NCBI RefSeq assembly: GCF_014202695.1
Contig: NZ_JACHHH010000009.1
Span: 1 to 64,000 of the forward strand
Source: Oribacterium sinus
GTDB lineage: Bacteria > Bacillota > Clostridia > Lachnospirales > Lachnospiraceae
Length of the DNA stretch: 64,000 bases
Direction of reading: 5' to 3'
Below the pieces are notes generated by a model. It was not told where the DNA came from and did no database searches. It saw only the letters and a list, made by a program, of their open reading frames with translations. Made by a program: the position numbers and the translations under genes. Positions 1 through 64,000 of the stretch are shown piece by piece; position 1 is the stretch's first letter; each line of letters opens with the position of its first letter.

Positions 1-291
1 GGCTATGAAGCCTATAATGGAAAGTCTTACTGGTACTATTTCTTGGATTCCGGCTATATGGCTACAGGCTGGGTAGAGGTAAACGGCAGTAAATACTACC
101 TCTTCCCAAACTCTGACGGATGGAAGGGTAGAATGCTCACCGGTTGGCAGTGGATTGACGGAAACTGCTACTACTTAGACTCACAAGGACAGAATGAGGG
201 TGCTCTTTATAGAAACACCACAACTCCCGATGGCTATGCTGTGGATTCGGAAGGAAGATGGGTGGTGAATGGAGCAGTGCAAAAACAATAA
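1..291 (+). CDS. C-terminal end of a wall-binding-repeat surface protein (partial)
   Basis: The reading frame is open from base 1 and ends with TAA at 289-291, so only the last 96 residues are seen. They are aromatic repeats of the choline-binding/glucan-binding type (GKSYWYYF, GYMATGWVEVNGSKYYLF, MLTGWQWIDGNCYYL), which in related proteins hold secreted proteins on the cell wall. The segment is very similar to the last ~96 residues of the next gene (367-2253); the final ~70 coding bases are almost identical in DNA, which suggests recent duplication or gene conversion. The function of the missing N-terminal part cannot be told. Confidence 0.85.
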   Translation, partial: GYEAYNGKSYWYYFLDSGYMATGWVEVNGSKYYLFPNSDGWKGRMLTGWQWIDGNCYYLDSQGQNEGALYRNTTTPDGYAVDSEGRWVVNGAVQKQ

Positions 292-295
292 AATT

Positions 296-324
296 TCCAC
301 AAATGGATAGAAATATAGTATAAT
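296..324 (+). promoter_or_regulatory. putative sigma-A promoter
   Basis: TCCACA (296-301), a 17-base spacer and a perfect TATAAT (319-324) lie about 40 bases before the start of the next surface protein gene. The -10 box is strong and the -35 box matches at four of six positions. It begins just after the stop of the preceding gene, so the two surface genes may be transcribed separately. Confidence 0.45.
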
Positions 325-366
325 TTTATATCGTGAAATGGCAAGAAATAAGAAAGGACGATGGAG

Positions 367-2253
367 ATGAGAAGAAAAAACATGCTGGCTTTAGGACTTA
401 GCTTTGTACTGGGAGTGGGTGCAAGTAGTACTCTTGCTTATGCTCTTCCTTTAGAGCAGGAAGAAAGCCTTCAGACGAGTGCGTCAGAAGTGGGAAATAC
501 AGAAGAGACAGCTTCCAATGCAGAGACCGTTGCAGAGGAAGACACCAAGGAAGAAGCTTCTGTTCTAGAGGAAAGGGAAGCCTCTGATAAGGAAAAGGAA
601 GAGGCAGAAGAGGAATCCTCCCTTTCTACAGAAGCCTTAGGCGGCACGGACAGAGCTGCAGAAGAGACGCTCACTCCATTAAGCAGAAGTAGAAGAGCCT
701 TGGCAGATCCTCCTTACTATGCTAGTGAAGAGGAAGAAAAAAAAGACAGAAGAAATAAAGTATTATCTGTTTTAATGGAATTTGATAATGATATTGATGT
801 AGCGGCAAAAGATCATATGATGGTTGTTAGAAACATTCCTTTAAAGGTTAGTGCCTATGCGGTAGGAATTGCCGGAGCAAGCTATGATTACAAACAATTT
901 AGAATTCAACCGGAAAGAGTGATTGAGAAAAAAGAAGGGAATAATTGGGTAGTTTATTCTTTGAACTACTTCACCCCCGGAACATACCGTTATGTTTACA
1001 TTTTAGAGATAGTACAAGGTTCTCCGTTATACCTTGAAGAAGGCGAAATCAATGGAGAGAAAAAGATTACAGCAGAAGCACATATACAAGGAAATTTTGT
1101 CAATGGTGTACACAACAATTCAAATTCTATAGCTAAGATTATACCGTTAGAAACAGATAGTTCTGTAGGGCGAAAATATCGCTTAGAAGGAAGGGAATTT
1201 GCCGTAGAGAAAGAAGAGACAATTAGTAAGGTGTATCTAAAATCCAACTTGGATATTTATAATATTCATGCAGGCGATTTGATGAAAAGGATTACTTTAT
1301 CTTTAGATAAAATGGAGTTGACAGATGGAACGGTAGTGATGAATTCGGATACGAATATGCCGTTGCTTGTGAACACAATGAAAGATTATCCCGATAATTT
1401 ACAACAATATAAAGTAAGATTATATAGCCATAAAAATGAAGAAGGATATATAGGAGCTGTATTTTATATAACAGAGAGTAAGCCTTATACAGTAGGTTTA
1501 TATCACAGCTATTTTTTTATAAGACCTAATTACCAGATAGGGAAATATCGTTTTTTGGTGAATAATACAGACGATGATTATGGAAGCGGGACTCAGTTTT
1601 ATATCAATAATGAATTATATAAAACCAATACAGTTGGAATACAAAGGGAGTTAACGACACAAGCATATCTTCAAAGTCCGAAATTTGAAGTGAAAAAAGT
1701 AGAAAATCCATCCAATAATAGTTCCGGAAATTCCGGTAATTCTTTTCATGGAAACTCTGGTAATTCAGGAGGCAGTTCTTCCGGTTCCGGTAGTTCAGGC
1801 GGAAGTTCAAGTGGCGGATCCGGAAGCTTTAAGGTCAGCAGTAGTTTGAGCGGACAGGTACTTGGTGTAGATCGTTCCTTATCCGGAGGACAGTGGGTAC
1901 AGGATGAAAAGGGCTGGTGGTACAAAAGAGCGGACGGAAGCTATCCGAAGAACAGCTGGGGATATGAAGCCTACAACGGAAAGTCCTACTGGTACTACTT
2001 CCTGGATTCCGGTTATATGGCAACTGGCTGGGTGGATGTAAACGGTAGCAAATATTATCTTTTCCCAAACTCTGACGGTTGGAAGGGTAGAATGCTCACT
2101 GGTTGGCAGTGGATTGATGGCAACTGCTACTACTTAGATTTACAAGGACAGAATGAAGGTGCTCTATATAGAAACACCACAACTCCCGATGGCTATGCTG
2201 TGGATTCGGAAGGAAGATGGGTGGTGAATGGAGCAGTGCAACATAAGAAATAG
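367..2253 (+). CDS. secreted cell-wall-binding surface protein, unknown central domain
   Basis: Predicted exported protein of 628 residues. I chose ATG 367 over ATG 361 because AGAAAGGA (351-358) lies 8 bases before 367 but only 2 before 361. Residues 1-27 form a signal peptide (MRRKNMLALGLSF start, hydrophobic core, A-Y-A end). An acidic Glu/Ser-rich stretch follows (about 30-115), then a ~320-residue domain I do not recognise (about 125-445), a Ser/Gly/Asn linker (about 446-488) and aromatic wall-binding repeats (about 505-628). There is no LPXTG sorting signal, so anchoring probably depends on the repeats. The C-terminal block is shared with the proteins at 1-291 and 58149-60887. Likely role is adhesion or wall architecture; this is inference. 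Confidence 0.85.
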   Translation: MRRKNMLALGLSFVLGVGASSTLAYALPLEQEESLQTSASEVGNTEETASNAETVAEEDTKEEASVLEEREASDKEKEEAEEESSLSTEALGGTDRAAEETLTPLSRSRRALADPPYYASEEEEKKDRRNKVLSVLMEFDNDIDVAAKDHMMVVRNIPLKVSAYAVGIAGASYDYKQFRIQPERVIEKKEGNNWVVYSLNYFTPGTYRYVYILEIVQGSPLYLEEGEINGEKKITAEAHIQGNFVNGVHNNSNSIAKIIPLETDSSVGRKYRLEGREFAVEKEETISKVYLKSNLDIYNIHAGDLMKRITLSLDKMELTDGTVVMNSDTNMPLLVNTMKDYPDNLQQYKVRLYSHKNEEGYIGAVFYITESKPYTVGLYHSYFFIRPNYQIGKYRFLVNNTDDDYGSGTQFYINNELYKTNTVGIQRELTTQAYLQSPKFEVKKVENPSNNSSGNSGNSFHGNSGNSGGSSSGSGSSGGSSSGGSGSFKVSSSLSGQVLGVDRSLSGGQWVQDEKGWWYKRADGSYPKNSWGYEAYNGKSYWYYFLDSGYMATGWVDVNGSKYYLFPNSDGWKGRMLTGWQWIDGNCYYLDLQGQNEGALYRNTTTPDGYAVDSEGRWVVNGAVQHKK

Positions 2254-2331
2254 GGTTGTAATTAATTCAAAGGCTTGTAAAGAAGCTATTTTAGGGAAAA
2301 GATAAAATAGTATTAGGCAGAAGAAAGATTG

Positions 2332-2366
2332 AAAGCAGGAAAGAGCACAAGCCTCTTTCCTGCTTT
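2332..2366 (+). terminator. 14-bp perfect hairpin between surface genes
   Basis: The arms 2332-2345 (AAAGCAGGAAAGAG) and 2353-2366 (CTCTTTCCTGCTTT) are exact inverted repeats around a 7-base loop. The right arm ends in TTT but no longer T-tract follows, and the Shine-Dalgarno GAGGGAG of the next gene lies just downstream. It could be a weak terminator of the 367-2253 gene or a 5' stabilising stem on the next mRNA. Confidence 0.5.
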
Positions 2367-2384
2367 AAGAGAGGGAGTTTACGG

Positions 2385-5300
2385 ATGAAAGGCTTAATCG
2401 TGGAAAAGCGAGCAAAACAACTGATTGCCTTGTGCCTTGTCATTTTGCAAGTTTGCTTTCAGTTTCCAATACAATGGAAAGTAGAGGGAGTGACACAGAA
2501 AAATAACGAGAAAGAGCTTCACTTTTTGTTTAAGGATGAAAATGGTCAAGCGTCAAAAGGAACAAATGTACTGGTAAAGCTTTCTATCTATAAGGAAGAG
2601 TTGAATGAAGAAGACATAGTACCCGGTAGTGATCCTGAGGTAATAGAAAAAAACAAGAGTTCTTCCTCTAACTTGAATATAAGTTCTCCATCTATTATGG
2701 AAAAAGAGAAGACAAGTTCTAGCAATTCAAAGAAGGAAGTGAGGACATATCCTGCGGAAGAGGATATAAGTAATAAATTCACTGATGATGCTGTGTCTCC
2801 CGGAGATCATAATCCTCAATACAATGCAAAATTAGAAACTGTACTTTATTTTACAGGAACAACCGGTTTAGAGGGAGAAATTGCTCAAACTATTCCGAGT
2901 CAGTATTTGAAGAAGGATTATATTATAGAGATAAGAGTACGAGCATATAACGATACCTATGAAAGCAAAGAAGAGAAGTATTTAATTCGTAATGGAATAC
3001 CTGAAGTAGGTAATTTTGGAGATCTTATCGATATTTCAATAGACCAAAAGAAAAAGCAAACTTGGAAAGGAGAATTAAAATTTGAATATATTTCGAATCC
3101 GCTATTTGGAACTGAGAAAACATGCAATCTGGAGGTGAAAGCCACTTATAAAGCGACAGAAGATGAAGAAAGGCGGGGCGAAATTCCGGCTATAGAATAC
3201 GAGTTACATACTCCAAATAACCAAAAAGTGGATATGGGAATACTAGGCACAGCAACCCTTTACAGTACGGGAAAATATATCGTTGTAGCGCGTGTTCCAA
3301 AGGATGAGAATCATGATGCTTTGGAGATAAGTAGGGAGATTCTTGCAAGTAAAAAGTTCTTACAAGGATTTCTTGAGAACGATGAGACAAAAGCTTATGT
3401 GCCTTTTGTGGCAAATCAACCTATCGTATTACCTAAGAATCCAAGTATCCAGGGGGATGTGAGGTTTGAATATGCAGATCCCAATTATCCCAACAATTAT
3501 GCTATTACTATATCTTCAGATAAAAAAACACTTTTTATGAAGGCTGCAAAAACTGTAAGTATAAAGGTCACAGTTTCTCCGTGGGTTAGTGTGGTTGGTT
3601 CAGAAAAAGTGTATTATGATGGATTTTCTAGGGATATTTTGGTAAATATAGGCCGCGGCCCACAAACTGGCTTCCGATTTTCTCCGAGTAAATTTCAGAA
3701 GAGAATTGTACAGGAGGGGGACGATACGGTATATGAGTATGAAATTCCCTATGGATTAAAAAATATAAATGAAAGTGGAGATCATAAATTTTTGCTTGCT
3801 ACTGAAGGACAATTGGGCAATGCAAAAGTAGTCTACAAACTAGAGGATGGTGAGGAGATTGCTGACTTGGATCCGAGGAGAGGAGTTCTGAACTTTAAGG
3901 ATGGGAAAATCGGAACAGTAAAAGTTTCTGCCACGGCACAGGCGTCAGATGATGGGAATTATGAATCCCGGAAGATTGTAGCAAAGATAAATATATCTTA
4001 TACAGATAATTCCGCAATGTTAGAAAAAAGGGGAATCAAAAGTGCTAAAGGATGGTACCAAAAGGTAATATATACTGCCGGTAGGTATAAGCTTTCTTTA
4101 AGTGATTCATGGAAATCTTCTAATAATTGGGTGGATAGGCTGGAATTTACTGAAGATAGCCCTTCAACAGAAGGAAAAGAAATTTTTTTAATGGATCCGA
4201 AAACCGGAGAAATTTCCAGTGGTCTGAAACCGGGGGTGAAGCTGAAGAAGTATAATATTGACGGCACTCCTCCTCAACTTTCCTCTATTGTAGATTCCAA
4301 GAACAAGGAAACAAAAATAAAAAGCATTAGAGAGTATGACTTTTATAAAGATCCACTGGAGATACAACTTAAAGCGGAGGATGCAAAATCTCAGGTTTCC
4401 TCCATTCATTACCGCCTTGAGGAGGAAGGAGATACTCCAGGGCAATGGATAGTAATGAAAGAAGGAACAAAGGGATTTGAAAAAATAAAAGATAGTAATA
4501 GGGTAATTGTAAAGTTTCCCTTGAATCCACAGTTTCGAGGAAGAATTCGATACTATGCAGTAGATAATGCAGACAATAAAAGTAGTGAACAAGTTACAGA
4601 TAGAGTTTTGGTTTTGGATACAATAAAACCAAAGGGAAGCTTTGATTTTCAGTCTGAGGGTAAGAAAGTTAATGACCACTTTTATTTTCAAGATAAGGCA
4701 TTTTTAACTCTGAATGTGGAAGAAAAGAACTTTTTTCCTGAGGATCAGGATTTTTCTTTGAAGGTTTATAGCAGAAGAAATGGAGAAGACAAAGAAAGTT
4801 CCTATAGAGTGCAGGGCAATAGGGAATCTCTAACCTTAAAGAAGAATTCTACTTTCATTAGTGATGAGAGAGAGAGCTTGTTAAAGGACAATTCTACTTC
4901 CTTCGTGCAAATAATACCTAATGGGGAACAGAATGATTTGACAATGGATTTCACCCAGGAAGGACATTATCGGTTGTCCTTTGCCTATAAGGATCCTTCC
5001 GGCAATCCTTTAGAATGGAAGAATACTTTAGGATTGGAGAAGAATGGAGAACTGGCTATCACCGTGGATCATACAGATCCCAAGATTTTCTTTGATCCTT
5101 CTTTGGAAAATGGGCATGTACGCTATTTTGCAAAGGATGTAAAACTCATCACGAAGATATTAGAAGAAAATTTTAGTACCAATGATACCCACCTTGACTA
5201 TTATTTCCTTCCGGATACTGTGAAAAGTTCGCCTTCATCTCTGGCTACGCCGGTAAGTCCCAGCACTATGCCCGGGCGTATTCTTCATCCCCGTTCTCTG

Positions 5301-8300
5301 GCTTCGACAAGAGGCGTGCAACAGTTTAAAAATCATACGGTTACGTGGAAGAAGGAAAAGCTATCCGATTCCAATCTATATTCTTCTGAACTAAATTTCA
5401 CAGAGGACGGACAGTATGAGGTTATGGTGGATACTACCGACCTTTCCGGAAGAAAGGCCAGTGCCTCCAATTTCGTGGTTGTGGATAAAACACCCCCTAA
5501 GATTAGGCTTACCCTATCCAATGACGGCCTGGCCAATGAAAAATACTTTAGAGAAGTCAGAAAGGGGAAAATCGAAATCGAGGATGCCCATTTGGATTTC
5601 TCTTCTCTTCAGGTAGATTTTTCCGTAAAGGACAAGGCGGGGAATCCGGTATCTACCGCAAGAAATTATGCGGCATATTTGAAGAGCCCGGAGAGCTGGA
5701 CGCAAGAGGGAAATAAGTATACCTGCTTGGTAGAGTTTACCGAAGACGGCATGTATCATCTTGGCCTAAAGGTCAAGGATTTGGCAGGTAATGAAAATGC
5801 CCCCATAGAAGTAGGAGAGACCAAGGCGGCCTTTGATTTTGTGGTGGACAGAAAAGCCCCCACAGGTGCCTTGAAGATTGGTGATTGGGATCGTTCCAAG
5901 GACGGAACCCTTTGGACCAAGCTCCTGGATCGTATCAGTTTTGGTCGATTCAGCAATAAGAAGCAGGTTATTCGTTTACAGGCAGAGGATAACTTAAGCG
6001 GTGTCGGGCTGGTGGAAGTTCTTCGGACAAGGGAGAAGATGAGTCTTGCAGACCTGCAGGCAAGTTCTGCCTTTAAGAATGTTACCAGCGAAGTAAAGGA
6101 TGGTTACTGGTCCAAGGAAATCTCTCCCAACGAGACCTTTATTACCTATGTCCATCTGAAGGATATGGCCGGAAATCAGTATTACCTAAGCTCTGACGGT
6201 GTGATTTTAGACCAGCAGAATCCGGAGATTCATATCACCTTGCCGAAAGAAGAGGAGAAAAACGGCCTCTACAAGAAGGATGTGGTGGTAGGCATTTCCG
6301 TAACTGAGCCCAGCCCCGGAAACAGCTATGCCGGCTTAAAGGATGTAACCTATACCGTTTATAGAGACGGTATAGAAACTCAGGCAGGCTCTCTCTATCA
6401 TTTTTCCAAGGAAGAGCCTCAGTTAAACGACTTAAAGAAGTCCTATGAGGATGCTCATGCTCTTACGATTTTGGCTAAGGACAACAACAGCAATGATGTG
6501 GTTCTGAAGATTAAGGCGGTGGACAATGCAGGGAATCAGACGGTGAAGGAAGAGCACCTGAGCATTGACATTACCAAGCCGAGAGTCACCTTATCCTTCG
6601 ACAACAATCGTGTGGAAAATGAGTTTTATTTTAAGGAAAATCGAACGGCTACCATTACGGTAGAGGAGAGAAACTTCTCAGAGGATGCCTTCAAGATTTT
6701 GATTACAGACCCGGCAGAGGGAAAGGGTGCCAAGCTTTTGGAGGTGGAAAGGGATTCCTTCCAAAAGGTTTCCGGAAGCGGAGACAGTACCAGATGGGAA
6801 AGCCGTATTTACTTTAATAAGGACGGAGACTATCAGCTTTCCATCACCGGAGAGGACTTGGCCGGAAATGCCATGGAAGAGCTAGTCTATGCAGAGGGTA
6901 CTCAGGCAGCTTTGGATTTCACCGTGGATAAAACCGCACCTGTATTGAGTGTAAGCTATGACAACAATACTGCGAACCATGAGTTTTATTACAAGGAAGG
7001 AAGAAGGGCGGAGATTTCCATTGAGGAGAAAAATTTCCGTTCGGATCTGGTGGACTATTCCGTGTTGAAGGATGGCGGCAGAGAGGCACATGGCAGTGCC
7101 CTGTCTTCCTTTAGCGGTGGAGAAGGTCGGAGCGTTTCCGAGCTTCATCATCAGGCAAGCATTTCCTATGAAGAGGATGGGGATTACCAATTCAATATCC
7201 GCCTGAAGGATTTGGCGGGAAATGAGGCGCAGGCTTACCCGGAAGATCATTTTGTCATTGACAGAACGGCTCCAAGTCTGACGATTAGTGATATCTTGAA
7301 CGAGTCTGCCAATAAGGGAGAAGTCAGCCCCAAGATTTCTTATGGGGATCGCTATCTGGATCAGGATGCCCTGTCCTTAAAGCTGATAGGAGAGGTGCAT
7401 GGAGAGCATGAACTTTCTTCTCAGCAGGGCGGCAGCATTTCCATCGCCAGAACGGATGCCTTAAATCTTCCTATGCAGAAGTCTATGGAGGAAACCGAGT
7501 CTCCTAAGAAGAAGCAGGAGGAGAAAGAGGGCATTGTTTACCAAAGCTCTGCAGGGGGAGAAGAGGGAAATCTTTCCTTCCAAAACTTCCCGGAGGAGCC
7601 GGATACGGACGATGTGTACCGGCTTTCCGCAAAGATTGTGGATATGGCGGGAAATGAAACCACGGAAGAGCTTTGGTTCTCCGTAAACCGTTTCGGTTCC
7701 ACTTATCTTTTGTCCGACAGGGCGAAGGCACTGCAGGGCACCTATCAGAAAGAGGGGGAAGAGATTCTGATTTCGGAAATCAACGCGGATGAGGTCTTGT
7801 CTTCTGCTTTGACCTTATACAGAAATGAGGAGAAGCATGCCCTTTCCGAGGGGGCGGAGTATCAGACTACTCGCTCCGGCGGAAACGGAAAATGGTATCG
7901 GGGAGATTATCTGATTAAGAAGGATAACTTCGACAAGGAAGGCCTGTATCATTTGCAGATTTCCTCTCAGGATAAGGCAGGAAACCTTGCCAGCACGGAA
8001 CAGACCGAAAGGGGAGCGGAGCTTCGCTTCGGTATCGACAGAACACCCCCCAGAATCCTGCTTTCCAATGTGGACAATCAGGGGGTATACCGTGGTGATT
8101 CCCTGGATCTGGATTTATCCGTACAGGATAACCTGTGGCTGGAGCAGGTGGATGCCACCGTGGATGGAACGGAAGAACTAAGCTGGAAGGACAAGAGCTT
8201 GCAGGAAGCGGTTGCAAAGGATAGCTTCCCCTTGCAAATCTCCGGAGAAAAGGGAAAGCGCCACAATCTTTTGGTGGTAGCAAGAGATGCAGCCGGCAAC

Positions 8301-8492
8301 GAAAGCCGAAAGGAAGTTTCCGACTTCGTGATTACCAACAATCCTTTGCTTCGTCTTATTTCTCAGAAAAACTTTGCCAGAAATGCCGCCATCGCTACAG
8401 TGGCAGGCTTAATGGGACTGTCCTGCGTGGTCAACGGCCCAAGCCTCTTACAGGAGCTGAAGCGGAGAAGATTAAAGGGAAAAAGAAGATAG
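2385..8492 (+). CDS. giant Ig-like-repeat surface protein with C-terminal membrane anchor
   Basis: Protein of 2035 residues. A long N-terminal hydrophobic segment (about residues 12-28) fits a signal sequence. From about residue 625 to 1990 it is built of roughly ten Ig-like/adhesin-type repeats. Each begins near a D-x-T-x-P motif (DKTAP, DRTPP, DITKP) followed by a YF-K-E-x-R and an EERNF/EEKNF block, and each ends in D-L-A-G-N. The repeats are diverged, so the array is old. A hydrophobic stretch near residues 1997-2016 and a tail of basic residues (KRRRLKGKRR) end the protein, giving a membrane anchor rather than an LPXTG motif or wall repeats. GGGAG precedes ATG 2385. The first ~600 residues carry other domains I cannot name. 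Likely an adhesin or stalk protein. The phosphatase/kinase genes begin about 100 bases downstream on the same strand. Confidence 0.85.
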   Translation: MKGLIVEKRAKQLIALCLVILQVCFQFPIQWKVEGVTQKNNEKELHFLFKDENGQASKGTNVLVKLSIYKEELNEEDIVPGSDPEVIEKNKSSSSNLNISSPSIMEKEKTSSSNSKKEVRTYPAEEDISNKFTDDAVSPGDHNPQYNAKLETVLYFTGTTGLEGEIAQTIPSQYLKKDYIIEIRVRAYNDTYESKEEKYLIRNGIPEVGNFGDLIDISIDQKKKQTWKGELKFEYISNPLFGTEKTCNLEVKATYKATEDEERRGEIPAIEYELHTPNNQKVDMGILGTATLYSTGKYIVVARVPKDENHDALEISREILASKKFLQGFLENDETKAYVPFVANQPIVLPKNPSIQGDVRFEYADPNYPNNYAITISSDKKTLFMKAAKTVSIKVTVSPWVSVVGSEKVYYDGFSRDILVNIGRGPQTGFRFSPSKFQKRIVQEGDDTVYEYEIPYGLKNINESGDHKFLLATEGQLGNAKVVYKLEDGEEIADLDPRRGVLNFKDGKIGTVKVSATAQASDDGNYESRKIVAKINISYTDNSAMLEKRGIKSAKGWYQKVIYTAGRYKLSLSDSWKSSNNWVDRLEFTEDSPSTEGKEIFLMDPKTGEISSGLKPGVKLKKYNIDGTPPQLSSIVDSKNKETKIKSIREYDFYKDPLEIQLKAEDAKSQVSSIHYRLEEEGDTPGQWIVMKEGTKGFEKIKDSNRVIVKFPLNPQFRGRIRYYAVDNADNKSSEQVTDRVLVLDTIKPKGSFDFQSEGKKVNDHFYFQDKAFLTLNVEEKNFFPEDQDFSLKVYSRRNGEDKESSYRVQGNRESLTLKKNSTFISDERESLLKDNSTSFVQIIPNGEQNDLTMDFTQEGHYRLSFAYKDPSGNPLEWKNTLGLEKNGELAITVDHTDPKIFFDPSLENGHVRYFAKDVKLITKILEENFSTNDTHLDYYFLPDTVKSSPSSLATPVSPSTMPGRILHPRSLASTRGVQQFKNHTVTWKKEKLSDSNLYSSELNFTEDGQYEVMVDTTDLSGRKASASNFVVVDKTPPKIRLTLSNDGLANEKYFREVRKGKIEIEDAHLDFSSLQVDFSVKDKAGNPVSTARNYAAYLKSPESWTQEGNKYTCLVEFTEDGMYHLGLKVKDLAGNENAPIEVGETKAAFDFVVDRKAPTGALKIGDWDRSKDGTLWTKLLDRISFGRFSNKKQVIRLQAEDNLSGVGLVEVLRTREKMSLADLQASSAFKNVTSEVKDGYWSKEISPNETFITYVHLKDMAGNQYYLSSDGVILDQQNPEIHITLPKEEEKNGLYKKDVVVGISVTEPSPGNSYAGLKDVTYTVYRDGIETQAGSLYHFSKEEPQLNDLKKSYEDAHALTILAKDNNSNDVVLKIKAVDNAGNQTVKEEHLSIDITKPRVTLSFDNNRVENEFYFKENRTATITVEERNFSEDAFKILITDPAEGKGAKLLEVERDSFQKVSGSGDSTRWESRIYFNKDGDYQLSITGEDLAGNAMEELVYAEGTQAALDFTVDKTAPVLSVSYDNNTANHEFYYKEGRRAEISIEEKNFRSDLVDYSVLKDGGREAHGSALSSFSGGEGRSVSELHHQASISYEEDGDYQFNIRLKDLAGNEAQAYPEDHFVIDRTAPSLTISDILNESANKGEVSPKISYGDRYLDQDALSLKLIGEVHGEHELSSQQGGSISIARTDALNLPMQKSMEETESPKKKQEEKEGIVYQSSAGGEEGNLSFQNFPEEPDTDDVYRLSAKIVDMAGNETTEELWFSVNRFGSTYLLSDRAKALQGTYQKEGEEILISEINADEVLSSALTLYRNEEKHALSEGAEYQTTRSGGNGKWYRGDYLIKKDNFDKEGLYHLQISSQDKAGNLASTEQTERGAELRFGIDRTPPRILLSNVDNQGVYRGDSLDLDLSVQDNLWLEQVDATVDGTEELSWKDKSLQEAVAKDSFPLQISGEKGKRHNLLVVARDAAGNESRKEVSDFVITNNPLLRLISQKNFARNAAIATVAGLMGLSCVVNGPSLLQELKRRRLKGKRR

Positions 8493-8596
8493 ACGGAAGA
8501 AAAGCCGAAGGGAAGTAGGAAGCCTGAGAAAAGGGAAAATAGCCTAAGGAAAGGAAGAAACCCGGAGGTAAGAAAGGACAGAGGAAAGGAGTGGAG

Positions 8597-9364
8597 ATGG
8601 ACTTTGTCACCATGGCAGTTTCTTCAGTGGGAAATGTCAAGGAAGTCAACCAGGACTATTATTTCTTCGAACAGGGAAGAACGGAGCGGGGAAATATAGT
8701 TTTTGCCATTCTTTGCGATGGCATGGGCGGTTTGCAACAGGGAGAGTTCGCCAGCAAAACCGTGGTGGAGGCCTTTAAGGCCTGGGGAAAGGAGCATTTA
8801 GCGGACTATGCCCTGGGAGAATTTGTCGATGCGGGAATACGGAGAGAATGGACAGAGCTGGTAAACCGCTGCAACCAATATCTTCATGCCTACGGCAGGG
8901 AACGGGGCATCTCTCTGGGCACTACCCTTACGGTCCTCTTGATGACGGAGGAGCGATATTATATTATGAATATCGGGGATTCCCGCGCCTATGCTTTGGA
9001 AGCGGGCATCCGACAGCTTACAAGGGATCATACCGTGGTGCAGCGGGAGGTGGATCTGGGAAAGCTTTCCGCCTACGATGCGGAAAAGGATTCCCGGCGC
9101 AATATTCTCCTGCAATGCATCGGGGCATCGGATCAGATTTATCCGGATTTCTTCTTCGGCGCACCGGAGCCAAAGGCTACCTATCTGCTTTGTTCGGACG
9201 GCTTTCGCCATGAGGTTTCCGGGGAGGAGCTCTATCAGGTTCTTCAGCGGAACAGAAGAGAGTCTTTGGAGGATTTGGAGGGCGCTTTAAAGATTTTACT
9301 GCGCTGGAATCTGGAACGACAGGAACGGGACAACCTTACGGCAATAGCCATCAGTACCATCTAG
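8597..9364 (+). CDS. PP2C-family serine/threonine protein phosphatase
   Basis: 255-residue cytoplasmic metal-dependent phosphatase of the PrpC/Stp1 type, which removes phosphate from Ser/Thr residues placed by PknB-like kinases. The motifs are in order: NQD (Asp20), CDGMGG (Asp41), GTTLTVLL, NIGDSRAY, LTRDHT, CSDGF and the final RDNLTAI, so all main metal-binding acids are present. AAAGGAG (8585-8591) is well placed for ATG 8597; the in-frame GTG at 8591 overlaps it and is unlikely to be the start. The gene is directly followed by a kinase gene, the usual phosphatase-kinase pairing. Confidence 0.93.
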   Translation: MDFVTMAVSSVGNVKEVNQDYYFFEQGRTERGNIVFAILCDGMGGLQQGEFASKTVVEAFKAWGKEHLADYALGEFVDAGIRREWTELVNRCNQYLHAYGRERGISLGTTLTVLLMTEERYYIMNIGDSRAYALEAGIRQLTRDHTVVQREVDLGKLSAYDAEKDSRRNILLQCIGASDQIYPDFFFGAPEPKATYLLCSDGFRHEVSGEELYQVLQRNRRESLEDLEGALKILLRWNLERQERDNLTAIAISTI

Positions 9365-9388
9365 TCTTTGAGGAAGTTTAGTTAAACT

Positions 9389-11086
9389 ATGCTGAAAATC
9401 GGTTCCGTTTTAGACGGAAAATATAAAATACTGAGTGAAATCGGTCATGGCGGAATGAGTACGGTTTATATGGCCATCAATGAGAAGGCCAACAAAACCT
9501 GGGCGGTAAAAGAGGTGCGAAAGTCCGGTGTAATGGACTTTGAAGCGGTGAAGCAAAGCTTGATTGTGGAAACGGATCTTTTGAAGCGCCTCCGCCATCC
9601 GAACCTTCCCACCATTGTAGACGTGATTGAGGAAGAGGATGTGTTCCTCATTGTTATGGACTATGTGGAGGGGAACTCTCTTAGGGTACTTCTGGAGGAG
9701 CAGGGAAGTCTTCCGGAGGACTATGTGATTGAATGGGCAAAACAGCTTTTGGATGTTTTGTCTTATTTGCATGCCCAGACTCCCCCGATTATTTACCGGG
9801 ATATGAAACCTGCCAACATTATCCTGAAGCCGGATGGCAACCTTTCCCTCATCGACTTCGGAACCGCCAGAGAATTTAAGGCGGATAAAACCGAGGATAC
9901 CGCCTGTCTTGGTACCGTAGGCTATGCGGCGCCGGAGCAGTTCGGGGGCTTGGGACAAACCGATGAAAGGACAGACATTTACGGCTTGGGAGCCACCCTG
10001 TATCATCTTTTAACCGGGCATAATCCTTCCCTTCCCCCCTACGAAATCAAGCCCATTCGAAGCATTAACCCCAATCTTTCTCAGGGTCTGGAAAACATTT
10101 TGCTCTGCGCCACGGAGAAGGATCCGGAGCAGCGTTATCAAAATGCGGAGGAGTTTCTTTACGCCATTTCCCACGTGGAAGAAAGTGATGAACGCTATTA
10201 TAAGAAGCAGAGAAGAAAATTTCGTCTCTTTTTAAGCACCCTGCTTCTGTCCGGAATCTGTTTTGCTCTGGGCTTCAGCTTCCTCCTGTCTTCCCAGAGC
10301 CAGAAGGAGGAGCGCTATACCATGCTCCTGCAAAATGCGGAGGTGCAACAGGACGGGGCGGAGAAGGAGAAGAACTATCTGGAAGCCGCCAATATGCCGG
10401 ATATGGAGGGCAGAGAGGAGGCTTATCTGGGCTTTATTCAATCTGCCAAGTCGGATCAGGTCTTTAGCCGGGAAGAGGCGGGAACCTTGGAGGAGCTGAT
10501 ACGGAAAAACAGGGCGGCTCTTTTAAAGCATCCCGAGGAGTATGGAGACATTTGCTTCCAGCTGGGAAAAGCCTTCTGGTATTACTATGAAGGGGAGGAC
10601 AATGCAGGACGGATGGAGCGGGCGAAAAGTGCAGCGCCCTGGTTTGCCAATGCCTTGGAATATCTGGAGGATGGGGATTCCAAGAAGAGCATTGCCTTAG
10701 TGTACGAAAGAATCGGTAGTTTTTATCGAGATATTGCCACCAATATCGTGGAGGCCAGCGATCAGGGCATGTATAAAACCCTTTTTGAAGATTTCCAAAC
10801 CCTCTTCCAGGAGGTTGCGGTAAAGGAAGAAGAGGGAGAAATGGTTCGTCTGGAGCTTCTGGAGTTTATGGCGGAAAGCATCGAGCAGTATGCCGGAAAG
10901 ATGCGGGCGGATCAGGTGACTCGTTCCGCTATGGAGGATGCTTTACTTCGTATAGAGATGCTGCTTCCGAAAATCAGTGTGAACAGCGAGCTTACGGAGG
11001 AGAAGAAGAAAACGTTGGAGGAGACCTTGATGGATGCGAAGATTGCCGTTCAGAATGTCTTTTCACAGGAGGAAGATAAGGGATGA
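9389..11086 (+). CDS. membrane-anchored serine/threonine protein kinase
   Basis: 565-residue Hanks-type kinase related to PknB/PrkC. Visible motifs are the glycine loop GHGGMSTVY (about 19-27), catalytic Lys41 in WAVKEV, YRDMKPANI (Asp138, Lys140, Asn143; Tyr replaces the usual His of HRD), DFG (Asp156) and APEQF. A single membrane span lies at about 279-302. The outer part (about 305-565) is acidic and probably helical and has no PASTA domains, so the sensed signal should differ from that of PrkC proteins, which bind muropeptides. It follows the phosphatase gene by 24 bases and overlaps the next gene by 4 bases, so the three form an operon. Confidence 0.93.
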   Translation: MLKIGSVLDGKYKILSEIGHGGMSTVYMAINEKANKTWAVKEVRKSGVMDFEAVKQSLIVETDLLKRLRHPNLPTIVDVIEEEDVFLIVMDYVEGNSLRVLLEEQGSLPEDYVIEWAKQLLDVLSYLHAQTPPIIYRDMKPANIILKPDGNLSLIDFGTAREFKADKTEDTACLGTVGYAAPEQFGGLGQTDERTDIYGLGATLYHLLTGHNPSLPPYEIKPIRSINPNLSQGLENILLCATEKDPEQRYQNAEEFLYAISHVEESDERYYKKQRRKFRLFLSTLLLSGICFALGFSFLLSSQSQKEERYTMLLQNAEVQQDGAEKEKNYLEAANMPDMEGREEAYLGFIQSAKSDQVFSREEAGTLEELIRKNRAALLKHPEEYGDICFQLGKAFWYYYEGEDNAGRMERAKSAAPWFANALEYLEDGDSKKSIALVYERIGSFYRDIATNIVEASDQGMYKTLFEDFQTLFQEVAVKEEEGEMVRLELLEFMAESIEQYAGKMRADQVTRSAMEDALLRIEMLLPKISVNSELTEEKKKTLEETLMDAKIAVQNVFSQEEDKG

Positions 11087-11631
11087 AATGGATAGCGGTG
11101 GATCAATATTCCGGCCTGTTTTTTATACTGGGCTTTGTCTTTCTTTTTTGCAGTATTCTTCTTTTCATTCTCTTTCGGATTCCCGGAGTCTTTCTGTATT
11201 TAAGCGGAAGCCGCCAGAAAAAGAACATTCAAATCCTGAGAAGGAAGAGAGAGGAACAAAAGAAAAAAGGCTTCTCCCTACAGGGAAAAATCGATATGGA
11301 ATTTCTTCGGAAGCGTTCTGAAGAAAAGCAGGAAGAAAAGAGAAGAATGGCGGAGCAGGCTCCCTGGAAGCAGGAGGGAGAGGCTACCGCCAAGCTTTTG
11401 ATGACGGAAGACAACTATAGAGGACAGGAAACCGCCCCGCTGTTTTCTTCGGAGGCACTATCGGACGCTTCTTTGGGAACCCCTTCGGGCGCTTCGTCGG
11501 GGATTTCCGCCGAGGCGGGAGAAACCGTAAAGATTCCGCTCCCTGCAGAGGGCGCTTCCGGGGCTGAGAAAAATAAAGCAAAGCCAAAGAGCGGTTATGT
11601 CACCTTGTATGAAATGGAGTCCGAGTCCTAA
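11083..11631 (+). CDS. small membrane protein in kinase/phosphatase operon, unknown function
   Basis: 182-residue protein starting in an ATGA overlap with the kinase gene, which indicates translational coupling. It has one hydrophobic segment (about residues 10-33), followed by a basic stretch rich in Lys, Arg and Gln, then a low-complexity Ala/Ser/Gly/Glu tail. Ser and Thr are frequent in the tail, so it could be a substrate or scaffold of the neighbouring kinase; that is inference from position only. I recognise no domain. Confidence 0.7.
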   Translation: MKWIAVDQYSGLFFILGFVFLFCSILLFILFRIPGVFLYLSGSRQKKNIQILRRKREEQKKKGFSLQGKIDMEFLRKRSEEKQEEKRRMAEQAPWKQEGEATAKLLMTEDNYRGQETAPLFSSEALSDASLGTPSGASSGISAEAGETVKIPLPAEGASGAEKNKAKPKSGYVTLYEMESES

Positions 11632-11662
11632 AAGGACTTAAACTCCTAAGACTTCTCAAGTT

Positions 11663-11707
11663 TATAAAGCTCATAAAGCTCATAAAGCTCATAAAGCTCA
11701 TAAAGCT
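11663..11707. repeat. 9-bp tandem repeat, five units
   Basis: Five head-to-tail copies of CATAAAGCT (the first has T for C) occupy the 216-base gap between the kinase operon and the polyamine operon. The rest of this gap shows no gene. The array is AT-rich with no clear hairpin. Confidence 0.85.
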
Positions 11708-11754
11708 TCTAAAATCCCATTTTAAAGTCTAACGAAATTTCCTTCGTAAATTTC

Positions 11755-11782
11755 TTGTATTTGCGTTCATTTTTGATACAAT
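11755..11782 (+). promoter_or_regulatory. possible promoter of the polyamine transport operon
   Basis: TTGTAT (11755-11760), a 16-base spacer and TACAAT (11777-11782) lie about 65 bases before the first pot gene. The -10 box matches five of six positions; the -35 box is weak. Confidence 0.35.
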
Positions 11783-11847
11783 GGACACGTTGCTTTTTTT
11801 TTGGAAAAAAGAAAAGGGCAAAATAATAAGAAGGGGGTTTTTATGAG

Positions 11848-12930
11848 TTGGAAAAAACGCTGATTGATTTAAAAGGAATTACCAAGACATTTGACGGAGA
11901 GCTGATCTTAGATGATCTGAATTTATCTATTCGGGAGAACAGCTTTGTTACCCTACTGGGACCCTCCGGATGTGGAAAGACCACCACATTACGGATTATC
12001 GGAGGCTTTACCCAGCCGGACAAGGGGCAGGTTTTATTTGACGGACAGGATATCACAGGATTGCCGGCCAACAAGCGGCAGCTGAATACGGTATTCCAGA
12101 AGTACGCCCTGTTTCCCCACATGAATATTGCAGAGAATATTGCCTTCGGTCTTCGGATTAAGAAGATGTCGGAAAGCTATATTCGAGAGAAGATTCAATA
12201 CGCCTTAAAGCTGGTGAATCTGCAAGGGTATGAAAAACGTTCTGTGGATTCCCTATCGGGAGGACAGCAACAGAGAATCGCCATTGCCAGAGCCATAGTG
12301 AATGAACCCAGAGTACTTTTATTGGACGAACCCCTGGGGGCTTTAGACTTAAAGCTTAGGCAGGAGATGCAATATGAGCTTATCCGTTTGAAAAATGAAT
12401 TGGGCATTACCTTTATATATGTCACCCATGATCAGGAAGAGGCCTTGACCATGTCGGATTATGTGGTGGTAATGAATCAGGGTTATATTCAACAAGCAGG
12501 AAGCCCGGAACAAATCTATAACGAACCGGAAAATGCATTTGTAGCTGACTTTATCGGAGACTCCAACATCGTCCCCGGCATCATGCTGGAGGATCGTTTG
12601 GTGCGTATTTTTGGTGCCAACTTCCCTTGTATAGATGAGGGATTTGGAAAAAATACCCCTGTGGATGTGGTGATTCGTCCGGAGGACGTGGAAATCCTGG
12701 AAGAGGGAGACGATCGTGCGATTCTGAAGGGAACCATGACCCACATCATTTTCAAGGGAGAAATATACGAGATGGAATGTACCACGGAGGATGGCTTCGA
12801 GTGGCTGGTACACTCTACGGAAATGCATGAGCCGGGAAAAAAGGTGGGAATTTATGTACGTCCCTCCAATATTCAAATTATGAATAAGCCCGAGTCTGAA
12901 GACGAGGAGGCATTGGGCATTGAAGAATAA
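11848..12930 (+). CDS. potA: spermidine/putrescine ABC transporter ATP-binding protein
   Basis: 360-residue ATPase of a polyamine importer. Walker A GPSGCGKT (38-45), signature LSGGQQQR, Walker B LLLDEP and H-loop VTHDQEEA are all present, and a TOBE-like regulatory region fills the C-terminus. No in-frame ATG exists near the front; TTG at 11848 is the likely start, 10 bases after AAGGGGG (11831-11837). An out-of-frame ATG at 11843 opens a six-codon ORF that ends at TGA 11861-11863 inside potA. First gene of a tightly overlapping potABCD operon that energises uptake of spermidine or putrescine. Confidence 0.95.
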
Positions 12931-13738
12931 AGGAACAAGGCTTCTGGCCGCCCCCTATCTGATCTGGATGGGTGGATTTATTGTGATACCCTTACTTTTG
13001 GTTTGGTACTATGCCTTTACAGACAAGACCGGTGCATTTACTTTAGATAATTTAACAAAGATTTTTTTATGGGAGAACTACAAGCCCCTGTATCTGGCGG
13101 TGCTTCTTTCCCTTTGCAGTACCCTTTTATGCTTTTTTTTGGCCTTTCCGCTAGCCATGGCGCTTCGGAACAAAAAGGTGGGAAAGGGTTCTTTTGTGGC
13201 CTTTATCTTTATCCTGCCCATGTGGATGAACTCTCTACTTAGAATTCTGGCATGGCAGACTCTTTTGGAGCGAAAGGGCGTTTTAAATGAGATTTTGTTG
13301 GCTCTGCATTTACCTACCCAGAGCCTAATCAACACCCCCTATGCCATTATTTTGGGTATGGTTTACGACTTCCTGCCCTTTATGATTTTGCCCATTTACA
13401 ACACCTTAAGTAAAATCGATGACAATACCATCAATGCCGCCTATGACCTTGGGGCCAGCTTTTTCACCACCCTCTTTCGGGTGATTCTGCCCCTGTCCAT
13501 TCCCGGCATTGTGTCCGGTGTGACCATGGTTTTCGTGCCGGCGCTGACCACCTTTGCCATTTCCAACATTCTCGGAGGAGGCAAGATTTTCCTCATCGGA
13601 AATGTCATCGAGCAGGAATTTACGGTGAATTCCAACTGGAATGTGGGTTCGGGACTGTCCATGATTCTGATGGTCTTCATCATCGCATCCATGGCCATAC
13701 TGTCCCGCTATGACAACGGAGAGGGGGCGATTTTCTAA
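12920..13738 (+). CDS. potB: spermidine/putrescine ABC transporter permease
   Basis: 272-residue membrane protein with about six spans. The inner-membrane binding motif near [19 protein letters not shown] is the EAA-loop typical of ABC importer permeases of the PotB/PotC type. The start is TTG 12920, 9 bases after GAGGAGG (12904-12910) and inside the 3' end of potA, so the two genes overlap by 11 bases. It should form the heteromeric pore with PotC. Confidence 0.93.
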
Positions 13739-14535
13739 TGGAAAAGAAATCTGTTCGTATTTTGGAAAATGCCTATCTGGGTTTGGTGGTGCTTTTTCTC
13801 TATGCACCCATCTTCATGCTTACCGCCCTGTCCTTTAATGCGGGAAAGAGCAGAGCCCATTTTACAGGGTTCAGCCTTCGCTGGTATGTGGAGATGTTTC
13901 AAAACGAGGATATTATGCAGGCTTTGCAAAACACCCTTGTGATTGCCTTTTTGTCCGCCTTTATTGCTACGATTCTCGGTACCATGGCGGCGGTAGCTCT
14001 TCGGAAAATGAAGGTGCTTCCCAGAAGTCTGATTATCGGTGTCAGCAATGTGCCTATGCTGAATGCGGACATCGTAACCGGTATCTCTTTGATGCTTTGC
14101 TTTATCGCCTTCAAAATCAGCCTGGGCTTTAAGACCATTTTGATTTCCCATATTACCTTTAATCTGCCCTACGTGCTTCTGTCCGTTTTGCCCAAGCTTC
14201 GGCAGAGCTCGGAGGTGAGCTATGAGGCGGCATTGGATCTTGGGGCAAAGCCCCTCTATGCTTTTTTCAAGGTGGTGCTTCCGGACATTATGCCGGGAGT
14301 TTTATCCGGCTTTTTGCTGGCATTTACCATGAGTCTGGACGACTTTATCATTACCCACTTTACCAGAGGTGCCGGCATCAACACCATTTCCACCCTGGTC
14401 TATGCGGAGGTCAGAAAGGGAATCAACCCCAGTATGTATGCCCTTTCCACTTTGATTTTCGTCACGGTCTTTATCATCCTTTTAATCGCTAATTTTGCCC
14501 CGAGCTTTATGGGAAGAAAGGAGGAAAAGGCATGA
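13738..14535 (+). CDS. potC: spermidine/putrescine ABC transporter permease
   Basis: 265-residue membrane protein with about six spans and an EAA-type loop (YEAALDLGAKPLYAFFKVVLP). It starts in a TAATG overlap with potB and ends in an ATGA overlap with potD. Order and motifs match PotC, the second pore subunit of the polyamine importer. Confidence 0.93.
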   Translation: MEKKSVRILENAYLGLVVLFLYAPIFMLTALSFNAGKSRAHFTGFSLRWYVEMFQNEDIMQALQNTLVIAFLSAFIATILGTMAAVALRKMKVLPRSLIIGVSNVPMLNADIVTGISLMLCFIAFKISLGFKTILISHITFNLPYVLLSVLPKLRQSSEVSYEAALDLGAKPLYAFFKVVLPDIMPGVLSGFLLAFTMSLDDFIITHFTRGAGINTISTLVYAEVRKGINPSMYALSTLIFVTVFIILLIANFAPSFMGRKEEKA

Positions 14536-15755
14536 GAAATAATATTGAAAAGAATTTTGAAAAGAATCTTTGGAGCAACTCGGGAGAGCGTGCAGGAAAG
14601 CTTGTAAGTAAGGCCGCACAAAAAAAGCTAAGAAAACTTTTTCTGCCTCTGGCAGCAGGCTTAATGCTTCTTTTCAGCGCCCTGCTTTTGTCCTCCTGCG
14701 GACCGAAGGAGGCGGAGTCCACAGAGAGTCCGGAGGGAGAGAGCCAAGGGAAGACGGACAATGTGGTCAATGTCTATAACTGGGGAGAGTATATCGACCC
14801 GGAGGTGATTACGGAATTTCAGCAGGAAACCGGCATCAAAGTGGTTTACGATATGTTTGAAACCAACGAAGAAATGTACCCTGTCATCGAGGCGGGGGGA
14901 GTGCTGTATGATGCGGTTTGCCCTTCGGATTACATGATTGAGAAGATGATGCAGAACCATCTTTTGGCGGAAATCGACTTTAAGAACATTCCCAATATCA
15001 AGGAAATCGGAAAAGAATATATGGAAATGTGTGCGGAGTTCGATCCGGGAAATCGCTACACTGTACCCTATACCACGGGAACCGTAGGTATTCTTTATAA
15101 CAAAAGAATGCTGGATGAGCTGGGCGTGCCCTACCCCACCAAATGGGCGGATCTTTGGAACCCGAAGCTGAAGGGAGAAATCCTGATGCAGGATTCCGTG
15201 CGGGATGCCTTTATGGTGGCACTGAAGAAGGAAGGTCACTCCATGAATACCGTGGATGACAAGGAGTTAGATGAGGCCATGAAGGATTTGATTGCCCAGA
15301 AGCCCTTGGTACAGGCTTATGTGGTGGATCAGGTCAGAGACAAGATGATCGGAGAAGAGGCGGCGGTAGGCGTCATTTACTCCGGAGAAATCCTCTATGT
15401 ACAGGGAGAGCTGGAAGGCACGGACGTGGAAGTGGACTATGTGATTCCGGAGGAAGGCACCAACCTGTGGGTAGACGGTTGGGTAATTCCCAAGAACGCC
15501 AAGCATAAGGAAAATGCGGAAAAATGGATTAATTTCCTCTGCCGTCCGGATATTGCGGCGAAGAATTTCGAGTACATTACCTACACCACCCCAAACGTAG
15601 GTGCCTTGAAGCTTCTGCCCCCGGAGTACACGGAAAATAAAGCGGTATTTCCGGATATGTCGGAGGTTTTGAAAAAGGGAGAGGTCTTCAGCTATTTGGG
15701 AGAACAGGACGAAGCCAAGTACAACGACCGGTGGAAGAAGATCAAAGTTTCCTAA
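14532..15755 (+). CDS. potD: spermidine/putrescine-binding lipoprotein
   Basis: 407-residue extracellular solute-binding protein that delivers polyamines to the PotBC pore. A lipobox LLSSC puts the lipidated Cys at residue 56, and the mature part opens with the PotD hallmark NVYNWGEYIDPEVI. The N-region before the hydrophobic core is unusually long (about 35 residues, basic), but I see no better in-frame start; AAAGGAGG precedes ATG 14532. The last codons and the stop lie inside a tandem duplication (15740-15800). Confidence 0.94.
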   Translation: MRNNIEKNFEKNLWSNSGERAGKLVSKAAQKKLRKLFLPLAAGLMLLFSALLLSSCGPKEAESTESPEGESQGKTDNVVNVYNWGEYIDPEVITEFQQETGIKVVYDMFETNEEMYPVIEAGGVLYDAVCPSDYMIEKMMQNHLLAEIDFKNIPNIKEIGKEYMEMCAEFDPGNRYTVPYTTGTVGILYNKRMLDELGVPYPTKWADLWNPKLKGEILMQDSVRDAFMVALKKEGHSMNTVDDKELDEAMKDLIAQKPLVQAYVVDQVRDKMIGEEAAVGVIYSGEILYVQGELEGTDVEVDYVIPEEGTNLWVDGWVIPKNAKHKENAEKWINFLCRPDIAAKNFEYITYTTPNVGALKLLPPEYTENKAVFPDMSEVLKKGEVFSYLGEQDEAKYNDRWKKIKVS

Positions 15756-15800
15756 CCCCTATTTGAAAAAGATCAAAGTATCCAAACCCTATTTGAAAAA
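15740..15800. repeat. tandem duplication of the potD 3' end
   Basis: Copy 1 (15740-15770, 31 bases) starts at GATCAAAG in the last potD codons and runs through the stop. Copy 2 (15771-15800, 30 bases) follows at once and is about 90% identical. Only copy 1 is translated, because the stop falls inside it. Confidence 0.85.
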
Positions 15801-15813
15801 AAGATCTGATAGA

Positions 15814-15853
15814 ACCCCTCTTTATGGAGAAAGTCCATAGGGAGGGGATTTTT
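15814..15853 (+). terminator. Rho-independent terminator of the potABCD operon
   Basis: CCCCTCTTTATGGA, a short loop GAAAG and TCCATAGGGAGGGG form a GC-rich stem with a small internal mismatch, directly followed by ATTTTT. It closes the polyamine operon. Confidence 0.85.
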
Positions 15854-16032
15854 CTATTCTTAGAAATTTTAGAAAAGCTTTTTATTCCGAAAATTTTTTG
15901 CTAAAATAATTAACGTTAAAAATTTTTCGAGAGTGAAGAAATAAACGGACAGAGAGACTTTCGAAAGGAAAAAAAGCAAAAGGAAAAAGCCTGGATTCAT
16001 CCGGGAAGACCATAGAAAAAGGGGGAAGAAAA

Positions 16033-17103
16033 ATGCGCTCAAAATATGTAGCATATATCGGTTCTTATTCATACACCGGCTCTGCCAAGGGCATAACCAT
16101 CTGTGATGTGGATATGGAAAAGGGAAGATTTGAAAAAAGAACAGAGGTGGAGGTAAACAACTCCTCCTATGTGGCGGTTTCTCCCGATAAAAGAACCCTT
16201 TATTCCATTGCGGATGAGGGAATTGTTTCCTTCCGCATTTTGGATAACGGAAACCTGAGTAAGTTAAATACCAGAAATATCCGCGGAATGCGCGGCTGCC
16301 ACCTTGCCGTAGACAAGAAGGGGGAGTACCTGATGGTGTCCGGTTACCATGATGGAAAGTCCACCCTGCTGTCCTTAGAAGCGGACGGTTCTGTAGGCCC
16401 GATTGTGGACGGCGTTTATGACCAGGGTATCGGTTCCGTGGCGGAGCGTACCTTCCGCCCCCATGTTTCCTGTTCCCGTATGACGGATGACCAGAAGTTT
16501 ATTTTGGTGGCGGATTTAGGAATTGATCAGGTAAAAATATTTCGCTTCGACAAGGCGGATCGGAAGATGCGACAGGTGGATACTTTGCGATGCGAACTGC
16601 AATCCGGTCCAAGACATTTCCGTTTCTGCCCGGACAGGAATTACCTCTATCTTTTGTATGAATTAAAAAATGTGGTGGATGTGTATCATTTTTCCGAGGG
16701 AGAGAAGGACTCGGAGGTGAAGCTGGAGAAGCTGCAAACCATTTCCACCCATAACGATAAGGAAAACAACCCCTTAATTGCCGCTTGCCAGATGCGTTTT
16801 TCTCCGGATCCGGATGCTTCTCATCTTTTCGTGTCCAATGCGGGAATTAATACCATCACCATCTATGACAGAGATAAAGCGACAGGGCTTTTAACCATGA
16901 AGGGAAGCCTTCCTATTGCCGGTGAATATCCTAAGGATTTCTGCATTTTCCCGGATGAAAAGCACCTTGCGGTAGCCAACAATGAAAGCGGTACCATTAC
17001 CTTTTTCAACATTGATTATGAGCAGGGACTTTTAACCATGTGTGCAAGAGAGCTGGAAGTGGATGAACCAAACAGCATCTGTATGGTAGAGTGTCGGGGG
17101 TAA
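16033..17103 (+). CDS. lactonase-family beta-propeller protein (6-phosphogluconolactonase-like)
   Basis: 356-residue cytoplasmic protein of the seven-bladed YbhE/Pgl lactonase family. The opening YIGSYSYTG, FRPHVSCSRMTDDQKFILVADLG and the repeated FSPD-LFVSN blade motifs are typical. Family members hydrolyse 6-phosphogluconolactone in the pentose phosphate path, but some act on other lactones, so the substrate is not certain. GGGGGAAG precedes ATG 16033. It is followed by chorismate synthase after 3 bases, so the two are co-transcribed. The 277 bases upstream hold the pot terminator and an AT-rich stretch with a possible TAAAAT box near 15902. Confidence 0.85.
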   Translation: MRSKYVAYIGSYSYTGSAKGITICDVDMEKGRFEKRTEVEVNNSSYVAVSPDKRTLYSIADEGIVSFRILDNGNLSKLNTRNIRGMRGCHLAVDKKGEYLMVSGYHDGKSTLLSLEADGSVGPIVDGVYDQGIGSVAERTFRPHVSCSRMTDDQKFILVADLGIDQVKIFRFDKADRKMRQVDTLRCELQSGPRHFRFCPDRNYLYLLYELKNVVDVYHFSEGEKDSEVKLEKLQTISTHNDKENNPLIAACQMRFSPDPDASHLFVSNAGINTITIYDRDKATGLLTMKGSLPIAGEYPKDFCIFPDEKHLAVANNESGTITFFNIDYEQGLLTMCARELEVDEPNSICMVECRG

Positions 17104-17106
17104 GGA

Positions 17107-18255
17107 ATGGCGGGAAGTCAGTTTGGAAAAATATTTCATATCAGTACCTTTGGCGAATCCCACGGTAAGGCCCTGGGGGTGGTTGTAGACGGCTGCCCCG
17201 CAGGGCTTTCCCTGTCGGAAGAGGATATTCAGGAAATGCTGGAACGGCGCCGTCCGGGGAAGAATCTGAAGATGACTCAGAGGAAGGAAGGGGACAAGGT
17301 GGAAATTCTTTCCGGCATTTTTGACGGAAAAACCACAGGCACTCCTATTGCCATGGTCGTGTGGAACGAGGACCAGCGCTCCAAGGATTACGGGGGAATT
17401 GCCCATGCCTTTCGCCCGGGCCACGGGGATTACGGCTTTTTTGCCAAATACGGTTTTCGGGATTATCGGGGGGGAGGTCGTTCCTCCGGAAGGGAAACCA
17501 TTGCCAGAGTGGCGGCGGGAGCCATTGCCAAGAAAATGCTTTTGGAGCTGGGGGTTTCCGTCCGGGCCAAGGTTATCGAGCTTGCCGGCATTTCCCTGAC
17601 AGAAGACCGGCAGAAGGCGGAGCTTTTGGCGGAACAGAAGATTCTCTCCTTAAGAGAACAAGGGGATTCTGCCGGAGGAGTGGTGGAATGTCTGGTGGAA
17701 GGACTTCCTGCCGGCATCGGGGAGCCGGTTTTTGATAAGCTGGATGCCTCCCTGGCAAAGGCCGTGATGTCCATCGGTGCAGTAAAGTCGGTGGAAATCG
17801 GAGACGGCATCGAAGTGTCCAAGAGCCTTGGCTCCGAGAATAATGATGCATTTTTCCTTATGGAAGAGAAAGATTACGAATCAGAAGAGAAAGAGCGGGA
17901 TGCGGCAGGGAAGGATAGTTGTCCTCATTCCTTGCTAGAAGGAACTACTTCCTTCGAGGGAAAATTGAAAAAGGGCAGCAACCATAGCGGCGGTATTCTG
18001 GGGGGAATGAGTGACGGAAGCACCATTCGTATCAGAGCCGGCTTTAAGCCCACACCTTCCATTTCCAAGCCCCAGCAAACGGTAAATGAGGCGGGAGAAG
18101 AAATTACCATCGCCATCAAGGGACGTCACGATCCTACGGTGGTAGAGCGGGCCAATGTGGTGGTGGAAGCCATGACGGCTTTAACTGTGCTGGATGCCAT
18201 GCTGGAGAATCTCAGCGCCAGATTGGAATATGTGAAACGGGCTTATCGAAGATAA
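17107..18255 (+). CDS. aroC: chorismate synthase
   Basis: 382-residue FMN-dependent enzyme that converts 5-enolpyruvylshikimate 3-phosphate to chorismate, the branch point to aromatic amino acids and folate. Signature stretches are FGESHG near the start, RPGHGDYGF, GGRSSGRETIARVAAG and RHDPTVVERA near the end. Length fits the family, with a ~25-residue acidic insertion around residues 250-285 (EEKDYESEEKERD). No other aro gene lies next to it; it sits in a two-gene unit with the lactonase-like gene. Confidence 0.96.
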   Translation: MAGSQFGKIFHISTFGESHGKALGVVVDGCPAGLSLSEEDIQEMLERRRPGKNLKMTQRKEGDKVEILSGIFDGKTTGTPIAMVVWNEDQRSKDYGGIAHAFRPGHGDYGFFAKYGFRDYRGGGRSSGRETIARVAAGAIAKKMLLELGVSVRAKVIELAGISLTEDRQKAELLAEQKILSLREQGDSAGGVVECLVEGLPAGIGEPVFDKLDASLAKAVMSIGAVKSVEIGDGIEVSKSLGSENNDAFFLMEEKDYESEEKERDAAGKDSCPHSLLEGTTSFEGKLKKGSNHSGGILGGMSDGSTIRIRAGFKPTPSISKPQQTVNEAGEEITIAIKGRHDPTVVERANVVVEAMTALTVLDAMLENLSARLEYVKRAYRR

Positions 18256-18260
18256 GAACA

Positions 18261-18312
18261 AACGAGATATCGCACACTACGCGTGCGATACTCGTTAAGA
18301 ATAAAATTTTTT
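18261..18312 (+). terminator. terminator after aroC
   Basis: AACGAGATATCGCAC (18261-18275) and GTGCGATACTCGTT (18283-18296) pair over 14 bp with one bulged A and a 7-base loop. A short A-rich spacer and T6 (18307-18312) follow. The T-run is offset by about ten bases, so termination strength is uncertain. Confidence 0.65.
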
Positions 18313-18368
18313 ATAAAAATTATAAAAGTTTTTAAAAAAATTTTGCTTATACCGCTTCTCAATAGGAA

Positions 18369-18397
18369 TTGACGAAGTAGCATTTTCGTCTTAAAAT
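18369..18397 (+). promoter_or_regulatory. promoter of the TSUP permease gene
   Basis: TTGACG (18369-18374), a 17-base spacer and TAAAAT (18392-18397) each match the consensus at five of six positions. The predicted leader of about 85 bases has no obvious riboswitch. Confidence 0.7.
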
Positions 18398-18487
18398 GAG
18401 GAAAAGAACAATTGGGAATTATTTCACAATGAATGAGAACGGCAGGAGTCTCTTTTGTGAAAGATTTTGCAAGGGGGAGAGAAAGAT

Positions 18488-19378
18488 ATGAATGCTCAAC
18501 AAATGGTTACTGTAGGCTTGCTCGTGATACTGGGCATTTTAGCGCTTATTTTTTTAGTCGCATTTGTAAAGGATTTACTGGCGCATAAGGATAGCATGGA
18601 GAAGGAAAGCAATACCGCGGTGAGTAGTGCTATCGGTTTTGGAATTAACTTCTTCGACGTATTCGGTATCGGATCCTTCGCTCCGGGCGCTTCCCTTTAC
18701 AAGGGCTTAAAGCAGGTGGATGACAAGCTGATTCCCGGCACCTTGAATGTAGCTTGTACTATTCCTGTCGTTATGGAGGCCTTCCTCTTTATTCAGGGAG
18801 TGGAAGTAGAGCCTATCACATTGGTTACCATGATACTTGCGGCTATGGTCGGTGCATGGATTGGTGCAGGAATTATTTCCAAGCTTTCCAAGCAGATGAT
18901 TCAGCTGGTTATGGGTGTTGCCATGGTAGTAATCGGTTTCGTCATCATTTTACAGGTGGCGAATGTTATCCCCGTAGAAGGAACAGCCATCGGACTCAGC
19001 GGAATAAAGCTTATTGTTGCTATCGTAATTAACTTCATCTTAGGCGCAGTTATGACTGCCGGAGTTGGCTTATATGCACCTTGTCTTGCCCTGGTTTGCG
19101 TATTGGGCATGGACCCGAAGGTTGCCTTCCCCATCATGATGGGATCCTGCGCATACCTTATGCCGGTTGCTTCCGTTCGTTTCGTAAAGGAAGGCAGCTA
19201 CAATAGAAAGGTAGCTTTGTGGGGAACCATTTTCGGCACTTTGGGTGTATTTGTAGCAACCAGAGTAGCATTAGGATTACCCTCTCACATTTTAAAGATT
19301 ATCGTTATCTGCGTTATGTTCTACACTGCAGCAACCATGTTCTATTCCTTAAGCAAGGAAAAGAAGCAGGCGGCATAA
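18488..19378 (+). CDS. TSUP (TauE/SafE) family membrane permease
   Basis: 296-residue membrane protein with about eight hydrophobic segments and the internal two-fold repeat of the TauE/SafE family (for example GAWIGAGIISKLSK and later GAVMTAGVGLYAPCLA). Known members carry sulfite, sulfoacetate or other small organic anions; the substrate here is unknown. ATG 18488 follows GGGGGAGAG; the longer TTG start at 18467 lies upstream of that site. The next gene is proline racemase, so a link with proline or hydroxyproline use is possible, but a terminator separates the two. Confidence 0.85.
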   Translation: MNAQQMVTVGLLVILGILALIFLVAFVKDLLAHKDSMEKESNTAVSSAIGFGINFFDVFGIGSFAPGASLYKGLKQVDDKLIPGTLNVACTIPVVMEAFLFIQGVEVEPITLVTMILAAMVGAWIGAGIISKLSKQMIQLVMGVAMVVIGFVIILQVANVIPVEGTAIGLSGIKLIVAIVINFILGAVMTAGVGLYAPCLALVCVLGMDPKVAFPIMMGSCAYLMPVASVRFVKEGSYNRKVALWGTIFGTLGVFVATRVALGLPSHILKIIVICVMFYTAATMFYSLSKEKKQAA

Positions 19379-19425
19379 AGAACACAGAAGATGACGCAGG
19401 ATTGAACCATTACTTGTTAAGAATC

Positions 19426-19459
19426 GGAAAAGTCGTCTTATGGGGCGACTTTTCCTTTA
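19426..19459 (+). terminator. terminator between permease and proline racemase
   Basis: GGAAAAGTCG (19426-19435) and CGACTTTTCC (19446-19455) are perfect 10-bp arms around a 10-base loop, followed by TTTAT. It would end permease transcripts, or allow partial read-through to the racemase. Confidence 0.75.
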
Positions 19460-19486
19460 TAAAAATAAACTATGGAGGTAAGCATC

Positions 19487-20494
19487 ATGAAATTCAGCAA
19501 GAGTATTCACGCAGTTGATTCCCACACAGCCGGTGAGGCTACCAGAATCGTAGTAGGTGGAGTCCCTAAAATCCCCGGAAAGACTATGCCTGAGAAGAAG
19601 CAGTGGCTTGAGGACAATATGGATTATCTTCGTACCGCTATTATGTTGGAACCGAGAGGACATAACGATATGTTCGGTTCCATTTTGACACAGCCTACAG
19701 TGGATGAGGCCGATTACGGTATTATCTTTATGGATGGCGGCGGATACCTGAACATGTGCGGACATGGAACCATCGGTGCTATGACCGTTGCAGTAGAGAC
19801 CGGTATCGTTCCTGTAACAGAGCCGATTACCAAGATTGTACAGGAGGCTCCTGCAGGAATTATCCACGGTGAAGTTACCGTTGTGGACGGCAAGGCTAAG
19901 AAGGTAAGCTTCCAGAACGTTCCCGCTTTCTTATACAAGAGAGATCAGGAGGTAGAGCTTCCGGGTTACGGCAAGATTAAGTTTGATATTTCCTTCGGCG
20001 GATCCTTCTTCGCTATCGTGAAGGTGGACCAGATCGGTGTAGAGATTAAGCCGGAAAATGCAGATAAGCTGAACGCTTTGGGAATCCAGCTAAGAGACAT
20101 CATCAACAAGGAGATTCCTGTACAGCATCCATTGCTTTCCCATATCCATACCGTAGACTTAGTAGAATGGTGGTCTACAACAGAGACCAAGGGCGCGACC
20201 TTAAAGAACTGCGTAGTATTCGGACAGGGACAGGTAGACCGTTCTCCTTGCGGAACAGGAACCAGTGCAAAGCTGGCTACCCTTTTTGCAAAGGGCGAGT
20301 TAAAGCAGGGAGATAAGTTCTTCTATGAGTCCATCCTGGGCACCATTTTCGAGGGAGAAATCGTAGGAACCACCAAGGTGGGAGATTACGATGCGGTTAT
20401 TCCTCAGATTACCGGTTCCGCATGGATTACCGGCTTCAACCACTTTGTGATTGATGAAGAAGATCCTGTAAAGTATGGATTTATCTTAAAGTAA
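19487..20494 (+). CDS. proline racemase (or 4-hydroxyproline epimerase)
   Basis: 335-residue cofactor-independent enzyme of the proline racemase family. The two catalytic cysteines are present: Cys91 in MCGHG and Cys255 in DRSPCGTGTS. This excludes the trans-3-hydroxyproline dehydratase branch, which lacks the Cys pair. ATG 19487 lies 8 bases after GGAGG (19474-19478); the earlier ATG 19472 overlaps that site. Length equals that of clostridial proline racemases, which feed D-proline to proline reductase in Stickland fermentation; no proline reductase (prd) gene is in the window. Confidence 0.9.
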   Translation: MKFSKSIHAVDSHTAGEATRIVVGGVPKIPGKTMPEKKQWLEDNMDYLRTAIMLEPRGHNDMFGSILTQPTVDEADYGIIFMDGGGYLNMCGHGTIGAMTVAVETGIVPVTEPITKIVQEAPAGIIHGEVTVVDGKAKKVSFQNVPAFLYKRDQEVELPGYGKIKFDISFGGSFFAIVKVDQIGVEIKPENADKLNALGIQLRDIINKEIPVQHPLLSHIHTVDLVEWWSTTETKGATLKNCVVFGQGQVDRSPCGTGTSAKLATLFAKGELKQGDKFFYESILGTIFEGEIVGTTKVGDYDAVIPQITGSAWITGFNHFVIDEEDPVKYGFILK

Positions 20495-20510
20495 TATTTT
20501 TGGCTTTTTC

Positions 20511-20548
20511 TTGCACTCGATTTTTAATAAATCGGGTGCAATCTTTTT
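20511..20548 (+). terminator. terminator after proline racemase
   Basis: TTGCACTCGATTT (20511-20523) pairs with AAATCGGGTGCAA (20529-20541) with one T-G wobble and a 5-base loop, then a T-rich run to 20548. Confidence 0.85.
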
Positions 20549-20578
20549 CTTAATTTCATAAGCTTCTGTTGTTAACTC

Positions 20579-20610
20579 TTGTAAATAAAACTGGAAGGTA
20601 GTATACTTCC
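20579..20610 (+). promoter_or_regulatory. promoter and likely operator of the toxin-antitoxin pair
   Basis: TTGTAA (20579-20584), a 17-base spacer and TATACT (20602-20607) make a good promoter. An inverted repeat GGAAG (20593-20597) / CTTCC (20606-20610) covers the -10 box, as expected for an autoregulated toxin-antitoxin operon; binding by the antitoxin is inference. Confidence 0.6.
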
Positions 20611-20642
20611 GTGAATATCAATCAAGCAAAGGAGGGATGTGT

Positions 20643-21098
20643 ATGGAAAATACAATGTGTGTAGCAAAGGCTTTATATGACATGTACTATAAAAATAATG
20701 CAAAAGCAATGGATGAAATGAAGATGCATAAGCTAATGTATTTTGCGCAACGAGAATCCCTTATACGCCATAATAGGGCTTTATTTGATGGCGTATTCTA
20801 TGGATGGAAATATGGTCCGGTTTTAAAAGAGGTAAGAACGGCATATAAACAAGATGCTTTTTCTCAAAAGTTTGATGAGGTTTCAGAGGAAACCAAAGAT
20901 TTATTGCAGTTTATTTTGGAAAGATACGGATCGTTACCATCTTGGAAGTTAAGTAGTTTGTCTCATGGCGAGTTTTCGTGGAAAAAAGCAAGACAAGGTT
21001 TGGAGTCGGGAGAAGATGGTAACGTAAAGCTATTATTGGATGCTATGAAGGTAGATGCAACAAAAGAACTAATGAATAGAAGTACAACCATTGCTTAA
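20643..21098 (+). CDS. Panacea-domain (DUF4065) antitoxin-like protein
   Basis: 151-residue protein of the DUF4065/GepA/SocA type, recognised by KMHKLMYFAQRESLIRHNRALFD as a helix-rich block, FYGWKYGPVLKEVR and the C-terminal FSWKKARQG. Panacea proteins neutralise varied toxins encoded beside them. ATG 20643 is 6 bases after AAAGGAGGG; ATG 20637 abuts that site and is unlikely. Its stop TAA (21096-21098) is in the same frame as the next gene. The pair is clearly richer in A+T than the flanking housekeeping genes, which suggests lateral transfer. Confidence 0.85.
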   Translation: MENTMCVAKALYDMYYKNNAKAMDEMKMHKLMYFAQRESLIRHNRALFDGVFYGWKYGPVLKEVRTAYKQDAFSQKFDEVSEETKDLLQFILERYGSLPSWKLSSLSHGEFSWKKARQGLESGEDGNVKLLLDAMKVDATKELMNRSTTIA

Positions 21099-21110
21099 GG
21101 AGGGATTAGC

Positions 21111-21962
21111 ATTAACGCTAAAGAAATACGATCTTTTTATCAAAAGTTCACATACGAAGTTTTAACAAGTAATCCGAATAATAGAGGCTTGGTTAGTGAA
21201 TTTACTTCTAAAAAAAATAATAATACACTTGAAAATTATATAAGAGATGCGGACAAGGCATGGGCGGATGATTTGGAAGGAGAAACAAGAGTATATCTTG
21301 TAAAAGATGAATCCGGAACAGTTGCCTTGTTTTTTTCCATAAAATGTGGATTACTCGTTGGTGATAACTTAGAGGAAAGGCTTTCTGAAGAGAAACAAGA
21401 ATTTGTTGAGACTGTGATTGAAGCGAAAAAAGCTAAAGATGAAAAATCTCTAGATAATATGTATGAAGCTGGCTTAGGTATGTATGATTTAGAGGAATGT
21501 GATCGCTTGTTTAATATAGCAAGCCGGAGATTGGAGAGGAAACAGGAGTCTAAGGAAATTGGACAATCAGAGAGTACAATCAATGTTCAAAATTGCATAT
21601 CAGCTATAGAGCTGAGACATTTATGTAAGAATGAAAAATATTATTTGCCGAAAGATGTTACAATCCCTTTAGGATTTGGTATTTTTTGGGAAGTTATTGT
21701 TCCAACTGTTATAGATATAACTAAAAAAATAGGGTGTAAATATCTTTATCTTTATGCAGCAGATAAAACGGAACAGAAGGATACTATAGAGGTTAAAAAA
21801 TTAATAAGTCACTATAAGTCTAACTTTAAATTTTCGGAGTGTGATGAAGGAATAAAATTTATAAAGCCTGAATATGATAATTATTGCTATGGATTAGTGC
21901 AACTTATATCAGAGTTACAGAATAATAGGGAAGCAATATGGCATGAATTTTCAGACATTTAA
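21111..21962 (+). CDS. GNAT-like toxin partner of the Panacea antitoxin, probable ATT start
   Basis: Protein of about 283 residues. No ATG occurs in frame until about residue 119, and the first conventional codon (TTG 21189) has no usable ribosome site. AAGGAGGG (21097-21104) sits just before ATT 21105 and, at correct spacing, ATT 21111; the frame from there reads as protein (KEIRSFYQKFTYEVL). I therefore place the start at ATT 21111. A middle charged region (about 80-150) divides the protein; the C-terminal part (YLPKDVTIPLGFG, GCKYLYLYAADKT, LISHYKSNFKFSE) looks like the acetyl-CoA fold of GNAT acetyltransferases that pair with Panacea antitoxins. Function as a toxin is inferred from this pairing. 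Weak start usage would keep toxin below antitoxin. Confidence 0.7.
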   Translation: MNAKEIRSFYQKFTYEVLTSNPNNRGLVSEFTSKKNNNTLENYIRDADKAWADDLEGETRVYLVKDESGTVALFFSIKCGLLVGDNLEERLSEEKQEFVETVIEAKKAKDEKSLDNMYEAGLGMYDLEECDRLFNIASRRLERKQESKEIGQSESTINVQNCISAIELRHLCKNEKYYLPKDVTIPLGFGIFWEVIVPTVIDITKKIGCKYLYLYAADKTEQKDTIEVKKLISHYKSNFKFSECDEGIKFIKPEYDNYCYGLVQLISELQNNREAIWHEFSDI

Positions 21963-22009
21963 CTTTATAGAGTATACCTATATTCAAAATATTTTATAGG
22001 GAATAAAGA

Positions 22010-22038
22010 TTGCAAATCCAAAATTCATCATGTAAAAT
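22010..22038 (+). promoter_or_regulatory. promoter of proS
   Basis: TTGCAA (22010-22015), a 17-base spacer and TAAAAT (22033-22038) lie about 45 bases before the proS start. The leader is too short for a T-box. Confidence 0.65.
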
Positions 22039-22082
22039 CAAAGGATAGTTTTTTAACAATATCCAAAAAGGGGGAAACAGTT

Positions 22083-23519
22083 ATGGCAGACAAGAAATTA
22101 GTAGAGCAAATTACTTCCCGTGAGGAAGACTTTGCGCAGTGGTATACGGACGTAGTAAAGAAAGCGGAGCTTACAGATTATTCTTCTGTAAAGGGCTTCA
22201 TGGTTATTCGACCTGCAGGCTATGCTATCTGGGAGAATATTATGGCGGCTCTGGATTCCCGTTTTAAAGCTACAGGTGTACAAAACTGTTCTATGCCGCT
22301 GTTAATCCCCCAGTCCTTATTAGAAAAAGAGAGCGAGCATGTGGAAGGCTTTGCCCCGGAAGTAGCATGGGTTACCTCCGGCGGTTCCAAGAGACTGGAG
22401 GAAAGACTTTGTGTTCGTCCTACCTCCGAGGTACTTTTCTGTGACTATTATTCCAAGGTGGTAAAGTCCTATCGTGACCTTCCTCAGCTTCTGAACCAGT
22501 GGTGCTCCGTAGTTCGTTGGGAGAAGACCACCAGACCTTTCTTAAGAACCAGAGAGTTCTTATGGCAGGAGGGACATACCGTTCACGCTACAGCAGAGGA
22601 AGCGGAAGAGAGAACCCTTTTAATGCTGGACATCTATGCGGATGTTTTGGAAAATGAATTGGCGATTCCTGTAGTAAAGGGCCGTAAGACCGATAAGGAG
22701 AAGTTTGCCGGTGCAATTGCTACCTATACGGTAGAGGCTTTGATGCATGACGGACAGGCCTTACAGTGTGCTACCTCCCACAACTTCGGAGACGGTTTTG
22801 CCAAGGCATTCCAGGTGCAGTATTTAAGCAAGAACAATACCGTTGAGCCGGTACACCAGACCTCCTGGGGTATTACCACAAGAACCATCGGTGCTTTAAT
22901 CATGGTTCACGGGGATGATTCCGGATTGGTTCTTCCTCCTCGTATTGCTCCTGTACAGGTAAATATCATTCCTATCCAGCAGAATAAGGAAGGGGTACTG
23001 GACAAGGCCTTTGATTTGATGAATACCTTGATGGATGCAGGACTTCGGGTGAAGGTGGATGATTCCGACAAGACTCCCGGATTTAAGTTTGCGGACAGTG
23101 AAGTAAGAGGAATTCCTCTTCGTCTGGAAATCGGACCGAAGGATATCGAAGCGGGACAGGTGGTACTGGTAAGAAGAGACACCAGAGAGAAGATTGTGGT
23201 ATCCTTTGAGAATCTTGTGGAAGAAAGCAAGAAGCTTTTGGAGCAGATTCAGAAGGATATGTATAATAGAGCTTTAACTTTCCAGAAGGAAAGAACCACC
23301 GATGCCAAGAGTTTGGATGAATTGGTAGCTTCCCTGGATAAGAAGCCCGGATTTGTTCGTGCTATGTGGTGCGGTTGCAGAGAGTGCGAGGAGAAGCTTA
23401 AGGAGTATTCCGGTATTACCTCCCGTTGCATTCCTGCAAAACAGGAAAAGATTGCCGATACCTGCGTAGTATGCGGAAAGCCTGCTACAAAGATGGTTTA
23501 CTGGGGAAGAGCTTACTAA
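22083..23519 (+). CDS. proS: prolyl-tRNA synthetase, archaeal/eukaryal type
   Basis: 478-residue class II synthetase that charges tRNA-Pro. Class II motifs are seen in [22 protein letters not shown] and the [17 protein letters not shown] region; the editing insertion of the bacterial type is absent. The C-terminal zinc-binding part has the cysteine pairs CGCREC and CVVCGK, typical of the short ProRS form found in many Clostridia. AAGGGGGAA precedes ATG 22083. Confidence 0.96.
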
Positions 23520-23602
23520 GAAACAGCGCAGGGAATAGGTCTTACGGAAATTTCCTTGTGCACAAGCTTTACGAAAAGAAACATGTTAAAAAAGGAAAAT
23601 GG

Positions 23603-24865
23603 ATGAAAGATCCGAAAGCAATACAAATCACCGTTCCCAAAGGAGTAGAACACATTATTCGGCAGATTGAGCAGGCAGGGTACGAAGCCTATGCTGTCGG
23701 AGGATGTGTTCGGGACGCCCTTTTGGGACGAGAACCTGAAGATTGGGATATTACGACTTCTGCTAGGCCGGAGGTCGTAAAATCCCTTTTTTTGCGTACC
23801 ATTGATACGGGAATCGAGCATGGCACCGTGACGGTTCTGCTTAGTGCGCAGGAAGCCGGAGAGGGAGACAGAGCCTTTGAGGTAACCACCTACCGGGTAG
23901 ACGGCATTTACGAGGATGGGCGTCATCCCAAGGCGGTGTCCTTTACCGGAAGTCTGGAAGAGGATCTGGCCAGAAGGGATTTCACCATCAATGCCATGGC
24001 CTACCACATGGATCGGGGCATCATAGACTGCTATCATGGACAGGAAGACCTTGAAAATAAAAGGGTTCGCACCGTGGGAAGGGCAGAGGAACGCTTTACG
24101 GAGGACGCCCTTCGTATGATGCGAGGAATTCGTTTTTCCGCCCAGCTGGATTTTCAGATAGAAGCGGACTGTCTTCAGGCCATGCTGGCTCTTCGGGAAA
24201 ATCTCGGGAAGGTTTCCAAGGAACGCATCGCAGTGGAGTTGGTGAAGCTTTTATGCAGCCGTCACCCGGAGCGGGTGAAGCTGCTTTTTTCTACCGGCCT
24301 TTCCGACTTTGTGACACGGCATTTTTCGGAAATCGAGAAGCGGGGTATTCCTTCTCTTTTAGGAGATGCCAAGGATAAGAAGTACCTGCGCTTGGGGCTT
24401 CTGCTAAGGCACCTGCCGGAGTACGCCAAGGAGATTTTGGAAGAGCTGAAGCTGGATCGGGAATGTATTGATCAGGCTTCCGCCTTTGTGGAGCTCTTTT
24501 CTTTGGAAGAGGCGGATTCTCCCTATGCCCTTCGGAAACGGCTTTTTCGGTACGGACTTGAACTGATTCAGGACTTTTATGATACCAAGGCGCTCCTTTT
24601 GGAAAATGTTTCCAATACCCCGGGAAAGGCTATGGCGGAGCAGGTGCAGCTTCGACTTTCATGGCTTCAAAAGATTCAGGAGGAGAGGGATTGTTATACC
24701 CTTTCCAATCTGGCAATTAAGGGAAAAGATTTACTGTCTATAGGAGTGCAAGCCGGGCCGGCTATGGGAGAACTTTTGCATCAGGCTTTGGATTATGTGA
24801 TGCTGAATCCTTCGGAAAATGATAGAGAAGCTTTGCTTTCTTTTGTAAAAAGCCGAATTTGTTAA
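23603..24865 (+). CDS. cca: CCA-adding tRNA nucleotidyltransferase
   Basis: 420-residue enzyme that adds or repairs the 3' CCA of tRNA. The head domain has GGCVRDALLG and the metal-binding DWDITT, then RRDFTINAMAYH and the tRNA-binding TEDALRMMRGIRFSAQ. I chose ATG 23603 after AAAGGAAAA; the longer frame would begin inside proS. It is 83 bases after proS, and pairing of the two genes fits a translation-related unit. No HD phosphohydrolase motif is obvious in the C-terminal part. Confidence 0.92.
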   Translation: MKDPKAIQITVPKGVEHIIRQIEQAGYEAYAVGGCVRDALLGREPEDWDITTSARPEVVKSLFLRTIDTGIEHGTVTVLLSAQEAGEGDRAFEVTTYRVDGIYEDGRHPKAVSFTGSLEEDLARRDFTINAMAYHMDRGIIDCYHGQEDLENKRVRTVGRAEERFTEDALRMMRGIRFSAQLDFQIEADCLQAMLALRENLGKVSKERIAVELVKLLCSRHPERVKLLFSTGLSDFVTRHFSEIEKRGIPSLLGDAKDKKYLRLGLLLRHLPEYAKEILEELKLDRECIDQASAFVELFSLEEADSPYALRKRLFRYGLELIQDFYDTKALLLENVSNTPGKAMAEQVQLRLSWLQKIQEERDCYTLSNLAIKGKDLLSIGVQAGPAMGELLHQALDYVMLNPSENDREALLSFVKSRIC

Positions 24866-24890
24866 TAATTAAACAAAAATAAAAGTATAA

Positions 24891-24949
24891 AACAGTATTT
24901 AAGAGGAAAATATAGTAAAAATAGACAAGTTTTCCTCTTAAATACTGTT
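24891..24949. terminator. 20-bp perfect inverted repeat after the cca gene
   Basis: Arms 24891-24910 and 24930-24949 are exact inverted repeats of 20 bp (AACAGTATTTAAGAGG...) around a 19-base loop. They are AT-rich and followed by ATTATTTAT rather than a T-tract. Position after cca and before a promoter suggests a transcript end or stabilising stem. Confidence 0.65.
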
Positions 24950-24977
24950 ATTATTTATAAATTCTAGCGCTATTATA

Positions 24978-25005
24978 TCGACATTTTATAAATAATGTTT
25001 ATAAT
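24978..25005 (+). promoter_or_regulatory. promoter of the lipoate cluster
   Basis: TCGACA (24978-24983), a 16-base spacer and a perfect TATAAT (25000-25005). Two ATGs at 24995 and 25004 lie inside it and cannot be on the mRNA, which pushes the start of the first gene to ATG 25082. Confidence 0.75.
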
Positions 25006-25081
25006 GAATATTGTAGAGGAAAAATCTCACTGTTTTTCCGAAAAAATAGAAAGAATTTTCGGGATAGAAAGAGCTGAGCCT

Positions 25082-26080
25082 ATGATTGGAATTATAAATC
25101 CCTCCTTGGACCCCTTTTATAATCAGGCCTTGGAAGAATATCTTTTTCAGAATAGAACGGAGCAGGATATTTTTCTTCTTTGGCGGAATACTCCGGCAGT
25201 TATCGTAGGCTGTTATCAAAACATCAGCCAGGAAGTAAGCTTATGCCGGTTAAAGGAAAGAGGGATTCCGGTTGTTCGCAGAAGCAGCGGCGGAGGTACG
25301 GTGTATCATGATTTAGGCAATGTGAATTACAGCCTAATGAAGAAAAGAAACAAGATTTTAGAGTATGACGATTTTCTCCTTCCGGTAATCGATGCTTTAC
25401 GAAGGCTTGGGATTAAGGCGGAGAAGAACAGATGCTCCGATATTGCCATAGGGGGAAAGAAGATTTCCGGCAGTGCCCAAAAGGCCACCGGAGAACGGGT
25501 TTTACACCATGGGACTCTACTTTATACATCGGACTTAAGTCTTTTGGATGAGATTACCACCAAGAATAAAAGTGTTCACATTCAGTCGAAGGCTTCTCCC
25601 TCGGCAATCTGCAAGGTTTGTAATATCAGTGAATCCTGGGAAGGCTTAGGAAAGGAAGGATGTCCCTTTGCGGAGGTTCCTCCCATAGAAAGCTTTATGG
25701 AAGCCTTAATGGCATCCATGGGAGCTAAACCGGAAGCCTTAGCTCTTACAGAGGCGGAAAAGGCGGAGGTAGAGAGGATTTGCCGGGAAAAATACCATTC
25801 CTGGGAATGGACCTATGGAAAAACGCCTCATTTCTCTTTTGAAAAGGAAGGTATTTTCCAAGGAGAAAAGATACGGATCAGTTATCAGGTCCGGAAGGGA
25901 AGAATCGAAGATTTTACGATACAGTCCCCTTATTTTTCAGAAGAGGAAGTCAGAGCACTTTTCCAGGGACAGCCATTTTCTTTAGAGCTTTTTGAAGAAA
26001 AGTTTTCCGATTTGACGGAACGTCTTAAGCCACAGGACAGTAAGGAAGTCAGAGAAGCCTTAATAGGGCTTGCATTATAG
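25082..26080 (+). CDS. lplA: lipoate-protein ligase A-like protein (first copy)
   Basis: 332-residue enzyme that activates lipoate (or octanoate) with ATP and attaches it to a lysine of lipoyl domains. Motifs: RRSSGGGTVYHD, the catalytic-lysine region GGKKISGSAQ, HHGTLLY, and a full C-terminal accessory domain. The start ATG 25082 gives MIGIINPSLDPFYNQ, as in the family, and lies ~75 bases after the promoter; the ribosome site is weak. First gene of a run with a lipoyl carrier, lipA and a second ligase. Confidence 0.9.
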   Translation: MIGIINPSLDPFYNQALEEYLFQNRTEQDIFLLWRNTPAVIVGCYQNISQEVSLCRLKERGIPVVRRSSGGGTVYHDLGNVNYSLMKKRNKILEYDDFLLPVIDALRRLGIKAEKNRCSDIAIGGKKISGSAQKATGERVLHHGTLLYTSDLSLLDEITTKNKSVHIQSKASPSAICKVCNISESWEGLGKEGCPFAEVPPIESFMEALMASMGAKPEALALTEAEKAEVERICREKYHSWEWTYGKTPHFSFEKEGIFQGEKIRISYQVRKGRIEDFTIQSPYFSEEEVRALFQGQPFSLELFEEKFSDLTERLKPQDSKEVREALIGLAL

Positions 26081-26092
26081 AAGGAGTAGAAG

Positions 26093-26335
26093 ATGAAGAA
26101 AGAAATTGTGATTCCGAAGTTAAGACCGGAGATGCAGGAGGCAGTGGTTTGCGCCTGGTTGAAGGAAGTGGGAGACCCGGTAAAGAAGGGGGAACCGATT
26201 TTTGAGATTGAAACGGACAAGGTGGTTACCCAAGTGGAATCCGGCTTCGAGGGCACCCTGGTAGAGCAGTGCTGCGAAGAAGGCGATACGGTAGGGGTAT
26301 TGGAGAAGGTCGCTTTAATCGAAGAGACAGCTTAA
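26093..26335 (+). CDS. stand-alone lipoyl (biotinyl-type) carrier domain
   Basis: 80-residue protein that is a single lipoyl domain like the N-terminus of 2-oxoacid dehydrogenase E2 subunits. It begins IVIPKLRPEMQEA and has the attachment motif ETDKV with Lys43. No E2 catalytic domain follows, and no E1/E2 genes are in the window. AGAAGGAGTAG precedes the start, 12 bases after lplA. It may be a shuttle from which lipoyl groups are passed on, or a remnant of a lost E2 gene; it is intact and well kept, so some function is likely. Confidence 0.88.
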   Translation: MKKEIVIPKLRPEMQEAVVCAWLKEVGDPVKKGEPIFEIETDKVVTQVESGFEGTLVEQCCEEGDTVGVLEKVALIEETA

Positions 26336-26356
26336 GGCGAGGAGTTTAGAGACCGC

Positions 26357-26400
26357 CAAAAGTAATGATTATAGAGGCCTTCAAAAGTAATGATTATAGA
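26357..26400. repeat. 19-bp direct repeat before lipA
   Basis: CAAAAGTAATGATTATAGA occurs at 26357-26375 and again at 26382-26400. The 159-base gap 26336-26494 holds otherwise only a repeated GATAGGGAGNGA stretch (about 26470-26490) just before lipA. Confidence 0.8.
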
Positions 26401-26494
26401 AACTAGTGCTAAGGATGGATGAAAAAGACGTTCTGAAGGCAGTGATTGAAAAACAGCTTAAGGACAGGATAGGGAGTGAGATAGGGAGCGAGAT

Positions 26495-27406
26495 ATGGAG
26501 AAGACATTGGAGAAAGCGGAGGATTTACAGGCCGCCCCTCCTTCTTTAGGGAAGAAGCCGGACTGGCTGAAGGTTCGATACAATCAGGAGGCTACCGAAG
26601 AGGTGGCAGCTCTGATGAAGGATCTTCGCTTGAATACCGTTTGTAAGGAAGCCAACTGTCCCAATATGGGAGAGTGTTATCGGAAGCACACGGCAACCTT
26701 TATGATTTTGGGAAGCGTTTGCACCAGAAATTGTCGCTTTTGCAATGTGACCTGCGGAAGACCGGAGGCGGTGGACGAAGAAGAGCCTATGAATGTGGCC
26801 AAGGCGGCAAAGCAGCTGCATCTGAAGCATGTGGTTTTGACCTGCTCCACCAGAGATGATTTGGAGGACGGAGGAGCCTTACAGTTTGCCAAGACCATTC
26901 GGGCGATTCGGGAGCTTTGTCCCGGCACCACTATTGAAACCCTGATTTCCGATATGAAGGGAAGGACGGAGTCCTTAGACATTGTTCTGGAGGCCAAGCC
27001 GGAGGTTCTGAACCACAATGTGGAGACGGTAAAGGAATTGCAGAAGGCGGTTCGTCCCCAGGCGGCTTATGAAAGATCCTTAGGAGTGCTCCGTTACTGC
27101 AAGCAGCATTCTCCGGATATCCGGGTAAAGACAGGATTCATGGTAGGGCTTGGAGAGACGGAAGAGCAGATTGACAGGCTGATGGATGATGTGCTGGAAA
27201 CCGGCTGTGATATCTTAACCATTGGACAATATCTGCAACCCACTAGGGAGCATTACCCCTTGGTCAGATATGCCACACCGGAGGACTTTGCCCGCTATAA
27301 GAAGAATGCTCTTTTAAAGGGCTTTCACCACGTAGCCTCCGCACCCTTAGCCAGAAGCTCCTACAGAGCTTGGGAAGCTTTGGAGGATGTACATGGTTTA
27401 TATTGA
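26495..27406 (+). CDS. lipA: lipoyl synthase
   Basis: 303-residue radical SAM enzyme that inserts two sulfurs into octanoyl groups on lipoyl domains. It has the auxiliary-cluster motif CKEANCPNMGEC, the radical-SAM motif CTRNCRFC and the C-terminal RSSYRA, all diagnostic. The ribosome site is weak (GGGAG). It overlaps the second ligase gene by 14 bases. Its presence next to two ligase-like proteins and no lipB suggests that octanoate or lipoate arrives through ligases. Confidence 0.96.
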   Translation: MEKTLEKAEDLQAAPPSLGKKPDWLKVRYNQEATEEVAALMKDLRLNTVCKEANCPNMGECYRKHTATFMILGSVCTRNCRFCNVTCGRPEAVDEEEPMNVAKAAKQLHLKHVVLTCSTRDDLEDGGALQFAKTIRAIRELCPGTTIETLISDMKGRTESLDIVLEAKPEVLNHNVETVKELQKAVRPQAAYERSLGVLRYCKQHSPDIRVKTGFMVGLGETEEQIDRLMDDVLETGCDILTIGQYLQPTREHYPLVRYATPEDFARYKKNALLKGFHHVASAPLARSSYRAWEALEDVHGLY

Positions 27407-28376
27407 TTTAGAGTCCACAGACGTTTATGAGAACTTCGGCCTGGAATATTACTTAGCCGAAGAAAAGAAATTGGAAGATACGGTTTTCCTTTTCTGGAGA
27501 ACCACCCCTACCCTGATGCTGGGAAAATACCAAAACCTTGCGGAGGAGGTAAATCTCCCTTACGCCAGAGAGCAGAAGATGAATCTGGTACGGCGGATGA
27601 GCGGGGGAGGCACCATTTACACGGATTTGGGAGGCTGGCAGTTTACCTTTATCGACCGCTATAAGGAAGAGGGGATAGAGTTTAAAAAATACCTAAGCCC
27701 GGTACTGGATGCCTTGGCGAAGCTTTCCGTGAAAGCGGAATTTAACGGAAGAAACGACCTTTGTATCGAAGGACGAAAGTTTTCCGGCAATGCCCAGTAT
27801 CATCTTGGAGAAAGCATTGTCCACCACGGATCTCTGCTTTTTTCCACGGATATCGAGAAGATGGTGAATTCCACCAGGGTGGATGAGTACAAGATTATTT
27901 CCAAAAGTATCCAGTCGGTGCGGGAGAGAGTTTGTAACATCTCCGACCATTTGAAGGAGAAGATTTCCCCGGAGGACTTTAAGGAACTGATGGTTTCCGC
28001 CATTTTGGGAGAAGAGAATAAAGCCAATCGCCTGGAGCTTTCCAAGGAAGAAATTCTGAGAGTTAAGGAACTGGCCAAGACTCATTTTCAAAACTGGGAC
28101 AGTCTGTACGGAAAGAATCCGAAGTTCAATATGGAAAAGATTGGACGCTTCCCGGGGGGGAAGATGCATTTTTCCTTAGAGATTCAAAAGGGCAAAATAC
28201 AGGAAGCTTCTATTAGCGGAGATTTTTTCAGTACCCTGGATCCTGAGGAAATCAGTAAAGCTTTTGTAGGATTGGCTTTTGACCGGGATTCCCTTTTAAA
28301 GGGGCTTACGGAAAGAGGCTTGGAGGGAAAGCTTTATCGGATTTCCGTGTCTGAGATTGCGGATATGCTGGCCTAA
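27393..28376 (+). CDS. lipoate-protein ligase A-like protein (second copy)
   Basis: 327-residue paralogue of the 25082-26080 protein. It keeps VRRMSGGGTIYTDLG (TD where the first copy has HD), the lysine region EGRKFSGNAQ, and HHGSLLF plus a C-terminal domain. ATG 27393 follows GGAGG (27382-27386), inside the end of lipA. Two diverged ligases in one operon suggest split roles, for example lipoate versus octanoate, or ligase versus amidotransferase; which does which cannot be told from sequence alone. Confidence 0.88.
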   Translation: MVYIDLESTDVYENFGLEYYLAEEKKLEDTVFLFWRTTPTLMLGKYQNLAEEVNLPYAREQKMNLVRRMSGGGTIYTDLGGWQFTFIDRYKEEGIEFKKYLSPVLDALAKLSVKAEFNGRNDLCIEGRKFSGNAQYHLGESIVHHGSLLFSTDIEKMVNSTRVDEYKIISKSIQSVRERVCNISDHLKEKISPEDFKELMVSAILGEENKANRLELSKEEILRVKELAKTHFQNWDSLYGKNPKFNMEKIGRFPGGKMHFSLEIQKGKIQEASISGDFFSTLDPEEISKAFVGLAFDRDSLLKGLTERGLEGKLYRISVSEIADMLA

Positions 28377-28443
28377 AGGGCTTTGACGGACAAGCAGGCC
28401 GGTTGAACCGGAGAAAACACATATATTTTTATTTTTTTACACA

Positions 28444-28471
28444 TTGAAAAAGAAAAAAATTTTTTTATAAT
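28444..28471 (+). promoter_or_regulatory. promoter of the glycine cleavage operon
   Basis: TTGAAA (28444-28449), a 16-base spacer and a perfect TATAAT (28466-28471). The leader of about 100 bases to gcvT does not show the paired aptamers of a glycine riboswitch. Confidence 0.75.
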
Positions 28472-28576
28472 GAGTTATAGAGTAATTACTTTTTGCCCGA
28501 ATATTCTGATGTTAGGGGTCAGGGGATGGGGAAAAAGCATGATGATAAAATCACCATAAAACAAAGGAGGCAGTTT

Positions 28577-29668
28577 ATGGAATTAAAGACACCGTTGTAT
28601 GAAGCGCATGTGAAGGCAGGCGGAAAGATTGTTCCTTTCGCCGGATTTCTTCTCCCTGTTCAGTATGAGCAGAGTGGAGTCATCAAGGAACATATGGCTG
28701 TTCGAACCGAAGCCGGACTTTTCGACGTGTCCCACATGGGTGAGGTACTTTGCAAAGGAAAGGATGCATTGGCAAATCTTCAGAAGATTTTAACCAACAA
28801 TTTTGAGAACATGGTGGACGGACAGGCAAGATACAGCCTGATGTGTAATGAAAACGGCGGTGTGGTAGACGATTTAATCGTTTACAAGAAAGGAGACAAC
28901 GACTACTTTATCGTTGTAAATGCTGCCAACCGTGAGAAGGACTTTAACTGGATGGTACAGCATAAGTTCGGGGATGTGGAATTCACCAATGTATCCGATG
29001 ATTATGCCCAGATTGCCCTTCAAGGCCCTAAGGCTATGGATATTATCAGAAAGCTGACCTCCGAAGAAAATATTCCTCAGAAATATTACCATGCCGTATT
29101 TAATGCTACGGTTGACGGTATTCCCTGTATTGTTTCCAAGACCGGTTATACCGGAGAAGACGGTGTAGAGCTGTATCTGGACAGCAACAAGGCGGAGGAA
29201 ATGTGGGATAAGCTTTTGGCAGCAGGAAAAGAAGAGGGACTGATTCCCTGCGGACTTGGTGCCAGAGATACCCTTCGTATGGAAGCGGCTATGCCTCTCT
29301 ACGGTCATGAGATGGACGATGAAATCACTCCCCTTGAGACCGGATTAAAGTTTGCGGTAAAGATGGATAAGCCTGATTTTATCGGAAAGGCTGCTATTGA
29401 AGCTAAAGGAGAGCCGAAGATTAAGAGAGTCGGCCTGAAGGTTACCGGCAGAGGCATTATCCGCGAGCATCAGGACGTTTTGGCGGGAGATCAGGTGATT
29501 GGTCACACCACCTCCGGAACCCACTGCCCATTCTTAAACTATCCGGTAGGAATGGCATTAATCGATCCCAAGTATGCAGAGGTCGGTACTCAGCTTCAGG
29601 TAGACGTTCGGGGACGTAAGGTGGATGTAGAAGTGGTAGCGCTTCCCTTCTACAAGAGAGAGAAATAA
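28577..29668 (+). CDS. gcvT: glycine cleavage system aminomethyltransferase (T protein)
   Basis: 363-residue tetrahydrofolate-dependent enzyme that takes the aminomethyl group from the lipoyl arm of GcvH and releases ammonia and methylene-THF. It begins KTPLYEAHVKAGGKIVPF, and has FDVSHMGEV, GYTGEDGVELY and GLGARDTLRMEAAMPLYG. ATG 28577 follows AAAGGAGG; the longer frame upstream lacks a site. First gene of gcvT-H-PA-PB-lpd. Confidence 0.96.
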   Translation: MELKTPLYEAHVKAGGKIVPFAGFLLPVQYEQSGVIKEHMAVRTEAGLFDVSHMGEVLCKGKDALANLQKILTNNFENMVDGQARYSLMCNENGGVVDDLIVYKKGDNDYFIVVNAANREKDFNWMVQHKFGDVEFTNVSDDYAQIALQGPKAMDIIRKLTSEENIPQKYYHAVFNATVDGIPCIVSKTGYTGEDGVELYLDSNKAEEMWDKLLAAGKEEGLIPCGLGARDTLRMEAAMPLYGHEMDDEITPLETGLKFAVKMDKPDFIGKAAIEAKGEPKIKRVGLKVTGRGIIREHQDVLAGDQVIGHTTSGTHCPFLNYPVGMALIDPKYAEVGTQLQVDVRGRKVDVEVVALPFYKREK

Positions 29669-29819
29669 AAGCAAAACATTTTTCAAGAGAGAGATTGCAG
29701 GATTTAGGCGCAATACTCGAAGAAAGGCAAATTTTTAAAATCAGATTTTCTTCCGGGAAGATCTATTTTATAAAGAAAACGGTTTAATCAACACTACTTA
29801 TTTTAAGGAGGAAAAAAAG

Positions 29820-30194
29820 ATGGCAGTTCAGAAGGGATTACTTTATTCCAAGGATCACGAGTGGGTAAAGGAAGAAGGCGGAGAGTTCGTGGTAGGAATC
29901 ACAGACTATGCCCAGTCCGAGTTAGGAGATTTGGTTTTTGTAAATCTTCCTGAAGAAGGGGACAGTGTAACTAAGGGAGAGGCTTTCTCTGACGTAGAGT
30001 CTGTAAAGGCTGTTTCCGATGTATTGTCTCCATTAACCGGTGTGGTTAGTGCAATCAATGAGGCTGTTTTGGATGCTCCCGAAAGCATCAACAGCTCTCC
30101 CTATGAGGCTTGGTTCGTAAAGGTAAAGGATGTTACAGAGAAGGAAGAGCTTCTTTCCGCAGAAGAGTATGAGGAGTTCTTAAAGACACTGTAA
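29820..30194 (+). CDS. gcvH: glycine cleavage system H protein (lipoyl carrier)
   Basis: 124-residue lipoyl carrier that moves the aminomethyl group between the P and T proteins. Family motifs: [21 protein letters not shown] and ESVKAVSD with lipoyl Lys63. AAGGAGG precedes ATG 29820. The 151-base gap from gcvT shows no clear element. Confidence 0.96.
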
Positions 30195-30223
30195 AGAGAT
30201 AGCATGAAGATTCTTCCGACGAA

Positions 30224-30257
30224 GAGGATAGAATGGAGAAAAAGGAGTTCTATCCTC
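30224..30257 (+). other. hairpin between gcvH and gcvPA
   Basis: GAGGATAGAA (30224-30233) and TTCTATCCTC (30248-30257) are perfect 10-bp arms with a 14-base loop. No T-run follows, so it is more likely an mRNA stability or processing stem than a terminator. Confidence 0.6.
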
Positions 30258-30296
30258 TAAAGAGAAGAAACTATCCGAAAGAAAGGTGGTGGACTT

Positions 30297-31610
30297 ATGG
30301 GAAAATACATTCCCAATACCGACGCGGAGCAGAAGGCGATGCTGCAGGAAAGCGGTTTTTCTTCCTTTGATGATCTGTTTAGAGACATTCCACAGGAAGT
30401 AAAATTAAAAGGCGAGCTTTCTATTCCTGCCGGTTTATCCGAGTTGGAAGTACGTAGAGATATGTCTGCATTGGCAAACAAAAACGTAGTGTTCCCGGTT
30501 ATCTTCAGAGGTGCCGGAGCATATCGTCATTTTATTCCCTCTATCGTAAAGAGCGTGATTGGTAAAGAGAATTTCTTGACGGCATATACCCCGTATCAGG
30601 CAGAGACCAGCCAAGGTATTTTACAATCTATTTTTGAATATCAGACCATGATCTGCGACTTGACCGGCATGGACGTATCCAATGCTTCCGTTTATGACGG
30701 GGCTGAGGCTGCGGCTGAGGCAGTAGCAATGTGCAGAGAGAGAAAGAGAAGCAAGGCTTTGATTTCCGCTCTGATGCATCCGGACACGATTTCAACCATC
30801 AAGACCTATTGTCATGGTAATGGTATGCAGGTAGAGATTATTCCGGAGAAGGACGGTGTGACAGACGTGGAGGCTTTGAAGGCTAAGGCAGATGCGGAAT
30901 CTGCTGTAGTTTTCATCCAGCATCCGAATTTCTACGGCAATCTGGAAGATGCAGAGAAGATTGGAGAGATTGCTCATGAGGTAGGGGCAAAGTTTGCTAT
31001 GAGCGTAAATCCCATTTCTCTTGGTGTTCTTAAGACTCCCAGGGAGTATGGAGCGGATGTTGCGGTCGGTGACGGACAGCCTTTAGGACTTCCCATTGCT
31101 TTCGGAGGACCTTACCTTGGATTCATGGCATCCACTGATGCGATGAAGAGAAATCTTCCCGGAAGAATCGTAGGAGCTACAGAGGATCATCAGGGAAGAA
31201 CCGGTTATGTATTGACTCTGCAGGCCAGAGAGCAGCATATCCGTAGAGAAAAGGCTTCCAGTAATGTATGTTCCAACCAGGCACTTTGTGCTTTAGCTGT
31301 TGGCGTTTACCTTGCAGCAGTAGGTAAGGAAGGCTTAAAAGAAGCGGCAAGTCTTTCTACCTCCAAGGCTCATTATTTGGCCAAGGAATTAGAAAAGATC
31401 GGCTTTAAGCCACAGTATAAGGCGGATTTCTTCAATGAATTCGTAACAGAGTCCGACCTGTCCTCTAAGAAGGCATTGGATGCTTTAGAGAAGGAAGGTA
31501 TCCTTGGCGGATATCCTCTGGATGATAAGAGAATTCTATGGTGCTGTACGGAAGTTAATGATAAGGCTTCCATGGACCGTGTAGTAGAAATCTTAAAGGA
31601 GGTGAAGTAA
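30297..31610 (+). CDS. gcvPA: glycine dehydrogenase (decarboxylating) subunit 1
   Basis: 437-residue N-terminal half of the split glycine decarboxylase (P protein), which with subunit 2 decarboxylates glycine onto the lipoyl arm of GcvH. Typical stretches are MGKYIPNTDAEQ, FRGAGAYRHFIPS and FLTAYTPYQAETSQG. Its stop overlaps the next start (TAATG). The split form is usual in Firmicutes. Confidence 0.96.
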   Translation: MGKYIPNTDAEQKAMLQESGFSSFDDLFRDIPQEVKLKGELSIPAGLSELEVRRDMSALANKNVVFPVIFRGAGAYRHFIPSIVKSVIGKENFLTAYTPYQAETSQGILQSIFEYQTMICDLTGMDVSNASVYDGAEAAAEAVAMCRERKRSKALISALMHPDTISTIKTYCHGNGMQVEIIPEKDGVTDVEALKAKADAESAVVFIQHPNFYGNLEDAEKIGEIAHEVGAKFAMSVNPISLGVLKTPREYGADVAVGDGQPLGLPIAFGGPYLGFMASTDAMKRNLPGRIVGATEDHQGRTGYVLTLQAREQHIRREKASSNVCSNQALCALAVGVYLAAVGKEGLKEAASLSTSKAHYLAKELEKIGFKPQYKADFFNEFVTESDLSSKKALDALEKEGILGGYPLDDKRILWCCTEVNDKASMDRVVEILKEVK

Positions 31611-33037
31611 TGCTTATTTTCGAGAAAAGCAAATCCGGCAGACATTGCAGTTTGTTCCCTCCCTGTGATGTGGAAGTGGTAGATGTTCCTGCAAAGGATC
31701 AAAGAAAGGCTGAATTACATTTGCCGGAGCTGTCAGAGACAGAAATCAGCAGACATTACACAGAGCTTGCTAAAAAGTGTAGAGGTGTAAACGACGGCTT
31801 CTATCCTTTAGGTTCCTGCACCATGAAGTACAATCCGAAGATTAATGATGATATGGCATCTTTACCCGGTTTTGCAGAGGTTCATCCCTTGCAGCCGGAG
31901 CATACCGTACAGGGTTGCCTTTCCGTAATCCAGGAGATTGAAACCCTTCTTTGTGAAGTAACCGGTATGGATCGTTTAACGGTTCAGCCTGCAGCAGGTG
32001 CTCACGGTGAGTTCACCGGAATCATGCTGATTAAGGCTTACCATGAGAGCAGAGGGGATTTTAAGAGAAATAAGATTATTATTCCTGACGCTGCTCACGG
32101 AACTAACCCTGCTACTGCAACCATGGCGGATTATAAGGTAGTAACCATTCCTTCCAATGAGCACGGCTGTGTAGATATGGAGAAATTCAAGGCAGTTTTA
32201 GGGGATGATGTTGCCGGCTTGATGCTGACCAACCCCAATACCGTAGGTATTTTCGATGAAAATATCTTAGAGATTACCAAGTTAATCCATGATTGCGGCG
32301 GATTAAACTATTATGACGGTGCTAACTTAAACGCTATCATGGGCGTTGTTCGTCCCGGAGACATGGGATTTGACGTTATTCACTTGAATCTTCATAAGAC
32401 CTTCTCCACACCTCACGGCGGCGGAGGCCCCGGAAGTGGAGTTGTTGGATGTAAGAAGCTTCTTGCTGATTTCATGCCCGGATATCTGGTTGACGGAGAT
32501 GCAGTGAAGAAGTTTGTGAAGGCTCCAAAGTCTATTGGAGACATGAAGGCCTTCTACGGAAACTTCCTGGTAGTGGTTAGGGCATTAACCTATATCAAGA
32601 CCTTAGGAAAAGAAGGAATTCCACAGGCTAGTAAGAATGCGGTGCTGAATGCCAACTACATGATGAATAAGCTGAAGGATCTCTATACCATGGCTTATGA
32701 TCAGATTTGTATGCATGAGTTCGTTATGAGCTTAGAGGATCTTAAGCAAAAGACAGGGGTTTCTGCAATGGACGTTGCCAAAGCTCTGTTGGATAACGGA
32801 ATGCATCCGCCTACAATGTACTTCCCGCTTATCGTTCATGAAGCTTTGATGATTGAGCCTACAGAGACAGAGTCCAAGGAAACTTTGGATGATGCTGTAG
32901 CTGTTTTCAGAAAGCTTTATGAGGAAGCTCAGACCAATCCACAGGCGCTTCATGATGCTCCTGTAACTACTCCGGTAGGAAGATTGGATGAAGTAAAGGC
33001 AGCAAGAGAGCCGGTACTTCGTTATGAGTGGAAGTAA
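31610..33037 (+). CDS. gcvPB: glycine dehydrogenase (decarboxylating) subunit 2
   Basis: 475-residue PLP-binding half of glycine decarboxylase. The cofactor lysine is Lys263 in LNLHKTFSTPHGGGGPG; PLGSCTMKYNPK and DAAHGTNPATA are further family marks. The start ATG 31610 is coupled to gcvPA through TAATG. Confidence 0.96.
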   Translation: MLIFEKSKSGRHCSLFPPCDVEVVDVPAKDQRKAELHLPELSETEISRHYTELAKKCRGVNDGFYPLGSCTMKYNPKINDDMASLPGFAEVHPLQPEHTVQGCLSVIQEIETLLCEVTGMDRLTVQPAAGAHGEFTGIMLIKAYHESRGDFKRNKIIIPDAAHGTNPATATMADYKVVTIPSNEHGCVDMEKFKAVLGDDVAGLMLTNPNTVGIFDENILEITKLIHDCGGLNYYDGANLNAIMGVVRPGDMGFDVIHLNLHKTFSTPHGGGGPGSGVVGCKKLLADFMPGYLVDGDAVKKFVKAPKSIGDMKAFYGNFLVVVRALTYIKTLGKEGIPQASKNAVLNANYMMNKLKDLYTMAYDQICMHEFVMSLEDLKQKTGVSAMDVAKALLDNGMHPPTMYFPLIVHEALMIEPTETESKETLDDAVAVFRKLYEEAQTNPQALHDAPVTTPVGRLDEVKAAREPVLRYEWK

Positions 33038-33053
33038 AATAAAGTAGATTTTC

Positions 33054-33155
33054 AGAGAGCTGTTATATAAAGATCAAGGAGAGGGGGAATAAAGCTTCCT
33101 TGGGGTAGCGAATGTCCCCTCTCTTCTTAGGAAAAGTCTTTATGTAACAGCTCTC
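33054..33155 (+). other. ~100-nt extended hairpin between gcvPB and lpd
   Basis: AGAGAGCTGTTATATAAAGA (33054-33073) pairs with 33137-33155 with one mismatch. Nested inside, GAGAGGGG (33079-33086) pairs with CCCCTCTC (33116-33123). No T-tract follows. It could modulate the amount of lpd relative to gcv mRNA. Confidence 0.6.
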
Positions 33156-33201
33156 CTTGCTAAAAAAGCGAAAACATTGAATAGTAGGGAGAATAAAAGA
33201 T

Positions 33202-34599
33202 ATGAATTATGATGTGATTATCATAGGAGCCGGTCCAGGCGGATATGTAGCGGCATTAAAGTCCGCAAAGCTGGGCTTTAAGACAGCTGTGGTAGAGAAG
33301 GACAGAGTGGGAGGAACCTGCTTAAACAGAGGCTGTATTCCTACAAAGGCCATGGTTCATGCCACTGAGCTTTACAGAGAAATGCAAAATGCAAAGGAGT
33401 ACGGTATTTTTGCCGAGAATATTTCCTATGACTACGGCAAGATTTTGGAATATAAGCAGGACATTATCGATAAGCTGGTAGGCGGAGTGGAGCAGCTCTT
33501 TAAGTCCAACGGCATCGATTACCTGAAGGGGCTGGGAACTTTAGAGAAAGACGGTTCCGTTACCGTAAGCGGTGGAGAAGGAGCAGGAAATTATCAGGCG
33601 AAGCATGTGATTTTGGCTGTTGGATCCAAGCCTGCCTTAGTACCGATTCCGGGACTGGATAGTGAAGGAGTATTAACCAGTGATGAGCTCTTCCAATTAC
33701 AGGAAGTACCCAAGAGCTTAAGCATCATTGGCGGAGGAGTAATCGGTGTGGAGTTTGCTTCCATTTTCGCCTCCTTAGGAACCAAGGTTACCATTCTGGA
33801 GGCTCTGCCCAGTATTCTGGCCAACATGGATAAGGATATTTCTCAGAATTTGAAGCTGATTTTAAAGAAGAGAGGCATCGATATCCATACCTCCGTTAAG
33901 GTAGAGAAGGTGGAAAAGGAAGCAGAGGGCGTTTCCTGCTTCTATACCGAGAAGGATGAGCCGGTAAAAGTAACATCTCAGTATGTGCTTTGTGCAGTGG
34001 GCCGTGTGCCCAATACCCAGGGACTCTTCGGAGAAGGGGTTGAACTGGAAATGGAGAGAGGCCGAGTAGTGGTAGACGAGCACTTTAAGACCTCCATGGA
34101 CAATGTTTATGCCATCGGAGACCTGATTAAGGGCTTACAGCTTGCCCACCTTGCTTCCGCACAGGGCATATGCCTTTTGGAGGAGCTGGCAGGACACAAA
34201 AGAAGCATTGACTTAAATGTGGTACCGGGCTGCGTTTACACCTCACCGGAAATAGCCTCCGTTGGAATTACCGAGGCCATCGCCAAGGAGCAGGGCTTAG
34301 AAATCAATGTTGGCAAGTTCATGATGAGCGGAAACGGAAAATCCATGATTTCCAAGGAAGAGCGTGGATTTATCAAGATTCTGTCCGACAGCAAGAGTCA
34401 TGCGGTTGTAGGTGTGCAGATGATGTGCGCAAGAGCAACGGATATGATTGGAGAGTTTGGCAATGCTGTGGCAAATGGATTCACCGTTGAACAGCTGCTG
34501 AAGGCTATGAGAGCTCACCCAACCTACAATGAAGGTGTGGGAGAGGCTTTGGAGGATGTATTCGGAGAGGCTGTACATTCCGTACCGAAGAAGAAATAG
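33202..34599 (+). CDS. lpd: dihydrolipoyl dehydrogenase (L protein)
   Basis: 465-residue FAD/NAD flavoprotein that reoxidises the dihydrolipoyl arm of GcvH. The N-terminal GAGPGG is the FAD motif, GGTCLNRGCIPTK holds the redox cysteines, GGGVIGVEFAS is the NAD motif, YAIGDL the second FAD contact, and AHPTYNEGVGEAL the C-terminal His-Glu pair. Last gene of the glycine cleavage cluster; a large palindrome ending in T6 follows at once. Confidence 0.95.
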   Translation: MNYDVIIIGAGPGGYVAALKSAKLGFKTAVVEKDRVGGTCLNRGCIPTKAMVHATELYREMQNAKEYGIFAENISYDYGKILEYKQDIIDKLVGGVEQLFKSNGIDYLKGLGTLEKDGSVTVSGGEGAGNYQAKHVILAVGSKPALVPIPGLDSEGVLTSDELFQLQEVPKSLSIIGGGVIGVEFASIFASLGTKVTILEALPSILANMDKDISQNLKLILKKRGIDIHTSVKVEKVEKEAEGVSCFYTEKDEPVKVTSQYVLCAVGRVPNTQGLFGEGVELEMERGRVVVDEHFKTSMDNVYAIGDLIKGLQLAHLASAQGICLLEELAGHKRSIDLNVVPGCVYTSPEIASVGITEAIAKEQGLEINVGKFMMSGNGKSMISKEERGFIKILSDSKSHAVVGVQMMCARATDMIGEFGNAVANGFTVEQLLKAMRAHPTYNEGVGEALEDVFGEAVHSVPKKK

Positions 34600-34606
34600 T
34601 TTAAAT

Positions 34607-34816
34607 AGAGAACTGTGAATAGTCAGCTGACTTTAAGCGCTTTTCGCAGGATAGCTTTGGAATCGGGGGCACGCTCCCGCTAACCTCGCCTCACAGGGGT
34701 TCTAAGCTTTTATAAGACAAAAGCTAAGAACCCGTGGGCTCAGATTGCCCCGTATTCCAAAGCAATCCTGCTGAAAAGCTAGCCTAAGTATTGCTCTGTT
34801 CGCAGTTCTCTTTTTT
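34607..34816. repeat. large imperfect palindrome, copy A (possible giant terminator)
   Basis: The outer arms GAGAACTG (34608-34615) / CAGTTCTC (34803-34810) are directly followed by T6. Further in, GCAGGATAGCTTTGGAAT pairs with ATTCCAAAGCAATCCTGC with one mismatch, GGGGGCA with TGCCCC, and GGGTTCTAAGCTTTT with AAAAGCTAAGAACCC at the tip. The inner core GGCACGCTCCCGCTA...TCGCC and GGGCTCAGA...CCCCGTATTC is shared with copies B (34892-35096) and C (55002-55181). It lies just after lpd. Confidence 0.85.
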
Positions 34817-34891
34817 AAACTGGAAAGAGCTCCCTAAAAGATGATTCAGAACAGGATGTGATCGTCTTCGCCTAGACACCGATTATGAATA

Positions 34892-35096
34892 AAAAGTGGC
34901 TGTAAAATCAAAATAATTTTCTAAGCAATATAGGTCTGAACTTGGGGCACGCTCTCGCTAGCTTCGCCACGTATCGGATACTAAGCGAAAAACTTCGTTT
35001 CACTTGTTTTTCGCAAGTACCGACGGGCTCAGACTACCCCGTATTCAGACCTATATTGCCGAAAATTTCTTTATTTTGATTTTTACAGCCACTTTT
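34892..35096. repeat. large imperfect palindrome, copy B
   Basis: The outer arms AAAAGTGGCTGTAAAA (from 34892) and its complement ending at 35096 pair with few mismatches. The middle stem GCAATATAGGTCTGAA / TTCAGACCTATATTGC is perfect over 16 bp. The core GGGGCACGCTCTCGCTA...TCGCC and ACGGGCTCAGACTACCCC matches copies A and C. It ends 2 bases from the 3' end of the minus-strand glycerate kinase gene. With copy A it fills most of the 499-base gap 34600-35098; 34817-34891 shows nothing else. Confidence 0.85.
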
Positions 35097-35098
35097 CT

Positions 35099-36268
35099 TT
35101 ATTGCTTTTTATGCCGCAGATGGTAGAGCCTTATCACCTGTTCAACGGTGTCCTCTAAATTTCTACGAGCAGTTTCTTTTTCCATAGCTTCTTCCAAAGT
35201 GCTGATTCCTCTAAGTATGGGGAAGTAGGCATCTATTCCGGCTTGGTTGCAGGCTTTTGCTCCTTCTGTAACGGCTCCTGCAAAGGCTATCACCGGAATT
35301 CCCTGTTCTTTAGCCAGCTTTGCTACACCAATTGGGGCTTTTCCCATGGCGGATTGTTCGTCCAACCTTCCTTCTCCGGTGATCACAAGATCAGCTCCCT
35401 GCATTTTCTCGGAAAGCCCGGTTTCTTCCAAAATCAAGGAAACTCCGGATTTTAATTCTCCTTGAAGAAAACTGCGAAAGGCAAATCCCAACCCTCCGGC
35501 GGCTCCGGAGCCCGGAGTTTCCGGATTGGCGGCAGGGTTATATTCTTTTACAAGCTCGCTATAACGCTTTATCCAAAGATCCATTTGAGAGAGCAGTTCC
35601 TTGTTTCCGCCCTTTTGGAATCCATAGACAAGACTTGCTCCATTTTCCCCGTATAGAGGATTCTCCACATCACAGGCAATCTGGAAGGAACATTGTAATA
35701 AGCCCTCAGGTACAGAAGTAGCATCTATTCTAGCCAAGTCTTTCAGGCCTTCTCCGATAGGGCAGATTTCTTCTCCGTTCTCTTTGCTAAAACGAAAGCC
35801 TAAAGCGCTTAACATTCCTATTCCACCGTCATTTGTGGCAGAACCGCCGATTCCGATTAAAAAGCGTCTGCAACCCTTGTGGTAGGCATCTAAAATCATT
35901 TCTCCCACCCCGTAGCTGCTAGTCTTTAACGGACTTCTTTTCTCCGGAGCAACTAAGGTAATGCCGGAAGCTTGGGACATTTCCATGACAGCAAGCTTCC
36001 CATCTTTCGGAGAATATTGCGAGTCTGAGAGAATACCATAATGAGCTTCCACTTCCTGAAATAAGGGTCCCTTTACTCTGACTGTTTCCAAGCTTCCTCC
36101 TAAGGCTTCCACCAGCGTTTCCACTGTGCCTTCCCCTCCGTCTGCCAGAGGAGAAATCAAAACCTCCGCATCAGGAATTACCCGTAAAATACCGCTTTTT
36201 ATGGCTTCGCCCGCTTCTTTGGAGGAGAGGCTGCCTTTGAAGGAATCTATAGCAATAAGGATTTTCAT
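35099..36268 (-). CDS. glycerate 2-kinase
   Basis: 389-residue enzyme of the GlxK/GarK family that phosphorylates D-glycerate. It begins KILIAIDSFKGSLSS and has SPLADGGEGT, IGIGGSATNDGG and VITGEGRLDEQSAMGK, all diagnostic. The start lies only 7 bases after the stop of the LRR surface protein gene, with no strong ribosome site, so translation may depend on that gene. The pairing with a surface protein is odd and says little about function. Confidence 0.93.
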   Translation of the reverse strand: MKILIAIDSFKGSLSSKEAGEAIKSGILRVIPDAEVLISPLADGGEGTVETLVEALGGSLETVRVKGPLFQEVEAHYGILSDSQYSPKDGKLAVMEMSQASGITLVAPEKRSPLKTSSYGVGEMILDAYHKGCRRFLIGIGGSATNDGGIGMLSALGFRFSKENGEEICPIGEGLKDLARIDATSVPEGLLQCSFQIACDVENPLYGENGASLVYGFQKGGNKELLSQMDLWIKRYSELVKEYNPAANPETPGSGAAGGLGFAFRSFLQGELKSGVSLILEETGLSEKMQGADLVITGEGRLDEQSAMGKAPIGVAKLAKEQGIPVIAFAGAVTEGAKACNQAGIDAYFPILRGISTLEEAMEKETARRNLEDTVEQVIRLYHLRHKKQ

Positions 36269-36275
36269 AATTTGT

Positions 36276-39200
36276 CTACGCTACCTGCCAAGCACCATCC
36301 GGGCCAAGAGTATAGCCCTGAACCTTAGTATTGAAAAGCATCTTTCCGTTATCCGCTCCGGCCTGAGGGTTCAGATAGTACCACTTGCCTTTAAGCTCCT
36401 GCCAACCGGTACGCATCTTGCCATTTTCCGCACCGACCTCTTCACTGAAGTAATACCAGAAGCCGCGAATCTCTTTCCAGCCAAGGCTCATCTTTCCCTG
36501 CTCACTGCCTTCATTTTCTTCAAAATAATACCAGGCATTGTTATAGAAAAGCCAACCGGTGAACATATAGCCTTCTTGATTAAAATAGTACCAACGATTA
36601 TTCATCCATAACCACTGTGATTTCGGGTAGCTTCCATCCGGATTTAAAATCCACCAGCCCTTTGCGTCTCTTTGCCAGTTTACATTGGACGGCAGATTGC
36701 GGTCTGCCCCTAAAACCATCGGTGTCCCGCTGTTACCGCTTGAACTGCTTCCTCCTCCGGAACCGCCACTACCTCCGGAACTACCGCCTCTGCCGGAGCC
36801 GCCATTGCCACTTCCGGAATAAGACGGAATCGGTGCTTCTCCGGAATCATCCGGCTTGTAGTCCGTAAAAAGCGGGTTCACATATCGTGTACCAATTTTC
36901 ACGGAAGAGTGATTTTCTATACGATTCTTTCCCTTATAGCTCATCTGATCTTTATAGAAAGCGCCTGTCCCGATAGCTGTAACGGAGGAGGGAATCGTGA
37001 TGGTATTGCTTTCTTTTAAGTCACGGAAAGCACTTTCCCCGATACTTTCCAGTCCATCCGGCAAGGATAAATCTCCCTTGTAAGAAAGATTACGAAAAGC
37101 GGAATTCCCTATTTTCTTTAAATTCTTCGGGAAGACAAGATTGCCTCCTATCGATTTTTTATAAAAAACAGAATCCCCTATTTCTACGATAGAATCCGGC
37201 AACACTAAACCCTTCTTAATGTAAGTGATACCTTCCAAGGCATGGGGATCCAAGGCAGTAATATTCCCCTTTAATTCCAGATGCGCTTCCCTTCCGAGAG
37301 CATGCAAGAGCTTATTCCATGAGCGAAGTTCTCCGTTTGCAGTAAGACCCTGCATCCGCCCGTTACCTTCTATTGTAAGCGTATAGGGGTTCTTTTCTCC
37401 TGTTAATTGCCAGCTAAAATTCCCGTCGCTGCGAGGAAGGCGTGCCTCATCCGATACCGTAATCACTTTTTGCAACAATTGCGTCTCACTATATGGTTTG
37501 GTGCTTCCTCCCGGACTCATTAAAAATGTACAATAGTAGGTGTGTCCCGGTAGAAAGGAAGATAGTCCTGTATCCCTTAAATCAAACAGATAAGAAGTAA
37601 ATGTCTTATTTGTTCCGGGAAGCCGCCATCCGTTTCCGCTTGAAAAAAAGATCAGTCTCAGGTCTCTATTCAGACTTCCACTGTCATCTGTAAAGTTCTT
37701 TACCGTAACCGCTTCGCTTGGATCTTCTGTCGTATACAGATAAAAGTTTGCATATTCATTCCCTTCCGTCTCCAACTCAAAGAAACATTTATTGATTTCC
37801 GGAAGTGTATAAAACTGTACATTTTTCATGGAAATGTTAGACTCTTTACCTTCCTGTTCTTCTTTCGCAACATTTTGCTGCACGGAAGTAAACGTGGGAT
37901 TATACTGCCTGCTTCCTTTCTCACTCATAAATACCGGAGAATGATTGATAATCGTATTTTTCTTTTCATTTCCCTTAGACTTGTAAAATGCCTTCTCTCC
38001 AATCCTCCGCACGGAAGCCGGAATCGTGACATCTCCTAAGTTTTCTGAATGATAAAAGGCATGGTCCGGTATTTCCGTAAAGGTAGAAGGAAGACTCACC
38101 GTCTCCAGATGTTCCATGCTGCCAAAGGCTTCCACCTCCACATGCAGCTTTTCTATTCCTTCTTCTATAATGACTCTCCGAATCTTATCTTTATAAGGTT
38201 CCCATGGAGCCAGTTCAAATGCATCCGTTTCCCCTCTTCCACGTAGTGTCAGAGTCATATCATTTCCGGATCCGCTTAAACTATATTCAATCTCCTTCCC
38301 TGCTCTTCCACTAAGAGATGCTTTCTGTACGATAATTCTGTATTCTTTTTTTTGCTCCCCCAGATCATCTTTTATGGTTATCAGCAATCTGGCTATTCCT
38401 TCGTGCAATGCCTCAATGGCGACCTGCCCATCCCCGTCATGCTTTAGGCGAATAGCAGCAGGATCCGTCTCTTTCATCGCTTCACAACGCAAAACATCAT
38501 AGTTAAGCAGTTTATAAAGACTGATTGTGTCTCCTAGCTCCACCGCTACCGTATCCGAAAAAGAATTTTCTTTTTTAACCAAAGAAACAGCAAATAAGGA
38601 GAAATGCTCTGCCGATACCTCTACTGCACTTCCCTTCTCCTCTATCTTTTCTGCCGCGAGCTTCTCTGCCTCTGCATCTACGCTGTCCAGATGAAACACG
38701 GAAATCTGCTTTTCCCCATCCTCCTGTAAAAAGGGAATATTGGAAAATTGAACCTTCACTTCCCCTTTCGTATTATCCGGCTGCACTTCTTCTCCATCCT
38801 TGTTGAGCACGGAGATATCGAAAATCACGCTCTGAACAAGATTTTTTTGATCCTCCTCAAGCTTCTCTTTTACAGCGGAATCCACTTTCTGTTCCTCAAC
38901 TTTAGAGAGCTTTCTTACTCGTAAAGTCGCGTCCTTTGGAAATACCCCGGAATCAGCCTGCACCGTAACAAGCACACCGGAAAGTTCTTTTTCTGCATAA
39001 AATGCGTTCTCTTCTGTAGCTTCAGACTCTATTTCCGAAATTTCTTTTTCGATTTCATTTTTTTCTTCGACTACATTTTTTCCCATTACGGTTTCTTTAA
39101 GTGCATCTTCTTCAAGTGCATTTTCTTCCATCACGTTTTCAGAATAAGTTGTACTCTTTTCTTCCGGAAAACTTTGCTTTATTCCTTCAGACAGTACCGT

Positions 39201-39293
39201 CTCATTTGCAATAGTTGCTGCAGAAACATAGGTGGAAAAGCTGCAAGATAATGCCAGAAGTAATGCCAATGCTTTTTTTGCTCTTTTTCTCAT
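36276..39293 (-). CDS. BspA-like leucine-rich-repeat surface protein with wall-binding repeats
   Basis: 1005-residue exported protein. I chose the ATG at 39293 because GAGGAG lies 4-5 bases before it and gives a proper signal peptide (MRKRAKKALALLLALSCSFS); the longer frame adds an unlikely leader. After an acidic region (about 40-80) come undetermined domains, two BspA/LRR_5 blocks (about 378-438 and 683-781; VRRIGEKAFY, LESIGESAFRDL, VTAIGTGAFY), a Gly/Ser linker (about 821-851) and aromatic wall-binding repeats (about 868-1005; GWLFYNNAWYYF, GWKEIRGFWYYF). BspA-type proteins in oral and gut bacteria bind host or bacterial surfaces. It is transcribed away from the relB-like gene. Confidence 0.87.
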   Translation of the reverse strand: MRKRAKKALALLLALSCSFSTYVSAATIANETVLSEGIKQSFPEEKSTTYSENVMEENALEEDALKETVMGKNVVEEKNEIEKEISEIESEATEENAFYAEKELSGVLVTVQADSGVFPKDATLRVRKLSKVEEQKVDSAVKEKLEEDQKNLVQSVIFDISVLNKDGEEVQPDNTKGEVKVQFSNIPFLQEDGEKQISVFHLDSVDAEAEKLAAEKIEEKGSAVEVSAEHFSLFAVSLVKKENSFSDTVAVELGDTISLYKLLNYDVLRCEAMKETDPAAIRLKHDGDGQVAIEALHEGIARLLITIKDDLGEQKKEYRIIVQKASLSGRAGKEIEYSLSGSGNDMTLTLRGRGETDAFELAPWEPYKDKIRRVIIEEGIEKLHVEVEAFGSMEHLETVSLPSTFTEIPDHAFYHSENLGDVTIPASVRRIGEKAFYKSKGNEKKNTIINHSPVFMSEKGSRQYNPTFTSVQQNVAKEEQEGKESNISMKNVQFYTLPEINKCFFELETEGNEYANFYLYTTEDPSEAVTVKNFTDDSGSLNRDLRLIFFSSGNGWRLPGTNKTFTSYLFDLRDTGLSSFLPGHTYYCTFLMSPGGSTKPYSETQLLQKVITVSDEARLPRSDGNFSWQLTGEKNPYTLTIEGNGRMQGLTANGELRSWNKLLHALGREAHLELKGNITALDPHALEGITYIKKGLVLPDSIVEIGDSVFYKKSIGGNLVFPKNLKKIGNSAFRNLSYKGDLSLPDGLESIGESAFRDLKESNTITIPSSVTAIGTGAFYKDQMSYKGKNRIENHSSVKIGTRYVNPLFTDYKPDDSGEAPIPSYSGSGNGGSGRGGSSGGSGGSGGGSSSSGNSGTPMVLGADRNLPSNVNWQRDAKGWWILNPDGSYPKSQWLWMNNRWYYFNQEGYMFTGWLFYNNAWYYFEENEGSEQGKMSLGWKEIRGFWYYFSEEVGAENGKMRTGWQELKGKWYYLNPQAGADNGKMLFNTKVQGYTLGPDGAWQVA

Positions 39294-39417
39294 TTTTCTC
39301 CTCATATATTGTTTTACAAGTTCACATTTGGCTTCTGTAGAAAAGAATACCACATGCATTAAATTATAGCAATCTTTCCGTTTTTTAAGAAAATATTTTA
39401 AAGTCATTAAAGTAATC

Positions 39418-39536
39418 TGTAATGCAAAACATAAAATCCACCTATATAAAAATTAGTCAATCTATTTTATTGCTTACAGCACTCTTGAAAAACTATAAAA
39501 TAAATATATCGCAATATTCATTACATTTGCATTACA
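39418..39536. promoter_or_regulatory. 11-bp inverted sites in the divergent region
   Basis: TGTAATGCAAA (39418-39428) and its exact complement TTTGCATTACA (39526-39536) point toward the LRR surface gene and the relB-like gene respectively. They may be sites for one regulator, or belong to the promoters of the two genes (TTACAG...TAAAAT on the minus strand near the first). Confidence 0.4.
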
Positions 39537-39579
39537 ATAGAAAATACGAAATTTTTGATAAGAAAGGAATAGAGAAGCT

Positions 39580-39846
39580 ATGGGACAGGCGGTAAATGTG
39601 AACTTTCGTTTGGATGCAGAAGATAAAAAGAATATGGAGCAGGTATGTACAGAATTGGGATTGAGTATGAGCGCTGCTTTTACCATATTTGCAAAGAAGG
39701 TGGGAAGGGAACATAGAATTCCTTTTGATGTTTCCGTGGATCCATTTTATAGTGAAAGTAATATAAAGGAGTTAAAAAGACGTATCGAGAGTGTGCGTTC
39801 AGGCAAGAGTACATTAGAGGAACATGATTTGATAGAGGTGGATTAA
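39580..39846 (+). CDS. RelB/DinJ-family antitoxin
   Basis: 88-residue ribbon-helix-helix protein: VNVNFRLDAEDKKNMEQVC followed by GLSMSAAFTIFAKKV is the RelB/DinJ fold. Such antitoxins bind their own promoter and neutralise a RelE/YoeB-type RNase. AGAAAGGAATAG precedes ATG 39580. The stop overlaps an ATG (TAATG) of a decayed toxin gene, so the antitoxin is now without a working local partner. It could still guard against incoming related toxins. Confidence 0.9.
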   Translation: MGQAVNVNFRLDAEDKKNMEQVCTELGLSMSAAFTIFAKKVGREHRIPFDVSVDPFYSESNIKELKRRIESVRSGKSTLEEHDLIEVD

Positions 39847-39999
39847 TGGCTATCAATGCATAGGAAAACCGGAGCCACTGAAGGGAGACCTCAGTGGCTA
39901 TTGGAGTGTTCATATTGATGAAAAAATAGAATTGTATTTCGCATCACGGAAAAGAATATAGAAATTATGCAGTGCGGTTCACATTATTATGACAAATAA
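39846..39999 (+). pseudogene. decayed Txe/YoeB-family toxin
   Basis: The coupled ATG (39846) gives only MAINA before a stop. In another frame from 39860 the text GKPEPLKGDLSGYW is the classic Txe/YoeB middle motif. After a one-base loss in the A-run near 39923 the frame shifts to RIVFRITEKNIEIMQCGSHY and ends at TAA 39997-39999, the classic C-terminus. So about 40-50 residues are deleted after the start and one frameshift follows. The toxin cannot be made. Confidence 0.85.
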
Positions 40000-40000
40000 T

Positions 40001-42028
40001 TTATTTCACTACTTCCACCGAATCCGGCAGCAACTCCGCATTTACGATGGGGTTTCCGCTCATTTTCACCTTCTTTAGGTTCGGAAGATTCCGAAGAACG
40101 GAAATGTCGGAGATATAGTTATTCGAAAAATCCACTTCCTCCAGGCTGGTCAGGCCATCCAGACAATCCAGGCTTTGCAGTTTATTATTACTGATATCGA
40201 GACTCTTTAAGGCCTTGTAATGAGAAAGGAAAGGTTTAATATTGGCGGAAAAATCTTCCGACTCGTTATCTATATTCCTAAGAATAGCCTGTGTGAGGGT
40301 CAGGCTCTCCACCGTGTTGTCATCCGCCATGCGGCTTAGGGAAACGGGAAGGACAGGGTCACTACTTGCTGCTTGTTTTTTGTTCGGGGTGAAAAGAAGT
40401 TCTTTGACCCCGGTATTCGTAAACGTCTCTGTATAATCCTTATAACGGCTGAAGGGGGAATCCTGAAATTCCAGCCTTGAAAGAGAGGGAAGTGCCCGAA
40501 GGACAGACCCGAGGTCCGGCTCCACCTCATCGATAATGCCGTTTCCTATGATGGTAAGGTTCGTTAAAGCATTCATTCCCTGCAGGAAATCGGCGCTGTA
40601 TTCACTACCATAGTTATCGATGGTGAGATTCTTTATGGAAGGCATGTGGGAAATGGAATCTCGGTCCATGGAATAACACTTCACATTTTCCAGCGCGCTT
40701 AACCCGTGTAAGTCGGGAACATCATACGTGTGATAGCTGATGGAAAGTGTCTGTAAAGAACTGAGGGTGCTTAGCGCATTGACATTTTCCAGAGAAGAGC
40801 AGTCAATGGAGAGGCTATTTAAGGAAAGATGCCCCGATAAACCGTCCAGATTCAAAATCGAAAGATCTTCCAAGTTCAAGGACTTTAATTTCGGCATGTT
40901 CTGCACGAAGTTTAAGTCCTTCACATCCTTTAAATTCCGTAAGGAAAGCTGTTCCAGCTGGGGCATACCGGAAAGCACCCCGAGATTTTCCACGGTAGAA
41001 TCCTTCGTTCCCAGTAAGTCCAGATTGCTTAGGCTACTTAAAGAAGAAAGAGGGGAAAGATCTGTGGGCGTATCTCCATAAAGCCCCAGAGCAAGGGTCT
41101 TTAGATTGGGAAAATTCCGGAGGAAAAGTAGTCCTTTGCTATAGTCATCATCTACGTGAACCGTAAGCTCTTCCAGAGAAGAAAATGCCTTAAAGGGTGC
41201 GTCCGGGTCTTTCTCTTCTGTATTCTCGTCGGAGTAGGAATCATCGGTAGCATCATCGTCCAAAGTAATGTTGTAGAGTCCAAGAATCTGCTCGGGATTC
41301 GCGAAAAGCTTCGAGATAGTTTGAAAGTTCTCATTTTCTCCGGAATAATAGCGGAGATTGATCAGACTCTTTAGAGTATTCGCATCGGCGTTGGCGCTAT
41401 AGTCGAAATGCACTTGATATCCCAAGGAGAGCTTGATTAGACCTGTAAAAATCTGCATATCCGCTTCATCGATGGTATCTGTTATAGGAAAATAAAGCGT
41501 CTCCGGATCCTTGGCCGTGCCGTCCTCATTCATAGACTTTGCATAGTCAAACCGCCACTTCTCCGTTTGGTCGGAACCGGCATTGCTGACCTTATGAATG
41601 GACAGGAAAGCGAGGGAGTTATAATCCTCTCTTGTAATATCCTTCAAGCTCTTTCCGAAGGCCGATTCTACGAAGCTTTTTACGGTTTCATCCTCCGGCA
41701 CAGTACGAAACTTTGCCGTAGTCAGAGTTACGCTTTTATGAGGCGCACGAAATGTGTTGCTGACGAAAAGTATGAAGATGGCAGATAGTATTGTACCTAT
41801 AAGGACAATCGTCTGTACTGCACTGAGTTCCTGCCTTGCTGGAGGAGCACTTCTTTGCTGTCCCATATTGACATTATCAATATGAATGTTCTGGGTGATA
41901 TTCGGCTTGGTAGGCTCAATGTAGACCTTGGTTTTACAATATTCGCAGGTAACGAAGCCTTCCTTCATCCCCTCCGGAATTTCTAAGGTGCCGTGACAGT
42001 TGGGACATTCCATTTTTGTAAGAGTCAT
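40001..42028 (-). CDS. zinc-ribbon, single-span membrane protein with leucine-rich repeats
   Basis: 675 residues from ATG 42028, which follows GAAGGAG; the longer frame has no site. A zinc ribbon opens the protein (CPNC at 8-11, CEYC at 28-31), a membrane span lies at about 71-91, and from about residue 280 to the end runs a set of 22-residue internalin-like leucine-rich repeats (LKSLNLEDLSILNLDGLSG and similar). The ribbon would be cytoplasmic and the repeats outside. Function is unknown; a role in binding is inferred from the repeats. It ends one base from the toxin remnant. Confidence 0.8.
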   Translation of the reverse strand: MTLTKMECPNCHGTLEIPEGMKEGFVTCEYCKTKVYIEPTKPNITQNIHIDNVNMGQQRSAPPARQELSAVQTIVLIGTILSAIFILFVSNTFRAPHKSVTLTTAKFRTVPEDETVKSFVESAFGKSLKDITREDYNSLAFLSIHKVSNAGSDQTEKWRFDYAKSMNEDGTAKDPETLYFPITDTIDEADMQIFTGLIKLSLGYQVHFDYSANADANTLKSLINLRYYSGENENFQTISKLFANPEQILGLYNITLDDDATDDSYSDENTEEKDPDAPFKAFSSLEELTVHVDDDYSKGLLFLRNFPNLKTLALGLYGDTPTDLSPLSSLSSLSNLDLLGTKDSTVENLGVLSGMPQLEQLSLRNLKDVKDLNFVQNMPKLKSLNLEDLSILNLDGLSGHLSLNSLSIDCSSLENVNALSTLSSLQTLSISYHTYDVPDLHGLSALENVKCYSMDRDSISHMPSIKNLTIDNYGSEYSADFLQGMNALTNLTIIGNGIIDEVEPDLGSVLRALPSLSRLEFQDSPFSRYKDYTETFTNTGVKELLFTPNKKQAASSDPVLPVSLSRMADDNTVESLTLTQAILRNIDNESEDFSANIKPFLSHYKALKSLDISNNKLQSLDCLDGLTSLEEVDFSNNYISDISVLRNLPNLKKVKMSGNPIVNAELLPDSVEVVK

Positions 42029-42104
42029 TGCTTTACACTCCTTCTTGTATTCTGACTTTTTCAGTATAGCACGGCAGTGGGGCTTTGGGCAGTATTTCCA
42101 CCTT

Positions 42105-42153
42105 CTTTTTGAAGGCTTATTGAAGGGGATAAAGAAAAAAGTTACAATAAGAA
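42105..42153 (+). promoter_or_regulatory. duplicated promoter block, copy 1
   Basis: A 49-base block holding TTGAAG (42120-42125), a 17-base spacer and TACAAT (42143-42148). It is repeated at 43285-43333 with about five changes. Copy 1 stands ~35 bases before a GGAGG site and the degraded front of the KilA-N gene. Confidence 0.75.
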
Positions 42154-42298
42154 CATTATTTAATTTTAACAAATTTAAGGCATCGTTATAGGAGGCAGAA
42201 ATTGCAGAGGATTCCTATTCCGGAAAAGCATTGCACAGCGAAGTTTAGGATATCTTTTCTCTTATAGTGATGATCCACGATTTGTTATTCAAAATTGG

Positions 42299-43003
42299 AT
42301 GAGAAACCGAAACACATTGGAGTTCATAGGATTGTGGGAAGCTCTCAATAACGAAAATTTTAACCGTGTGCAATTCGACACGTTTAGAAATGAAGCGGGA
42401 TTAAATAGATTCACTATGACTCCCCAAAAATGGATAGAATCTACTAATGCTATTGGAATTATAGCTAAGGCAGGAAGATATGGCGGCACATATGCACACT
42501 ATGATATTGCGATGGAGTTTGCATCATGGTTATCACCGGAGTTTAAGCTGTATATTATTCAAGATTACAAGAGACTTAAATCAGATGAAAATTCCAGATT
42601 ATCACTTGGTTGGAATTTAAATAGGGAAATTTCAAAGATTAATTACAAAATCCATACAGATGCTATCAAGGAATATCTATTAGCTGATTTAACAAATGAG
42701 CAACTATCCTATAAGTATGCAAGTGAAGCAGATATGCTAAATGTTGCATTATTTAACAAGAGATCCAAACAGTGGCGTGATGAAAATCCGGAACTTAAAG
42801 GCAATATGCGAGATTATGCAAGTCTGAATGAGTTACTGGTGCTTGCAAATATGGAAAGCTACAACGCTGTTTTAATCAGCAAAGGTATGGAACAAAAAGA
42901 AAGAATGATAGAACTTAGAAAACTAGCAAGAACACAGCTTGGATCACTAGAAAAACTAAATTCTATAGGGCTTAAAAGCTTAGAGGATAAGACCAAGAAA
43001 TAA
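42299..43003 (+). pseudogene. KilA-N domain protein with degraded N-terminus
   Basis: The visible 234 residues carry a KilA-N DNA-binding-type domain of phage/plasmid origin (EFIGLWEALNNENFN, GGTYAHYDIAMEFASWLSPE). The domain normally begins earlier: in frame before ATG 42299 the text SDDPRFVIQNW fits the family, but before that the expected YISLTDIARYK part is missing or scrambled and no start codon fits the GGAGG at 42191-42195. So the front is damaged. A shortened protein from ATG 42299 is possible but lacks a ribosome site. The C-terminal ~80 residues are intact. Confidence 0.65.
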
Positions 43004-43091
43004 AGGGGAATAAACTATGAGATGGATATTCAAAATCATATTTTTTTCGTAAATGGTCAATAACCTGTCATTTTTTTCTCTCCACAAAAAA

Positions 43092-43171
43092 TGAGATAAT
43101 CGTGAAAAGTGTGAAAAGTTGAACGCACTTTTTCCACTTTACAAACTTTTCCCACTTTGCACACTATCTCA
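43092..43171. repeat. imperfect inverted repeat in the accessory region
   Basis: TGAGATAATCGTGAAAAGTG... (43092-43120) and its near-complement ending CACACTATCTCA (43144-43171) pair over about 25 of 29 bases with a 23-base loop. GTGAAAAGT-like words recur within it. It occupies part of the 512-base gap 43004-43515, together with promoter copy 2 and the hsdS remnant; 43004-43090 shows nothing. Confidence 0.6.
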
Positions 43172-43284
43172 GGGAGGAAATCATTTGGCAAAAATCTTTG
43201 CAAGGACATAAACTGGAACAAGACATTCATAAGTCTATATGATAGAGTTGCCAACGATTACTTGACAGTAACGTAATTAAGGCC

Positions 43285-43333
43285 TTTTTTGAAGGCTTAT
43301 TGAAGCGGATAAAGAAAAAAGCTACAATAAGGG
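43285..43333 (+). promoter_or_regulatory. duplicated promoter block, copy 2
   Basis: Second copy of the block at 42105-42153, with TTGAAG (43300-43305), a 17-base spacer and TACAAT (43323-43328). It now stands before the hsdS remnant and drives, most simply, the DUF3990 gene pair. Confidence 0.75.
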
Positions 43334-43382
43334 CAATGTGAGTGGAATCGACAGCCTTCCGGACACTATGCTACAAGACTTT

Positions 43383-43503
43383 ATGAATAATCGGAAAACA
43401 CCGAGAATACGGTTTTAAGGGATTTACAGATGATCTTCATCAGAGAAAGTTGGAAAAGCTAAAAATCATTAAAAAGTCTTTCTTGGAAAAGATGTTTGTT
43501 TAG
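43383..43503 (+). pseudogene. collapsed type I restriction specificity subunit (hsdS remnant)
   Basis: ATG 43383 opens MNNRKTPRIRF, the usual start of HsdS; one extra T (43416) then shifts the frame to KGFTDD. Directly after this the text LEKLKIIKKSFLEKMFV and a TAG (43501-43503) give the usual HsdS C-terminus. Both target-recognition domains (about 350 residues) are gone. No hsdR or hsdM remains nearby. Confidence 0.8.
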
Positions 43504-43515
43504 GAGGAATTGCGA

Positions 43516-44169
43516 ATGGAGCGAATTATTTTATATCATGGTAGTCCCAACCGGCAGGTTTCCCCACAATATGGTTTAGGTGATGAAAAACATGACTATG
43601 GGAAAGGCTTCTATCTTACAGAAAGTCTTAGGCTTGCAAAAGAATGGGCGGTTTGCAGACCGGATGAGCGGAATGGTTGGGTTCATAAATTTAGTCTGGA
43701 CATAACAGACCTAAGAATCTTAGACTTTCAAGAGTATAATATTCTTTCGTGGCTAGCGGAGCTGATGAAACATAGAGATGCAGCGGATTCGAAAAGATAC
43801 AGGATTTTATCCAAAAAATTTATTGAAAAATATGGAATTAATTCTGAACATTATGATGTGATTAAAGGCTGGAGGGCAAATGCTTCGTATTTCTACATTG
43901 CAAGAGAGTTTGTCCGCGATAATATAGATGTTGAAATTCTGGAGGAACTCTTGTCTTTAGGTGGGCTAGGGATCCAATACTGCATAAAATCTGAACGAGC
44001 CTATGAAAAACTGGCTGAAGTAAAAGAGGCATTGACCTGTGTGGATTTTCGAGAATTCAATGAAAAATATAATGCGAGAGATATAAGTGCAAGAGAAAAA
44101 ATGCGCAAACTGGTGGATTCCGATGCGAATAAGGTTGCGAATGTATTTAGTACGATATTAGAGGGGTAA
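43516..44169 (+). CDS. DUF3990 protein, possible ADP-ribosyltransferase-like toxin
   Basis: 217 residues from ATG 43516, 8 bases after AGGAGG, which overlaps the hsdS stop. The front reads ILYHGSPNRQV, then DYGKGFYLTES and AKEWA; this His...Gly-x-Gly-Phe-Tyr pattern recalls the H-Y part of ADP-ribosyltransferase/PARP-like folds. DUF3990 genes often sit in small two- or three-gene modules in Firmicutes. The next gene starts in a TAATG overlap, so the two are coupled. Toxin function is inference. Confidence 0.75.
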   Translation: MERIILYHGSPNRQVSPQYGLGDEKHDYGKGFYLTESLRLAKEWAVCRPDERNGWVHKFSLDITDLRILDFQEYNILSWLAELMKHRDAADSKRYRILSKKFIEKYGINSEHYDVIKGWRANASYFYIAREFVRDNIDVEILEELLSLGGLGIQYCIKSERAYEKLAEVKEALTCVDFREFNEKYNARDISAREKMRKLVDSDANKVANVFSTILEG

Positions 44170-44612
44170 TGAAGATGCAGGCATATTCAGAAGCTTATTT
44201 GGGAGATGTTGTAGAGAATCAGGGAAAGCTTTTTGATTTTGTGGCACAGAATTTTCCGGATAAAGATACCGCTGATTTTATTCAGGTTTATATGAACAGC
44301 AAAACCAGAAAAAGCATAGACGAAGGGCAAGCTTACGTAAATACTATGGATAATTCTGAATTATGGAATTATTTCTGTAAAACAGATGGTTTTACGTTAC
44401 AAAAAGGTGATTCTATGAAAGGTTTTGTGCCCGATTGGATAGGTGAATTCTATGCTTACTATCAATGGTATTACAATATTCCGAGCAGAGAAGTCATTAA
44501 AAACGTGCCGATTGATTATTTGATAAAAGCTTATGGTGGATTGCATGATCTGGATTTGGAGTTAGCGGTTAAGAAGGTTGGAACCAGATTGAAAACCACC
44601 AATATTGAGTAA
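44169..44612 (+). CDS. uncharacterised partner of the DUF3990 protein
   Basis: 147-residue soluble protein, probably mostly helical, with no domain I can name. It contains VVENQGKLFDFVAQNFPDK, DFIQVYMNSKTRKSIDEGQA and PDWIGEFYAYYQWYYN. Coupled to the DUF3990 gene by TAATG, so it may be the cognate antitoxin. Its last ~50 bases overlap, on the other strand, the eroded 3' end of an ABC ATPase gene. Confidence 0.7.
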   Translation: MKMQAYSEAYLGDVVENQGKLFDFVAQNFPDKDTADFIQVYMNSKTRKSIDEGQAYVNTMDNSELWNYFCKTDGFTLQKGDSMKGFVPDWIGEFYAYYQWYYNIPSREVIKNVPIDYLIKAYGGLHDLDLELAVKKVGTRLKTTNIE

Positions 44613-45421
44613 GCATATTTCCACCACCTCATCCGCCACCTCCTGTAAGAAGGCGTAGTCGTGAGACACAATGAAGAAGATTCGATCCTCTCGAATGGCA
44701 GACTTTAAGAGGCCGGCGATACGAAGCATATTTTTCTGATCCATGCCGCTGGTAGGTTCATCAAAAAAGAAAAGCTTTGCCTCCTGATAGAGGGTTGCGG
44801 CAAGGGCAAGACGTTGCTTCTGACCGCCGGAAAGACTCATGGGATGGCGGTCTTTTAGCGCGGAAAGTCCCAGTGCGCTAAGGAGTTCTTCTTTTGTCGC
44901 ATGATGTGGCTTTAACTTGTTTTGTTCGTTTCCTCGCTCGTCTATTATCCCCTCGCTTCTCTCTTTCAGACTTCGCCTTTGTCCTGCCCTTCCCAGCTCC
45001 ATCTCTTCTTCCACGGAGTCTCCGAATAATTGCTGATTCACGTCCTGCATAACCATCGCGGAAAGAGCAAGACGCTGTCTTTTTGAGAGTTCTTTTCCGA
45101 AAAGAGAAAAATGGCTACCTTTTTCGTTCTCTAAGCCGCTGAGCTTTCGAAGAAAGGTGGACTTGCCAATTCCGTTTTCTCCCACAATACCGTAAATTTT
45201 CCCAAAGGAAAAAGAGGCAAAGCCCTCTTCTTTATAATATCTTAGCGCTCCTTCATTTTTCCATTCCGGAAGAGAAAGGCTTGGTTTCGTTCTTGCGCGA
45301 AGCCCCATGGATTTGATATTTTCCTCCGGAAGTGCCAGAAAATCCTCTCGGGAAAATAACTTGCAGAGTCTTCCCTTTTCTAAAAAGGCCACAAGGTCTT
45401 GGATTTTTTCTCGATACGGTT
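44562..45421 (-). pseudogene. ABC ATPase fragment (second half of a tandem ECF-type ATPase)
   Basis: In frame from 45421 the text PYREKIQDLVAFLEKGRL looks like the tail of a first ATPase domain. A full second domain follows: GENGIGKST (Walker A), LSGGQKQR (signature), FFFDEP (Walker B), SHDYAF (H-loop). Two-domain ATPases of this kind power ECF-type importers. There is no start codon with a ribosome site, the first domain is missing, and the C-terminus (after VADEVVEI) runs into unrelated sequence from the DUF3990 pair. Both ends are therefore broken; a short product from GTG 45392 is conceivable but unlikely to work. Confidence 0.7.
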
Positions 45422-47158
45422 TTAATAGCTGAATTCCTCTGCAAGCCTGCTCTTTTCTACCAGATTCCGATAGACTTTGGAGTGCTCCAGCAGTTCTTCG
45501 TGGGTACCCACTGCATCCACCTCTCCGGAGGACAGCACCAGGATGCGGTCTGCTTTCTCGATGGACTTCATACGGTGGGAAATAAGGATGACAGTTCGGT
45601 TTTTTCCGCGGATTAAGCTGCTGAGGCTTTCCTGAATTTTTCTTTCGTTATCAATATCCAGATTCGCGGCAATTTCATCTAAGAGAAGTATAGGAGCATC
45701 CTTTAGGAAGGCTCTGGCGATAGAAAGCCGCTGTCTTTCTCCGCCGGAGAGCTCTGCGCCATTTTCTCCGATCCTTGTTTGGAAGCCATCGGGAAGCTTC
45801 TCGATAAAGTCCAGGCAGTTAGCAAGACGTGCCGCTTCCCGCACTTCCTCCTCCGTGGCATCCCCTCTTCCCAGACGGATATTTTCCAGAATGGTGGTAT
45901 TAAAGAGGTTTACTTCCTGAAAGACTATGGAGATTTTTTGGAAAATGGAGTCGGTGGCTGTGTTTTGTAAATCTTTTCCACCGATGAAAATCTTTCCGGA
46001 CTTTGCATCATAAAGTCTGGAGAGCAAGCGTAAAATGGTAGTTTTTCCGCAGCCGGAGGGGCCTACTAAAGCGAAAAGTTCTCCTTCCTTTACCGACATG
46101 GAGACGTCTTTTAGAATCGTCCTGTCTTCATTGTAGGAGAAGGACACATCCTGAAAGTCAATGGAGAAGTCGGAAAGGGCTGTACTGAGCCCTTCCTGCT
46201 TCTTTGCCGCCTTGATTTCGGAGATGCGCTGCACCGCCGGTGCGATATAGAAGATCTCCATCAGGCTTTCCTTGGAAATGTCGAAGATTTCCTTTAATTT
46301 CATGGAGGCAATGATAAAGCCTAAGAAGTAGAGGATGGAAATACTGCCGCTTTGATAGAGTGGGAAACCGACGAAAATCACCGTGGCCACACTTAAGAAA
46401 GCAAAAATGGAAGAGCATCCCATGACGATAAAGGAGCCCATTTCCGTCTTTAGGTGGAGCTTTTCTTGCAGGTCCATTTTTTGAAATAAGGCTTCTTTAA
46501 CCTCCCTGTCAGGGAGAAAGCTACTGATTTCCTGATGCAGGTCGATATGTTCCTGGAAAGCTTCCGCATTTTCCCGCAAAAGATGATAGTACTTCTGATT
46601 ATTTTGTAGCACGAGCTTTCTGGATAAGGGCACTAAAAGAAAGCTGAAAATCGTAGGGAGAAGGGTGGCAAGGGACAGCTTCCAGTTTGAGAAGCACATC
46701 AGAATCCCCATAATCGGGAAGAAGAAAAACATGGCTACGATTTTGGGAACAGAATGGCTTAAGGCGTGCTCAATCCTTTCCACGTCAGACATAATGCTTT
46801 CCGACAAATCGCTTAAGTCATGCCGGGAAAAATAGGCAATGGGCAGGTCTGCCAGGGTTTCCGCAATGTTCTTTCTCAGATTCGCCGATTCTTTGTAGGT
46901 CGCGTTATAGAGACAGACATATTCCTTGGAAAGCAGGAGGTAGAGGAAGAACAGGATTATGAAAGCCGGAACAATCAGCTCCCATGGCGTGAAGGCATTC
47001 CTACCCGCATTTTCCAGAAGGAGCTTCGCGATATACAGTAAAAGCATAACGGGGCCCATATTGATACAGTAAGTAAGAAAGCAGTAGAGGCTGGCTTTTT
47101 GCAGGTTTTTTGCGCCCTGCTCCGTAAGGGAGAACTGTTTTTTGAACCAATTCATCAT
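45422..47158 (-). CDS. ABC half-transporter (membrane and ATPase domains), second of pair
   Basis: 578 residues from ATG 47158, which overlaps the stop of the upstream gene and follows GGAGG. An exporter-type membrane domain with six spans (about 1-310) is followed by an ATPase: [29 protein letters not shown] (Glu present), ISHRMKS. With the upstream gene it forms a heterodimeric transporter. Pairs of this kind next to ECF-type ATPases occur in siderophore or metallophore uptake (YbtPQ/IrtAB-like) and in drug export; the substrate here is not known. Confidence 0.9.
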   Translation of the reverse strand: MMNWFKKQFSLTEQGAKNLQKASLYCFLTYCINMGPVMLLLYIAKLLLENAGRNAFTPWELIVPAFIILFFLYLLLSKEYVCLYNATYKESANLRKNIAETLADLPIAYFSRHDLSDLSESIMSDVERIEHALSHSVPKIVAMFFFFPIMGILMCFSNWKLSLATLLPTIFSFLLVPLSRKLVLQNNQKYYHLLRENAEAFQEHIDLHQEISSFLPDREVKEALFQKMDLQEKLHLKTEMGSFIVMGCSSIFAFLSVATVIFVGFPLYQSGSISILYFLGFIIASMKLKEIFDISKESLMEIFYIAPAVQRISEIKAAKKQEGLSTALSDFSIDFQDVSFSYNEDRTILKDVSMSVKEGELFALVGPSGCGKTTILRLLSRLYDAKSGKIFIGGKDLQNTATDSIFQKISIVFQEVNLFNTTILENIRLGRGDATEEEVREAARLANCLDFIEKLPDGFQTRIGENGAELSGGERQRLSIARAFLKDAPILLLDEIAANLDIDNERKIQESLSSLIRGKNRTVILISHRMKSIEKADRILVLSSGEVDAVGTHEELLEHSKVYRNLVEKSRLAEEFSY

Positions 47159-48897
47159 TTGTTTATCCTCCAATCTTCCGTAGTTTGATACAGTTTCCAG
47201 AGCTTTTTATAGCGACTGTCTTTTTGCAGAAGCTCTTTACTGTTTCCCCGTTCCACGATCTTTCCCTCTTCCAAAACAAGGATTTCATGGAGTCCCTGAA
47301 TACTGGAAAGGCGGTGGGCAATCATAATCACGGTTTTCCCCTGAATCAGATTCTTAAAAGCATTTTGCAGGGCATACTCCTGATCCGCATCGATGGAGGC
47401 GCTGGCTTCGTCCAGAATCACGATGGGAGCATCCTTTAAGATGGCTCTGGCAATGGCGATTCTCTGCTTTTCGCCACCGGAAAGGTAAACGCCTTTTGCA
47501 CCGATTAAGGTATTTTCTTTCTCGGGAAAACGCTCCAGAATTTCCCTGCAACCGGCTAAGTCCAAAGCCCGATGGACGTCTTTTGCAGCAGCATCCGGCT
47601 TTCCTAACAGCACATTTTCATAAATCGTCTTATGGAAAAGCTTGCTGTCCTGGAAAACGAAGGAGATGGCCTTACACAGGGCATTCTTGCTGTAGTTTTC
47701 AATGGGGAGATCCCCGATTCGAATCTGTCCTTTATCCACTTTGTAGAAACCGGAAAAAAGCTTTGCAATGGTGGATTTTCCCGAACCGGAGTGCCCCACA
47801 AGGGCATAGCTTTTTCCCTCTTCCAAGCGGAAGGAAAGGCCTTCCAAAACCTTCTTGTCTCCATAGGAGAAATCTACATTTTGGAATTCCATACTGTAAT
47901 TTGGGAACTTTTCTTCCCTGCCGTATTGTAGGCGGTCTTCCTGCATTTCCTTGTAGAGCTTTTCCATTTCCTCGATGGCAAAGTTTGCATTGAAAATGTA
48001 CATGCCGGACCACATGATTTTCATGAAAGCCACCATGATGACGCCGTCCAGAAAGAAAATCATAATCAAATCGATGATGATTTTTTCGGGATGGGGTTCT
48101 TTTACAAGGAGAAAAGACAGGGGAATCGACAGAATCGGAATTAAGCCTAAAAAGATCCATTGGTAGAGAACATAGGGCGTTTTACAGCTTATACTGTATT
48201 CATAGGCGTACTTTGCATAGCTTTCAATGGCCTCTTTCATGGCTTTGAAGCTTTGCAGGCGGTTTCCGAAGAGCTTTACGACCTGAATGCCCCGAACGTA
48301 TTCCACGGTTTCTGCACTGAGATGGTTTAAGGATTCCTGATACAAGCTCATAAATTGGCTGCCGCCCATCATTTTCTGTAGGAAGAAGCCGCTAATAAGA
48401 ACAAGAAGCAGGAGAATTATGCCCACCCGAAGACTCACAAAGAAGCCAAGAGCCAAGCTGAGGAGAGGCACAAGAAAAGCCTGGGCACTGTCCGGAATCA
48501 TATGGGCCACTGCCTGATGGGTTTTCTCTGCATTGCTATCAATGGTTTTTCGAATATAGCCGGAAGAATGCAGGTCATAAAAACGAAATGAAGCGGATGC
48601 CAAGCCCTCAATCCCTTTTTTTCGGAGATTCGTCTCCAGGCGGAAGGCAAAGATGTGGGATAAGACACCGGAGAAGAGATAGCAAAGTCCTGCCAGGGTA
48701 AGAGCAAGTACGATTTTCAGACTCAAGATGTAGCTCTGCCCTTCGTCTCGGAAAAGGATTAGGTTTTCCAGAAAGAAGTAGAGGAGCATATAGGCGTAGA
48801 CCAGAATCACTCCGGAAAGGAGGGAAGTCAGGATAGAAAGGATTCCCGGTACAGTTTTTTCCGGAACGTAGCGAAATACTTTTTTGTAAACGTTCAT
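47155..48897 (-). CDS. ABC half-transporter (membrane and ATPase domains), first of pair
   Basis: 580 residues, starting at 48897 after AGGAGG. Six spans in the first ~320 residues, then the ATPase: GHSGSGKST, LSGGEKQR, IVILDEASASID, IAHRLSS. It overlaps the second half-transporter gene by 4 bases. The order of the two and the truncated ATPase downstream suggest a former larger transport operon. Confidence 0.9.
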   Translation of the reverse strand: MNVYKKVFRYVPEKTVPGILSILTSLLSGVILVYAYMLLYFFLENLILFRDEGQSYILSLKIVLALTLAGLCYLFSGVLSHIFAFRLETNLRKKGIEGLASASFRFYDLHSSGYIRKTIDSNAEKTHQAVAHMIPDSAQAFLVPLLSLALGFFVSLRVGIILLLLVLISGFFLQKMMGGSQFMSLYQESLNHLSAETVEYVRGIQVVKLFGNRLQSFKAMKEAIESYAKYAYEYSISCKTPYVLYQWIFLGLIPILSIPLSFLLVKEPHPEKIIIDLIMIFFLDGVIMVAFMKIMWSGMYIFNANFAIEEMEKLYKEMQEDRLQYGREEKFPNYSMEFQNVDFSYGDKKVLEGLSFRLEEGKSYALVGHSGSGKSTIAKLFSGFYKVDKGQIRIGDLPIENYSKNALCKAISFVFQDSKLFHKTIYENVLLGKPDAAAKDVHRALDLAGCREILERFPEKENTLIGAKGVYLSGGEKQRIAIARAILKDAPIVILDEASASIDADQEYALQNAFKNLIQGKTVIMIAHRLSSIQGLHEILVLEEGKIVERGNSKELLQKDSRYKKLWKLYQTTEDWRINK

Positions 48898-48917
48898 GGG
48901 TGCCTCCTAAGTATTGT

Positions 48918-48996
48918 TAGTGTTCACTATATAAAATGACAAAATAATAGATATGTAGTCATTAGATATTATATAACGGTTAGTTCAAGCTAACAA
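48918..48996 (-). promoter_or_regulatory. promoter with palindromic operators for the ABC pair
   Basis: On the minus strand TTGTTA (48996-48991), 17 bases and TATAAT (48973-48968) form a promoter. GTTAG-6-CTAAC (48979-48994) overlaps the -35 box and spacer, and TAGTGTTCACTA (48918-48929) lies in the leader. Both look like repressor sites of a TetR- or similar type; no regulator gene is adjacent. Confidence 0.55.
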
Positions 48997-49055
48997 TATG
49001 GGGATGATTTTTGTATACTGCTTTTTTATAAACAGTTTTTATAGAAGAATGAGAG

Positions 49056-49132
49056 ATTTTTATGGAAAGACATTTTATAGAAAGAAATTTTATAGAAAGA
49101 AATTTTATAGAAAGACATTTTTATGGAGAAAG
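49056..49132. repeat. 15-bp tandem repeat
   Basis: About five units of ATTTTATAGAAAGAA, three of them nearly exact at 49072-49116. They lie in the 373-base gap between the ABC promoter and the phosphoglucomutase gene, where I see no gene. Confidence 0.8.
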
Positions 49133-49270
49133 TTTTTAGGACACTATCATTTTTATATCTTTGGGATATATCATTTGCTCCATCATTTCTATACGATATT
49201 CTTGCCTCTTCTCTGTCTTCCATGGTAAAGTAGAGCGGAAAAAAGGCAGGATGCAGAAAGGACGAAGAAG

Positions 49271-50959
49271 ATGCAGGATTATCAAAAAGAGTATCAGCGC
49301 TGGATGGCAGCGGAGTTAGAGGACTTTGATTTAAAGAGAGAACTGCAATGCATGGCAGGGCAGGAGGAAGAAATCAAAGAGCATTTTGCAAGAGCTTTGG
49401 AGTTCGGTACCGCGGGAATCCGAGGAACCCTGGGTGCAGGAACCAACAGAATGAATCTTTTTGTGGTGCGTCAGGCTACAGAAGGATTGGCCAGATATAT
49501 CTTAGAGGAGAAGCTGGAAAAGCTGGTAGCTATCAGCTACGACTCCCGTTTGAAAGGGTGGACCTTTGCCAAGGAAGCGGCGAAGGTTTTAGCGGCAAAT
49601 GGCATTACCGTTCGGATGTATGATGCCCTGATGCCGGTGCCGGCCCTGTCCTTTGCCACCAGATACTATCATTGCAGTGCGGGTATTATGCTGACTGCCT
49701 CCCATAACCCGGCGGAGTACAATGGCTATAAGGCCTACGGCAGTGACGGATGCCAGATGACTGACGAAGCAGCAGGAAAGGTTTATAAAAAGATTCAGGA
49801 AACCGATGTACTTACCGGCTATAAGACCATGGAATTTGCCAAGGCTGTAGAAGAGGGGCTGATTCGTTTCGTCGGAGAGGATTGTAAGGAAGCATTTTAT
49901 AAGTCTGTCCTTTCCCAGCAGGTGCATCCCGGACTTTGCAAGGATGCAGGTCTTACTTTGGTTTATTCACCCTTAAACGGAACCGGATTAGAGCCGGTAA
50001 CCCGCATTTTCAAGGAAATGGGTATCGAGGACGTGAGTATTGTGCCGGAGCAGGAGTATCCTAATGGCTATTTCACCACCTGCCCCTATCCAAATCCGGA
50101 GATTTTTGCAGCATTGGAGAAGGGACTTGCTCTGGCAAAGGAGAAAAATGCAGACCTGATGCTGGCGACAGACCCGGATGCAGACCGCGTGGGCATCGCC
50201 ATGCGTTGTCAGGACGGAAGCTATGAGCTGGTGTCCGGAAATGAGATGGGGGTTTTGCTTTTAGATTATATTGCGAAAGGCCGTAAGGACGAGGGCACCC
50301 TGCCGGAAAGACCGGTGGCGGTAAAGTCCATTGTCAGTACCCCCCTTGCGGATAAGGTGGCAGAGTATTATGGCATCGAGCTTCGCCATACCTTGACCGG
50401 ATTTAAGTGGATTGGAGAGCAGATTAAGCTTTTGGAGGAAAAGGGAGAGGAAAATCGCTTCATTTTCGGCTTCGAAGAAAGCTATGGTTACCTGTCCGGT
50501 ACCGCGGTGCGGGATAAGGACGCGGTGGTGGCCTCCATGCTGATTTGTGAGATGGCGGCATATTACCGGAAAAACGGCTCCTCCATTAAGGAGCGTTTGG
50601 AGCAGATTTATGCGCAACATGGATACTACTTGAACTCTGTGGACAGCTTCTCCTTCCCGGGACTTTCCGGCATGGATAAGATGCAGGGCATTATGGATTC
50701 CTTAAGAAAGGACAGCCCTAAAGATTTTGCCGGTAGCAAGGTAAAGGAATGTGTGGATTATCTGGATACAGAGAAGACAGGGCTTCCTAAGGCAAATGTT
50801 TTGATTTACCATTTGGAGGACGGCTCCAGTATTATTGTGCGCCCCTCCGGAACAGAGCCGAAGATTAAGGCTTACTACACCACCTTAGGAAAGAATAAGG
50901 AAGAGGCTCAGGCGGTAAAAGAGAAGTATGCAAAGGCGGTAGCACCGATTTTTGCTTAA
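49271..50959 (+). CDS. phosphoglucomutase / phosphomannomutase
   Basis: 562-residue enzyme of the alpha-D-phosphohexomutase superfamily that interconverts hexose 1- and 6-phosphates. The phosphoserine loop is TASHNPAEYNGYK, the metal loop DPDADRVG, the sugar-binding loop GFEESYGYL, and the phosphate-binding loop RPSGTEPKIK. Length fits the PgcA-like phosphoglucomutases of Firmicutes. It supplies glucose 1-phosphate for surface polymers or glycogen. It stands alone. Confidence 0.94.
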   Translation: MQDYQKEYQRWMAAELEDFDLKRELQCMAGQEEEIKEHFARALEFGTAGIRGTLGAGTNRMNLFVVRQATEGLARYILEEKLEKLVAISYDSRLKGWTFAKEAAKVLAANGITVRMYDALMPVPALSFATRYYHCSAGIMLTASHNPAEYNGYKAYGSDGCQMTDEAAGKVYKKIQETDVLTGYKTMEFAKAVEEGLIRFVGEDCKEAFYKSVLSQQVHPGLCKDAGLTLVYSPLNGTGLEPVTRIFKEMGIEDVSIVPEQEYPNGYFTTCPYPNPEIFAALEKGLALAKEKNADLMLATDPDADRVGIAMRCQDGSYELVSGNEMGVLLLDYIAKGRKDEGTLPERPVAVKSIVSTPLADKVAEYYGIELRHTLTGFKWIGEQIKLLEEKGEENRFIFGFEESYGYLSGTAVRDKDAVVASMLICEMAAYYRKNGSSIKERLEQIYAQHGYYLNSVDSFSFPGLSGMDKMQGIMDSLRKDSPKDFAGSKVKECVDYLDTEKTGLPKANVLIYHLEDGSSIIVRPSGTEPKIKAYYTTLGKNKEEAQAVKEKYAKAVAPIFA

Positions 50960-51058
50960 AGGCTAGAGCGGTATTCGGAATAGCAGAGAGAGCGGAGTAG
51001 TAGCACTGTAAATAGCAGTAACAAAAGCACTTATGTTCGCAGTACAAGAAAGGACAGT

Positions 51059-52264
51059 ATGGCAGGGGAGAGAGTTGAGGAATTGGACCGATACAAGGGC
51101 TTTTTAATCTTCCTTGTGGTGCTTGGACATTTTCTCCTGCCTGTAAAGGATAGTGGCATGGCATTATTTTTCCGGAGCTTTTACGGGATATACAGCTTTC
51201 ATATGCCTGCCTTTATCTTCCTGTCCGGATATTTTTTTCAACAAAGCTTTGTAAAGAGGGGAAGAAAGGCTTCCTCTCTTTTTTCGAATCTACTGTATTA
51301 TTTTATCTGCTATTTTTTCTTAAAAACCTTGCTCTATCCCTTTGATGTATTTTGCTACGGGGGGCAGGGAAGCTTCCCGGATTATCTCCATGAATCCTCT
51401 ACCCCTTGGTATCTTTTGGGGCTTTTCTTTTGGCAGTTAGCCTGTCTGCCCCTTTGCTTTTTCAAGAGAAACAAGATCCATATCGGGAAGGGAGTAAATC
51501 CGGAGGACAGGACAGAAAAATACTATCTTCTCCTTCTGATTCTTCTTTCCTTGTTTGCAGGATATTTGGATCAAAATAGGAGATTTGTGGATTTCTTGGC
51601 CTTGGATCGGGTCTTTGGTTTCGCTCCCTTTTTCTATTTCGGGATGCTCCTTTCCCAATCCTCATTTTCCTGGAAGAAAAGAAGAGACGGCCTTGCTCTC
51701 TTTGGGGGAGTTTCCCTGCTTCTTTTCCTCCTGTTTTTCCCCGGTTTAAAAAACTATACCCGAATTTTCTATGGAGTATGGTACAGAAGGGTCAGCAAAG
51801 AGGAGATTATTCCCTTTTTTCAAAGCTTTCCCATCCTGCTTCGCATTTTCTATATTCCTTTTGCTTTGGGAATTTCCTATTTTTTCTATTGGATCCTCTC
51901 TTTTTTGGGAAAGTATCCTTTACACAAGAAAATCTTAGGAAGGAAGTGGAGCCTTACCGCTGCTGTGGGCCGGAAGCTTGGTTTTACCGGAGCTTGGGAA
52001 GACCAATTTAGACTTTCTGAAGTTTTGGAAAATTTGAAGAGGAAGCTTTCTCTTTGGGGAAAATATTCTTTGGTGATTTATCTTTTTCATCGCCCTTTCC
52101 GGGATTTATTTTTGAAAATGGGAGGCTACAGCTATTTCCTTCAGGGAGAAAGAGCTGTGTTTGTCCAGCTTCTTTTCTTTCTGTTTTTGCTGGGATTTTC
52201 CGTGGCAGTTTGTGTTCTTTTGGGAAGAAAATCCCTTTATCGCTTTTGCAAGAAAAGATGGTAA
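51059..52264 (+). CDS. membrane acyltransferase (acyltransferase 3 family)
   Basis: 401-residue membrane protein with about ten spans. The start ELDRYKGFLIFLVVLGHF carries the His of the family motif and HMPAFIFLSGYFF follows. Such enzymes add acetyl groups to sugars of surface polysaccharides or glycolipids. AGAAAGGA precedes ATG 51059. The C-terminal half has a long loop, and the start of the gap before it (50960-51058) shows nothing else. Confidence 0.85.
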   Translation: MAGERVEELDRYKGFLIFLVVLGHFLLPVKDSGMALFFRSFYGIYSFHMPAFIFLSGYFFQQSFVKRGRKASSLFSNLLYYFICYFFLKTLLYPFDVFCYGGQGSFPDYLHESSTPWYLLGLFFWQLACLPLCFFKRNKIHIGKGVNPEDRTEKYYLLLLILLSLFAGYLDQNRRFVDFLALDRVFGFAPFFYFGMLLSQSSFSWKKRRDGLALFGGVSLLLFLLFFPGLKNYTRIFYGVWYRRVSKEEIIPFFQSFPILLRIFYIPFALGISYFFYWILSFLGKYPLHKKILGRKWSLTAAVGRKLGFTGAWEDQFRLSEVLENLKRKLSLWGKYSLVIYLFHRPFRDLFLKMGGYSYFLQGERAVFVQLLFFLFLLGFSVAVCVLLGRKSLYRFCKKRW

Positions 52265-52421
52265 ATCTAAGATGTAGGATTAAATTCCGGCTTTCTAAGA
52301 GATTTCTATGCTCAAAGCTTGGATTATATAGCTTATGCCATAAATACCGAAACCTACACTTTTGCATAGAGCGCTTAGGAGCTGTATTTCAGAACATATA
52401 TTTTGGAAAACGCCAAAAAAC

Positions 52422-52450
52422 TCGACAATAATGAAAAACTGCGATAAAAT
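52422..52450 (+). promoter_or_regulatory. promoter of the CmpB-type gene
   Basis: TCGACA (52422-52427), a 17-base spacer and TAAAAT (52445-52450) lie 35 bases before the start of the next gene. Confidence 0.65.
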
Positions 52451-52484
52451 AGCTAAAAATGATTTTTAAAGCAAGGGAGTTTTT

Positions 52485-53558
52485 ATGAGAGGATACACAA
52501 TTTTACAGTGGCTGACCTTCTTTATGCTGTATTGCATCCTGGGTTGGTGCTTCGAGTCTTCTTACTGCTCTCTGAAATCCGGTCATTTACAGAATAGAGG
52601 ATTTTGCCATGGACCCTGGATTCCCTTGTATGGTGTGGGATCCTGCCTTTTGGTCTTCTTCGCTCATGGACATGAGGGGCATCTCCTCTATCTTTTTTTG
52701 CTTGGATTTTTCGGCGGAACGGCATTGGAACTTATCACCGGTCTTCTGATGAATCATATCTTTCATATGCGCTGGTGGGATTATTCTCAGAATCCTTTGA
52801 ACTTTCGTGGTTACATCTGCTTTTTTGCTTCTATAGGATGGGGATTGATGGCGATTTTTTTAATGCAGGTGGTGCATAAATTTGTCTCCTCCATTCCGGC
52901 AGATTGGAGCTATCTTACCTTTGTGATCATTGACACCATGCTCTATACCCTTTTTGTGGAAGATGTGGTATTCTCCGTCATCGCGGCTCTGGAGCTTCGG
53001 GAGCGTCTGGGAAGACTGGCGAGAAATTCCGAAGAGATTCAGAACCTGCGGCGTTCCATCGGAGAGCTTTACGACCGCATCGGTGAAGCCAAGCAGGAGT
53101 GGGAGCAGGGAGCGGAAGAGCTCAGAAACGTACAGCAAAAGGAAGGCAATGTGGCTGCCGTGAAATATGTGATGGAGTCCGGCGTTTCTCTGGCGAAAAA
53201 TACGGTCAGCCAGGCGGCCAGCAATACCATCAGTACAGCAAGCCTTGCGGCGGATACCGCAAAGGGCGCTGTGGGACAGGCAGCCAGCAGTGTAAAGGAG
53301 TCCGCCGGGAATCTGAAAGAATCTGCCGGTGCTCTTCTTAAAGGTCTCTTAAAGGATAAGGAAAGAATGGAGGAGGAGCTTGCGGTTTTGGAAGACGGAG
53401 GAAATGCAGAAAGCGGAAAGATGCATTGGTGGACCAAAACCATGCTTAGAAACAACCCGGATGCAGTTTCTGAAGAAGAAAGCTTTAAGGCCTTAAAGGA
53501 AGCGGCATTGAAAAGGCAAAAGAAGGAAAGGCAGACTGGAACAAAGTCAAAGAAATAA
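52485..53558 (+). CDS. CmpB-type ABC-transporter-like membrane protein
   Basis: 357 residues. The first ~170 carry about five spans and match the putative ABC transporter type IV/CmpB family (LGWCFESSYCSLKSGHLQNRGF, HGPWIPLYG, MRWWDYSQNPLNFRGYIC). The rest is cytoplasmic and helical, with an Ala/Ser-rich amphipathic region (about 225-290) and a basic tail. Function of the family is not established. Its stop codon overlaps a tandem repeat. Confidence 0.85.
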   Translation: MRGYTILQWLTFFMLYCILGWCFESSYCSLKSGHLQNRGFCHGPWIPLYGVGSCLLVFFAHGHEGHLLYLFLLGFFGGTALELITGLLMNHIFHMRWWDYSQNPLNFRGYICFFASIGWGLMAIFLMQVVHKFVSSIPADWSYLTFVIIDTMLYTLFVEDVVFSVIAALELRERLGRLARNSEEIQNLRRSIGELYDRIGEAKQEWEQGAEELRNVQQKEGNVAAVKYVMESGVSLAKNTVSQAASNTISTASLAADTAKGAVGQAASSVKESAGNLKESAGALLKGLLKDKERMEEELAVLEDGGNAESGKMHWWTKTMLRNNPDAVSEEESFKALKEAALKRQKKERQTGTKSKK

Positions 53559-53647
53559 ATAGAAACAGTAAATAGAAGCAGTAAATAGAAACAGTAAATA
53601 GAAGCAGTAAATAGAAGCAATAAATAGAAACAGTAAATAGAAGCAAT
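53557..53647. repeat. 13-bp minisatellite, seven units, overlapping a stop codon
   Basis: Seven head-to-tail copies of AAATAGAARCAGT (alternating A and G at one site; two units end AAT). The first unit starts at the second base of the TAA stop of the preceding gene. The purine-rich spacer continues to 53793 with AAGCAA words and no gene. Confidence 0.9.
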
Positions 53648-53793
53648 AAATTAAGAATTAGCGTTAAAATAAGCAAGTAAAAGCAAGCAAAAGCGAACAA
53701 GCTACAAAATAGTAAGCAATAAGGCAAAAGAAGTATTGCAAAGCAAATCAAGAAACGCAGTAAAGAAAAAGAGCATACTCTTTGGGAGGTATT

Positions 53794-55041
53794 ATGGCAC
53801 TGGCAAAGACAATGGAACCCCTTTTACAAGGAAATTCCGCGATTCGAAAGATGTTTGAACTGGGACAGGAAATGGCCGAGAAGTACGGCAAAGAAAATGT
53901 CTATGATTTCAGTCTGGGAAATCCTGTGGCTCCTGTGCCCTATGAGGTAAAAAATGCCATTATCAGCCTTTTGGAAAACCAGGATCCCCATGAGATTCAC
54001 GGCTATATGAAAAATGCCGGCTATGATGAGGTGCGGGAACAGATTGCAAGGCATCTGACAAGACGTTTTGAACTGCCCTATGAGAAGGAGCAGATTCTCC
54101 TCTGTGCCGGAGCGGCAGGAGGCTTAAATATTTTGATGCGCTGTCTTTTGGACGAAGAGGATGAGGTGCTTTGCTTTGCCCCCTATTTTACGGAGTACAA
54201 TGCCTATGTTTCCCACTACAAGGGAAAGCTTACCGTAGTTCCGGTGAAGGAAGATAATTTTTCTCTGGATATCGGCATGGCAGACCGTCTGATCCGCAGA
54301 AAAACCAAGGCGGTGATTTTAAATAACCCCAACAATCCCAGTGGTGTGGTGTATAAGGAAGAAGAGCTAAAGGCCTTGGCGGAGATGCTGAGAGAGGCGG
54401 AGGAAAGGGTGGGGCATCCCATTTATTTGATTTGCGATGAGCCCTATCGAGAGCTGGTTTATGACGATAGAACCGTTCCCTTTATGCCCGGCCTTTATCA
54501 CAACAGCATTTATCTTTATTCCTTCTCCAAAACCCTTTCCATCCCGGGAGAGAGAATCGGCTATCTGGCTATCGGGGCAGATGTGGAGGACGGAGAAAAG
54601 CTGATGCGGGCTGCTACGATTGCCGGAAGAACCCTGGGCTTTGTCAATGCCCCTTCCCTTTTCCAAAAGGTTATTTCCGAATGTTTGGAAGTGAAGGTGG
54701 ATGTGGGATTTTATGACAGAAATCGTCGGCTTCTTTATACGGAGCTTACGGAAATGGGATTTTCCTGTTTGCCGCCGGAGGGAGCCTTTTATCTTTTGAT
54801 GAAGTCCCCCTTGGAGGACACAGAGGCATTCCAGAAGATGGCGGAGGAAGAGCATATCATTATGGTGCCCACTGACGGCTTCGGCTTACCCGGCTATTTC
54901 CGCCTGTCCTACTGCATTCCCTATGAAAGCATTGAAAGCTCCCTGCCTGCTTTTCGGACTTTGTGGGAGAAGGTGAAGCATCGTAAGGAGACGGATGCAG
55001 AGCAGAAAGATAGCGATGTAAAAAATCAAAAAATTTTATAA
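53794..55041 (+). CDS. pyridoxal-phosphate aminotransferase (class I/II, aspartate-aminotransferase-like)
   Basis: 415 residues from ATG 53794, after GGGAGG; the longer frame starts upstream of that site. Marks of fold-type I aminotransferases: FSLGNP, NNPNNPSG, ICDEPYREL (Asp and Tyr contacts to PLP), the Schiff-base lysine in YSFSKTLSIPGERIGY, and FRLSYC near the end (Arg for the substrate carboxylate). The amino donor is not certain. The last ~13 residues and the stop lie inside palindrome copy C, so the tail (VKNQKIL) is encoded by the repeat. Confidence 0.9.
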   Translation: MALAKTMEPLLQGNSAIRKMFELGQEMAEKYGKENVYDFSLGNPVAPVPYEVKNAIISLLENQDPHEIHGYMKNAGYDEVREQIARHLTRRFELPYEKEQILLCAGAAGGLNILMRCLLDEEDEVLCFAPYFTEYNAYVSHYKGKLTVVPVKEDNFSLDIGMADRLIRRKTKAVILNNPNNPSGVVYKEEELKALAEMLREAEERVGHPIYLICDEPYRELVYDDRTVPFMPGLYHNSIYLYSFSKTLSIPGERIGYLAIGADVEDGEKLMRAATIAGRTLGFVNAPSLFQKVISECLEVKVDVGFYDRNRRLLYTELTEMGFSCLPPEGAFYLLMKSPLEDTEAFQKMAEEEHIIMVPTDGFGLPGYFRLSYCIPYESIESSLPAFRTLWEKVKHRKETDAEQKDSDVKNQKIL

Positions 55042-55181
55042 GCAGTATAGGCATGAAATCGAGCACGCTCCCGCTAAGCTCGCCGGTCTTTTGCAAGTAT
55101 CTGGCGTAGACTACCCTCAATTCAGACCTATATTGCCGAAAATTTCTTTATATTTTGATTTTTTACAGCTATTTTTGCCGC
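55002..55181. repeat. large imperfect palindrome, copy C, overlapping the aminotransferase end
   Basis: Third copy of the family at 34607-35096. Its left arm (GTAAAAAATCAAAAAATTTT, 55018-55037, then AAGCAGTATAGGCATGAA) aligns with copy B's left arm; the right arm ATTCAGACCTATATTGCCG... (from about 55120) is almost identical to copy B. The core GAGCACGCTCCCGCTAAGCTCGCC is kept, but the tip is shortened, so the copy is ~180 bp. The gap 55182-55322 holds nothing further that I see. Confidence 0.8.
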
Positions 55182-55322
55182 TTAATATAAATGTAAGATG
55201 AAAAGAAAAAGTTAGTGGAATATAATCATCTCAAAGACATTTATTCAATATTTTACAATATGTGACAGCTTCCGAATAGAGAAAATGCTTTGGAAGTCAT
55301 GAGCACATTGAAAGGAGGAGGT

Positions 55323-55676
55323 ATGAAGCTTAGTGTTTGGGATTTTTTAAGCATCGGAGTGGCTGTAGCTTTCTTTATTGTTTTTTTGATTAGTAAAGAA
55401 CAGGCTACAAAAGATTTCTGCATGACCATGATTATTGGCTTAGGAGCAGCTGGTCAGTTGGAAAGAAGGATGAAGGACGAAAAAACATCTTTAAAGGATA
55501 ACAGAATCTATCAGTTTTCCTTTGCTCTACTTTTTCTATCTTATGGAGCCTGTATTTTAAACTACTTCGTTTTTCATACCAATCTTATCAATAGAGCATG
55601 TCTGATTCTTTATATCAGCATCTTGCTATTTAATCTGTTTTTCTTGAACAAAAAAAGGCAAAGCTTAGTTTCCTAG
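55323..55676 (+). CDS. small membrane protein, unknown function
   Basis: 117 residues from ATG 55323, after AAGGAGGAGG. Three to four hydrophobic segments (about 8-24, 30-48, 64-82 and 88-107) with a short charged loop (ERRMKDEKTSLKD). No recognised domain. It stands alone and is followed by a terminator. Confidence 0.7.
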   Translation: MKLSVWDFLSIGVAVAFFIVFLISKEQATKDFCMTMIIGLGAAGQLERRMKDEKTSLKDNRIYQFSFALLFLSYGACILNYFVFHTNLINRACLILYISILLFNLFFLNKKRQSLVS

Positions 55677-55765
55677 ATAAGACGGAGCTGAAAGCGAACA
55701 GGCATTTCAAGGAAGGGCATTACTGATTTGAATAATAGTCCTGTAACTAAAATAAGCAGAAAAGA

Positions 55766-55803
55766 AAAGCGACTGTGATTTTTCACAGCCGCTTTCTTTT
55801 TTT
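55766..55803 (+). terminator. Rho-independent terminator
   Basis: AAAGCGACTGTGA (55766-55778) and TCACAGCCGCTTT (55783-55795) pair with one mismatch around a short T-loop, followed by CTTTTTTT. It ends the small membrane protein transcript. The following stretch to 56181 (about 380 bases) shows no gene that I can support. Confidence 0.85.
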
Positions 55804-56181
55804 GAAGGGGGGACTCCGAAACCATATTTTCAGGAGAAGGTCCCGGAGTTGAGTATGAAAAGCTTTTTTCTTTAGTTACATCTCTGTAACTGTGTATAGG
55901 ATACAAGAAAACTGTGAGCAAAATATGTTTTCAGCCTTAAAGAATCCTAAAGAAAATAAAGAAAAAGAGAAGGAATGGAACAAAATTCTTACCGTGACAG
56001 GGGGAAAATCTTCATAGGATATTGACAACATACGAGTATTTCTTAAGATATTATATATACAAATTGTTGAGCTGCCGGATGGGTTGCTAAAGAGGACTTT
56101 CCGGGGCAGGACAAAGAATACGCAGTATAAGAAAACAAGCTTGAAATTGCAAGATTTTTTACCTGAAGGAGTTTTTGGGTT

Positions 56182-57813
56182 ATGAGGAGTGTCTGCCAAG
56201 GAGATATTTTCCGCTATATAAACGAAGAATTACGGGTGACCCAAAAGGCCATGTGTTCTATTTTTAATAAGGTTCGTGAAGGAAATATGACCGAGACCCG
56301 AATCAGTGAAATCAAACAGGGTAAGCGGAAAGGGTATCGCGGATTAAAAACTGCGGCTTCTCTATGTTTTACAGAGTGCTTTAAACAGCAGGATGCAGCC
56401 TATACTCTTCGAAATTTGCGTCAGTTTTTGAAAAGGGAAGAGCTTAGCTTTCCCGGTTCTGAAAATGAAGATGAGGACTTGGAAAGCTATGCCCTTCGCT
56501 TTTTAGAGTATGGGCTGGACAACTGCCTGTGTCCACAGGAGCTTACGGAGGAAAATGCAATCAGAGAAGCATCTGCTGATGCTTCCGCGGATAGGACTGT
56601 AGAGCCTCCTATGAATATTCCGGTGGATTCTTCCGTGAATTCATCAATGGATATGCCTATAGATATGCTGCTGCATCAATCTCAGCAAATGGAGCTTCCG
56701 AAAGCAGAGCAGCCCGGCCCCCTTCTCCCTGAGCCTCGGGGAGCGGATTTTACGGCAGAGAACCCCTTGGGGAAGAAAATCTTGGAGAACAGAAATTGCT
56801 TTTTCTTTACCATAGGCGTGATTGCCTTGGTGTTCTTCGTATTGCATTTAGGGAAAATGAATACCTTGGACGTATTTTTGCAGTGCATCCAGCTTCCGCC
56901 CTTTGCCTTTTTTACTTTGAGTTTTATTCTGGCGGTTTCCCCCTTCTTTTTGGGACTATTGGATACGGCAATAGCGGTATTTTTTTATTGTCAAAGGAAC
57001 CCCGCAGTGGAGGTTAAGCTGAAAGATATCCCATATATTGCAAAATACGGAGATAGCCGGAGAGTGACTCCCGGAATGGGGCGCTATGATTTGTCCCCCA
57101 AGCTCATCATTTACTCCTTGGGCTGTAACCTATTAGGAGCCTTTTCCTCTATGGCCTTTTACATTTTCCTAAGAAGTATTCCGGACTTTGCAAGCTATGT
57201 GGGAAAGGGACACTTTGTCCCTGTGGCCAACATTTCCCTGGCCTTTAATATGCTGGTAACCTTTGTGCACAGCTTTTTTCTCTTTACCAGGGAACCCATG
57301 CATACATTTTGTGCCAGTGAGGAGAACCCGGATACCAAGAAAATGGATCGTTTGCATGTGATTGCCAACAGCTTTCATATGATATTCAATATGACCTTTA
57401 ATGCGATAGGAATCCTCCTGGTTTTGGTTTACGGCTATATGCATGGAGGAGAGGGGACATTACTTTTGTCTCCCGGATTTGCCGTAGCGCTCTTTTTCAT
57501 CTACGGTTTCCTGTGGTTTTCCTCCTGTTCTCCTTTTGCAGTGGAGTTCAATGCGGAATGTGCCGGTTCCTTTATCATTATTTTCCCCATCGTTTTCGTG
57601 CTGAGCACCCTCTATGCCATTCTTTGCTTTAAAGCAGGACTGGGCACCTTCTTGGTACACGGGGTAAATGTTGTTGTGCTGGTGGTATGGTTGCTTTCTT
57701 TCCTGAAAGATCGGGTTAGAAGCATTTTCCCCCTTATGCGAATGCATAGAGCCTACTTTCTTCTTTACGCTTTACTGATTTTTTTCTTTTTCTTACTGGC
57801 GGCACATCTCTAA
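56182..57813 (+). CDS. HTH-like N-terminus fused to a multi-span membrane domain, unknown
   Basis: 543 residues; GAAGGAG lies 11 bases before ATG 56182. The first ~75 residues (DIFRYINEELRVTQKAMC, then ETRISEIKQGKRKGYRGLKT) resemble a helix-turn-helix DNA-binding domain, but this is a weak call. An acidic/Pro/Ser-rich linker runs to about residue 205, then six to eight hydrophobic segments fill 210-543 with a conserved-looking HMIFNMTFNAIGI region. A membrane-bound transcription regulator or sensor is one reading. I do not recognise the family. Confidence 0.7.
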   Translation: MRSVCQGDIFRYINEELRVTQKAMCSIFNKVREGNMTETRISEIKQGKRKGYRGLKTAASLCFTECFKQQDAAYTLRNLRQFLKREELSFPGSENEDEDLESYALRFLEYGLDNCLCPQELTEENAIREASADASADRTVEPPMNIPVDSSVNSSMDMPIDMLLHQSQQMELPKAEQPGPLLPEPRGADFTAENPLGKKILENRNCFFFTIGVIALVFFVLHLGKMNTLDVFLQCIQLPPFAFFTLSFILAVSPFFLGLLDTAIAVFFYCQRNPAVEVKLKDIPYIAKYGDSRRVTPGMGRYDLSPKLIIYSLGCNLLGAFSSMAFYIFLRSIPDFASYVGKGHFVPVANISLAFNMLVTFVHSFFLFTREPMHTFCASEENPDTKKMDRLHVIANSFHMIFNMTFNAIGILLVLVYGYMHGGEGTLLLSPGFAVALFFIYGFLWFSSCSPFAVEFNAECAGSFIIIFPIVFVLSTLYAILCFKAGLGTFLVHGVNVVVLVVWLLSFLKDRVRSIFPLMRMHRAYFLLYALLIFFFFLLAAHL

Positions 57814-57908
57814 AAGATACTTTAAAAATAGTTTTGAAAATGCCTATGGCGCAGATTTTGGAAAATGAATTTTCCGGAATTTGCGCCTATTTTTGTGCCT
57901 TTTTTCCA

Positions 57909-57942
57909 CTTACACCAAACTTACACCCCCTGTAAGTGTAAG
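57909..57942. other. hairpin in a long leader region
   Basis: CTTACAC (57909-57915) pairs with GTGTAAG (57936-57942), and TTACA (57921-57925) with TGTAA (57931-57935), leaving a 5-base bulge and a C5 loop. It begins the 335-base gap 57814-58148. The rest of that gap holds small stems (CATCC-4-GGATG near 58048) and no gene; I could not match it to a known riboswitch. Confidence 0.5.
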
Positions 57943-58148
57943 AAAAGGGAAGTGTATTCCTGCGAATTTTTTGCTAGAACCAAAGCAACACTAGTGAGTA
58001 GATTCTCCGAGGCATACCGATAGGCTGGCCTTGTGACCAAAGTTCATCCGTCAGGATGTAGTTTATCTGCGGATATGCTGATGGCTTGAACACTACTACG
58101 TGAATAGGGAAAACGTTTGTTTTCAAATGCAGGATAAGGAGGTTATGC

Positions 58149-60887
58149 ATGAGAAGAAGACAGAAACAAATCCTTGCCTTTTTTGTTTCTTTGGCGATGG
58201 TAGGAAGTGCTACGATTCCGGCGTATGCGGAGCAGGAAAATATAGCATCTGAAGCCACTATGAAGGAAACAACCGAGACAAAGTCGGAGGAAGCAATTTC
58301 GGAAGACTCAGTCGGCTCTTTGGAAAAGAAAGAGGGAGAAGCAGAAGGCAAAGAAGTACAAGTACCGGAAGAAAAAAAGCAAGCATCAGAAGGGAAAGTA
58401 CAAGAAGAAGCAAAAGAAAAGGAAGAAACAGAAAACAAAGAAAATTCGAGAAAAGAAGCAAAGAACGAATCAAAGGAAAAAGAGGTAGCAGAAGGATCTG
58501 TAGAGAAAGAAGAAAATACCTATTCCATCGTAGATTTAAGCAAGCTGAAAAGTGGCTTCAAGGAGACAGAGGAGGAAGGCATTGAAGAAGCTCCCGTTGC
58601 AGAGACCGCGTCTTTGTTCGGATATTCCGGGTTTAGGTCGGTAGGGTATGTGCCAAGAACGACAAATCCAGGAACAGGGGGCAGATTTTATGGTTATGAT
58701 AATCCATTTCCAGCGAAAGGAATAAATTGCACTTGGTATGCTTGGGGAAGGGCATATGAGTTATTAGGATATAGTCCTAATTTAAGCCGGGGTGATGCAA
58801 GAACTTGGTGGCAATATAATATCAATACCAATGCTTTTCCACGTGGCTATGAGCCAAGAGTAGGAGCAATTGCTTGTTGGAGTTATGGAACCTTGGGTCA
58901 TGTAGCTGTGGTTGAGAAAATTGAAAATGGAATAGTCTATACCTCCAGCTCAAGTATTGGATATGATCCAGAACATCCAATTCCTTGGAAAAAAGGTGCG
59001 TATCCCTTCCGCTATGATGTAATGGAAAACATTAAAGGTTTCCAAGGCTATATTTATGTTTATAGCCCACCCGCTCCACCCAAGCCGGATCGTTTACCCC
59101 TCCCGGCCGGAGGCAGTGACGATGATATTGAAGATGGAGAGTATCTTATTACCTCTACACTTGCTGAAGGGCGATGTCTAGCCTATGGCGGTAATGGACA
59201 AAGTGGTCAAAATGTTTTCATTAGAGATTACCGCACTTGGGGAGAGGCTCCATATTACTGGCGTTTGGAAAGACAGCCGGATGATAGCTTTATTATTCGG
59301 TCTAAGGCAGGAACAGTTTTAGATGTGAACGGAGGTCCCGGAGCAGCGGGTAATGGACCGAATATTCAGGTATGGAATCAAATAGGAACGAATGCAAATC
59401 AGCGGTTTTATATCGTAAAACAAGGCGGTGCCTATGAGTTTATTCCTCAGTGTTCCGGACTCAGAATGGATGTGGATAATGCCGGTACAGCTGATGGCAC
59501 AAATGTAAGACAATATGAACCAAATGGATCTTATGCTCAGCGTTTTAAACTCTTTAAATATTATAAACCTAAGGTTAATGAAAAGAGTGCTCCGGAAGTG
59601 AAGAGTAAGAGCTATATACTTCGATCCAAGCTGGCACCGAATAAGGCTGTTGCAGTAGCTACAGGTAATGCTACTCAACTGGGTAGCAATGTACACCTTT
59701 GGGAGTATAATAAAGACAATATCTATTCAGCAATTATCTGGAACTTGGAAAAGCAGGGTGATGGTAGTTTTTTGGTAAAGAATCAGTACAATAATCAGTA
59801 CTTGGACGTGGTGGCAGATAGTCTTTATGATCAAGTAAACATTTTAACCTGGGAGAAGCATGGTAAGCCCAGTGAACAATGGTACGTGGTGGCAAATGGA
59901 GACGGAACCTATCGATTTGTGAATAAGGGCTCCGGAAAAGTGGTGGACATTACCGGCGGTTTGACGGCGAATGGCACCAATGTTCAGCAGTATCTTTGGC
60001 ACGGACATGATGCGCAAAGATTCTACTTGGACAGATACCCTGCGGCAGTGTATTATAATGTTATATTTAAGGGAATGATCGGAGAAACCCTATCTACGCA
60101 AAATGTAGAAAAAGGAGAAAATGCAAGCTATCCTTCAGCACCTCTTGTGCAGGGCTATGAATTTACCGGCTGGGATAAGGATGCAAGAAATGTACAGGGA
60201 AATATAACTATTACGGCACAGTATAGAAAGAAGGCACAGACCGGTGGCAATAGTGGCAGTTCTTCAAGCGGCTCCTCCGGTAGCTCTTCCGGTGGAGGTA
60301 GCAGTTCTTCCGGTGGTGGCGGAGGCAGCAGTTCCGGCAGTAGTAAGCCTTCAGGCGGAGGAAGTGGATTTTCCGGTGGCGGAAGCAGTTTCTCAGGCAG
60401 TTCCTCCGGTAGCGGTTCTTCCGGCGGCGGTGGAGGTGGCGGAAGCTCCTCCGGTGGCTTCGGAAAGCCCAGCGTTAGCGGTGGAAATGTAGGACAGGTT
60501 CTGGGTGTTGAGCGTTCTTTAGCAGGCGGACAATGGATGCAGGACGGAACCGGCTGGTGGTATAAAAAAGCAGACGGAAGCTATCCTAAGAACAACTGGG
60601 GAAATGAAGATTACAATGGTAAGACCTATTGGTATTACTTCCTGGATTCCGGCTATATGGCAACAGGATGGATAGAGCTAAATGGCAGCAAATACTATCT
60701 CTTCCCAACTTCCGACGGTTGGAAAGGAAGAATGGTAACAGGATGGCAGTGGATTGACGGCTATTGTTACTACTTGGAAGAAGGAGGAGCAAACCAGGGA
60801 AGACTTTATCGTAATGAACAAAAAGACGGTTATCAATTAGATAGTGAAGGTCGATGGACTGTAAATGGAAAGCCGGTAAAGAGATAA
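58149..60887 (+). CDS. secreted CHAP-domain protein with ricin-like lectin and wall-binding repeats
   Basis: 912-residue exported protein; GATAAGGAGG lies 6 bases before ATG 58149. After the signal peptide (about 1-28) and a Glu/Lys-rich region (about 30-130) comes a CHAP amidase/endopeptidase domain (about 165-300) with Cys194 in NCTWYAWG and His251 in GHVAVVE. Two ricin-type beta-trefoil blocks (about 325-475 and 485-630, with QW/QRF motifs) should bind sugars. A listeria-type InlB B-repeat (about 633-695; GYEFTGWD), a Gly/Ser linker (about 697-777) and aromatic wall-binding repeats (about 790-912) follow. It probably cuts peptidoglycan of its own or rival cells. Confidence 0.92.
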   Translation: MRRRQKQILAFFVSLAMVGSATIPAYAEQENIASEATMKETTETKSEEAISEDSVGSLEKKEGEAEGKEVQVPEEKKQASEGKVQEEAKEKEETENKENSRKEAKNESKEKEVAEGSVEKEENTYSIVDLSKLKSGFKETEEEGIEEAPVAETASLFGYSGFRSVGYVPRTTNPGTGGRFYGYDNPFPAKGINCTWYAWGRAYELLGYSPNLSRGDARTWWQYNINTNAFPRGYEPRVGAIACWSYGTLGHVAVVEKIENGIVYTSSSSIGYDPEHPIPWKKGAYPFRYDVMENIKGFQGYIYVYSPPAPPKPDRLPLPAGGSDDDIEDGEYLITSTLAEGRCLAYGGNGQSGQNVFIRDYRTWGEAPYYWRLERQPDDSFIIRSKAGTVLDVNGGPGAAGNGPNIQVWNQIGTNANQRFYIVKQGGAYEFIPQCSGLRMDVDNAGTADGTNVRQYEPNGSYAQRFKLFKYYKPKVNEKSAPEVKSKSYILRSKLAPNKAVAVATGNATQLGSNVHLWEYNKDNIYSAIIWNLEKQGDGSFLVKNQYNNQYLDVVADSLYDQVNILTWEKHGKPSEQWYVVANGDGTYRFVNKGSGKVVDITGGLTANGTNVQQYLWHGHDAQRFYLDRYPAAVYYNVIFKGMIGETLSTQNVEKGENASYPSAPLVQGYEFTGWDKDARNVQGNITITAQYRKKAQTGGNSGSSSSGSSGSSSGGGSSSSGGGGGSSSGSSKPSGGGSGFSGGGSSFSGSSSGSGSSGGGGGGGSSSGGFGKPSVSGGNVGQVLGVERSLAGGQWMQDGTGWWYKKADGSYPKNNWGNEDYNGKTYWYYFLDSGYMATGWIELNGSKYYLFPTSDGWKGRMVTGWQWIDGYCYYLEEGGANQGRLYRNEQKDGYQLDSEGRWTVNGKPVKR

Positions 60888-60904
60888 GATTTACCGGGGA
60901 ACTG

Positions 60905-60938
60905 ATACCGGCGGTGGCTTTTTTGCTACCGCTGGTAT
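60905..60938 (+). terminator. hairpin after the CHAP protein gene
   Basis: ATACCGGCGGTGGC (60905-60918) and GCTACCGCTGGTAT (60925-60938) pair over 14 bp with two wobbles around a T6 loop. No T-run follows, so termination is uncertain. Confidence 0.6.
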
Positions 60939-61007
60939 TGTGGTAAAAAGATAGGGTAAAACTTAAAGCTTCAAAGAAGTCGATTTACTCGGAATTAGAG
61001 GGGGAAA

Positions 61008-63170
61008 ATGATGAACTCTTCCAATTTTTCACAGGAGCAACAGGAAAACGGCGGGGCTTCCGGAAGTGCAGGTCAAGCTGAAAACACCGGAAAAGCAGGA
61101 AACACCGGTAATACCGAAAATACCGGAAACGGCCGTTACAAACTCATGCAATACTTGCCATTTCTTGTGTTACTCGTGGCAATATTGCTTCTCTTCCTGC
61201 TGTTTTTACACAGGAAGTCCGGGGAGATAGGAGAAGAAGAGGCATTTTCTTCGGATTATAGTAGAGCCTATGGGTCCTATCTTGCCCACTTGGAAGAAAA
61301 GGGAGAGGCCATTTCTTCGTATGTTTGGCAATATGGCGGGCAGGATGTGGAGGATGCAGGGGAAGACGCAGAGCAGAAAGAGGGAAAAACGGTCCTGCTT
61401 TGGGATATTTTCGGTGACGATACCCCGGAGCTACTTTACATAGAGGGAAACAGCGGTAAGGAAGACGGCAGGGTAAGTCAGGCAGATTTACAGGTGTACA
61501 GCTTTACAGGGGGAAGGCTTGAGCCCCTTTGCACCATGGACAGTCTGGATGTCTTCGCCGGTGGCGGTGTGAATTATACCCTATTCCAAATTCAAGGAGA
61601 AAAGACCCTCTATCTCTATCGGGAAGAGTATGACGGGCAAATGTTGGAGCGCCTTTATCGTTTGAATAACGGCAGCCTTCCTCTAAGCTTTGAAGAAATC
61701 GCCAGCCACTCCTATGAACCCTTTGGCGGAGAAGATGCAGGAGAAGAAGCCGGGGAAAATGTTGAAGATTCAGCCGGAGAAACGGCTGGAGAAGGTAGTT
61801 CCGGACAATATATGCTACACGGAAAAGAAGTCAAGGAACAGGATTATTTGACCCTTTGGGAAGGATTGAAGAAGAAACAATCCCGTATACTACTTAGCAA
61901 CGGAAAAAACAGCAAGTTTAAGGATTCTCAGGACACTGTAGATGTAATGCAAAAAACTGAAGATAAAGCTTCGAATACTTTGGATGAGTCTCAGAAGCCT
62001 GAAAATCAGCCTGAGAAATCTACTGATACCTCAGAAAATAATGAAAAAGAACAGAAGAACAGCATAAATCAAGCTGTGACCGCTTCTGTAAAAAATATAG
62101 CCTTATCCTATAATGAGGCCCTGTTCTTCCTGCAAGGACAGATTTTAAAGGAAGGGGATGATTCCGATATTCTCCTGGAAAGTCTTCCGGATTCTCTATT
62201 GCTTAGCATTTTAGAAAATCTGGAGCAGGGAAGTCCCTCCACCGGAGAAGTAAAAAATATGGAAATCCTTTCCGTGAAAAAGGAGGCAATGGCTTATCGC
62301 ATTCTACTCAACTTTATCAGCGAAAGCTTTCCGGAAGAGCAATATCGCTACTGCCTTGTAGCGGAAGATGCAGGAGAGCAGGGATTGACTTTCGCTGTCC
62401 AAAATATGGCGGAAGCAAGTGCGGAAGAAAAGAGCAAGATAGAAAGTCTGGCCCAGGCACTGCAAGAGGAAACAGCCGGACAGGCGGGGGAAGGAACTGA
62501 AGCAAATGGAGGTGGACAGGCCATAGAGAGCGCTCCACAGACAGAAGCTGTACCCGCAGAAACGGAAGCCCCGGCAACACAGGCAGCAACAGAAGCAGTG
62601 AATAACGCAAGTGCCAATAAAGGGACATGGAAAGAGAAGTTCTATGAGTTTGTAAAGAACGAACGTTACCGTAATGATGTGGATATATTTGATTGGGCTA
62701 GTGCGATTATTGCTTTATATGACATTACCAATGACGGAGTTCCGGAATTACTGGTTGGTAACCAAAATGGATCCAGCTATAGCTATACTTGCTTCTACAG
62801 AGCGACGGAAAATGGTGTACGAAAAATAGAAGGGAATATGAGTGTTTATTCCGGTACAGCTTATGCCGGATATAGTAAGAATAGAAACTATCCCGGTTTA
62901 TTTGGAGGATTGTGGTTCCGTGGAAATGCTGACGATTATGAAACAGGACTGAATCGTATGTATTATTACTACTATGATGGCTCAAAAATTGATTCAACAG
63001 AAATAGCTACTTATACGTATACTGACGATGATGTAAGGCATGATGAACCGGTTACCACGGATGCCGCTTTGTATGCGGCTTATTTGGATAAAGGATATAT
63101 TGATTATATTCCTGCCCCGGATGCGTTAAAGATGGGCTGGGATAATTTCGTGAAAAAATATCCCTATTAA
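61008..63170 (+). CDS. single-span membrane protein with large outer domain, unknown
   Basis: 720 residues. A short Gly/Asn/Thr-rich N-terminal region is followed by a membrane span (about 48-66) and a long outer part. Two similar sub-regions each hold a D-x-x-x-D-x-x-PELL calcium-loop-like motif: LWDIFGDDTPELLYI (about 127) and LYDITNDGVPELLVGN (about 570). Acidic, Gln/Ala-rich linkers lie between. GAGGGGGAAAATG gives the start; ATG 61011 is also possible. Related unnamed proteins with such repeats are common on Lachnospiraceae surfaces. Function is unknown. Confidence 0.75.
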   Translation: MMNSSNFSQEQQENGGASGSAGQAENTGKAGNTGNTENTGNGRYKLMQYLPFLVLLVAILLLFLLFLHRKSGEIGEEEAFSSDYSRAYGSYLAHLEEKGEAISSYVWQYGGQDVEDAGEDAEQKEGKTVLLWDIFGDDTPELLYIEGNSGKEDGRVSQADLQVYSFTGGRLEPLCTMDSLDVFAGGGVNYTLFQIQGEKTLYLYREEYDGQMLERLYRLNNGSLPLSFEEIASHSYEPFGGEDAGEEAGENVEDSAGETAGEGSSGQYMLHGKEVKEQDYLTLWEGLKKKQSRILLSNGKNSKFKDSQDTVDVMQKTEDKASNTLDESQKPENQPEKSTDTSENNEKEQKNSINQAVTASVKNIALSYNEALFFLQGQILKEGDDSDILLESLPDSLLLSILENLEQGSPSTGEVKNMEILSVKKEAMAYRILLNFISESFPEEQYRYCLVAEDAGEQGLTFAVQNMAEASAEEKSKIESLAQALQEETAGQAGEGTEANGGGQAIESAPQTEAVPAETEAPATQAATEAVNNASANKGTWKEKFYEFVKNERYRNDVDIFDWASAIIALYDITNDGVPELLVGNQNGSSYSYTCFYRATENGVRKIEGNMSVYSGTAYAGYSKNRNYPGLFGGLWFRGNADDYETGLNRMYYYYYDGSKIDSTEIATYTYTDDDVRHDEPVTTDAALYAAYLDKGYIDYIPAPDALKMGWDNFVKKYPY

Positions 63171-63200
63171 AGTGCTTTTCATGGAAAGAAGGAGTGTCCT

Positions 63201-64000
63201 ATGACGGAACAATTCAATGAAAATAAAAATATGGAAAACGCTTCTCCTGAAGAAGAGCAGATTTTCCCCGGAGCTTCATCTCCAAAAGTTGAACCGAGTA
63301 ATACCGAAACTAAACCGGGACAGTATATACCAGGGCTGGTAATTTTTGCTTTAGCAGTGATAGCAGGAGGTGGATTTCTACTGCTTCGTCCGAAAAATAA
63401 TGGGATAGATTTAAACGCTTACCTAAAAATTCAATCCGTAGGAGCTGATGGGCAGGGAGCTTTAGAGGCTGAAATTGATTGGGATGCTCTCTTGGAAAAA
63501 GAGAAGGAGAAAATTCATTATTCTAAAGAAGCGGAGGAAGGCTTTCTTCCCCTTCTTTATCCGGATGCCGTTGACTATGCCAAGAATATTATTATGCTAC
63601 CGGACTTTAGCAAAACTACGGATTTGAAAAATGGAGATACGGTCCAATATCATTGGGATTTTTCTGAAGAAAGTGTAAAGAATTTAGCTATTCCCCTTTC
63701 TCTTAAAGGCGGAAGCTATAAAGTATCCGGTTTAACAAAAGAGGATGAAAAGAAAGATTCTGATGCTACAGATCCAAATAAAGAAAAAGGTTCAGAGCAA
63801 GCTTCTTTGGCAGAAAATGAGAAGGAAAGCGCTATGGAGCAGTCAACTGTTTCTATGGAAATGCAGGCTGATGCAAACACTCAGGCCGATGCCAATGCTC
63901 AGCCCGGTGCCAACGTACAGTCCGGTGCAGAGGGAGGCAATGCAGCTGTGCAAAATCCTGCTACAGGAGAATACCTTTATGCAGAAAGTGCAAGTCGTTT
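63201..64000 (+). CDS. single-span membrane protein, C-terminus beyond the window (partial)
   Basis: The frame is open from ATG 63201 (after AAGAAGGAG, 63187-63195) to the window end, 266 codons with no stop. The topology copies the preceding protein: a short N-terminal tail with acidic residues, a span at about 47-62 (GLVIFALAVIAGGGFLLL), then an outer region. The outer part includes an Asp/Glu/Lys-rich ~150-residue domain and an Ala/Gln-rich stretch near the right edge. No domain recognised. Confidence 0.8.
   Translation, partial: MTEQFNENKNMENASPEEEQIFPGASSPKVEPSNTETKPGQYIPGLVIFALAVIAGGGFLLLRPKNNGIDLNAYLKIQSVGADGQGALEAEIDWDALLEKEKEKIHYSKEAEEGFLPLLYPDAVDYAKNIIMLPDFSKTTDLKNGDTVQYHWDFSEESVKNLAIPLSLKGGSYKVSGLTKEDEKKDSDATDPNKEKGSEQASLAENEKESAMEQSTVSMEMQADANTQADANAQPGANVQSGAEGGNAAVQNPATGEYLYAESASR

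Follow-up and report, generated by a model that had tools for sequence, protein, structure and literature searches.

The repeat described here, which lies twice between two convergent genes of Oribacterium sinus, is nearest in kind to BOX-type repeats, REPs and MITEs, and is filed as a new variant of dispersed palindromic repeats. BOX repeats are reportedly modular. In Streptococcus pneumoniae, the BOX, RUP and SPRITE families are small interspersed repeats with extensive secondary structure that proliferated throughout the chromosome and are judged parasitic by those who described them (PMC3049150). The Lachnospiraceae repeat is likewise small, structured and dispersed; it differs in occurring in another host group, in swapping its arms between genera while keeping its core, and in nesting.

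REPs are 20-40 bp long and carry a GTAG or CGTC tag at one end (PMC3733652). The Lachnospiraceae repeat resembles REPs, BIMEs and REPINs in being palindromic, extragenic and of high copy number, and in lying mostly downstream of genes, in same-strand or convergent arrangement. Unlike REPs, it is about 200-220 bp long, has a different conserved core near its tip and is without the GTAG/CGTC tag, and unlike RAYT-mobilised REPs and REPINs it had no copy beside any Y1 or RAYT-like gene examined. With bacterial MITEs (PMC10969869) it shares short length, lack of coding capacity, inverted-repeat ends, multiple copies and dispersal. It departs from them in that neither a target duplication nor, among the places examined, a full-length transposon sharing its ends was seen, and in that its inverted repeats extend over nearly all of its length and differ from genus to genus. 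Terminal inverted repeats common to the copies, a MITE feature, were found in 37 young copies from the O. sinus genome and one other genome of the genus; in other genera the arms are different. The repeat is kept apart from REPs because of its size, its missing tag and the lack of a Y1 neighbour, and from MITEs because of the missing target duplication. A sequence-only reading of this DNA had proposed a dispersed, possibly MITE-like element; it is indeed dispersed, structured, multi-copy and present in relatives, but neither a target-site duplication nor a transposase partner was found. PATEs, or palindrome-associated transposable elements, are said to be longer derivatives of IS200/IS605. The likeness there is of a mobile element tied to palindromes; unlike PATEs, the present repeat has no relation that could be found to IS200-type genes of its own genome.

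The window, the whole 64-kb stretch of DNA that was analysed, contains two palindromes with a common core between a gene for dihydrolipoyl dehydrogenase (lpd; 33202..34599, plus strand; TIGR01350) and a convergent gene for glycerate kinase (35099..36268, minus strand; TIGR00045). This arrangement had been proposed in the sequence-only reading, together with outer arms that differ between the copies and are each self-complementary, and it is borne out by the repeat finder (including its inverted repeats), by folding and by the neighbouring genes. Copy A (about 34598..34821, plus strand), recognised from the arm alignment, inverted repeats I1 and I3 and the fold, has diverged arms around a core of the short, 84-nt type, GGGGCACGCTCCCGCTAACCTCGCC ... 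GGGCTCAGATTGCCCC (34666..34752, plus strand; direct repeats D1/D2). Copy B (about 34888..35103, plus strand; arm alignment, inverted repeats I2, I4 and I6, and folds) carries high-copy 'B type' arms around the core GGGGCACGCTCTCGCTAGCTTCGCC ... GGGCTCAGACTACCCC (34944..35041, plus strand; repeat finder and covariance model match). When the two-copy stretch was used as a BLAST query, most of the top-scoring places in its own genome matched copy B. The common core appears as two direct repeats, D1 (34726-34757 and 35015-35046, 81%) and D2 (34666-34690 and 34944-34968, 88%). The left end of copy B (34890..34907, plus strand) consists of an A-run and GTGGCTGTA and resembles one half of a bidirectional terminator; the right end (35079..35098, plus strand) is TACAGCCAC plus a T-run; both are read from the sequence and the young-copy consensus. 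From these spans copy A starts inside the lpd stop codon and copy B ends inside the glycerate kinase stop codon, and the two copies take up most of the gap. Copy A folds at -107.3 kcal/mol (z -11.72) and copy B at -91.5 kcal/mol (z -13.67), or -98.7 kcal/mol (z -12.55) on the reverse strand; in each case 0 of 200 shuffles were as good. Farther along the window, a 1043-aa open reading frame (36276-39407, minus strand) has a C-terminal stretch that resembles choline-binding surface protein models, at scores far below their cut-offs.

Copies were counted with a covariance model, R1, built by folding alignment A1 and adding four inner pairs. A1 holds 52 of 60 copies extracted from the O. sinus genome (G000, 2.73 Mb), 8 near duplicates of the B type being left out. 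Three R1 matches lie inside the window: copy A (34638-34777, 108.4 bits), copy B (34917-35065, 165.4 bits) and a third copy (about 55018..55175, plus strand; match 55034-55142, 55.8 bits) from which the inner hairpin has been deleted, so that AAGCTCGCC is followed directly by GGTCTTTTGCAAGTA. Weaker minus-strand matches at the same three places result from the palindromic nature of the elements. In the whole genome R1 gave 142 matches at E <= 0.01, probably a lower bound since only 150 of 1058 candidates were scored. With the two-copy stretch as query, BLAST found 82 match pieces, among them the query itself. The ten-base core word GGGCACGCTC occurs 117 times (58 + 59 by strand), and its reversed pattern, taken as a control, 0 + 0 times.

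The repeat is a real, abundant, Lachnospiraceae-wide family. The sequence-only reading had made its case depend on further copies in related genomes, and these exist. R1 matches were found in 12 of 61 genomes, the O. sinus genome included, with filters strict enough that weak copies can be missed; the others comprised 4 of 16 further genomes of the genus and 7 of 20 from the rest of the family, and the order's remaining families gave 0 of 24. A strict core pattern was present in 42 of 397 sampled Lachnospiraceae genomes and in 40 of 334 genera, and its reversed control in 0. A sample across the phylum gave 4 of 398 (3 of 5 from the same family and 1 of 393 others, G792). The strict pattern misses copies, as G026, G027 and G033 have R1 matches without a pattern match. 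Among named genomes it occurs in at least 114 stretches; Lachnospiraceae is named in 50 of the 80 titles listed, and the remainder are mostly Clostridia names or uninformative, with two metagenome bins labelled Muribaculaceae and Selenomonadaceae. The pattern has no match in the viral contigs of IMG/VR, nor has copy B by BLAST in the plasmids of PLSDB or the phages of GenBank, and a phage or plasmid origin is set aside for the lack of matches in these three collections. Rfam 15 gave 0 matches for the whole window at the gathering score; relaxed, it gave five for 34500-35200 at E 1.1-4.7, far below gathering scores and none credible. A search of Rfam and of the open-access literature found no description of the palindromic repeat.

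Elements of about 200-220 bp consist of arms of about 35-70 nt and a conserved core near the tip of the palindrome. The core pattern common across genera is CGCTCYCGCT ... ACGYARCGG-(A)-TACTAA-hairpin-AAGTACCGRCG, most letters of which were themselves required by the strict pattern of the 397-genome survey. Outside the core the arm sequence is swapped from genus to genus, and also among old copies, while Watson-Crick complementarity stays. In A1, both partners have changed in 22 of 35 pairs, and standard pairs make up 97.2% of cells; controls with the partner slid by 1-3 columns give at most 11 pairs and 42.6% paired, and no shuffle attains the observed values. Alignment A4 consists of 79 R1 matches from relatives, taken from 70 of 77 chosen sources, mostly other genera, with three rows from other species of the same genus. 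Here 33 of 35 pairs (951 cells) are doubly changed and 94.3% of cells are paired, against at most 22 pairs, 199 cells and 45.6% in the slid controls, although these counts lean to structure because A4 was fitted to the R1 model. The pair-type count of A4 is not above shuffles (117 vs 113.2, with 71 of 500 shuffles as high).

Compensating changes, for which a covariance check had been suggested, are thus present in both alignments. The accompanying claim of selection on structure fares less well at the RNA level, where the outer arms show as many A.C as G.U oppositions or more, one count excepted. In RNA whose pairing is under selection, G.U oppositions would be expected to persist and A.C ones would not. 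For the outer arms the numbers of G.U and A.C are 12 vs 17 (A1) and 19 vs 34 (A4), and a count over longer arms gave 84 vs 109 in 47 copies of the O. sinus genome and 17 vs 21 in 20 copies of relatives; with 107 copies of relatives there was a slight G.U excess, 217 vs 171. The core has 31 vs 4 (A1) and 69 vs 13 (A4), figures that fall to 5 vs 4 and 29 vs 13 when one dominating pair is left out. A strand-specific role of the core is therefore weakly supported, as its G.U bias comes largely from that one pair. Since the outer arms lack a G.U excess, their complementarity is apparently a property of the DNA, such as would result if one arm were copied from the other, and not the outcome of RNA selection, and from these counts they seem to behave mostly as a DNA palindrome. 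Covariation is usually read as proof of a functional RNA, and here doubly changed outer arms occur without a G.U excess. The repeat is a natural test case for this question, with the pattern to be expected if hairpins are maintained by template switching. Hairpins can be made or mended in one event by template switching between the arms, a mechanism already published for RNA genes (PMC8794818).

The ends of the element have been examined in 37 young copies from the O. sinus genome and from another genome of the same genus, G009. The consensus, from which single copies vary, is A5-GGGGCTGTA ... TACAGCCCC-T5, in both genomes the predicted shape of a bidirectional intrinsic terminator. T-runs of at least 4 occur at the right end in 30 of 72 copies (G000) and 18 of 24 (G009), compared with 17-19% of random windows. 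In relatives, T and A runs are found at 17 and 14 of 103 ends vs 14% and 12% of random windows and are hardly enriched. Position with respect to genes was determined with a simple ORF caller in place of annotation, and the counts for G000 and G009 stand without background gaps of their own. For 63 placed copies in G000, 30 are convergent, 17 on the same strand as both genes, 13 on the opposite strand and 3 divergent; for 23 in G009 the values are 8, 7, 7 and 1. In G000 the median distance of the palindrome edge is 31 nt to gene 3' ends (44 of 90 within 30 nt) and 207 nt to 5' ends (3 of 36 within 30 nt). Medians in G009 are 26.5 nt (17 of 30 within 30 nt) and 187.5 nt. Placement at gene ends means that the repeat may set mRNA ends.

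The preference for 3' ends is weaker in relatives, where the median distance is 42 nt to a 3' end and 87 nt to a 5' end. Another 10 cores lie inside open reading frames of at least 100 aa; these sets, like that for the end runs, include a few loci from the same genus. The 102 placed copies comprise 18 convergent, 31 same-strand, 39 opposite-strand and 14 divergent cases. Background gaps of at least 150 nt in the same loci (n = 226) comprise 38 convergent, 47 divergent and 141 tandem ones, and convergent gaps are no commoner for copies (18/102 vs 38/226). The suggestion of a very large bidirectional terminator thus agrees with the young-copy ends and the gene 3' position in G000 and G009, where by prediction the ends may serve as bidirectional terminators, but not with the relatives, whose end runs are hardly enriched; for these and their weak 3' preference, termination as a family-wide function is unsupported. 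Among 472 neighbouring open reading frames from 182 loci there was no conserved neighbour gene, the largest clusters being FtsX permease (8) and sensor kinase (5), both generic families.

Several observations bear on mobility. The elements of G000 and G009 are 88-91% identical in their 15 best matches, and lpd only 75%. In G009 no element lies 3' of lpd; an ordinary hairpin with a T-run is there instead, and gene order beyond it differs. Of 38 fetched G009 loci (five places occur twice among them), 36 have an element, and 10 match in their flanks an element locus fetched from the O. sinus genome, a set that did not include all loci of that genome; the 10 include the element-free lpd locus (L265), and two of them, L268 and L280, are one place. 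No target-site duplication was seen in the 37 young copies, where the best of 3,872 combinations of offset and length reached z 2.79 vs a swapped control.

Candidate mobilising partners were sought in nine element-rich genomes, some of them drafts, so that absences of genes are not certain. No IS256-type transposase was found in any of the nine, and on this absence a relation to IS256, which the look of the element ends had suggested, is rejected. Reverse transcriptase is absent from 4 of 9, and is not supported as a required partner. A Y1 transposase is present in 8 of 9; among genomes of the genus that lack an R1 match, 4 of 6 have one too. There was no R1 match within 1.5 kb of 6 Y1 genes in G000 and G009, and the core is absent from 6 stretches around 7 longer Y1 genes in G369, G006, G004 and G013; a relation to IS200/IS605 is rejected for the lack of an element beside Y1 genes in the loci examined in these six genomes. 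G004, a member of the same genus without an R1 match, yields 30 hits for the Y1 transposase family, and many of these are short fragments. In G369 four Y1 matches (C5:153518-154822, C19:5658-5990 and C22:20903-21235) lie in open reading frames of 257-281 aa, which are longer than IS200 TnpA and perhaps RAYT-like; their fetched surroundings contain no element core.

Probably the element is mobile but non-autonomous, a palindromic repeat that has spread by transposition or copying and whose conserved core would serve for recognition. This reading is favoured by more than 100 copies, by the identity of 88-91% for elements vs 75% for lpd, by patchy presence and by the element-free lpd of G009. Against it stand the missing target duplication, the failure to find a partner enzyme or a vehicle, the weak 3' preference in relatives and the pair-type count of A4. 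A mobilising factor, with its gene at another place in the genome, would recognise the core, the part whose sequence the genera have in common. Template switching at the DNA level, acting on the hairpin, would keep the arms perfect, in which case their compensation would be mostly a mutational by-product, and copies may survive downstream of genes because they are harmless there or are used as the gene's terminator. A structured RNA with a cellular function, either a cis element of mRNA 3' ends or a small RNA, with copies kept by selection on the fold, is very unlikely. It would account for the strong covariation in A1 and A4, for a core pattern conserved in 40 genera and for the G.U surplus of the A4 core that persists (29 vs 13) when the dominating pair is set aside; yet the outer arms of A1 and A4 show no such surplus, orientation to genes is without preference (same vs opposite strand 17 vs 13 in G000 and 7 vs 7 in G009), the family is absent from Rfam, and its distribution is patchy, 12 of 16 other genomes of the genus having no R1 match under the stricter filters, by which weak copies can be missed. 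We also think it improbable that the copies are duplicated bidirectional terminators of the host with the core being merely a loop. Proximity to stop codons in G000 and G009, the A5-GGGGCTGTA ... TACAGCCCC-T5 ends, small hairpins of the same stem without a complete core in both genomes, and the ordinary terminator-like hairpin that G009 has where G000 has copy A would all fit. However, what is conserved is the core, for which a terminator has no need, the small hairpins are equally explicable as deletion derivatives, and the relatives have hardly any enrichment of T and A runs and only a weak 3' preference (42 vs 87 nt, 14 of 102 copies divergent, 10 cores inside open reading frames).

Nesting raises a further alternative. 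Copies lie inside the inner hairpin of another copy at L098, L101, L103, L104, L105, L065 and L327, in a layout where left halves are repeated outside and right halves beyond. A scan scored 10 of 72 complete copies in G000 and 1 of 23 in G009 as nested; the control, drawn from loci rich in elements, is imperfect, as nesting was also scored at 13 of 665 and 2 of 190 random positions. An element that inserts into hairpin tips, its own included, possibly via a single-stranded hairpin intermediate and with a pre-existing hairpin as its outermost arms, would explain these 10 of 72 copies, the missing target duplication, sites that are where terminators lie, and the existence of small hairpins with the same stem. 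It would also explain why about 10 bases outside CTGTA fit their own partner better than swapped ones (19 copies; permutation p 0 to 0.001 in three windows), but those bases are the variable GGGG and A-run ends and there is no excess farther out (p 0.476, 0.472 and 0.858). Nested junctions are alike, and nesting has therefore perhaps been inherited as a unit; together with the 13 of 665 random positions that also scored, this leaves insertion into tips a rather improbable account. A bolder proposal is that movement as, or into, a hairpin sets this repeat apart as a mobile element of a new class: an enzyme would recognise the core as single-stranded DNA or as RNA and insert new copies at hairpin tips that are already there, such as those of terminators and older copies, which would yield nested shells without target duplication, while template switching would rewrite the arms so that complementarity alone is inherited. 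It is unlikely, though less so than the three alternatives above; if true, it would add hairpin targeting to the ways in which small elements are seen to spread.

Whatever the route by which it spreads, the putative mobile repeat comes in reduced and enlarged forms. G000 and G009 also contain small hairpins, about 35-120 bp long, that have the element's stem but lack a complete core; these are either deletion derivatives or former targets. A search with GGGGCTGTAAAAA, allowing one mismatch, led to element ends and small hairpins among the places examined, a set to which 20 more were added. To the eye, the small hairpins could pass for deletions between short direct repeats; a scan for overlaps, uninformative because it halts at the first mismatch to diverged references, gave a negative overlap in 9 of 10. 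A module of about 110 nt with several hairpins, starting TGACTGAGCAGTGG, follows TCGCC in the core (in copy B the position after 34968). It is found in at least four copies of the O. sinus genome (L030, L063, L084 and L088), and also in L327 and, shortened, in L329. In G009, nine copies have BLAST pieces broken at query position 1969/1970, and an exact pattern for the module occurs in 2 of the 6 such copies that were fetched (L283 and L284 of G009). L329 (G000:C2:278388-278514) retains both ends, between which only the left core and the beginning of the roughly 110-nt module are left. At L334 (G000:C1:25402-25942) there are three tandem copies with another arm sequence, of which the second and third apparently have no left arm.
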